Shown one piece after another: positions 1 to 27,531 of a stretch of DNA of 27,531 nt. This DNA comes from a virus: IMG/VR virus record IMGVR_UViG_3300030385_001612, positions 1-27,531 of that record. One strand, written 5' to 3'. Position numbers and translations under genes: made by a program. The notes below the pieces were generated by a model that made no database searches, was not told the DNA's origin, and saw only the letters and a list, made by a program, of their open reading frames with translations. Numbering within the stretch: position 1 is the stretch's first letter; the number at the start of each line of letters is the position of its first letter.

Positions 1-2
1 GG

Positions 3-443
3 GCACTAAGTGCAGAAGGCTGGAAGGTCATAGGAGATCCTGACACCGGAAACAAATCATCGTATTCAAGATTGATTCAGATCGGTCCAGTTCTATTCGA
101 CATCAAACATCACGGTCGTATGGGAAGACGGGCACACACGAAGGGTCCGTACATTAGATGGTTCGCTCAAGATATTTTTTTCAACTATATGATGGACCAT
201 GAGGAGCCACCTGACGTAGCTGTGCGTAGTCACTTTCACCAATTCGCTGACAGTGGACGAATTCACAAGATCAAAACAAGAGTGGTTGCCCTTCCTGCCT
301 GGCAACTTGCTACGGAGTATGTACATAGGGTGGCTGAGTCTCTCGCAGATATTGGTCTTGTTTGGTTTGAGATTGATGATGATGATTATGATATGAAGAC
401 CGTACTCTATAAACCCGACAGACCAACGACTGTGGAGATATGA
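3..443 (+). CDS. Metallophosphoesterase-like protein, C-terminal part (truncated by window edge)
   Basis: The reading frame is open from base 3, so the true start lies outside the window; about 146 residues are visible. The visible part has a KHHG motif followed about 45 residues later by RSHFHQF. That spacing of His clusters fits the last two metal-binding motifs of calcineurin-like (Mre11/SbcD-type) phosphoesterases, which hydrolyse phosphodiester bonds with two bound metals. The N-terminal D-x-H and GNHD motifs cannot be checked, so the family is inferred from the C-terminal motifs only. The end has an acidic patch (EIDDDDYD). The stop overlaps the next start as ATGA, so the two genes are translationally coupled. 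Another metal hydrolase is possible. Confidence 0.5.
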   Translation, partial: ALSAEGWKVIGDPDTGNKSSYSRLIQIGPVLFDIKHHGRMGRRAHTKGPYIRWFAQDIFFNYMMDHEEPPDVAVRSHFHQFADSGRIHKIKTRVVALPAWQLATEYVHRVAESLADIGLVWFEIDDDDYDMKTVLYKPDRPTTVEI

Positions 444-697
444 TGGCAACAGAAGCCGAACTGTTACAACATGTTCAGGAGGCGTTAGATGCTCCCCCCT
501 CAGAAGACGGGGCGATGTCCGTATTGGAGTTAGCCGAATCCCTTGATATCAGTGCAGCCGCTGTACGAAAAAGATTAAGAAAACTTATTGCATCTGGATC
601 GGTCGAGCTTGTTCGTGTAAGGCGAACGGCGTTACACGGAATTGTTGCAAGAAGAGTGGCATACAGAACCGTCAAGAAAAATACTGATGACAAATAA
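440..697 (+). CDS. Small winged-helix DNA-binding protein
   Basis: This 85-residue protein starts at the ATG inside the ATGA overlap with the upstream gene. Residues about 25-60 form a helix-turn-helix: MSVLELAESLDIS is followed by AAAVRKRLRKLIASG and a basic wing (VELVRVRR). This is the MarR/IclR/DeoR-like winged-helix pattern. It is almost only the DNA-binding domain, with no effector domain. Because it lies in a phage and has no catalytic motif, a transcription-regulator role is inferred. It is one of two candidates in this window, with the gene at 7517-7900, for recognising the repeated palindromes. The basic C-terminus overlaps the next gene by 11 bases. Confidence 0.6.
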   Translation: MMATEAELLQHVQEALDAPPSEDGAMSVLELAESLDISAAAVRKRLRKLIASGSVELVRVRRTALHGIVARRVAYRTVKKNTDDK

Positions 698-1322
698 TTT
701 TAATTTGGTGCTGGCAGCCCTAACATTCGTAACTATAACCGGGTTGATAATTATTTTTAGTCCCTACGCGGGCGCACGCGAGCGGGCAGTCGTCGCGGAA
801 GAGAAAGTTCGTGTCCTTGAGGAAGAGCGAGTCGGGTTGGAGACAGAATTCGGACTAGCGGAGCAGGACTATGAACTCTTGAAGGACAGTTTGGACGAGG
901 CACACGATTCTATAGCAGAAATCAGGGAAGATGCGAAAAACAGGGCCGTAGAATCCTCTGTAGCATTCGAGGAGAATGTCCTTATACTCCGTGATAGCCT
1001 AGAAGCTTACGATGGCTTAGGAGCGATCCTAGACACTCTGAGGGCATTGCACTTCAGAGAGGTGTCTGCATACCAGGAACAGGTAGAAATACTGGAAGAA
1101 GAGAAGTCTTTGTTGTGGAAAAGAGTCGAAGCTACCGATTCGATGTGGATAATGGAGCAAAGAATCAACAGCGCACTTCGGCGCGAGGTTGCCGCACTCA
1201 ATGTAGAGGCTGATGCGTGGAAGGAAGTTGGGTCGCCAGGATTACTTCGGCGTATTGGTGGGGCCACACCCTATGTTGCACTAGGTATGATTGGGGGGTT
1301 TCTTATAACCCGTGGAAACTAG
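687..1322 (+). CDS. Membrane-anchored coiled-coil protein of unknown function
   Basis: A 211-residue product when started at the ATG at 687. An in-frame TTG at 642 would add 15 residues and overlap the upstream gene more. Residues about 5-25 are a hydrophobic segment (LVLAALTFVTITGLIIIF). Residues about 30-185 are rich in Glu, Leu and Ala with heptad-like spacing, a long coiled coil. Residues about 194-208 (PYVALGMIGGFLI) are a second hydrophobic stretch. The architecture resembles envelope-spanning phage proteins such as spanins, but no lipobox or lysis neighbours are visible, so a lysis role is only a possibility. Its stop shares the four bases CTAG (1319-1322) with the stop of the oppositely directed small gene at 1319-1462. 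Confidence 0.55.
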   Translation: MTNNFNLVLAALTFVTITGLIIIFSPYAGARERAVVAEEKVRVLEEERVGLETEFGLAEQDYELLKDSLDEAHDSIAEIREDAKNRAVESSVAFEENVLILRDSLEAYDGLGAILDTLRALHFREVSAYQEQVEILEEEKSLLWKRVEATDSMWIMEQRINSALRREVAALNVEADAWKEVGSPGLLRRIGGATPYVALGMIGGFLITRGN

Positions 1323-1462
1323 AGGTAAGGGCGTTCCCGAATTCTCTCAGTAGTCCAGTGCGTGTGCCCCGCAAGCCATCCGTACTTGACTCCGTACTTG
1401 ACTCCAACCATTAGGCATACGCTCAGTAGCATCACTGTCCCTAGTAACTTGCCTTTTTTCAT
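1319..1462 (-). CDS. 47-residue single-pass membrane or secreted small protein
   Basis: The start is ATG at 1462, preceded by an AGGAAAAGG ribosome-binding sequence 7 bases upstream. The protein opens with a basic MKKGK, then a hydrophobic run (LLGTVMLLSVCLMVGV), as in a signal peptide or single membrane helix. It continues with a duplicated VKYG and a short polar tail with HTHW. The VKYG duplication comes from a 12-bp tandem DNA repeat at 1379-1402. It is the last gene of the leftward recombination cluster and overlaps the stop of the convergent gene by four bases. No family is recognised. Good initiation signals and a plausible membrane peptide support it as real, but it is short. Confidence 0.5.
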   Translation of the reverse strand: MKKGKLLGTVMLLSVCLMVGVKYGVKYGWLAGHTHWTTERIRERPYL

Positions 1463-1485
1463 AGTCTAACCTTTTCCTAAAAAGT

Positions 1486-1571
1486 ATGAGGGCACCACCT
1501 GCCAAGGCAGGTTTCAACATGGTCGTTTAAGTTGGTCTACGGAAAGGATGTGCCGCAGCCGAACCCCTCAT
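1486..1571 (-). promoter_or_regulatory. Structured leader upstream of the 47-residue membrane protein
   Basis: Bases 1486-1492 (ATGAGGG) can pair with 1565-1571 (CCCTCAT) as a closing stem. Inside it lies a perfect 7-bp hairpin at 1497-1512 (ACCTGCC, 2-base loop, GGCAGGT). On the minus strand the closing stem is followed by a short T-run and then by the ribosome-binding sequence of the gene starting at 1462. This geometry could be a folded mRNA leader or an attenuator between two genes of the operon. The pairing is seen in the sequence; the function is inferred. Confidence 0.3.
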
Positions 1572-1583
1572 GTTGTTTCTAAT

Positions 1584-1892
1584 CTACCAAGGAAGCCCGT
1601 CGTCTGACTCCTGTTCCTGTTCCTGTTCAACTTGCGGCTCAGGTTCTGGGGCCTTTAGGCGTTCAAGCTCCAAGCGGAAGTTTTTGTAGGGCATCCCTGC
1701 CTTGGAAGTACGTTCCCACATGGCTACACGGAGGACGGGCATCATACCCGTCTTGGCCCGCTCGACCATGACCTTGAGGAATTCCCTTGTGAATTCAATC
1801 TTGCCCACCTCAGATGGGTGGCGATCAGTCTTTGCAAACTTATTCTTAAATACGGCAAAGTCGATCTTCGGTTCGTCAGCATAATCAGGCAT
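1584..1892 (-). CDS. Small protein with SSB-like acidic C-terminal tail
   Basis: The ATG at 1892 is chosen because a GAGGAG ribosome-binding sequence sits 6-8 bases upstream; it overlaps the annealing-protein gene by 8 bases (ATGCCTGA). A longer start at 1919 lacks this support. The 102-residue protein has a compact basic/aromatic N-terminal part (residues 1-75), then a low-complexity linker of Glu, Gln and Pro, and ends in DDGLPW. Bacterial single-stranded DNA-binding proteins end in an acidic tip such as DDDIPF, which recruits replication and repair partners. With the annealing protein immediately upstream, an SSB or SSB-mimic role is likely. No OB-fold signature is obvious by eye, so the fold is unproven. 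Confidence 0.5.
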   Translation of the reverse strand: MPDYADEPKIDFAVFKNKFAKTDRHPSEVGKIEFTREFLKVMVERAKTGMMPVLRVAMWERTSKAGMPYKNFRLELERLKAPEPEPQVEQEQEQESDDGLPW

Positions 1893-2622
1893 CGTTCTGC
1901 TCCTCTGCTTTCGCATCATTTAGTTTGATTACTGTTTTCCCTGCTTCCTTCAAGATCTTTACCAACCTTACTGCCTCCTCGTTGTCATCGTTCTTGATCG
2001 CCGTCTTGATCTCAAACTTGAGGTTTACATCCGGCTCCCATCCACGGTTGAAGAGATCCGTAGCGGTTTCCGTCAGCTCTGGAATATAATTTTTCTCGTC
2101 TTTCTTTTTAGCGGGCGGCTTACTTTTGGGTCTGGTTTTCTTGGGATGGGCGTGGGCCGTTTCCGATGACACAGGTGACGCCCCATGTGTACCCGATTCC
2201 CAAGACCCAGGCGTGTCCTCTCCGGCATAGATGTAGTGCCCAAGACCAAAGAGAGCGAAGCACTTCGTCAGGCATCGCATCCGTGCATCCGATATGCTCC
2301 TGCTGTCAGCGTTCGCTATAGCCTTGTGCCTGTAGTCCATGACCGGAAGCCACATGTCTCTCGTCACCTCACCTATCGTGACTGAGCAATTTACCATCGA
2401 AGATCCACCTGGGTAGACCTGGATATCGTGCATGATTCCGGCATCGTCACGCTGTCCATGCCACTTAACATCAAGGTCTGGGTAGTGTTCCATCATCACG
2501 CCCCATGCCCATGCCCATGAGAGGTATGTCAGCCCCCCACGATCCTCCGTGTGTGCGGATACGTCTACCTTCGACAGCGTATCCCAAATCTGTTTAGCTG
2601 TCGGACTCTTTGCTGTTGCCAT
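1885..2622 (-). CDS. Single-strand annealing protein, DUF1071/Sak3-like
   Basis: A 245-residue protein starting at an ATG after an AGGAGGGGAGACAA leader. Residues about 25-135 carry the conserved core of DUF1071 (Sak3-type) phage recombinases: TYLSWAWAW near residue 33, then WLPVMDYRHKAIANAD, and MRCLTKCFALFGLGHYIYAGED around residues 115-135. This group is linked to the Rad52/ERF annealing proteins, which pair complementary single strands in phage recombination. The C-terminal third is a Lys/Pro-rich linker (KKTRPKSKPPAKKKD) followed by an alpha-helical tail. Its neighbours are a nuclease and a protein with an SSB-like tail, which fits a recombination module. Its first 25 coding bases nearly match those of the ParB-like gene upstream. 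Confidence 0.7.
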   Translation of the reverse strand: MATAKSPTAKQIWDTLSKVDVSAHTEDRGGLTYLSWAWAWGVMMEHYPDLDVKWHGQRDDAGIMHDIQVYPGGSSMVNCSVTIGEVTRDMWLPVMDYRHKAIANADSRSISDARMRCLTKCFALFGLGHYIYAGEDTPGSWESGTHGASPVSSETAHAHPKKTRPKSKPPAKKKDEKNYIPELTETATDLFNRGWEPDVNLKFEIKTAIKNDDNEEAVRLVKILKEAGKTVIKLNDAKAEEQNDA

Positions 2623-2663
2623 TTGTCTCCCCTCCTAGTTTTAGATCTGTGTTCATCCACATG

Positions 2664-3623
2664 TTACAGGGATGCGAGGTAGGTGTACTTCCTGTTACCT
2701 CTTTTGTGATTGTAAATATCTTCTATATGTCTCAGGGCGTTTGTCCATTCTTTCGGCTTATCCTCAAGAGGACGGCATAGGTTGGGGTAAGATTCCACTT
2801 GCGTTAAGAACACTTGTGGATCAAAGTCCTCGTTCTCGCTCTCAATATGCTCGCTTCTATAGTGAAGCAAGTAGTGTATGCTACAAAGGTATTCTCTGGT
2901 TCTCAGATGTATAAAACGATTTCGGTGCAACCTGCCGTTTGAATTGTATGTAGTCCCCGCTCGCTGACGGGGAAGAACCGAAAAGATTTTCATAAGATAG
3001 TCTAAGGTGGTTACGCCCTTTGACGCATTGGTTAGATCTATCTCTCCGTTCCTGAAAATCACACTCAGTTTGTTTTCTGTCTGAGTACCACGATTCCAGG
3101 GGTTGGAAGCGTGACGCAAAAACGCATTTTTTTCCACGCCGTCTCTTCCGCACATCAGACCAAGCATGGAAGTGAATACGATACGGTATGGCCCACCAGT
3201 TTTTACCGTTACCCCCAACTCATCAAGCGTTTTATCATAATGCTCGTATAAGTTCTGGAATTGTATGTAGTCTCCCCTTCCATCTTCTACATAAAGTTTC
3301 ATGTAGTCTGGAAGGGTGTGGGGCTTTTGTCCTGTATTCAACTGGCGTATTACTTGAGTAGGGACGATGTCTCCTGTCAGCCTTAGAAAGACTACTGGAA
3401 AGCCGCCAGCTTTCGCTGCCTCAAGCCTGTGCTGACCATCTAGTACCTGGTTTTCTTGGTCAACGACAATTGGTACAGGATAGAGCCTTTCGTTGAATGA
3501 CCGCAGTAGGTCTTTAACTTTTACTGGATTGATGTTTCGGTTGCCCGCATAAGGCTTAAACATCTCATAATCTCTTGTCTCATACAGCGTTGCTACTCCT
3601 GTCGGACTCTTCGTTGTTTCCAT
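2664..3623 (-). CDS. ParB/Srx-fold N-terminal domain protein
   Basis: The ATG at 3623 is preferred because GGAGAGGAG lies just upstream; an in-frame start at 3701 would run far into the nuclease gene. The product has 319 residues. Residues about 25-80 match the ParB N-terminal/Srx-like fold: a region ending in VPIVVD, then the signature LDGQHRLEAAKAGG at 61-74. ParB-fold proteins act as CTP-dependent DNA clamps, nucleases or, in phages, regulators. The remaining 230 residues are unrecognised, with aromatic and basic segments and no clear helix-turn-helix. It lies within the recombination cluster and overlaps the nuclease gene by 44 bases. A role in DNA processing is inferred from context only. 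Confidence 0.55.
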   Translation of the reverse strand: METTKSPTGVATLYETRDYEMFKPYAGNRNINPVKVKDLLRSFNERLYPVPIVVDQENQVLDGQHRLEAAKAGGFPVVFLRLTGDIVPTQVIRQLNTGQKPHTLPDYMKLYVEDGRGDYIQFQNLYEHYDKTLDELGVTVKTGGPYRIVFTSMLGLMCGRDGVEKNAFLRHASNPWNRGTQTENKLSVIFRNGEIDLTNASKGVTTLDYLMKIFSVLPRQRAGTTYNSNGRLHRNRFIHLRTREYLCSIHYLLHYRSEHIESENEDFDPQVFLTQVESYPNLCRPLEDKPKEWTNALRHIEDIYNHKRGNRKYTYLASL

Positions 3624-4440
3624 TCTGCTCTCCTCTCCATTGTGGACAAAATTCTGATACATCGCACCACGATTCACAGCGAATGAATTTAGGTTCTTCA
3701 TCTACCACCGTGTAGTGGCCCTTCTTCTGCTTGTTGATCCAAGCGGCGGCATTAGCCAGTGAGTTGTACTTTTTGGTTTTTCCTGTATTGGAAACCACCT
3801 TGTACCCACCACGCGCCCACCTTTCTTCATTGGTACACGGCGCAGTACCCTCCGCCATATGTATAGCCACTCGTTCGTTTACATAATCGTCCTGTACTTT
3901 CGGTAGCCACAGTGGGACGGGGATCACAACAATCGGACTGCTTGGATAGTTCCTGGATCTCTCGACCTTGGATATATGCCAATCCCTGCAAATTGCAACG
4001 ACAGTCAGGCTCGTAGCTTCTATATCGTTCTGCCTGAGAAGCCACGCATACAGATTCAATTGACTTTCCCAATCCTTCTTGAGCGATTGTCGCACCGTGT
4101 ACTCCGAAGTGACTTTGTAATCTGTTATCGCTCCGTCTTCCAAGAGATCAATCGCACCTGAGATTTTCACACCGTAGGTGTGCTCCGCAAAATATCTTTG
4201 TTCTGCGTTATCGGGATTGTTTGCTTCCAGTACGCTGTGTACTCCTGTTCCCAACAATTTCCACAACCAGTCACGAACATCTGAACTCAGCTTGTCTTCA
4301 TGCCTCTTTCTCAAGCGAGCTATCTGGGGTGGCTGAATCAAACCAGTAACACTGAAGTCGGCATCTCCCATTGAATACGAATCATTCTGGGCGGCTCTTA
4401 CAAAAACATCAGGTGCCCCATGCTCATTGGTTATAATCAT
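3580..4440 (-). CDS. PD-(D/E)XK nuclease, RecB/Cas4-type
   Basis: The start at 4440 forms an ATGA overlap with the preceding gene; a longer start at 4488 would overlap more. The 286-residue product shows the RecB-like nuclease motifs in order: GTGVHSVLE (His68), SGAIDLL (Asp98), ITDYKV (Asp107, Lys109) and QLNLYAWLL (Gln127, Tyr131). Such enzymes degrade DNA ends with Mg2+ and pair with annealing proteins in phage recombination. Near the C-terminus CESWCDVSEFC gives three closely spaced Cys, like part of a Cas4/AddB iron-sulphur cluster, but no N-terminal Cys is present. The central region has a Gly/Lys-rich segment (KVVSNTGKTKKYNS). Likely the exonuclease partner of the Sak3-like protein. 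Confidence 0.7.
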   Translation of the reverse strand: MIITNEHGAPDVFVRAAQNDSYSMGDADFSVTGLIQPPQIARLRKRHEDKLSSDVRDWLWKLLGTGVHSVLEANNPDNAEQRYFAEHTYGVKISGAIDLLEDGAITDYKVTSEYTVRQSLKKDWESQLNLYAWLLRQNDIEATSLTVVAICRDWHISKVERSRNYPSSPIVVIPVPLWLPKVQDDYVNERVAIHMAEGTAPCTNEERWARGGYKVVSNTGKTKKYNSLANAAAWINKQKKGHYTVVDEEPKFIRCESWCDVSEFCPQWRGEQNGNNEESDRSSNAV

Positions 4441-4733
4441 TTCAAGCCCCACCTTTTCTTTTTGGCGGGACTTGGCTCGACTCTCCAAATTCCAATTCCG
4501 TATTCTGTTTTACGAACACTGTATTTTTTGTTTAGTTTTTTTGATTCTCTCCAGACATAGCTTCTGACTGACGAGAGGATCTTTACTCTCTCCTCATCTG
4601 AGGTTGGAATTTCAATCAAGTCACCTACCGCTACTGTAGCCAGAGGTAGGTCGCCCCATTTATGGGGCTTGGTAGTGAGGGGTGGTACCCCCACTCCCTC
4701 GTAAACCCTGAATCTTTTTGTATCTTGTTGCAC
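4437..4733 (-). CDS. Small phage protein, possibly DUF7303-like
   Basis: GTG at 4733 is chosen because a perfect GGAGG lies 6 bases upstream. A GTG at 4790 would overlap the divergent resolvase gene and has no such site. The 98-residue protein has a hydrophobic patch (LPLATVAVGDLIEIP), a helix with basic residues (SSVRSYVWRESKKLNKKYS) and ends in GIWRVEPSPAKKKRW. The pattern 'VGDxxxIP...R..V.S....Y.....KK.SVRKTE.G..IWR' resembles small phage proteins of the DUF7303 kind; this is from memory and moderate. It is the first gene of the leftward recombination operon and is divergent from the resolvase gene. Confidence 0.55.
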   Translation of the reverse strand: MQQDTKRFRVYEGVGVPPLTTKPHKWGDLPLATVAVGDLIEIPTSDEERVKILSSVRSYVWRESKKLNKKYSVRKTEYGIGIWRVEPSPAKKKRWGLK

Positions 4734-4756
4734 TGTAAACCTCCAAGTGTTATCCT
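4728..4756 (+). promoter_or_regulatory. Possible promoter of the resolvase/helicase operon
   Basis: TTGCAC at 4728-4733 and TATCCT at 4751-4756 are 17 bases apart, a weak match to sigma-70 -35 and -10 boxes. The resolvase SD and start follow directly, so the leader would be only about 16 bases. A promoter for divergent transcription is needed in or near this 45-base gap, which is the main support. Confidence 0.25.
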
Positions 4757-4778
4757 GCTGGGTTCGGAGATAGGGGTA

Positions 4779-5243
4779 ATGATAATCCACCGACTAAAGA
4801 AACGCAAGCCAGTTGACAACGATCCGAGCATACTTACTATATACGGCGAACCCGCATCTAAATCTAACTCTAGACGTTTAGTTTCCATAGGTGGAAAACC
4901 CAGGTTTATCAAGAGTAAGAAGGCACTTCAGTACGGTAGAAATTTTGATAAACAGTGCCCAATCCGTAAGGAACCGTTCGTAAAGAAAGAAGATTTAGCG
5001 ATAGCTATAAAGATCTACTATAGAACTAGAAGACCAGACCTAGATGAATCACTAATCTTAGATTTATTACAGGGTAGAGTGTATGAGAATGACAGGTCTA
5101 TCAAATCTAAGTTTATCGAACATGGTTTAGATAAGGAAAACCCAAGGTCAGTAATAGTTATTAGTGGATTAGATAATAAGGACTTGGTTAGAACGACTTT
5201 ATTAGAACTAGTTAGAGAGGAGGAGGATGAATGCAACAAATAG
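4779..5243 (+). CDS. RusA-like Holliday junction resolvase
   Basis: The ATG at 4779 follows GGAGATAGGGG; a start at 4662 would run into the divergent gene. The 154-residue protein matches RusA in layout: an N-terminal strand with a basic loop (IYGEPASKSNSRR), then RPDLDESLILDLLQGRVYEND at about 85-105, which fits the RusA pattern of paired acidic residues, 'D-x-D...L-x-G...Y-x-(N/D)-D'. RusA enzymes are dimers that cut four-way junctions, here probably replication or recombination intermediates before packaging. The gene is visibly more AT-rich than the helicase gene after it, with many AGA, TTA and CTA codons, which suggests a separate origin. It overlaps the helicase gene by 13 bases. Confidence 0.65.
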   Translation: MIIHRLKKRKPVDNDPSILTIYGEPASKSNSRRLVSIGGKPRFIKSKKALQYGRNFDKQCPIRKEPFVKKEDLAIAIKIYYRTRRPDLDESLILDLLQGRVYENDRSIKSKFIEHGLDKENPRSVIVISGLDNKDLVRTTLLELVREEEDECNK

Positions 5244-6979
5244 CACCTGAAATCAAAAGGTTGGCTACCAATCTCAGGGCAGGTCAACACAAAAAGCAGT
5301 GCCCTCAGTGTCAGGATGATCGCAGTAAGAACAGAAAGGATCGACCTCTCTCCATTAGGGTTGATGGCACCGGAGTTAAGTACAGATGCCACCACTGTGG
5401 AGTCGAGGGTGGTTGGGTATACGATAATGATTCCGATTTCGATATACCGGAGGTTCTTCCATCCAAACCTATCGCTCTCATCAATAGGAATGGAAATGAC
5501 GAGGCGTTTGAATACCTTAGATCTAGGCACATTGCCGAAGAGGTTATCAAGAACTACACCATCCTCAGTACCTATCGTTTCAATGGCAAGACGGTCCCTG
5601 CTGTCGGCTTTCCGTATCGTGACGGAGAAATCGTCAATGCCGTGAAGTGGAGGTCGGCTGACGGCTCTAAGAACTTCAGCCAAGAAAATGTATGTGAGGA
5701 TTTTTATAATCTGGATGCTTACGTCGATGGCAATGACATCCTCATCTGTGAGGGTGAGTTCGACGCTTGTGCTTGGCTGAGTTGTGATCTTCCCGAAAAC
5801 CTGACTGTCCTCTCCATACCCAATGGTGCCCCACCAGTGGTGAAGGATGGAAAGATTGATCCAACGGAGGATAATAAGTTCAGATATATCTGGAGGGCGG
5901 AGCGGCAGCTTGCGGCAGCCCCAAGAATTATTTTGAACTGCGATAATGATGGACCTGGCACCGCTCTGCAAAAGGAGATTGTTCGTAGAATAGGTAGCAC
6001 CAAGACTTGGATCGTAGATCTTGGGAAGTACAAGGATGCGAACGATGCGTTGAAATCCGAAGGCCCAAACTATCTCGAAAACCAAATCGACAAATGTAAA
6101 ATGATGCCGATTATCGGTGTCTATACTGTCGATGACATCTTCGATTCTGTCATGGATCTCTACGAGAATGGACAGATCAAGGGTGCGTCTACCGGATTCG
6201 CTTCGCTTGACGAGTACATGCAAGTGCCACTTGGTATGCTGACCGTGGTTACTGGCTTCCCTGCTAGTGGCAAGTCCGACTTGATTGACCAGATCTGCGT
6301 CAACCTGGCGAGATCCCACAACTGGAAAACAATTTTTTGTTCGTTTGAGAAACCTGCTGATTATCACTATGCCCAGATAGCGCAGAAGGTTGTTGATCGT
6401 CCGTTCTTTGTTGAGAGTGGAGCCAACCGAATGTCCCAAGAAGAAGTTGAGTACAGTAAGCAAGTTATAAAGGACAACTTCGTCTTTATGAATAACCGTA
6501 GCGGTGGTGCTACCGACATCGACAGTATTCTTTCCAAGGCTTCTGAATGTGTGATGAGATATGGGTCGAGGATCTTGGTTATCGACCCCTATAACTACAT
6601 TCATATGAAGAAGGGTGGTCGAGAAACGGATGTCATCAGCCAGATGCTCACCAAGGTTCAGCAGTGGTCTAAGAATCACGATGCCCACACCTTCTTTATC
6701 GCCCATCCTGCTAAGATTAACTCCGAAAGACGAACAGGTAATAAGGTGGTGGTAACCGGAATGGACATCTCAGGCTCTCACACTTGGTTCAGCAAGGCAG
6801 ACATCGGACTGACGGTGTGGAGGCACCCCAACGACGAGGAACCCCCAGAGGCTCACGTTTGGAAGGTGCGTTGGTCTTGGATTGGTAAGCACGGTGCGTG
6901 TCCTCTCCATTACGATAAGGTTAGCGGTCGGTGGCACACGTTTGGTCCTGCATTTGATGATTACGACTGGGACTTTTAG
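5231..6979 (+). CDS. Bifunctional DNA primase-helicase, T7 gp4/DnaB type
   Basis: A 582-residue protein starting at an ATG behind GAGGAGGAGGATGA. Domain order: zinc ribbon with CPQC at 24-27 and CHHC at 53-56; TOPRIM primase core with ICEGEFD at 172-178 and NCDND at 236-240; then a RecA-like DnaB-family helicase with Walker A GFPASGKS at 342-349, Walker B ILVIDP near 447 and a motif-3-type HTFFIAHPAK near 485. This is the same layout as T7 gp4: it primes and unwinds DNA at the fork, and is expected to form hexameric rings. Its length fits the family. It is the last gene of its rightward operon and is followed by hairpins. Very confident on type. Confidence 0.9.
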   Translation: MQQIAPEIKRLATNLRAGQHKKQCPQCQDDRSKNRKDRPLSIRVDGTGVKYRCHHCGVEGGWVYDNDSDFDIPEVLPSKPIALINRNGNDEAFEYLRSRHIAEEVIKNYTILSTYRFNGKTVPAVGFPYRDGEIVNAVKWRSADGSKNFSQENVCEDFYNLDAYVDGNDILICEGEFDACAWLSCDLPENLTVLSIPNGAPPVVKDGKIDPTEDNKFRYIWRAERQLAAAPRIILNCDNDGPGTALQKEIVRRIGSTKTWIVDLGKYKDANDALKSEGPNYLENQIDKCKMMPIIGVYTVDDIFDSVMDLYENGQIKGASTGFASLDEYMQVPLGMLTVVTGFPASGKSDLIDQICVNLARSHNWKTIFCSFEKPADYHYAQIAQKVVDRPFFVESGANRMSQEEVEYSKQVIKDNFVFMNNRSGGATDIDSILSKASECVMRYGSRILVIDPYNYIHMKKGGRETDVISQMLTKVQQWSKNHDAHTFFIAHPAKINSERRTGNKVVVTGMDISGSHTWFSKADIGLTVWRHPNDEEPPEAHVWKVRWSWIGKHGACPLHYDKVSGRWHTFGPAFDDYDWDF

Positions 6980-7014
6980 GTTGACGTAAGTTTTGTAACT
7001 ACCTACCTTCTCCA

Positions 7015-7041
7015 TACTACGATAGCTCCTCTCTCGTAGTA
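7015..7041 (+). other. Hairpin in the convergent gap after the helicase gene
   Basis: TACTACG (7015-7021) pairs with CGTAGTA (7035-7041) around a pyrimidine-rich loop. It is not followed by a T-run, so it is not a standard terminator by itself. The decamer ACTACGATAG here recurs in the hairpin at 14545-14568, also after a rightward gene. Confidence 0.4.
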
Positions 7042-7091
7042 CATGGTGTGATGGGTACTAAAAAGAAAGTACGTTTCATCCTCGTACTTCG

Positions 7092-7135
7092 CCCCCAGTG
7101 GTCGCCTACTGCTCAGGTAGACCCCTGGGGGTTTT
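7092..7135 (+). terminator. Intrinsic terminator of the resolvase/helicase operon
   Basis: CCCCCAG (7092-7098) pairs with CTGGGGG (7125-7131), with additional internal pairing (GGT with ACC, CTAC with GTAG), followed at once by TTTTAGTTT. This is a strong stem with a T-run for rightward transcription and sits between convergent genes. Confidence 0.75.
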
Positions 7136-7463
7136 AGTTTAATTCTTCATTATTGCTAAGTGAAATTCTAGCAACGCTTTCTTTAACGACAGCGGTTAGC
7201 AATTCTTCTCGTGTGTCGTCGGCTTCAAATATTTTTTCTAAGATTTCTATTTGTTCTTCTGTCCACTGTCTCAGTGTTGGATCTGCATCCACTGTGTCAT
7301 CATTATCCGCAACATCTATCATACTGGAAAATGCTGTATGTATGTGCTTACAGTAGTCTAGCATATTCTGGTAGTTGTTAATGGTGGCGTTCGCCAACTG
7401 TGATTCATTCTCGTCGGATTCCATTTTCATCCTGTGTCTTTTGAATTTTCTTTTACTGGACAT
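7134..7463 (-). CDS. Hypothetical acidic protein, 109 residues
   Basis: No family recognised. The protein opens with a basic stretch (KRKFKRHRMKM) and then is strongly acidic, with DVADNDDTVDADP in the middle and predicted helices (EEQIEILEKIFEADD). The ATG at 7463 has GGGGGAG only two bases upstream, which is tight; an internal ATG at residue 12 is possible. It is the last gene of the long leftward cluster, ending at the terminator shared with the helicase operon. The charge split could suit a nucleic-acid or protein adaptor, but no function is assigned. Confidence 0.55.
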   Translation of the reverse strand: MSSKRKFKRHRMKMESDENESQLANATINNYQNMLDYCKHIHTAFSSMIDVADNDDTVDADPTLRQWTEEQIEILEKIFEADDTREELLTAVVKESVARISLSNNEELN

Positions 7464-7516
7464 AGCTCCCCCTAATAACCAAGCATAAGTGATTGGTAAT
7501 TGAAGTGTTTCCCAAG

Positions 7517-7900
7517 CTATCCTTCTTCATGCCGACTCTCCCAATGTGTTGCAACCATAACGTTCTGGCCTCTGCCCGATTTTCCTGGTCGCCTTGAGCC
7601 GGACAGCTCTATCAGTCCCTTCTCCTTGAGTGCGGCGTACCTCGCCGTCACTGAGGAATAAGACAGGTTCATGTGTGCCAGTGCCTCGCGCACCTCATCG
7701 CTGATCGTACCTTGTGGGCCGAATTCGCAAATCGTTTCATAGACAAGCTGTTCAAGCCCTGTCGTGTCGATTGAATGTGCGGCCTCATGTGATGTCTGCG
7801 GATCGTAGGTTCGGGACAGGTTGCGAGGATCTGTTCCGAATAAAGATATTTGGTGTGGATTATTCTCGGCTTCTTCCAGCCAGTCAGGTAGTTCACTCAT
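7517..7900 (-). CDS. Winged-helix DNA-binding protein
   Basis: The 127-residue protein has a conserved phage-type block from about residue 33: DPQTSHEAAHSIDTTGLEQL, then a winged-helix with ISDEVREALAHMNLSYSSVT as helix-turn-helix and ARYAALKEKGLIELSGSRR as recognition helix plus wing. The basic end (RRPGKSGRGQN) fits a DNA contact. Similar small proteins are common in phages as putative regulators. The start overlaps the upstream gene by 8 bases (ATGAGTGA). Together with the protein at 440-697 it is a candidate for binding the operators described here. Regulator role inferred. Confidence 0.6.
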   Translation of the reverse strand: MSELPDWLEEAENNPHQISLFGTDPRNLSRTYDPQTSHEAAHSIDTTGLEQLVYETICEFGPQGTISDEVREALAHMNLSYSSVTARYAALKEKGLIELSGSRRPGKSGRGQNVMVATHWESRHEEG

Positions 7901-8090
7901 CTGAATAACATCCTAAAGAAATACAATTATCCTGAATAACAGTTAGGTAATCAGTGATGTTTTTAAGTGCCCCTTCTTTTCGCTTCCTTACGGGGTCATC
8001 ACTCCAGTTTTTGACCCACCTTGTATGAAGGATCGCTATCTCGTATTCGTCTATCAGTTGTTCCAACTTTATCCGTTGTTTCTCAGTCAT
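7893..8090 (-). CDS. Small helical protein, 65 residues
   Basis: Start ATG at 8090 with GGAGGAAG just upstream; that site lies inside the end of the preceding gene. The protein is mostly helical with a basic/aromatic middle (HTRWVKNWSDDPVRKRKEG) and ends in a Cys-containing tail. It overlaps the upstream gene by 8 bases (ATGACTGA) and the downstream one by 8, so it is translationally coupled on both sides. No family recognised. Confidence 0.55.
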   Translation of the reverse strand: MTEKQRIKLEQLIDEYEIAILHTRWVKNWSDDPVRKRKEGALKNITDYLTVIQDNCISLGCYSDE

Positions 8091-8154
8091 TCTTCCTCCA
8101 AATCATTACTAGAAGAAGAACAATGAGAAATACTGCTAATGCAGTGGCTAACAT
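8083..8154 (-). CDS. 23-residue membrane peptide
   Basis: The ATG at 8154 shares one base with the upstream stop (TAATG) and has a perfect AAGGAGG five bases upstream. The peptide is one hydrophobic helix from residue 2 to about 18 (LATALAVFLIVLLLVMIW) with a positive tail RKND, so it is expected to insert in the membrane with the C-terminus inside. It overlaps the next gene by 8 bases. A longer reading in the same frame, up to 8301, overlaps another gene and lacks such a site. The initiation site is among the best in the window, which argues the peptide is made. Confidence 0.55.
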   Translation of the reverse strand: MLATALAVFLIVLLLVMIWRKND

Positions 8155-8411
8155 TAAGCCTCCTTGTTGAAGATAAGATTTCCTATCCGGGTTAAAATAT
8201 TTTTTTTCGCAGCCCGCCCGCTGCACTTTCGGTGTGCCATCGGACCATTCATCCCTGCTGGAGAATCCCAGAAGTCCATTACATCGTTGCAATTCATACA
8301 ACCATAGGCTGAGAACGCTTCACTTTCGCATATGGTTGCAACGACATGGCCGTTTCTTTTGGCTCGCTTGAGTCCCTTGCTCCTTATGCGTTTAGCTTCC
8401 CTGGTCCTCAT
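8154..8411 (-). CDS. Small Cys-containing basic protein, possible zinc binder
   Basis: The ATG at 8411 is chosen: it forms an ATGA overlap with the upstream gene and follows GGGAGGG. A start at 8429 lacks a good site. The 85-residue protein begins with a very basic segment (RTREAKRIRSKGLKRAKRNG) and then has Cys at TICE, GCMNC and RKC. This could be a small zinc-finger-like fold in which CxxC and other Cys/His residues hold a metal. The basic N-terminus suggests nucleic-acid contact. No family recognised. Confidence 0.5.
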   Translation of the reverse strand: MRTREAKRIRSKGLKRAKRNGHVVATICESEAFSAYGCMNCNDVMDFWDSPAGMNGPMAHRKCSGRAAKKNILTRIGNLIFNKEA

Positions 8412-8632
8412 CGTCCCTCCCATTTCCAATCGAATATAAGATGGTTCATCGAATCCTCATCCCATGATGGCCTACCGAACAACTCATCCTCTTTTACTAC
8501 TATAGAGGACCACGACCAATCGGATGGTGCGATCCCACATTCGGTAATGAACTCTACCTTTTCCTCTCGACTCATATCAGCGATATCTTCTTCGATTCTT
8601 TCCATGATTACTTCTTCACCTGGGTGACTCAT
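8408..8632 (-). CDS. Hypothetical acidic protein, 74 residues
   Basis: Start ATG at 8632 behind AAGGAGGGGGAAG. The protein is acidic and helical in its first half (EEVIMERIEEDIADMSREE), then has Trp-rich segments (DWSWSS, FDWKWEG). It overlaps the upstream 44-residue peptide by 17 bases and the downstream gene by four. No family recognised and no catalytic motif visible. Confidence 0.5.
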   Translation of the reverse strand: MSHPGEEVIMERIEEDIADMSREEKVEFITECGIAPSDWSWSSIVVKEDELFGRPSWDEDSMNHLIFDWKWEGR

Positions 8633-8750
8633 CTTCCCCCTCCTTCTTAATTATTTTTCCCAGAAGTTCTAATTGTTTTTCCAAACGATCCAAGCTATCT
8701 GAGATCTTATCAACTATCTGATGTACTGGCCTTTCGATATGCTTACTCAT
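8616..8750 (-). CDS. 44-residue amphipathic coiled-coil peptide
   Basis: Start ATG at 8750, with TTGGAAAAAAAG upstream as a moderate ribosome-binding site. The peptide is amphipathic with heptad-like hydrophobic spacing (IVDKISDSLDRLEKQLELLG) and a charged tail. It fills the gap between the VWA gene and the 74-residue gene and overlaps the latter. Likely a small helical dimer if made; function unknown. Confidence 0.4.
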   Translation of the reverse strand: MSKHIERPVHQIVDKISDSLDRLEKQLELLGKIIKKEGEDESPR

Positions 8751-8762
8751 CTTTTTTTCCAA

Positions 8763-9956
8763 TCAATAATATGAGAGTGAGACATGCTTACCCCATCTGC
8801 TAGTTCTATAGAAGTCAGGTTCGCAACCAGACGAGAGCCATAGCACTGGATAGGTCGGCTCGTTCACCTTCACGCTACCATACCCATCGGTCATGTAGAC
8901 GAGTGCCGTTACTTCCTCGCCATCCTCTTCTATCCTGTTGAATATCGGATCGAAGCTAGTGCCTCCTCCTCCGTGGACATTCAACTCTATACTGTCGGGG
9001 CTTGCCCCATCTAGCACTATGTCGTGCCAGATACCGCCGTCTATCTTGTTCTCATGGATGCGTGAATCCACATACGCTACACGGATGATGTTCAGCCCAA
9101 GCTCTTTAGCGTATCGAACGATCTGGCAACGATAGTCAGCTAATTCTCTTTTGCCTACTGATGCAGATGAGTCGATACAAACATGGAGTCTCTCCACCTG
9201 CTTCTTCGGAGTGGGCAGATATATTTTTTTGTGAACAAATCTTCTGTTCGGTCTGGCGAGACTCTTGTTTGGACTAGTATATCTGCTTTGTAGCCAATGT
9301 CTTATGTGTTCGGATGTACTTGTCTTTCCGATCCGATCCACAATCTTGGTCATCATACCACCCTTGCCTCGACCTACAGATTTCTCCAACAGGGAGGCGT
9401 CGGCTATACGCTCATCCAGTTCTTCCTCTGCTTCGATTAAGTCATCGCCTTCTTCTTCGGCATCCATGACATCACCTGGCCTGACCCCTCTGTCAGTACC
9501 TTCGGGTGGTTCTTCCCATCCGTTATCCAATAGATCTCTGGCAACTTTCTCGGCTGCCCATCCCCAATATTTTTTGTTGTTCAAACAATTCTTGGGAAGA
9601 CTAAATGACTTTCCATAATTGTCACTTTGGTAGATCCAACCGTTGATTACATAGTCGGTTGATTCATTCCATAACGTATGGCAACACCATTCAGGTCTAC
9701 GATACATATGTTTCAAACTGATATGTAAAGATTCGTGTATCATTATTCCCGATACATCACGGTCGGGTAGGCTCTTACAGAAACCAACATTCACTAGAAC
9801 CTTTTTCCCATCGGTGGCAAACGTGTCTACTTGGTTGCTCGCCTCTATCGGGAGTCCTGCCATCATCATGTAGGTGCCGGGTGCTTCCGAATACAGTCGT
9901 GCCCGACTCTTTTTTACACGCTGTACCTGTATCTCTGCTTCAGATTTTTCCCTCAT
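8763..9956 (-). CDS. Putative metallopeptidase-VWA protein (DUF2201-type)
   Basis: A 397-residue protein with a good site (GAAGAGGAGAGAGC) before the ATG. The N-terminal domain (1-150) holds HESLH at 74-78, a zinc HExxH motif, followed by NESTDYVING near 97-106, as in DUF2201 N-terminal putative metallopeptidases. An acidic linker (160-185) leads to a von Willebrand A-like domain with MIDAS residues DSSAS (Asp262, Ser264, Ser266), GGTSFDP (Thr333) and MTDGYG (Asp357). Proteins of this kind occur with MoxR AAA+ ATPases; here the ATPase is two genes upstream. Such pairs are thought to act as chaperone/activation machines. The peptidase motif is complete at the two His and the Glu. The substrate is unknown. 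Confidence 0.75.
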   Translation of the reverse strand: MREKSEAEIQVQRVKKSRARLYSEAPGTYMMMAGLPIEASNQVDTFATDGKKVLVNVGFCKSLPDRDVSGIMIHESLHISLKHMYRRPEWCCHTLWNESTDYVINGWIYQSDNYGKSFSLPKNCLNNKKYWGWAAEKVARDLLDNGWEEPPEGTDRGVRPGDVMDAEEEGDDLIEAEEELDERIADASLLEKSVGRGKGGMMTKIVDRIGKTSTSEHIRHWLQSRYTSPNKSLARPNRRFVHKKIYLPTPKKQVERLHVCIDSSASVGKRELADYRCQIVRYAKELGLNIIRVAYVDSRIHENKIDGGIWHDIVLDGASPDSIELNVHGGGGTSFDPIFNRIEEDGEEVTALVYMTDGYGSVKVNEPTYPVLWLSSGCEPDFYRTSRWGKHVSLSYY

Positions 9957-9980
9957 GCTCTCTCCTCTTCCTGATATGAA

Positions 9981-10034
9981 CGTGCAGAATGTGCAGAAAG
10001 TCCTGCTGAAGAGACTTCTCGCACATTTAGCACG
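9981..10034 (-). repeat. Imperfect 22-bp inverted repeat in the leader of the VWA gene
   Basis: Arms 9981-10002 and 10013-10034 match at 17 of 22 positions around a 10-base loop. The core of each arm is AATGTGC, flanked by CGTGC and by AAGTC. It lies between a candidate promoter and the VWA gene start, in the 175-base gap between that gene and the DUF3150-like gene. It could be an operator or an RNA hairpin. There is no T-run, so it is not a standard terminator. Confidence 0.5.
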
Positions 10035-10055
10035 GGTAGTATCATAGTATACTTC

Positions 10056-10084
10056 ATCTTAAATATATTTTTTTCACGAGCCAA
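10056..10084 (-). promoter_or_regulatory. Candidate promoter for the VWA gene
   Basis: On the minus strand TTGGCT (10084-10079) and TAAGAT (10061-10056) are 17 bases apart, with an AT-rich spacer. Both boxes are partial matches to sigma-70. The position fits the only sizeable gap in this part of the operon and would give a leader that holds the inverted repeat at 9981-10034. Confidence 0.35.
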
Positions 10085-10131
10085 GTGCGTCATCGCGAAA
10101 ACTATAACCTTAATTTTCTAGGTTTATTGTT

Positions 10132-11106
10132 TCAGCCATCCATGAATTCATCGAACCTATTCAATGCCGGAGATGCCGCATCTTGAATGTCAGCCAATTC
10201 GTTTTTCAATCGGTCCCTCTCTGACGAATCTTTCTGCAACGTTTCTCTTATATCCTTGGCTGAACCCATGCTTCCCACCCTACCTTGGAACTCTCGCATC
10301 TTTTCTACCGTTTCGGTCAGCGCATCATCATCAAACATTTGATTGACACTATCTAAAGTATCAGTCAGATCAGATAATTTTTTCCATGTCGGTGCCTTGG
10401 GTAGATTGTTTCCCTTCCTCTTATCGGAGGGGTCGGGATCATACGCCATTCGATCTGCTATATCGGAGGTCAGGTCTATGACTCGTTCGGCCATTGATCC
10501 GACTGCGTTGGATATACGCACGGCTTGATCTCGTTGTGCTTCCTCAATACAACTTTCTACGAGGTCATTGGATGCCTTGAGTCTGACATCATTGGTGATG
10601 TCGTTGACATCCCACAGCGGATTTAACCTTACATTCCATTCAAATTGTTTTCTCAATTCGTCGATAGGTGGGTAGTATCTTGGGTCATAGGCATCGTTGA
10701 GTGCAGTAGGTGCTTCCGCACAAATCGTATCCCATTGGGAAAATAAATCTGTACGCTTCAGGTCTTCCCATTCCTGTCGGTATTTGGCCATGCCACTTTC
10801 AAATTTCGGTAGCTTGTCAGTGGTCAACAGATACTGACCGCCGGACACTCTCCCGCCATTGAAATTATTTTTAGATGCAGACCATACGATTGTTTCACGT
10901 TTCATAAACTCCCTAGCATGACGAGCAGGAGTACGAATCCTCTGCATAATGTTCTTGGGGATAGTGTGTATGACATTTCCATACCTAGAACTATCAATTC
11001 CCAAATGATCAGCAGCCCGATCAGCCAATGCTCTATTAGATTTTTTGTCACCTGGGTGCCTGGTGTCAAAGCTCACCAATAAAGCTCCTTCAAATAGTTT
11101 CTTCAT
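10132..11106 (-). CDS. DUF3150-like partner of the MoxR-VWA set
   Basis: A 324-residue protein with an ATG behind AAGAGGAGGAAGG, 11 bases after the MoxR stop. The N-terminal region has aromatic and basic segments, followed by YYPPIDELRKQFEWNVRLNPL near residue 145, which resembles the DUF3150 family often found between MoxR and VWA/CobT-like genes in phages and plasmids. The C-terminal third is helical and charged (EKMREFQG, KNELADIQDAA), likely a coiled coil. Gene order MoxR, this protein, VWA matches that context, and gives much of the weight to the call. Its role is not established; it may bridge ATPase and VWA protein. The family label is moderate. Confidence 0.5.
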   Translation of the reverse strand: MKKLFEGALLVSFDTRHPGDKKSNRALADRAADHLGIDSSRYGNVIHTIPKNIMQRIRTPARHAREFMKRETIVWSASKNNFNGGRVSGGQYLLTTDKLPKFESGMAKYRQEWEDLKRTDLFSQWDTICAEAPTALNDAYDPRYYPPIDELRKQFEWNVRLNPLWDVNDITNDVRLKASNDLVESCIEEAQRDQAVRISNAVGSMAERVIDLTSDIADRMAYDPDPSDKRKGNNLPKAPTWKKLSDLTDTLDSVNQMFDDDALTETVEKMREFQGRVGSMGSAKDIRETLQKDSSERDRLKNELADIQDAASPALNRFDEFMDG

Positions 11107-11117
11107 CCTTCCTCCTC

Positions 11118-12248
11118 TTAGAAGTAGAAGCCTTGGTTTCTTGAGTAGTGTCGCCCGAACTCAGTTTGGTTCTTCACTTCGGGATTCACTTGCAATGCGA
11201 TGTGGGTGAAGGTCACCGCACTCTCGTCATCAATCTGCTCCATGAACTTCACAATATTATTATACTGGTATGGATCTTTTTTAACTCGCTTCGCTAACAT
11301 AACAATCATACTACACAGTGTTTGCCTACCGTTGTGACTGGTATCATTCTTCAGTCGGCTAATCTCATCACGGTGGTTGTCTGGATCACTGAGCATTGCA
11401 TCAATGTTGCCCAGTCTGCCGAACGCTCTCACCATAGTTTTGAACTCGACGGTAAATTTTTCTCCAAGCATACCCAGCATCATCTGATCACCGGACGCAT
11501 GTCTCTCAAAGTTAGTACCATTCTTCAGCATCCTATTGAATTTCTCTATGGATCTAGGTGATGCGAACGGCTTCTTACGGGCACTCGAATCGAAGGTCAT
11601 AATTAAATCTGGGAACCATTTTAGTAGTCCCATGATCTCCGGTGCCAACTCACCATCGTGGTGGCGACAGAATCCCTCGGCTGTCGGCTTCACTATGAGG
11701 ATCATCGCCCGATTGATTAGATCGGTATGGAAATCGAATGACCCTGCACCATCGGATGCTTGGTTGGACGTAGCCATGAAGTAGGTATCGTCGGGACAAA
11801 CATAATCCATTCCCAATTGACCTTCATTCATTAGCTGTGCCAGGATCTTGAATAGATCTGGCTTCTTAGCGATCTCCTCAAAGCTCATAAGATTGAAGGG
11901 TTCGCGAGGCAAGTGGTCAATCACTAGCCTCTCGTACATGGCCTGATCATCCTCGACTTCCCTAATGTTCGGGAACACGAAGTCTTCAGGCTCAAGGTAA
12001 GTAGCGTTGAACATCAGCAACGCATACTCATGTATCGCACGTTGGTATCCTGTAGGTGGGTTCTCAACTATCGTCATCTCAGGTATGCCTAACTTCTTCG
12101 CCTTTAATTGGGCTATCCGTCTGGCACACTCTCTGATGATGAAGCTCTTGCCCACCCCAGGGCTACCTACCAGTACGACTGGCTCGTCTACTGGCTCACA
12201 CTCCACGACAATGTCGGGAACGTCTTGTGGTTCCACCTCTTTTATCAT
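11118..12248 (-). CDS. MoxR-type AAA+ ATPase
   Basis: A 376-residue protein, ATG at 12248 after AAGGAGAGGAGAAG. It has Walker A GSPGVGKS at 28-35, a Walker B-like FNLMSFEEI at 118-126 and sensor-1 TYFMATSNQ at 155-163, followed by GAGSFDFHTDLINRA. MoxR ATPases are hexameric AAA+ remodelers that act with VWA proteins on protein complexes or cofactor-loading targets. The gene heads the leftward MoxR, DUF3150-like, VWA set and has its own strong promoter and an operator-like palindrome in its leader. A shortened copy of its middle lies about 0.7 kb upstream (12742-12999). Its target in the phage cycle is unknown. Confidence 0.8.
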   Translation of the reverse strand: MIKEVEPQDVPDIVVECEPVDEPVVLVGSPGVGKSFIIRECARRIAQLKAKKLGIPEMTIVENPPTGYQRAIHEYALLMFNATYLEPEDFVFPNIREVEDDQAMYERLVIDHLPREPFNLMSFEEIAKKPDLFKILAQLMNEGQLGMDYVCPDDTYFMATSNQASDGAGSFDFHTDLINRAMILIVKPTAEGFCRHHDGELAPEIMGLLKWFPDLIMTFDSSARKKPFASPRSIEKFNRMLKNGTNFERHASGDQMMLGMLGEKFTVEFKTMVRAFGRLGNIDAMLSDPDNHRDEISRLKNDTSHNGRQTLCSMIVMLAKRVKKDPYQYNNIVKFMEQIDDESAVTFTHIALQVNPEVKNQTEFGRHYSRNQGFYF

Positions 12249-12268
12249 CTTCTCCTCTCCTTGTTGAT

Positions 12269-12284
12269 GATTAAGTGTTTAATG
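12269..12284. promoter_or_regulatory. Palindrome in the MoxR leader (operator candidate)
   Basis: GATTAAGTGTTTAATG, a near-palindrome of the CATTAAGTATTTAATG family. It sits 21 bases upstream of the MoxR start, about 27-42 bases downstream of the predicted transcription start, close to the ribosome-binding sequence. The family has seven members in this window. Confidence 0.55.
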
Positions 12285-12316
12285 GTGGCGGTCCTGCTCG
12301 ACCATTTCTACAAAGA

Positions 12317-12345
12317 AATATAACACATTTTTATTTACTGTTCAA
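12317..12345 (-). promoter_or_regulatory. Sigma-70-type promoter of the MoxR operon (P1)
   Basis: On the minus strand TTGAAC (12345-12340) and TATATT (12322-12317) are 17 bases apart, a strong -35/-10 pair with an A-rich spacer. It closely resembles the promoter at 13791-13819, including flanking bases GGGGAA before the -35. Transcription would start near 12310 and give a leader holding the palindrome at 12269-12284. Confidence 0.7.
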
Positions 12346-12530
12346 TTCCCCTTCGGTTAGTGCGCGTTGTTAATTCGGTTGGTTAGCATAACTATTCACT
12401 AGGTTCACCTTCACTGTTCGCTTTGTGCTTTTGTCTAATATCCTCCGCAAGTAGACAGAAACTCGGTTACTTTCTTTAACTCAGAAATATTTTTATCTAT
12501 TCCCTGCTGCCACTCGTCAAGGGTTGGCCA
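12346..12530. other. Non-coding gap upstream of P1
   Basis: About 185 bases with no convincing gene on either strand; AT-rich with stops in all frames. Together with P1 and the leader the whole gene-free stretch is 12249-12530 (282 bases). No further repeat of note seen. Confidence 0.4.
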
Positions 12531-12758
12531 TCAGATCCATCCTCCATCTATACAAGTAAATACAAGTTCATTCAGATCTTTTTCGATCTGCTCCAGAACT
12601 TCATCCGACTCATGCCTAATCTCATTGCCCTCTTGGTCGTATGCCGGAAGGCCCTGCTCGTAAGCATGAATTCTAAGATTGGAATATAATTTTATTTTAT
12701 CCACCAGGTCTTTCACTTCTCCATACCCCTCAACAGGATACTTACTTGGAACATTCAT
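12531..12758 (-). CDS. Hypothetical protein, 75 residues
   Basis: ATG at 12758 is preferred for a GGGAGG site 5-6 bases upstream; an upstream ATG at 12782 has no such site. The protein is acidic at its end (DEVLEQIEKDLNELV) with helical segments (VKDLVDKIKLYSNLRI). The start overlaps the preceding gene by 17 bases. No family recognised. Confidence 0.5.
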   Translation of the reverse strand: MNVPSKYPVEGYGEVKDLVDKIKLYSNLRIHAYEQGLPAYDQEGNEIRHESDEVLEQIEKDLNELVFTCIDGGWI

Positions 12759-12999
12759 CAAATCCTCCCACGCTCGGGTCATCACGATTCATTCGATAGT
12801 TCGATTGCTGACATGGGTAGCACTCACATGTGCGGCCATGCCCATGCACACCATTATCTAACGCAAGATTTCTTTTTATATCCTGGGGTAGCCCGGCTCC
12901 CTCGGCGGCACGGTTGGACGTATCCATAATTACGAAATCTTCAGGCTCCAGGTTGGTAGCGTTAAAAAATATTTTGCCGTCTGAAAATTTACTCATCAT
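12742..12999 (-). pseudogene. Shortened MoxR fragment (mini-MoxR), possibly still translated
   Basis: The 85-residue frame contains NATNLEPEDFV (residues 13-23) directly followed by DTSNRAAEGAG (26-36). In the full MoxR gene the matching pieces are NATYLEPEDFV at 81-91 and ATSNQASDGAG at 159-169, so about 66 residues are missing between them. DNA matches too: 12934-12964 resembles 11979-12010, and 12891-12926 resembles 11743-11778. The Walker A and Walker B motifs of the parent are both absent, so it cannot be an ATPase. The C-terminal half is unrelated and has CECYPC. The frame is open and overlaps both neighbours (11 or 8 bases, and 17), so it may be translated as a non-ATPase adaptor. Alternatively it is a decaying duplicate. 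Confidence 0.6.
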
Positions 13000-13186
13000 C
13001 GTCTAGCCCCAACCCCACGAAGTTCAGTATGGAAGAATCCAGAATCTCGTATTCAACCTCCTCGTATTCCCGTCCGGTAAAGACAAACATATCGGTGTAC
13101 CAATTGGGATCGTTGGATACGTTGCGCCAAGTTTCCATGAGGATGGCTTCGTCATCGTGTTTCACAACGCACCCCCCAGTCCCCAT
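12989..13186 (-). CDS. Hypothetical acidic protein, 65 residues
   Basis: ATG at 13186, with a weak TGAGGC upstream. The protein has an aromatic middle (WYTDMFVFTGREYEEVEYEI) and ends in LGLDDDE. It overlaps the next gene's start as GATGATGAGTAA, so it is likely coupled to the mini-MoxR frame. The upstream gene overlaps its start by 25 bases. No family recognised. Confidence 0.45.
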   Translation of the reverse strand: MGTGGCVVKHDDEAILMETWRNVSNDPNWYTDMFVFTGREYEEVEYEILDSSILNFVGLGLDDDE

Positions 13187-13344
13187 GCCTCACTTATTAT
13201 GTCGGCTGACTCATGCACCTTCTTGCTACGAAGCACCCTTCCGAATCGTGCATCAAGATTCTCTCGCTCCATGGTGCGTACAGGCTCCGGTTTCGTTTGG
13301 CACTTGACCACAAGTTCCATGTACTGCTCATCATTCGTGTCCAT
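13162..13344 (-). CDS. Hypothetical protein, 60 residues
   Basis: ATG at 13344 is chosen because AAAGGAGAGAAGT lies directly upstream; a longer start at 13371 lacks this. The protein is charged and helical (ELVVKCQ, ENLDARFGRVLRSKKVHE) and ends with hydrophobic GLGGAL. An operator-like palindrome at 13373-13388 lies 29 bases upstream of the start. No family recognised. Confidence 0.5.
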   Translation of the reverse strand: MDTNDEQYMELVVKCQTKPEPVRTMERENLDARFGRVLRSKKVHESADIISEAWGLGGAL

Positions 13345-13372
13345 ACTTCTCTCCTTTGGTTGGGGACACACC

Positions 13373-13388
13373 CATTAAACATTTAATG
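13373..13388. promoter_or_regulatory. Palindrome before the 60-residue gene (operator candidate)
   Basis: CATTAAACATTTAATG. Outer arms CATTAAA/TTTAATG are perfectly inverted. It overlaps the stop codon (13383-13385) of the preceding gene and lies just upstream of the next gene's ribosome-binding site. Confidence 0.55.
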
Positions 13389-13709
13389 AGAACGGATTTT
13401 ACTATCTCTCTCCTCAGTGAAGGACAGGTTACCAGGGAGTGACTTGTTAAGAGTGTAGGCTCCAGTGGTAGGCATCTCAGCTACCTTGTGGCCCTCCCTC
13501 TCCCTCCATGTCTCAACATGGAAGTCTTTGTTGCGTAGGAACTGTCGAGTCAGGTTGTTGGCTCGTACTTGCTCACCTCTGGCCATCATCCCGATATACT
13601 CTCCGATCATCTGCTTGCGTAACACGCTACATCCGATGCGCCGTAGGCATGATGGGATTCGTGGCTGACCTGACGACAGTGTCCTCCGCTTGATGCGGAT
13701 TCTTTTCAT
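13383..13709 (-). CDS. Hypothetical basic protein, 108 residues
   Basis: ATG at 13709 after GAGAGGAGAGG; a start at 13751 would run across the palindrome. The protein is highly basic at the start (KRIRIKRRTLSSGQPRIPS) and has a central MIGEYIGMMARGEQVRANNLTR that could be a helical DNA- or RNA-contact segment. The C-terminal part is polar (EERDSKIRSH). It is the first gene of the leftward module and follows promoter P2. A nucleic-acid-binding or regulatory role is possible because of charge and position, but no family is recognised. Confidence 0.5.
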   Translation of the reverse strand: MKRIRIKRRTLSSGQPRIPSCLRRIGCSVLRKQMIGEYIGMMARGEQVRANNLTRQFLRNKDFHVETWREREGHKVAEMPTTGAYTLNKSLPGNLSFTEERDSKIRSH

Positions 13710-13724
13710 CCTCTCCTCTCTGCT

Positions 13725-13740
13725 CGTTAAGTACTTAATG
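13725..13740. promoter_or_regulatory. Palindrome between P2 and the first leftward gene
   Basis: CGTTAAGTACTTAATG, in which the inner TTAAGTACTTAA is a perfect 12-bp palindrome. It sits 16 bases upstream of the start at 13709 and about 45-60 bases downstream of the predicted start of transcription from P2, the same arrangement as at MoxR. Confidence 0.6.
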
Positions 13741-13790
13741 AGTGGCCTCACTCCCTACCCCCCTGGTGAAGACTCCTTTTTCCTAATATA

Positions 13791-13819
13791 AATATAACGG
13801 ATTTTTATTATATATTCAA
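13791..13819 (-). promoter_or_regulatory. Sigma-70-type promoter of the leftward module (P2)
   Basis: On the minus strand TTGAAT (13819-13814) and TATATT (13796-13791) are 17 bases apart. The spacer and the GGGGAA before the -35 are shared with P1 at 12317-12345. A palindrome lies on each side (13725-13740 downstream and 13833-13848 upstream). Confidence 0.75.
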
Positions 13820-13832
13820 TTCCCCCGTTAGT

Positions 13833-13848
13833 CATTAAGTATTTAATG
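13833..13848. promoter_or_regulatory. Palindrome between P2 and the small terminase gene
   Basis: CATTAAGTATTTAATG, the exact consensus of the family. It lies 14 bases upstream of the P2 -35 box and directly before the tandem repeat that leads to the small terminase gene, so it may affect both directions. Confidence 0.6.
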
Positions 13849-13850
13849 GC

Positions 13851-13910
13851 TACACCCTGGCGACCGTAATCTTTGGTTGGTACACCCTGACGACCGTAAT
13901 CTTTGGTTGG
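13851..13910. repeat. Two tandem 30-bp repeats containing CGACCGTA
   Basis: Units 13851-13880 and 13881-13910 differ at one base. Each contains CGACCGTA (13861-13868 and 13891-13898) and ends in CTTTGGTTGG. The same octamer recurs three times just after the small terminase gene and once at 16506-16513. Binding sites for the small terminase or a replication/partition protein are plausible. Confidence 0.65.
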
Positions 13911-13925
13911 TCATTGACGGAGATA

Positions 13926-14387
13926 ATGGGGATATATATCGTGGTGACCATGAAGACCCGCCCCACGATTACACCCAAGCAGAACGCGTTCGCTTCATTC
14001 GTGGCCTCCGGTGACAACAACACGGAAGCCTATCGTAAGGCATACGATACCTCCAAGATGAGCGAACAGGTGATACGGAACTCTGCGTTCAAGCTCTCCA
14101 AGAACGAGAAGGTGAAGACTGCCATCAAGTCTCTGAAGAAAGACACGCAGAAAGAGAGGCGGGCACATCGAAAGCTGACTGGCGACTGGATCATTGAGCA
14201 ATTGCAGGATGAGGCAGCGAACGAGAAGAATCCTGCGGCCAGTCGTATCAGGGCACTGGAATTGCTAGGAAAGAAGATGGGATTCTTTGAGGACAGTACC
14301 CTTGTGACGGTGAAGAACCAGTCACCGGAGGAGATAGAGAAGGAACTAATGGAGAAGCTTGGGGCGATCCTTTCTATCGAAGCCTGA
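13926..14387 (+). CDS. Terminase small subunit
   Basis: The family core begins MKTRPTITPKQNAFASFVASG, then NNTEAYRKAYDTSKMSEQVI and RNSAFKLSKNEKVKTAIKSL. This is the helix-turn-helix type N-terminal region of phage small terminases (Terminase_2-like), which bind the packaging site and feed DNA to the large subunit. The C-terminal half is helical, with EEIEKELMEKLGA as a likely oligomer region. Start: ATG at 13926 has GGAG three bases upstream; ATG at 13950 gives a more typical N-terminus (145 residues) but a weak site, so the start is uncertain. The gene stands alone, 5.2 kb before the large subunit and flanked by repeats, an unusual arrangement. Confidence 0.75.
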   Translation: MGIYIVVTMKTRPTITPKQNAFASFVASGDNNTEAYRKAYDTSKMSEQVIRNSAFKLSKNEKVKTAIKSLKKDTQKERRAHRKLTGDWIIEQLQDEAANEKNPAASRIRALELLGKKMGFFEDSTLVTVKNQSPEEIEKELMEKLGAILSIEA

Positions 14388-14401
14388 CAGCATGGGGGTC
14401 A

Positions 14402-14504
14402 TCTCATTAAGTATTTAATGACGACCGTACCACCCTCGCGGGCGACCGTACCATCCTCGGGGGCTTCTCATTAAGTATTTAATGACGACCGTACCACCCT
14501 CGCG
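14402..14504. repeat. Composite repeat: two palindromes with CGACCGTA motifs
   Basis: Two identical 39-bp copies at 14402-14440 and 14466-14504 (period 64) each hold the palindrome CATTAAGTATTTAATG (14405-14420, 14469-14484) followed by ACGACCGTACCACCCTCGCG. Between them lies a third, similar unit, GCGACCGTACCATCCTCGG. CGACCGTA occurs at 14422, 14443 and 14486. The same two elements occur in the same order upstream of the small terminase (13833-13910), so the gene is bracketed by the array. Confidence 0.7.
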
Positions 14505-14544
14505 CGGGTTGTATCGTTGTAGTCCTGTCCTGTTAAATTTTTTT

Positions 14545-14568
14545 CCTTACACTACGATAGTTGTAAGG
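14545..14568 (+). terminator. Hairpin after the small terminase region
   Basis: CCTTACACTA and TAGTTGTAAGG pair with a one-base bulge around CGA. T-runs lie on either side (14536-14543 and 14581-14596) but not directly after the stem, so termination is possible and not certain. It contains ACTACGATAG, as does the hairpin at 7015-7041. Confidence 0.4.
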
Positions 14569-14596
14569 TTAACCTGATAAATTTTTTAGTTTTTTC

Positions 14597-14881
14597 TTAC
14601 ATCAGTTGGTATTGTGCCCATCTGTTTGCAAAGTGTAAGCCTTGAGTGATATCGTCTGATACTATCTTGCCTTCTTTGTCACGTTCATATGCACCTGTTG
14701 GTGGCCATTGTATGAATCGTATACTAAGAGGTCTTCGACCTGTGCCTATCTTTTTCTTGTGCATATTTTCATATCTGTCGAATTCTGCTTGTGCTTCTTC
14801 TTCTGTTCGATACCATTGTGCTCGGTACATGTTGGCCGGGTCGCTTATTGCCAATGGGTCGGAATATAATAGTCTCCACAT
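14597..14881 (-). CDS. Hypothetical protein, 94 residues
   Basis: ATG at 14881 with AAGGGA upstream; a start at 14986 would overlap the upstream gene deeply. The protein is aromatic and charged, with MYRAQWYRTEEEAQAEFDRY and then RRPLSIRFIQWPP. The spacing of aromatic residues suggests a small folded domain. It is the last gene of the leftward cluster that separates the small and large terminase genes. No family recognised. Confidence 0.55.
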   Translation of the reverse strand: MWRLLYSDPLAISDPANMYRAQWYRTEEEAQAEFDRYENMHKKKIGTGRRPLSIRFIQWPPTGAYERDKEGKIVSDDITQGLHFANRWAQYQLM

Positions 14882-14894
14882 TTTTTTATTTCCC

Positions 14895-15170
14895 TTAGTA
14901 TTTTTCGTAGGAATCTTGTATTTCTTTTTGTTGCTCAGTGGTGAGAGAGTTCCAGAAAGCACGAGGTTGATTGCCATATGAGTCATCCACTATCGGGATC
15001 TCTGTCGTACCATTGGAGCCATCACCACCAAGTGGCTTTGCAGTACCGTTCTTTTCTGTTTCGCTGACGATTTGGTACAGGCGTACATAAGTGCTGTGAC
15101 TTATATCATCTAGGCACTCAGCAATTTCATCTGCTGTCCAGTGCTCTATGCCGTCTGGAATTTTACTCAT
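14895..15170 (-). CDS. Hypothetical protein, 91 residues
   Basis: ATG at 15170; the upstream sequence has only AAGG at about 10 bases. The N-terminal half is acidic and helical (DEIAECLDDISHSTYVRLYQ), followed by a Gly/Asn-rich linker (LGGDGSNGTTEIP) and a short helical end. Three bases separate the start from the stop of the preceding gene. No family recognised. Confidence 0.5.
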   Translation of the reverse strand: MSKIPDGIEHWTADEIAECLDDISHSTYVRLYQIVSETEKNGTAKPLGGDGSNGTTEIPIVDDSYGNQPRAFWNSLTTEQQKEIQDSYEKY

Positions 15171-15173
15171 TGT

Positions 15174-15380
15174 TTATTTGCCTTGGAGTCCAAGTTTATC
15201 CATGCCATCTAGTCTTTTCTTTTGTTCTGCCTGGTCGAGACTGTCCCAGTCATCGGGCCAGTGTATTCCAGGAACTAATTTGTAGAATCTCGCACGTTGT
15301 TCGATGCTTTCGGGGCTGTCACCTTCTGTTGTTGCGAACATTGCGGATACCATTGATGCCATTCTTGCTGTATCAGTCAT
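15174..15380 (-). CDS. Hypothetical protein, 68 residues, no visible SD
   Basis: The ATG at 15380 gives MTDTARMASMVSAMFATTEG. The bases before it are A-rich with no ribosome-binding sequence, and a large hairpin lies 22 bases further upstream. The frame is also open upstream to 15467 but reads through the hairpin, which makes the short form more likely. The C-terminal part has WPDDWDSLDQAEQKK. No family recognised. Confidence 0.45.
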   Translation of the reverse strand: MTDTARMASMVSAMFATTEGDSPESIEQRARFYKLVPGIHWPDDWDSLDQAEQKKRLDGMDKLGLQGK

Positions 15381-15401
15381 AGTTTTTTTTTGTATTGGTT
15401 T

Positions 15402-15460
15402 GTGGGGGTACAGACTTTCTCGTCGGCTGTCTTCTAGCGAGTCTAGCCTGTGTCCCCCAC
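15402..15460 (-). other. Long hairpin ahead of the SD-less gene
   Basis: GTGGGGG (15402-15408) pairs with CCCCCAC (15454-15460), extended by AGACT/AGTCT inside. On the minus strand the stem is followed by an A-rich stretch that leads into the ATG at 15380, not by a T-run, so it is not a standard terminator. It may hold a ribosome-loading or RNA-processing element. Confidence 0.45.
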
Positions 15461-15472
15461 TCTCCAAGTGAA

Positions 15473-16336
15473 TTAGGCTATCTCATTATCTGAGTCGATA
15501 ACATTTTGTAGATGTTGGTTCCAAGCTGATACTTGGTCCTTGTTTCTAACTACCACATCTAGATTGTATTGAGAGGTTACCTCTGCTCTCATGTCATTAC
15601 GCTTTTTACTTAACGTAGTTACCTGTCCTTGTGCTTTGTTCAGACCTGAAATTGTTTTTACCCAGTCTGTACATGCTACCTTAGCTAGATTATCTATCTT
15701 GGCTGTCATATCCTTACTTCTCTGATCAAATGAGACGGTCGAACCTGCTGATCCGTCTTTGGATATGGTCCTTCTATTAGGCTTTAGTATTGCCTGTACT
15801 TGTGAAGGATTTCTGTCGAATAGAGTTAAGGCGTTCGCCCAGTCTGCTCTTTTTCCAGACCATAGTGCGGCTGCCGATGATACCTGTTTCTCTTTGGTTT
15901 CATGGGTTTTATCGTTTCCATTCCATCTACCACCTGCTGCATTCACTACCTCTTCGTACCCAGTTGCGTATACATGGTTGGCGAATGCTTGTCTTGCTTC
16001 TCTTGGTGTGAATGGTTCTCCATCTTTGTCGTGCATCCACTCATCATCCAATTCTACTGAGCATACTCCTAACATGGTTTCACATATAAGCTGAGTTGCT
16101 CTACCCTTTGCCTCGTTTGCTTCCTTGCCTCGTCCAGATGCTTGTGCTGTTTGATAGGCTGCCCTGCTGACCGACTCAATTACTTCGATGGCATCCCAAC
16201 CTTCTGGGTTACCATGGGTGTAAGCGATCTCGGCATTTCTATCGTCACCGACTTGTGCATCTGCCCGAATCTGTGTTGTTACTAGATTCATGCGTTGCGG
16301 TGGTCCTGCGGGTAACTTCGGTTGCTTCGTGGCCAT
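15473..16336 (-). CDS. Hypothetical protein, 287 residues
   Basis: ATG at 16336 is chosen for AAAGGA about 8 bases upstream. The protein is the largest in this cluster. It starts with a Pro-rich segment (KQPKLPAGPPQRMNLV), has a central EWMHDKDGEPFTPREARQA and a Gly/Asn region (NAAGGRWNGNDKT), then a long polar helical C-terminus (NKAQGQVTTLSKKRNDM). No nucleotide-binding, nuclease or membrane motif is visible. A structural or DNA-associated role is possible, but I do not recognise a family. The 245 bases upstream (16337-16581) carry no convincing gene and include one CGACCGTA at 16506. Confidence 0.6.
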   Translation of the reverse strand: MATKQPKLPAGPPQRMNLVTTQIRADAQVGDDRNAEIAYTHGNPEGWDAIEVIESVSRAAYQTAQASGRGKEANEAKGRATQLICETMLGVCSVELDDEWMHDKDGEPFTPREARQAFANHVYATGYEEVVNAAGGRWNGNDKTHETKEKQVSSAAALWSGKRADWANALTLFDRNPSQVQAILKPNRRTISKDGSAGSTVSFDQRSKDMTAKIDNLAKVACTDWVKTISGLNKAQGQVTTLSKKRNDMRAEVTSQYNLDVVVRNKDQVSAWNQHLQNVIDSDNEIA

Positions 16337-16581
16337 TGTTCTATTCCTTTTTGTTGAATGAATCAAGCCAAACTACACTTCCCTTACTAGAAGATGGTTC
16401 GCAGGCAAGTCAAGATCCCGATGCCAGAAGTAAGAAGATAGGACGCCAGTAGACGAGGGAACTTTACTTGACAAGTCCATCTTCGTACCAGAAGGGTTTT
16501 TGTGGCGACCGTATCCCCTTGATATGGTGTTCTTTATTTTTTTAAGTTGTCTTGGTTGTTCTAGTTTTGTTTTGCTGAATC

Positions 16582-16695
16582 TTACCATGGCCAGGTGTTC
16601 ATGATTCTGACCATGGCGAGGATGTATAGTATCGGAAGGAGTATGGCGATTGCTGCCTGGGCTATCTTGGTGTTGGTCCACTGTATCTTTCTCAC
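16582..16695 (-). CDS. 37-residue membrane peptide (GTG start)
   Basis: GTG at 16695 has AAAGGAG 7 bases upstream, an excellent site. The peptide begins RKIQWTNTK, then has a hydrophobic helix (IAQAAIAILLPILYILAMV) and ends RIMNTWPW. A single-pass membrane peptide is expected. It shares a pattern with the membrane proteins upstream in the same cluster. No family recognised. Confidence 0.5.
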   Translation of the reverse strand: MRKIQWTNTKIAQAAIAILLPILYILAMVRIMNTWPW

Positions 16696-16719
16696 TGTTG
16701 TTCTCCTTTGCGCACCCGC

Positions 16720-16896
16720 TTATCTGAGTGATGATCCCATGCGTTCTTTTTGATACTCAATGAACCATTTAGATGACCTCATACGTTCCTCAGTAAGCTT
16801 CTTGTACATGTGATCCCATGTCAGGGTATGTATCGCTAGTCCTAGAAACAGGGACCAGGCAATGAATATCGCTATGATATCGGGCCAGTTGTACAT
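16720..16896 (-). CDS. 58-residue single-pass membrane protein
   Basis: ATG at 16896 with AAGGAG 7 bases upstream; a longer frame up to 16971 lies inside the preceding gene and has no such site. The N-terminal half is a membrane helix (DIIAIFIAWSLFLGLAIHTL), the C-terminal half is charged (KKLTEERMRSSKWFIEYQKE). It follows the zinc-ribbon gene by 11 bases. Function unknown. Confidence 0.55.
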   Translation of the reverse strand: MYNWPDIIAIFIAWSLFLGLAIHTLTWDHMYKKLTEERMRSSKWFIEYQKERMGSSLR

Positions 16897-16907
16897 TTCA
16901 TTTCTCC

Positions 16908-17171
16908 TTAGTTCAGGTGTGGTTTGAAGTTGTCGTCGTTGTCGGGTGTTAATTGTCCTGCATCTTGCCATTCTAAGAATTCTCCTATTGCTTGGTCTAT
17001 CAGCTCTGCCCCTCTGCTGTCATACCATTCAAAGGTGCACTTACTGCAACTTAGTACAGGTATGGCTACTACTATGGTGTCCTTCTTACCTACCTGTATC
17101 ATTGCGTAGTCTCCTCTTTCTGTTACGGTTCCGTCTGCACCACATGAGTCACAGTGAGTCAGGATCTCCAT
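16908..17171 (-). CDS. Small zinc-ribbon protein, YgiT/MqsA N-terminal-like
   Basis: An 87-residue protein with two zinc knuckles: CDSC at 7-10 and CSKC at 42-45. The order CxxCG...CxxC followed by a short acidic helix (ELIDQAIGEFL) resembles the YgiT-type zinc finger seen in MqsA antitoxins and stand-alone proteins. No helix-turn-helix follows and no toxin gene is visible beside it, so an antitoxin role is not supported. Start at the TAATG overlap with the upstream gene, behind GAGGAG. A zinc-bound protein of unknown partner. Confidence 0.6.
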   Translation of the reverse strand: MEILTHCDSCGADGTVTERGDYAMIQVGKKDTIVVAIPVLSCSKCTFEWYDSRGAELIDQAIGEFLEWQDAGQLTPDNDDNFKPHLN

Positions 17172-17551
17172 TAGAACGGCTCCTCGTCTGAGCGTAATAG
17201 GTCGTTGAGTTTCTTCTGGTACTCAGTGTCTGCTCCTTGCCCTTTTGTTCGCTCTTTCCATTCCTGTCTATGCTTGGCGTGTAGGGCGAGTCGCTTCTCC
17301 CACTCCTCGTCTGGCAGGTTGGCAGGTGGGTCGAATGGTGATGGGCTGTCTTCCCATAGGTCTTTCTCCCACTCCAAATGATCCTTGGCGGAGCGATAGT
17401 CAGCCTTGGATATTATCTCCATGTCCGTACCTTGAAGGAGCCAGGTTACGAAGTCTTGGCGGAGTGAGCCGTTGGTGTTACGGCCTATGAGGTATCCGCC
17501 GTATGTTGCTGCTCCGGCTACGATGATGAGGCACAGAAGTTGAGCTAACAT
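17171..17551 (-). CDS. Membrane-anchored protein, 126 residues
   Basis: Starts at 17551, one base after the stop of the small upstream membrane protein. Residues 1-25 form a membrane helix with Gly residues (LLCLIIVAGAATYGGYLIG). The rest is charged and helical, with Pro-rich DSPSPFDPPANLPDEE in the middle and an acidic end. The stop shares one base with the zinc-ribbon start. An inner-membrane anchor with a cytoplasmic coiled region is likely. No family recognised. Confidence 0.55.
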   Translation of the reverse strand: MLAQLLCLIIVAGAATYGGYLIGRNTNGSLRQDFVTWLLQGTDMEIISKADYRSAKDHLEWEKDLWEDSPSPFDPPANLPDEEWEKRLALHAKHRQEWKERTKGQGADTEYQKKLNDLLRSDEEPF

Positions 17552-17552
17552 G

Positions 17553-17669
17553 TTAGTCGTCCTCCCCGATTGTTAGGAACACTGTCCATAGTAGACAGAG
17601 GATGATTGCTAGTATCGCGAACACGAATACTGCACCTGAGTACAGTTGGTAATCTGTAACCTCGTTCAT
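17553..17669 (-). CDS. 38-residue membrane peptide
   Basis: ATG at 17669 within an ATGA overlap with the upstream gene, and AGGAG 7 bases before it. The peptide has a polar start, one long hydrophobic helix (AVFVFAILAIILCLLWTVFL) and an acidic end (IGEDD). The leader GGAGAACCATCATG resembles that of the upstream gene, GGAGACCATCATG. No family recognised. Confidence 0.55.
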   Translation of the reverse strand: MNEVTDYQLYSGAVFVFAILAIILCLLWTVFLTIGEDD

Positions 17670-18064
17670 GATGGTTCTCCTAACCGTGGTGGGGTTACTT
17701 CTGTTGAGGTATCTGCTCGCACCCAATGACCCAAGCCTTTGCCGTCTATTACGAAGTCGCAGAGAGCTTCATGGTCTTCTGAGGAGTGGCACATACTGGC
17801 CTCTGCAAGGTCGAGCGACATCCTTGCTTCCATCTCGGTCCATGCCTCGTCGTTCTTGGGAAAGTCCCATCCATAATAGCTACAGATGTTCTGTATTTGT
17901 TTACGGCTATAGCCATACCGGGCAATGAACCCTTCCCACTCGTCCTTGGAGTAGCCCATATGTTTACTAGCCCACCGTGCGTCGTAGAGGTCGGCTAGGT
18001 ACCAGAGTATCCCGCAGGATAGTGAGATGATCAAAGCGATGATCCATTCGGTGGGTGTAAACAT
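17666..18064 (-). CDS. Membrane-anchored protein, 132 residues
   Basis: ATG at 18064 behind TAGGAGACCATC. Residues about 7-27 are a membrane helix (WIIALIISLSCGILWYLADL). The following domain has aromatic residues (YSKDEWEGFIARYGYSRKQI) and a helical middle with Cys/His (SMCHSSEDHEALCDF). It sits in a run of four membrane-associated genes. Function unknown; an envelope or exclusion role would be a guess. Confidence 0.55.
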   Translation of the reverse strand: MFTPTEWIIALIISLSCGILWYLADLYDARWASKHMGYSKDEWEGFIARYGYSRKQIQNICSYYGWDFPKNDEAWTEMEARMSLDLAEASMCHSSEDHEALCDFVIDGKGLGHWVRADTSTEVTPPRLGEPS

Positions 18065-18073
18065 GATGGTCTC

Positions 18074-18313
18074 CTAAAGGTAAGGGTCGCAACGCTCTTC
18101 AGCCCAAGCGTCTTCGATGCCGACCATGTCGTCGTAGAGGGTTTGGAAGAGGGTGTCATCCTCTACGATATCGTCGATGGTCTTGCCGTCTACGATAGCT
18201 TTGCTGGCTGAACGCAGGACGGACTCCATGACCAGGACAGTGCCGATACGTTTGGTTGCACTGTCAAGTAGGCCAAGTTGGTCGTCGTTGAGGGTATCGA
18301 AGGCGTAGAACAT
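18074..18313 (-). CDS. Hypothetical acidic protein, 79 residues
   Basis: ATG at 18313 behind AAGGAGTCAAC; a longer frame to 18439 runs through the palindrome region and lacks a site. The protein is acidic and helical (DDQLGLLDSATKRIGTVLV, IDDIVEDDTLFQTLYDDM). The palindrome at 18398-18413 lies 85 bases upstream. No family recognised. Confidence 0.5.
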   Translation of the reverse strand: MFYAFDTLNDDQLGLLDSATKRIGTVLVMESVLRSASKAIVDGKTIDDIVEDDTLFQTLYDDMVGIEDAWAEERCDPYL

Positions 18314-18373
18314 GTTGACTCCTTGGTGAAGAGGACGGTTACGAAAACTATGATTAGAGGGTCTCTCTATTCT

Positions 18374-18413
18374 TAACGTGTTGTAACGGGTTGTAATCGT
18401 TAAGTGTTTAATA
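18374..18413. promoter_or_regulatory. Decamer repeats and palindrome upstream of the 79-residue gene
   Basis: The palindrome variant CGTTAAGTGTTTAATA lies at 18398-18413. Just before it are TAACGTGTTG (18374-18383) and TAACGGGTTG (18384-18393), two 10-bp units in helical phase, plus a CTTAACG/CGTTAAG inverted pair (18372-18378, 18398-18404). This is an operator-like cluster in the leader of the leftward genes. Confidence 0.5.
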
Positions 18414-18424
18414 CAGAGGCCACC

Positions 18425-18452
18425 TGGAGGCTTTGACACCCCCAGATGGTAG
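18425..18452 (-). terminator. Possible hairpin after the SSB-tail-like protein gene
   Basis: On the minus strand CCATCTGG and CCAGGTGG pair with one G-U pair around a 12-base loop. No T-run follows, so termination is only possible. Confidence 0.25.
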
Positions 18453-18460
18453 GTTGTGAT

Positions 18461-18877
18461 CTAGAACGGCAGATCATCTTTGATTACACGGCGACCTTGA
18501 CTAGCCCTTGCGAGCCTGTCAGAGGCTTCAAGGTCCAGAGCACTCTCTCGCTCTATTGCACTCGGCATCCCCTCGGCACTGAGCTGTATACCTTCGGAGA
18601 CCATGTAGGTTAGAGCTTCGATCCACATGGCTTTCCGCATCGCAGGGTTGACCTCGAACCTACGGGTAGCCGAAGTGATGTTGACTCGGATAACATCGGG
18701 GTCATCACCGACGGCTAGGTTAGGGTTCCTGCCGACATAGTCATCCCGAAGGAGTTCATACTTGGCACGCACGGCACCGTCGATGTACTCATGGAGACCT
18801 ACGAGAGTGAAGTTATTCTCGACGGCATGGGTTACACAAAGGTTGACCCAGTTGGACACTGCATCGGTGTTGCTCAT
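18461..18877 (-). CDS. Hypothetical protein with SSB-like C-terminal tip DDLPF
   Basis: ATG at 18877 behind TAGGAGCCAATC. The 138-residue protein is helical and polar, with VNITSATRRFEVNPAMRKA in the middle, and ends in KDDLPF. This acidic-Leu-Pro-Phe tip matches the protein-interaction tail of single-stranded DNA-binding proteins. A second protein here (1584-1892) ends in DDGLPW. No OB-fold is obvious in the first 120 residues, so the tip may be used to recruit host SSB partners or to mimic SSB. It is the first gene of the leftward cluster next to the packaging operon. Confidence 0.5.
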   Translation of the reverse strand: MSNTDAVSNWVNLCVTHAVENNFTLVGLHEYIDGAVRAKYELLRDDYVGRNPNLAVGDDPDVIRVNITSATRRFEVNPAMRKAMWIEALTYMVSEGIQLSAEGMPSAIERESALDLEASDRLARASQGRRVIKDDLPF

Positions 18878-19217
18878 GATTGGCTCCTAGAAACTAGAAT
18901 AAAGGATTAACTAACTTCCCTTCTCTTACCAGGAATTCATGAGATTTACGCCGTACCGACGAAGGAGGGGAGAGCGGAAATTTTAGGGATTCCGTACCAC
19001 GAGGTGCTTGGGAGCCTGGAGTTTGTTGCGGAGGTTGTATAGGGGGTACGGTTGTAAAGGTTGTCGAGTTGTCTAGGTTGCGAGTTGTTGGGTGGGTAGT
19101 GACCCCGGCCCCCCCCGCTGGAGACTGAGGGTTTTGCGGTTGTATAAAACACTGTTTTGGATATCCGATGAGCAAAATTTGTACTTTCTGTTACCGACCA
19201 CCATTTACGATGGCACC

Positions 19218-19265
19218 GTATTATCTAACTTGATAATCTATTTTTCTTTTCAAGTTAGATAATAC
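19218..19265. repeat. Perfect 16-bp inverted repeat
   Basis: Left arm 19218-19233 (GTATTATCTAACTTGA) and right arm 19250-19265 (TCAAGTTAGATAATAC) are exact reverse complements around a T-rich 16-base spacer. Either an operator with two half-sites or a stem-loop. It overlaps the predicted -35 box of the packaging operon promoter. Confidence 0.7.
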
Positions 19266-19276
19266 ATCTAGATAAT
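19247..19276 (+). promoter_or_regulatory. Candidate promoter of the packaging/head operon
   Basis: TTTTCA (19247-19252) and GATAAT (19271-19276) are 18 bases apart, a fair sigma-70 pair (4 of 6 and 5 of 6). It is overlapped by the 16-bp inverted repeat and by the palindrome at 19274-19302, which suggests regulation. Transcription would start near 19283. Confidence 0.4.
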
Positions 19277-19302
19277 CTAGACTAGATATCTAAGTCTAGA
19301 TT
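19274..19302. promoter_or_regulatory. AT-rich palindrome at the packaging operon start
   Basis: Arms AATCTAGACT (19274-19283) and AGTCTAGATT (19293-19302) are exact inverted repeats around AGATATCT plus one A. It overlaps the predicted -10 box and transcription start, 16 bases before the first gene, so it is a good operator candidate. Confidence 0.6.
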
Positions 19303-19317
19303 ACTTATATAGATAAT

Positions 19318-19602
19318 ATGGACAACAAACTTCTTTACGTTTTGGCCGACGCCGTTGATGCCTACAAAGCCGCTGGAATGCGGGGGAGAAATTATGTCAT
19401 CCTGGGGTACAAAGCCGATAAGCTCCTCAAGGATTACCCGAAGCATTATGCCCGTCATAGCAACGGCAAAGTGAAATTTGTAGGAAAAACCGCCGATGAT
19501 ATTTTGGAAGAATATCTTTCCGGGTTAGGTTATGACCCTGGAAGCAAAAGGTGGCATCAGTTAGTTAGCAGTGTAATCGACATATGCAGAGAGGGTAATT
19601 AG
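19318..19602 (+). CDS. Hypothetical 94-residue protein before the large terminase
   Basis: ATG at 19318. The upstream 18 bases (TTACTTATATAGATAAT region) contain no ribosome-binding sequence, unlike almost every other gene here. The protein is helical and basic (NYVILGYKADKLLKDYPKHY, RHSNGKVKFVG) with an acidic C-terminal helix. Its stop shares one base with the terminase start (TAGTG), so it is translationally coupled to it. A packaging-associated role is inferred from position only. Confidence 0.55.
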   Translation: MDNKLLYVLADAVDAYKAAGMRGRNYVILGYKADKLLKDYPKHYARHSNGKVKFVGKTADDILEEYLSGLGYDPGSKRWHQLVSSVIDICREGN

Positions 19603-21089
19603 TGGACATATCCACGATACAGCAGAATCTGAATTCTTTCGCGGAAGCCGATAAAAAAGAAATACTTGATATCATCAATAGACTTTCTACTGCGAAGGCA
19701 AGAGTTGCATCACATCAGGATTTCCTAACTTTCGTCAGGGAGGTGTGGCCCGCATTTATCGAAGGTTCGCATCATAAAACCATGTCGGACGCATTCAATC
19801 GTATTGCGGAAGGGAGTCTCAAGAGGCTGATCGTAAATATGCCCCCCAGGCATACCAAATCGGAATTCGCGTCACATCTGTTTCCTGCCTGGTATCTGGG
19901 AAAGTTTCCTGATCGTAAGGTTATTCAAACTGCTCACACGGCAGAGCTTGCAGTGGGATTCGGTCGTAAGGTTCGTAACCTCGTTGGCTCCAGCGAATAC
20001 GCTGATATATTTCCGGGCGTTGCCCTGAGTGCGGACTCGAAAGCTGCGGGACGCTGGAACACGAACAAGGGTGGCGATTATTTCGCTATCGGGGTTGGTG
20101 GTGCGGTAACTGGTAAGGGTGCGGACATACTGATCGTGGATGATCCCCACTCAGAGCAGGAAGCTGCTCTTAATGATCCATCCGTATATGATCGTACATA
20201 TGAATGGTATACATCCGGTCCTCGTCAGAGATTGCAGCCCGGTGGGGCGATATGTCTGGTGATGACCAGATGGTCCAAAAAGGATCTGACCGGAAGTATC
20301 ATCAAGGCATCAGTCCAAAGAGGTGGTGCGGATGAGTGGGAGGTAATTGAGTTTCCTGCCATCCTTCCCAGCGGAAAACCCTTGTGGCCTGGGTTCTGGC
20401 CGCTTGAACAGCTCGAAGCTCTGAAGGCGGAACTTCCTGTTGGCAAGTGGACCGCCCAGTATCAGCAAGATCCGACTTCCGAAGAAGGCGCGATCATCAA
20501 ACGGGAGTGGTGGAAGGAGTGGGAAGAGAAAGATCCGCCCAAGTGTGAATTTGTCATACAGTCCTGGGATACTGCGTTTCTTGCAAAGGAAACCGCAGAC
20601 TACAGTGCATGTACGACATGGGGTGTATTTACAGATGAAAACAAAATAACGAACATTATTTTGCTGGATGCGCTCGAAGAACGTCTTGAGTTTCCAGATC
20701 TGAAAACCCGTGCCTATGAGATGTACAAAGAATACAAACCCGATGCCTTTATCGTGGAGGCGAAGGCGGCGGGTACGCCGTTGATCTTTGAATTGCGGCG
20801 TATGGGAATTCCGGTAGGCGAGTATGTTCCCAGTAGGGGGAAGGATAAGATAGCCAGGGTAAACGCCATTTCCGATTTATTTTCTTCCGGTCATGTTTGG
20901 GCACCCAAAAAAAGATGGGCGGAAAAGGTGATTGAGGAGTTTGCTGCATTTCCTACCGGAGACCATGATGATCTGGTGGATTCTTCCACACAGGCACTTT
21001 TGCGTTTTAGGCAGGGTGGTTTTATTTCTATAGAGAGCGACGAACCCATGGGTGATCTGCTTCCGACGCGTAAGGCCGACTACTACTGA
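19602..21089 (+). CDS. terL: Terminase large subunit (packaging ATPase and nuclease)
   Basis: A 495-residue protein, GTG start behind GAGGG. ATPase part: Walker A-like NMPPRHTKSE at 79-88, Walker B DILIVDDPH at 175-183, coupling motif CLVMTRW near 218-224. Nuclease part (RNase H fold): SWDTAF with Asp323, IVEAKAAG with Glu386 and GDHDDLVDSS with Asp454-457. These are the acidic residues that bind metal and cut the concatemer. The protein pumps DNA into the prohead through the portal encoded next. Length and motif order are typical. It is unusual that the small subunit is 5.2 kb upstream beyond a block of opposite genes. Confidence 0.92.
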   Translation: MDISTIQQNLNSFAEADKKEILDIINRLSTAKARVASHQDFLTFVREVWPAFIEGSHHKTMSDAFNRIAEGSLKRLIVNMPPRHTKSEFASHLFPAWYLGKFPDRKVIQTAHTAELAVGFGRKVRNLVGSSEYADIFPGVALSADSKAAGRWNTNKGGDYFAIGVGGAVTGKGADILIVDDPHSEQEAALNDPSVYDRTYEWYTSGPRQRLQPGGAICLVMTRWSKKDLTGSIIKASVQRGGADEWEVIEFPAILPSGKPLWPGFWPLEQLEALKAELPVGKWTAQYQQDPTSEEGAIIKREWWKEWEEKDPPKCEFVIQSWDTAFLAKETADYSACTTWGVFTDENKITNIILLDALEERLEFPDLKTRAYEMYKEYKPDAFIVEAKAAGTPLIFELRRMGIPVGEYVPSRGKDKIARVNAISDLFSSGHVWAPKKRWAEKVIEEFAAFPTGDHDDLVDSSTQALLRFRQGGFISIESDEPMGDLLPTRKADYY

Positions 21090-21151
21090 TTGTTGACCCT
21101 GGGGTTATAGTATTTCATTGTGTGTACTTCATATTATGAGAAGGATGATCC

Positions 21152-23734
21152 GTGGCAGTAGATAAATCACTAGATCCTTTTTTCGGCGGAGATGATTTTG
21201 ATATGGGTCCAGAAGGACTCATGCTTGCAGAAGAGGAGATGGCCTTACCGGAGTCTCTGGTAACCGAATTGGATGATGGCGGCGTCGAAATTGATTTCGA
21301 TCCGATGGCACCGGAAGGTGGTATTGGTGAGAAATTCGAGTCGAACCTTGCCGAATATATAGAAGATGACGAACTACGCACCATTGCCCTGGATCTTATC
21401 TCCAAGTTCGATGCAGATAAAAGTAGTAGATCGTCCTGGGAGCAGACGTATGAGCAGGGCCTCGACCAGCTTGGTCTGGAGATAGAAGATCGCACGACAC
21501 CTTGGGCCGGAGCGTGCGGGGTATTCCATCCGATGCTGTCCGAGGCGGTAGTGAGATTCCAGAGTCAAACGATTCAGGAGATCATGCCAGCCCAGGGTCC
21601 GGTCAAGACTCAGATATGGGGCACCTTTAGTCCCGAAAGGGACAAGCAGGCGAAACGGGTTCAGCAATATCTGAACTATCAGCTTCTTGAAGTTATGACT
21701 GAATACAGGTCTGAAACGGAGAAGCTTCTTTTCAGTTTGCCGCTGGCTGGTTCTGCATTTCGTAAAATCTATTTTGATCCATCCCTGGGCAGACCTACTT
21801 CGATGTTCGTTCCGGCGGAGGATTTTGTCGTTTCGTACAATGAGGCCGATCTGGCGCAGGCGGAGCGGTACACTCATGTAATGAATAGGAGCACAAATCA
21901 AATCAGGAAGCTTCAGGTAAGCGGGTTCTACCGTGATGTCGAACTAACGCCCTCCCATATCGAAGAAGACATAGTAACAGATAAATATTTAGATATTGGA
22001 GGCGTGAAGCCGTCCTGGGACAAGGACGAGCGGCACCAGCTTCTCGAAATGCACGTTGATCTGGATCTGCCTGGATTTGAGGACGGCGACGGTGTTGCCC
22101 TCCCGTATGTCATTACGATAGAGAAGGGAAATAGCACTATATTGTCGATTTACAGGAACTGGGCCGAAGACGATCCACATCGAATAAAAAAACAACACTT
22201 CGTACATTACGGATACGTTCCTGGGATCGGGTTTTACAATCTTGGATTGATCCATATGATCGGCGGACTCGCGAAGTCAGCGACGAGCCTGCTGCGCCAA
22301 CTCGTTGACGCGGGCACCCTATCGAATTTGCCTGGCGGTCTTAAAACCCGTGGGTTGAGAATCAAGGGTGATGATACGCCCATTATGCCGGGAGAATTCA
22401 GAGACGTTGATGTACCGGGAGGGGCGATTCGTGACAACATCACCTTCCTTCCTTATAAGGAACCTTCTTCGGTTCTTTACCAATTACTGGGCAACATTGT
22501 GGAAGAAGGACGCAGATTCGCGTCCATGGCCGATATGAAAATAGCGGACATGAATCAAGAGGCTCCCGTTGGAACCACTCTTGCGATCATGGAGCGGGCC
22601 ATGAAGGTCCAGTCTGCGATTCAGGCGAGAATTCATGCAAGCCTGAAGCAAGAATATAAAATTTTGTCTGAAATTATTAGAGATTACACTGATCCGGCGT
22701 ATCCGTATGAAACCGAGGCCGGAGAGGAGATTAAAGTTGAAGATTTTGATGATCGTATTGATGTTGTGCCTGTGTCGGACCCCAATGCGTCCAGCATGGC
22801 ACAACGGATCATGCAATACCAAGCCGCCCTGCAACTAGCAGCCCAGGCACCGAATCTTTATGACATGCCACTTCTGCACAGGCAGATGATGGAATTGATT
22901 GGTATTCCGAATGCCGACAAGGTTGTTCCCGATACGGATGATGTACCTCCGAAAGATCCTGTTAGCGAAAATCAGGATATACTTACGATGTCACCTGTTA
23001 AGGCATATGAATACCAGGATCACGATGCTCACATGCGTGTCCATATGGTATTGAAAAGTGATCCGCAGATGGCGCAGGAAGTTCAGAATAGTCCTGCTGG
23101 CGGTGCGGTCATGGGTGCACTTGATGCACATGTCAGGGAGCATCTGGCCTTCATCTTCCGTAGACAGATAGAGGAAGAGTTGGGTGTTCCGTTGCCTCCG
23201 GTCGATCAGCCGCTACCCGAAGATGTCGAAAAGAGGCTCAGTAGCTTGGTTGCCGAAGCCGCCGATCAGATGACTGGCAAGAAGCAGCAACAGCAACAGG
23301 CACAGCAACAGGCCGAGCAGCAGCAAGATCCGATTATCCAGCAGCGGGAACGCGAGCTTGGAATTCGGGAGTCCGAAGTTCAGCGGAAGCAGCAAGCCGA
23401 CGAGGCCAAGCAGCAGATTGAACAGCAGAAGATGGCGGCGGATCAACAGCAGGATGCGGCGGAACTTGAGTTGGAACGTGAGAAACTTGCTCTGGATGAG
23501 ACGGAACTGATGATTAAAACCCAGATAGACCGCGAGCAGTTCGAGGCGTTGCAGGAAGCGGAGGGCTATAAGCACGAGGTGGACCAGAAGGAACGTAAAG
23601 CCGACCGCGAAGATAAAAGGGGTAAGGAATTCTTAGAACAACAGGAACGTGAGACTGATCGTGAGGCAGATGGATATAAGACAGCCTTGGATTTAGAGCA
23701 AAGAGAAAGGGACAGGAAGTCTAAGGGTGAGTGA
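21152..23734 (+). CDS. Portal protein with Gln-rich coiled-coil tail
   Basis: An 860-residue protein with a GTG start behind GAGAAGGATGATCC. The N-terminal part is acidic (LEDDG-like, DDELRTIALDL), then SSWEQTYEQGLDQLGLEIED and TPWAGACGVFHPML, a block typical of portals of marine-type phages. It continues with DPSLGRPTSMFVPAEDFVV and RFASMADMKIADMNQEAPVG. The portal is the dodecameric ring through which DNA enters and leaves the head. From about residue 708 to the end there is a very polar Gln/Glu/Lys coiled coil (for example QQQQQAQQQAEQQQD), which makes the protein longer than most portals. It is coupled to the next gene. Confidence 0.85.
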   Translation: MAVDKSLDPFFGGDDFDMGPEGLMLAEEEMALPESLVTELDDGGVEIDFDPMAPEGGIGEKFESNLAEYIEDDELRTIALDLISKFDADKSSRSSWEQTYEQGLDQLGLEIEDRTTPWAGACGVFHPMLSEAVVRFQSQTIQEIMPAQGPVKTQIWGTFSPERDKQAKRVQQYLNYQLLEVMTEYRSETEKLLFSLPLAGSAFRKIYFDPSLGRPTSMFVPAEDFVVSYNEADLAQAERYTHVMNRSTNQIRKLQVSGFYRDVELTPSHIEEDIVTDKYLDIGGVKPSWDKDERHQLLEMHVDLDLPGFEDGDGVALPYVITIEKGNSTILSIYRNWAEDDPHRIKKQHFVHYGYVPGIGFYNLGLIHMIGGLAKSATSLLRQLVDAGTLSNLPGGLKTRGLRIKGDDTPIMPGEFRDVDVPGGAIRDNITFLPYKEPSSVLYQLLGNIVEEGRRFASMADMKIADMNQEAPVGTTLAIMERAMKVQSAIQARIHASLKQEYKILSEIIRDYTDPAYPYETEAGEEIKVEDFDDRIDVVPVSDPNASSMAQRIMQYQAALQLAAQAPNLYDMPLLHRQMMELIGIPNADKVVPDTDDVPPKDPVSENQDILTMSPVKAYEYQDHDAHMRVHMVLKSDPQMAQEVQNSPAGGAVMGALDAHVREHLAFIFRRQIEEELGVPLPPVDQPLPEDVEKRLSSLVAEAADQMTGKKQQQQQAQQQAEQQQDPIIQQRERELGIRESEVQRKQQADEAKQQIEQQKMAADQQQDAAELELEREKLALDETELMIKTQIDREQFEALQEAEGYKHEVDQKERKADREDKRGKEFLEQQERETDREADGYKTALDLEQRERDRKSKGE

Positions 23735-23915
23735 AGGCGTCTTACCCCTCCTTCGTAAGAAGTTAAGGGAGCAGATGAATGAGCTTGCCGATCATCTGGC
23801 GTTAGGTTCTGCTAAAGACATAGAAGAATACCGCAAAGTGTGCGGCATGATAGAAGGTCTTGCTTGGGCCGAGCGTGAGGTTATTGATATGCAGGAAAGA
23901 CTTAGAGATGGCTAA
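23727..23915 (+). CDS. Small helical protein after the portal, 62 residues
   Basis: GTG at 23727 overlaps the portal stop by 8 bases. The protein is helical and charged (RKKLREQMNELADHL, GLAWAEREVIDMQERL). A small protein at this position is common in related phage head clusters, but its function is not known. No family recognised. Confidence 0.55.
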   Translation: MSEGVLPLLRKKLREQMNELADHLALGSAKDIEEYRKVCGMIEGLAWAEREVIDMQERLRDG

Positions 23916-23930
23916 AAAGAAAAATTAACA

Positions 23931-23945
23931 CACTCAATTAGAGTG
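23931..23945. other. Small hairpin before the co-chaperonin gene
   Basis: CACTC (23931-23935) and GAGTG (23941-23945) pair around AATTA, 20 bases before the co-chaperonin start. It may pause transcription or shape translation; too small to assign a role. Confidence 0.25.
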
Positions 23946-23965
23946 CAACTTAACGAGAGGTCTTA

Positions 23966-24376
23966 ATGGCTACGCTCGCACAAGAAGTAGAAAAACAGTT
24001 AATGGAATTAGATGTTTCCGCAGAAGAAGAGTCTCCGCGCCTTGCTAGTCAGTTACCGGAGCCAAAGGGATACAAAATCCTTATTGCACTACCCGAAATT
24101 GATGAAACCACGGAAGGTGGGATCGTAAAATCGGCGCAGACTCAGCATGAAGAGTCGATTGCCACTGTTGTGGGCTGGGTGGTGTCTATGGGATCTGATT
24201 GCTATTCCGAGTTTACCCGATTTCCCAGTGGGCCATATTGTCAGGTGGGTGATTTTGTTGTTTTTCGAGCCTTCAGTGGTACTAGACTGAAAATTCGTGG
24301 TAAAGAGTTCCGTTTAATCAATGATGACACTGTAGAGGCGGTCGTAGAAGACCCCAGAGGCGTGGAAAGGGCCTAA
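23966..24376 (+). CDS. GroES-like co-chaperonin
   Basis: The 136-residue protein carries the GroES fold pattern after a 33-residue N-terminal extension: KGYKILIALPEIDETTEGG starts the barrel and includes the mobile loop GGIVKSAQ (51-58), with Ile-Val that contacts GroEL. Then VVGWVVSMGSDCY, a loop, GDFVVFRAFSGTRLKIRGKE and EFRLINDDTVEAVV close the barrel. GroES-type lids cap the chaperonin during folding; phage versions such as T4 gp31 are needed for capsid folding. Position directly before scaffold and capsid genes fits that role. ATG behind GAGAGGTCTTA. The extension and the small insert are unusual compared with bacterial GroES of about 97 residues. Confidence 0.75.
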   Translation: MATLAQEVEKQLMELDVSAEEESPRLASQLPEPKGYKILIALPEIDETTEGGIVKSAQTQHEESIATVVGWVVSMGSDCYSEFTRFPSGPYCQVGDFVVFRAFSGTRLKIRGKEFRLINDDTVEAVVEDPRGVERA

Positions 24377-24377
24377 A

Positions 24378-25364
24378 ATGAGTGAAGAAACCGGAAGAAT
24401 GACCGAAGAAGACAAGTTTTTAGGTGTTAGAACCACTATTGAGCCTCCTGCGGAGACCCAAACTAGTTCTGAAGTGGATGAGATTGAGGTTAGCGTCGTT
24501 GATGACCGACCAATGGAGGACAAAAGGGACTCTGGTGCCTCAGATGACGACCCTGAGCTTAAACAATACGGCCAAAAGGTCCAAAAACGCATCAAAAAGC
24601 TGAAATACGACTACCATGAGGAGCGAAGGGCCAAGGAAGAGTCGCATAGGCTTGCAAATGAGGCCGTTAACTACACTCAATCACTTCAAACCGAAAATCA
24701 GAGGCTGATTAGGCTTGTTCAGGACTCTCAGACCGCTTTAACGGAGCAAACCAAGCATAGAGCAAGTGCATCTATGTCTATTGCCGAAGAAAACTTCAAA
24801 AAGGCCCACGAATCGGGTGATTCGGGGAGAATTGCCAGTGCACAGAAGGATTTGACCAATGCACAGCTTGCACAGGCGTATGCACCCTCTGTTTCGCAGA
24901 AGATTATAGATAATTGGAAGCGTAGTGTGCTTGCAGAGGATCAAGAGTTGGCTGCACAACAACAACACGCTCCTCCCCCTCCCCCCGAACCCGATGCCAA
25001 GGCTGTAGAGTGGCAAAAAGACAATCCGTGGTTCGGTAACGATAAGGAGATGACTAGTCTTGCATATGGTGTACATGAGAGACTTGTTAGAGAAGAAGGT
25101 GTTGACCCAGACACGGACGAATACTATCAATTGATTGATCAACGTATGAAAGAGATCTTTCCTACGCACTTCAGTGGAGATAGCGGCAGGCTCGTTGTCG
25201 AAACTGCCCGCCGCAAGGTGAATCCGGTTGTAGCACCTGCATCAAGAAATAATGGTGCGATTCCGCGCAAGGTTACACTAACTCAGACCCAGGTACGACT
25301 CGCGAAACGCCTGGGACTTACGCCGCAACAATATGCGGTACAGCTAATGAAGGAGATGTCCTGA
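24378..25364 (+). CDS. Scaffold-like head assembly protein
   Basis: A 328-residue protein starting one base after the co-chaperonin stop. The N-terminal third is acidic and disordered in character, then a long coiled coil (YHEERRAKEESHRLANEAV, then QTENQRLIRLVQDSQ) and a Pro run (HAPPPPPEPD). After it, NPWFGNDKEMTSLAYGVHER and EEGVDPDTDEYYQLIDQRM form a compact block seen in phage scaffold-like proteins between portal and capsid. The basic C-terminus (LTQTQVRLAKRLGLTPQQYA) could bind the capsid protein. Scaffolds shape the prohead and leave before packaging. Role inferred from position and architecture. No protease is visible next to it. Confidence 0.6.
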   Translation: MSEETGRMTEEDKFLGVRTTIEPPAETQTSSEVDEIEVSVVDDRPMEDKRDSGASDDDPELKQYGQKVQKRIKKLKYDYHEERRAKEESHRLANEAVNYTQSLQTENQRLIRLVQDSQTALTEQTKHRASASMSIAEENFKKAHESGDSGRIASAQKDLTNAQLAQAYAPSVSQKIIDNWKRSVLAEDQELAAQQQHAPPPPPEPDAKAVEWQKDNPWFGNDKEMTSLAYGVHERLVREEGVDPDTDEYYQLIDQRMKEIFPTHFSGDSGRLVVETARRKVNPVVAPASRNNGAIPRKVTLTQTQVRLAKRLGLTPQQYAVQLMKEMS

Positions 25365-25834
25365 TGGCTGAAAAACGCGCACCACGGAAACCCAGAGCAG
25401 TCGAGACCCGTGAAGACGAGACTCGTGACCAGCCCTGGGAACCTGCGTCCATACTCCCTGATCCCATTCCGCAAGAAGGATGGGTGTTTCGATGGATACG
25501 AACATCTATGATCGGTAATGCCGATAATACAAATGTTTCCAAAAAGTTTCGTGAAGGTTGGGAACCAGTTCGTGCCGAAGACCATCCAGAACTTCATATT
25601 ACGAGCGATCATAAGTCAGAATGGGGTGCCAAGGGCAACATTGAAGTCGGTGGGCTTTTGCTCTGTAAATCGCCAGAAGAAACGGTTGCTAAAAGACGGG
25701 AGTATTATCACCGTCATGCACAGTCACAGATGCAAGCCGTCGATAACAATTATATGCGTGAGAACGATCCTCGGATGCCTGTTCTCCCGCCAGATCGTAA
25801 AACTCGTGTGGCATTTGGTGGTGGAAACCGCTAA
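25364..25834 (+). CDS. Head-cluster protein, 156 residues, unknown
   Basis: ATG shares one base with the scaffold stop (TGATG). The N-terminus is very basic and Pro-rich (EKRAPRKPRAVETRE), followed by GWVFRWIRTSMIGN and SKKFREGWEPVRAEDHPEL, then a helical region and DRKTRVAFGGGNR at the end. A protein of this kind often lies between scaffold and capsid in phage head operons. Role in head assembly likely, mechanism unknown. Confidence 0.55.
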   Translation: MAEKRAPRKPRAVETREDETRDQPWEPASILPDPIPQEGWVFRWIRTSMIGNADNTNVSKKFREGWEPVRAEDHPELHITSDHKSEWGAKGNIEVGGLLLCKSPEETVAKRREYYHRHAQSQMQAVDNNYMRENDPRMPVLPPDRKTRVAFGGGNR

Positions 25835-25867
25835 ATGTCACCTCATTTCTAAACAGGTTAGAGAATC

Positions 25868-26485
25868 ATGGCTTCATCAGCTTCACCGTATGGAGCGAGA
25901 CCGATTGGCACATTAAGTGCCTCCGGTTCGTGGACCAGTAAGGTAAGGCATCTACCGATTGCCAGCACTTACGGGACCGCCATTTTTAACGGTGACTTCG
26001 TTACAGTTCATACAGATGGTACCATTACTAAAGACACTGGTACTGCTGCATTGAACTCTGTTGGAATCTTTGTGGGTTGTTCTTATACACCTAGCACAAC
26101 AAGTCAGAAGACGTTTAACACGCAGTGGCCTGCGAGTACAACGGCAACTGATGCGATGGCTTATGTAGTTGACGACCCGCAGGTTGTATTCCAGATGCAA
26201 GGTGACGAAGCCGTCAACACTACAGACCGTGGATTGAACGCGGGTGTGGTGCAGACGGCTGGTAGCACCTCTATCGGTAAATCCAAAAATGCTTTGGATG
26301 CAAGCACACCAGCTACAACGCTGACGCTTCCACTTCGTATCATCGACTTTGTTGATGGTCCAATGAGTAAGCAGCCAGTTGGGACAACAGCTAGTGATTC
26401 GTATCCAGACGTTGTTTGTATTTGGAATTGGCCGTCTAGTGTGACGGTTTCTCCACATCAATATCGACGAGCCACTGGGCAATAG
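25868..26485 (+). CDS. Head decoration or stabilisation protein
   Basis: A 205-residue protein starting at ATG 25868 behind GTTAGAGAATC. It is rich in Thr, Ser and Gly with alternating hydrophobic residues, typical of beta-rich decoration or minor capsid proteins: FNGDFVTVHTDGTITKDTG, then VVFQMQGDEAVNTTDRGLN. The segment PLRIIDFVDGPMSKQ follows. It precedes the major capsid gene by 13 bases. Decoration proteins stabilise the expanded head against the pressure of packed DNA. Assigned from position and composition; a minor head protein is the alternative. Confidence 0.6.
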   Translation: MASSASPYGARPIGTLSASGSWTSKVRHLPIASTYGTAIFNGDFVTVHTDGTITKDTGTAALNSVGIFVGCSYTPSTTSQKTFNTQWPASTTATDAMAYVVDDPQVVFQMQGDEAVNTTDRGLNAGVVQTAGSTSIGKSKNALDASTPATTLTLPLRIIDFVDGPMSKQPVGTTASDSYPDVVCIWNWPSSVTVSPHQYRRATGQ

Positions 26486-26498
26486 GAGAAACTGACTA

Positions 26499-27434
26499 AT
26501 GGCTATATCACGCGCACAACTTCTCAAGGAACTGCTTCCTGGACTTAACGCGCTCTTCGGGATGGAATATGCTCGCTACGATGCGGAGCATAGTGAAATC
26601 TATGAGCAGGAAAGTTCGGATCGGTCATTTGAAGAAGAAGTGAAGCTTTCGGGCTTCGACGCTGCCCCCGTCAAGGACGAGGGATCAGCGATTTCGTATG
26701 ACGCTGCACAGGAGAGCTTCACCGCTCGCTACAATCACGAGACAATCGCCATGGGCTTTGCTATTACGGAAGAAGCCATGGAGGATAATCTCTACGATTC
26801 CCTGTCAGGTCGTTATACGAAGGCTTTGGCTCGCGCCATGGCCCATACCAAGCAGGTTAAAGCTGTTGTTCCTTTGAACAACGGATTTACTGCCGCTTAT
26901 CAGAGCGGCGATGGTGTAAACCTTTTCACGGCATCAGGTGATGGCGTAACTGGCGGTGATGGTCACCCACTCGTTTCGGGTGGTAAGAACTCAAACCGTC
27001 CAGCCACTGCCGTTGACTTCAATGAGACTTCTCTTGAGGCTGCCGTTATCCAGATTGGCAAATGGACAGATGAGCGTGGTCTATTGATCGCTGCTCGTCC
27101 CCAGAAGCTTGTCATCCCGCCAGACTTGCAGTTTGTGGCGACACGGGTGATGAAATCTGATCTTAGACCTTCGACTGCGGACAACGATATCAACGCGGTG
27201 CGTTCGATGGGTGTTGTTCCTGGTGGCACGATTGTGAATCACTATCTGACTGATACGGATGCGTGGTTCCTTCTCAGTGACATTCCGAATGGTCTGAAGC
27301 ACTTTAATCGCGTTTCTCTTGAAACGAGCATGGACGGTGACTTTGATACCGGAAATGTTCGCTATAAGGCTCGTGAGCGGTACAGTTTCGGCATTTCAGA
27401 TCCATTAGGGATCTGGGGATCACCCGGAGCGTAG
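26499..27434 (+). CDS. Major capsid protein, HK97 fold (Mu gpT-like)
   Basis: A 311-residue protein starting at ATG 26499. Near the N-terminus it has LLPGLNALFGMEYARYDAE, then FEEEVKLSGFDAAPVKDEG and YNHETIAMGFAITEEAMEDN. Around 190-230 come ARPQKLVIPPDLQFVATRV and the C-terminal part ends with YKARERYSFGISDPLGIWG. This is the pattern of Mu gpT-type major head subunits, which have the HK97 fold and build the icosahedral shell. Length fits this family. It follows co-chaperonin, scaffold-like and decoration-like genes in the canonical order and ends at a strong terminator, as expected of a highly expressed gene. Confidence 0.8.
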   Translation: MAISRAQLLKELLPGLNALFGMEYARYDAEHSEIYEQESSDRSFEEEVKLSGFDAAPVKDEGSAISYDAAQESFTARYNHETIAMGFAITEEAMEDNLYDSLSGRYTKALARAMAHTKQVKAVVPLNNGFTAAYQSGDGVNLFTASGDGVTGGDGHPLVSGGKNSNRPATAVDFNETSLEAAVIQIGKWTDERGLLIAARPQKLVIPPDLQFVATRVMKSDLRPSTADNDINAVRSMGVVPGGTIVNHYLTDTDAWFLLSDIPNGLKHFNRVSLETSMDGDFDTGNVRYKARERYSFGISDPLGIWGSPGA

Positions 27435-27443
27435 TGAATAAGG

Positions 27444-27490
27444 GGGTGGGGACGGCTCTATGTTTGGACCGTTCCCACCCTTTTTGTTTT
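27444..27490 (+). terminator. Strong intrinsic terminator after the capsid gene
   Basis: GGGTGGGGACGG (27444-27455) pairs with CCGTTCCCACCC (27469-27480), 11 Watson-Crick pairs plus one G-U, around a 13-base loop, followed by TTTTTGTTTT (27481-27490). It sits 10 bases after the capsid stop and ends the head operon. Confidence 0.85.
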
Positions 27491-27496
27491 TCCTGA

Positions 27497-27514
27497 CTAT
27501 CAAACGATTGATAG
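27497..27514. repeat. Inverted repeat just after the head terminator
   Basis: CTATCAA (27497-27503) and TTGATAG (27508-27514) form an exact inverted repeat around ACGA. It may be an operator or leader hairpin for the next, unseen operon. Confidence 0.4.
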
Positions 27515-27531
27515 ACACTAGCCAAGACAGG

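Follow-up and report, generated by a model that had tools for sequence, protein, structure and literature searches.

Class I activator sites are directional and lie at a set distance upstream of the -35 element of a sigma70 promoter. In Cluster A mycobacteriophages, many short stoperators serve one regulator, a known repressor; these sites are asymmetric 13-bp sequences found mostly in one orientation, their motif diverges in step with the genomes, and one lies near the regulator's own gene (PMC6550527). Direct-repeat boxes at terS also characterize the pac region of phage SPP1 (pacL, pacC, and pacR), where they overlap or adjoin a promoter and form two sites on either side of a central region (PMC6316719, PMC4737164). 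In that phage, the terS promoters fall within reach of pac, which overlaps them, and the two flanking regions are bound by TerS (PMC6316719); the isolated DNA-binding domain of the SF6 small terminase shows little sequence preference (PMC4737164). HTVC023P-type pelagiphages and phage DSL-LC04 have a TerL with 54 to 59% identity and, like the phages studied here, a gap of several kilobases between terS and terL that holds repeats. However, their repeats are unrelated, with no CCGTACC box array or shared dyad in the terS-terL interval, and the passages searched in papers on HTVC023P-type phages mention neither promoters nor palindromes nor intergenic elements.

We analyzed a 27.5-kb window that spans positions 1 to 27,531 of virus record IMGVR_UViG_3300030385_001612. 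Because the record is classed as linear, the window is probably a fragment of a larger genome. When a relative of its TerL was sought in genome contigs as a route to the host, none was found. The first-pass annotation had described a composite repeat array flanking a small terminase gene, and the gene is what it was taken to be: terS (13950..14387, plus strand) encodes 145 aa with matches to Pfam Terminase_2 (1.1e-6) and PHROG 51 (4.8e-17). We rejected the array as a chance repeat, as shuffled sequences contained no comparable copies, families, or bracketing.

The palindromic component is a dyad, TCATTAA-N4-TTAATGA, whose exact form CATTAAGTATTTAATG occurs at 13833, 14405, and 14469. These three copies had been reported correctly, but the set was incomplete: additional copies with two or three mismatches start at 12269, 13373, 13725, and 18398, for about seven sites in the window. 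Counting both strands of the near-symmetric sites, there were 12 dyad matches against 0.24 expected. Each of the additional copies lies 5' of a minus-strand gene. The dyad at 12269..12284 is 20 nt upstream of the start (12248) of an ATPase gene and downstream of that gene's promoter, while the one at 13373..13388 coincides with the stop of gpX and precedes a gene starting at 13344. The copy at 13725..13740 sits directly upstream of the gpX Shine-Dalgarno sequence (minus-strand ATG at 13709), and a weak copy with three mismatches (18398..18413) is found upstream of a gene starting at 18313. The exact, operator-like copy at 13833..13848 separates the gpX promoter from the divergent terS promoter and is overlapped by the -35 of a promoter-like match on the minus strand.

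Alongside the dyads, the window contains six copies of the octamer CGACCGTA, all of them on the plus strand (13861, 13891, 14422, 14443, 14486, and 16506). All six had been noted as exceeding chance, and shuffles bore this out: over both strands, their counts averaged 0.36 and never exceeded two. Upstream of terS, two 30-bp tandem units (13851..13910, plus strand) carry one octamer each; as described earlier, they form a repeat, with a single base differing between 13851-13880 and 13881-13910. Downstream on the same strand, unit 1 (14402..14440) joins the dyad at 14405-14420 to the box CGACCGTACC at 14422, a middle segment (14441..14465) holds another CGACCGTACC at 14443, and unit 2 (14466..14504) joins the dyad at 14469-14484 to the box at 14486. 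The two 39-bp units are identical, as claimed (53-nt repeat family, 91%). The sixth octamer (16506..16513, plus strand) is an outlier within the minus-strand operon.

The first-pass annotation had also proposed looking for the array in related phages, where we found that repeat arrays beside terS recur. In the relatives L004 and L005, whose terS is 96% identical, the downstream array is kept with its spacing preserved to within 1 bp. The middle box is present in L004 as CGACCGTACA, and the core of the outlying box, GGCGACCGTATCC, is retained there as well. The upstream dyad is also kept in L004, but only a single upstream box unit, with CGACCGTT, accompanies it, so the 30-bp duplication is specific to the window.

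Promoter-like sequences were detected independently of the dyads and boxes. The terS match, TTGACG-17-TATCGT (13914..13942, plus strand), has its -35 about 44 and 14 bp beyond the ends of the two upstream boxes. In the window (13937-13950) and in L004, L017, L036, and L044, the terS ATG is 6 to 7 nt past the end of the -10, a layout judged by eye; because of this short distance, the terS transcript is probably leaderless. Running leftward are TTGAAT-17-TATATT (13791..13819, minus strand), which would serve gpX and lies between the dyads at 13725 and 13833, and TTGAAC-17-TATATT (12317..12345, minus strand), with the dyad at 12269 downstream. Since shuffles already yield 3.4 sigma70-like matches against 7 in the window, each promoter is a consensus match rather than proof. 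Farther along, the region upstream of terL has repeats of its own. The stretch at 19020-19100 is GGTTGT-rich and iteron-like. Shortly 5' of terL, CTAG- and ATTAT-rich repeats with a period of about 14 bp (window 19250-19318) recur across the group (L030 5990-6045, L044 9717-9798, and L069 9825-9920) and are possibly a late promoter region.

We compared the dyads across 80 viral contigs recovered by a TerL search; these are environmental contigs with simple ORF calls. Other dyads occupied the same positions: GTTCATTAAAGTTTTAATGAAC in L017, GGTGGGA-N5 in L030, TGGGGAA-N3 in L036 and L044, and ATATCGGAA-N1 in L074 and others. Such differing families were present in ten relatives examined and in none of the shuffled loci. 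Requiring a dyad within 350 bp before terS and within 250 bp after it, we found the identical dyad on both sides of the gene at 8 loci, many of them mutually related, with 5 dyad sequences and 0 to 2 mismatches. With shuffled flanks, the best pairs had 4 to 7 mismatches and never matched. Dyads also lie 15 to 35 nt 5' of minus-strand starts in relatives, L066 alone having six perfect copies so placed, and in L017, L030, and L044 they directly adjoin the -35 of terS. The 58-kb record G001 has 11 dyads, every one of them within 18.0 to 28.9 kb, the region of the leftward operon and terS, with none elsewhere, structural genes included, and none in the control.

Thus, as in an operator regulon, near-identical sites stand at promoters and gene starts, and from phage to phage their sequence changes jointly at all positions while the positions stay constant. 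Operators of a diverging regulator would be expected to behave in this way, and the most suitable reading of the dyads is that they are operators for a putative phage regulator that diverges fast. The dyad centers are even in some phages and odd in others, which is unusual for one conserved dimer.

The octamer proved to be the local version of a wider directional box, RCRNCCGTACCT, which is strongly strand-biased: among the distinct copies in the scanned loci (about 0.9 Mb), 67 share the strand of terL and 4 lie opposite. A search with the 23-nt unit as signature matched no viral contig until it was relaxed. The double-box pattern CGYCCGTACCTNNCGYCCGTACC was found in only 22 stretches of a collection of 2.9 million viral contigs: 20 new loci, all carrying terS, terL, or accessory genes of the group, and the TerL relatives L026 and L062. 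Within the collection searched, the pattern is confined to one phage group. A variant box, GCGCACGTACCTAG, occurs 3' of more diverged terS genes (L077 7297-7548 and L074 1175-1386), and boxes are followed immediately by short G-rich or GCAGTC tandem repeats in L017 (4159-4236 and 5499-5558), L036 (7743-7830), and L044 (7554-7625). No dyad family was found in L049, L061, and L063, which hold up to 12 boxes, and L049 and L061 fail the terS bracketing test too. Dyad and box are thus separable elements.

In these box-rich phages without dyads, clusters lie in intergenic gaps along the rightward operon, whose genes include terS as well as a GP88 and a DUF932 gene. With a search distance of 100 bp, 21 of 52 distinct clusters had a same-strand sigma70-like promoter, compared with 9% of random intergenic points, although many clusters are related and the counts are therefore not independent. 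In every such case the -35 was 23 to 58 bp past the last box. These distances are loosely in helical phase (nominal P = 0.009 from nonindependent data), which is suggestive only. Terminal clusters, the last before the leftward operon, usually have no promoter after them, and the window's downstream array is one of these, with none following. We also considered whether boxes are tied to intrinsic terminators, a link we rejected on a modest excess (15 of 40 versus 18%). Because box clusters often precede sigma70-like promoters, as the window's two upstream boxes do at 14 and 44 bp from the -35 of terS, the dyad/box region is most likely regulatory.

The sequences themselves establish the positions, conservation, co-diversification, strand bias, and promoter proximity in relatives; protein binding, the identity of the binders, and the sign of regulation are inferred. 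The reading we favor, with somewhat better than even confidence, is a compound cis-regulatory zone in which dyad operators of one regulator are combined with directional protein-binding boxes. One putative phage DNA-binding regulator would act through the dyads on the leftward operons and on the divergent promoters of gpX and terS, and its occupancy beside promoters or ribosome-binding sites would probably block initiation or elongation. The CGACCGTA boxes would be the other protein-binding element, dependent on direction and placed on the strand of terL, and would usually control sigma70 promoters of the terS-side operon from upstream; the window has them ahead of the promoter of terS and, past the gene, as a terminal array.

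On this reading, the dyads would share with Cluster A stoperators (PMC6550527) the many short sites of one regulator, the motif that diverges with the genomes, and the site near the regulator's own gene. Unlike stoperators, they are dyads, are clustered at terS and the leftward genes, and have a putative regulator and no evidence of lysogeny. The boxes resemble class I activator sites in being directional, often within a set distance upstream of the -35, and perhaps loosely helix-phased. They differ in their multiple tandem copies, in the terminal clusters without a promoter, and in having a putative binder.

Candidates for the binding proteins were sought in the window itself. The 108-aa gpX (13383..13709, minus strand), whose promoter is flanked by two dyads, has no Pfam match, and no DNA-binding domain was found in it. 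It has a recognizable relative in L017, with more distant links uncertain, and lacks clear conservation across all dyad-bearing phages. We rejected it as the dyad binder for want of a DNA-binding domain and for its weak homology between dyad classes. A small winged-helix protein (440-697) is encoded beside a spanin-like gene and is conserved in G001, G002, and L097. As it is also found in phages without dyads, it is an unlikely dyad binder and was rejected in that role; it is a candidate box binder.

An alternative raised by the first-pass annotation is that the array is a pac-like site. TerS would bind the boxes, the dyads, or both on either side of its gene and loop the DNA in the manner of SPP1 gp1 at pacL and pacR; TerL would then cut nearby for headful packaging toward terL. 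The array lies at or near terS, as pac does in SPP1, and by location a pac role of the window's downstream array is plausible. Most relatives that carry boxes and have an identified terS show a box cluster about 40 to 360 bp past the stop codon of that gene, on the same strand as terL. The overlap of SPP1 pac with terS promoters (PMC6316719) also speaks for this reading. Moreover, G001 (58.3 kb) and G003 (54.8 kb) are colinear but circularly permuted relative to each other, which fits headful packaging without placing its start, although contigs may break anywhere. Unrelated repeat arrays in the terS-terL interval of HTVC023P, HTVC027P, 023Pt_psg01, and DSL-LC04 fit pac but also any fast-evolving control region. 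However, unlike SPP1 pac, box clusters in this group recur several kilobases away, with 3 to 5 clusters over about 4 kb before separate promoters. Dyads reach leftward genes as far as 11 kb from terS, their sequences change together, and some box-bearing phages have no dyads. A fixed terminus at the array was rejected on the lack of a sharp peak among contig ends, an indirect measure because metagenome contigs cannot settle ends. We regard a pac site as possible but unlikely. It is quite unlikely that TerS itself binds the dyads, the boxes, or both, repressing or activating phage operons while marking DNA for packaging, with its specificity and the terS-bracketing dyads diverging together.

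Action at the RNA level would make the dyads hairpins before ribosome-binding sites and the boxes single-stranded sites next to hairpins, in nut-like or translational control. The dyads just 5' of Shine-Dalgarno sequences, the GC-rich 7-bp stems before six genes in L066, and the boxes alternating with GC hairpins in L041 would suit this idea. Yet dyad 13833 lies between divergent promoters, which disfavors a hairpin, since no transcript should cover it or the dyads that adjoin the -35 of terS. Of the boxes, those at 13861, 13891, and 16506 either precede the start of terS or run antisense to the operon on the minus strand, and several dyads have loops of merely 1 to 2 nt; we consider the RNA reading decidedly improbable. 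The earlier suggestion of a replication or partition origin with iterons gained no specific support and seems highly implausible. Same-strand boxes do repeat at short spacings, and the window encodes a ParB-like protein and a primase-helicase, but the former is a broad PHROG match only, no initiator gene was found beside the array, and the boxes are spread over several kilobases before promoters. Cumulative GC skew tracks gene direction, with a broad minimum.

The preferred reading of a compound regulatory zone involves known kinds of element, but in a clade-wide arrangement that is undescribed. It provides an 11- to 12-bp directional signature, RCRNCCGTACCT, which in these data is restricted to one phage group. 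Should TerS prove to be the binder, packaging would be linked with gene control. More broadly, the locus offers a testable case of rapidly diversifying putative operators in uncultured phages, with positions conserved around terS and sequences that are not.
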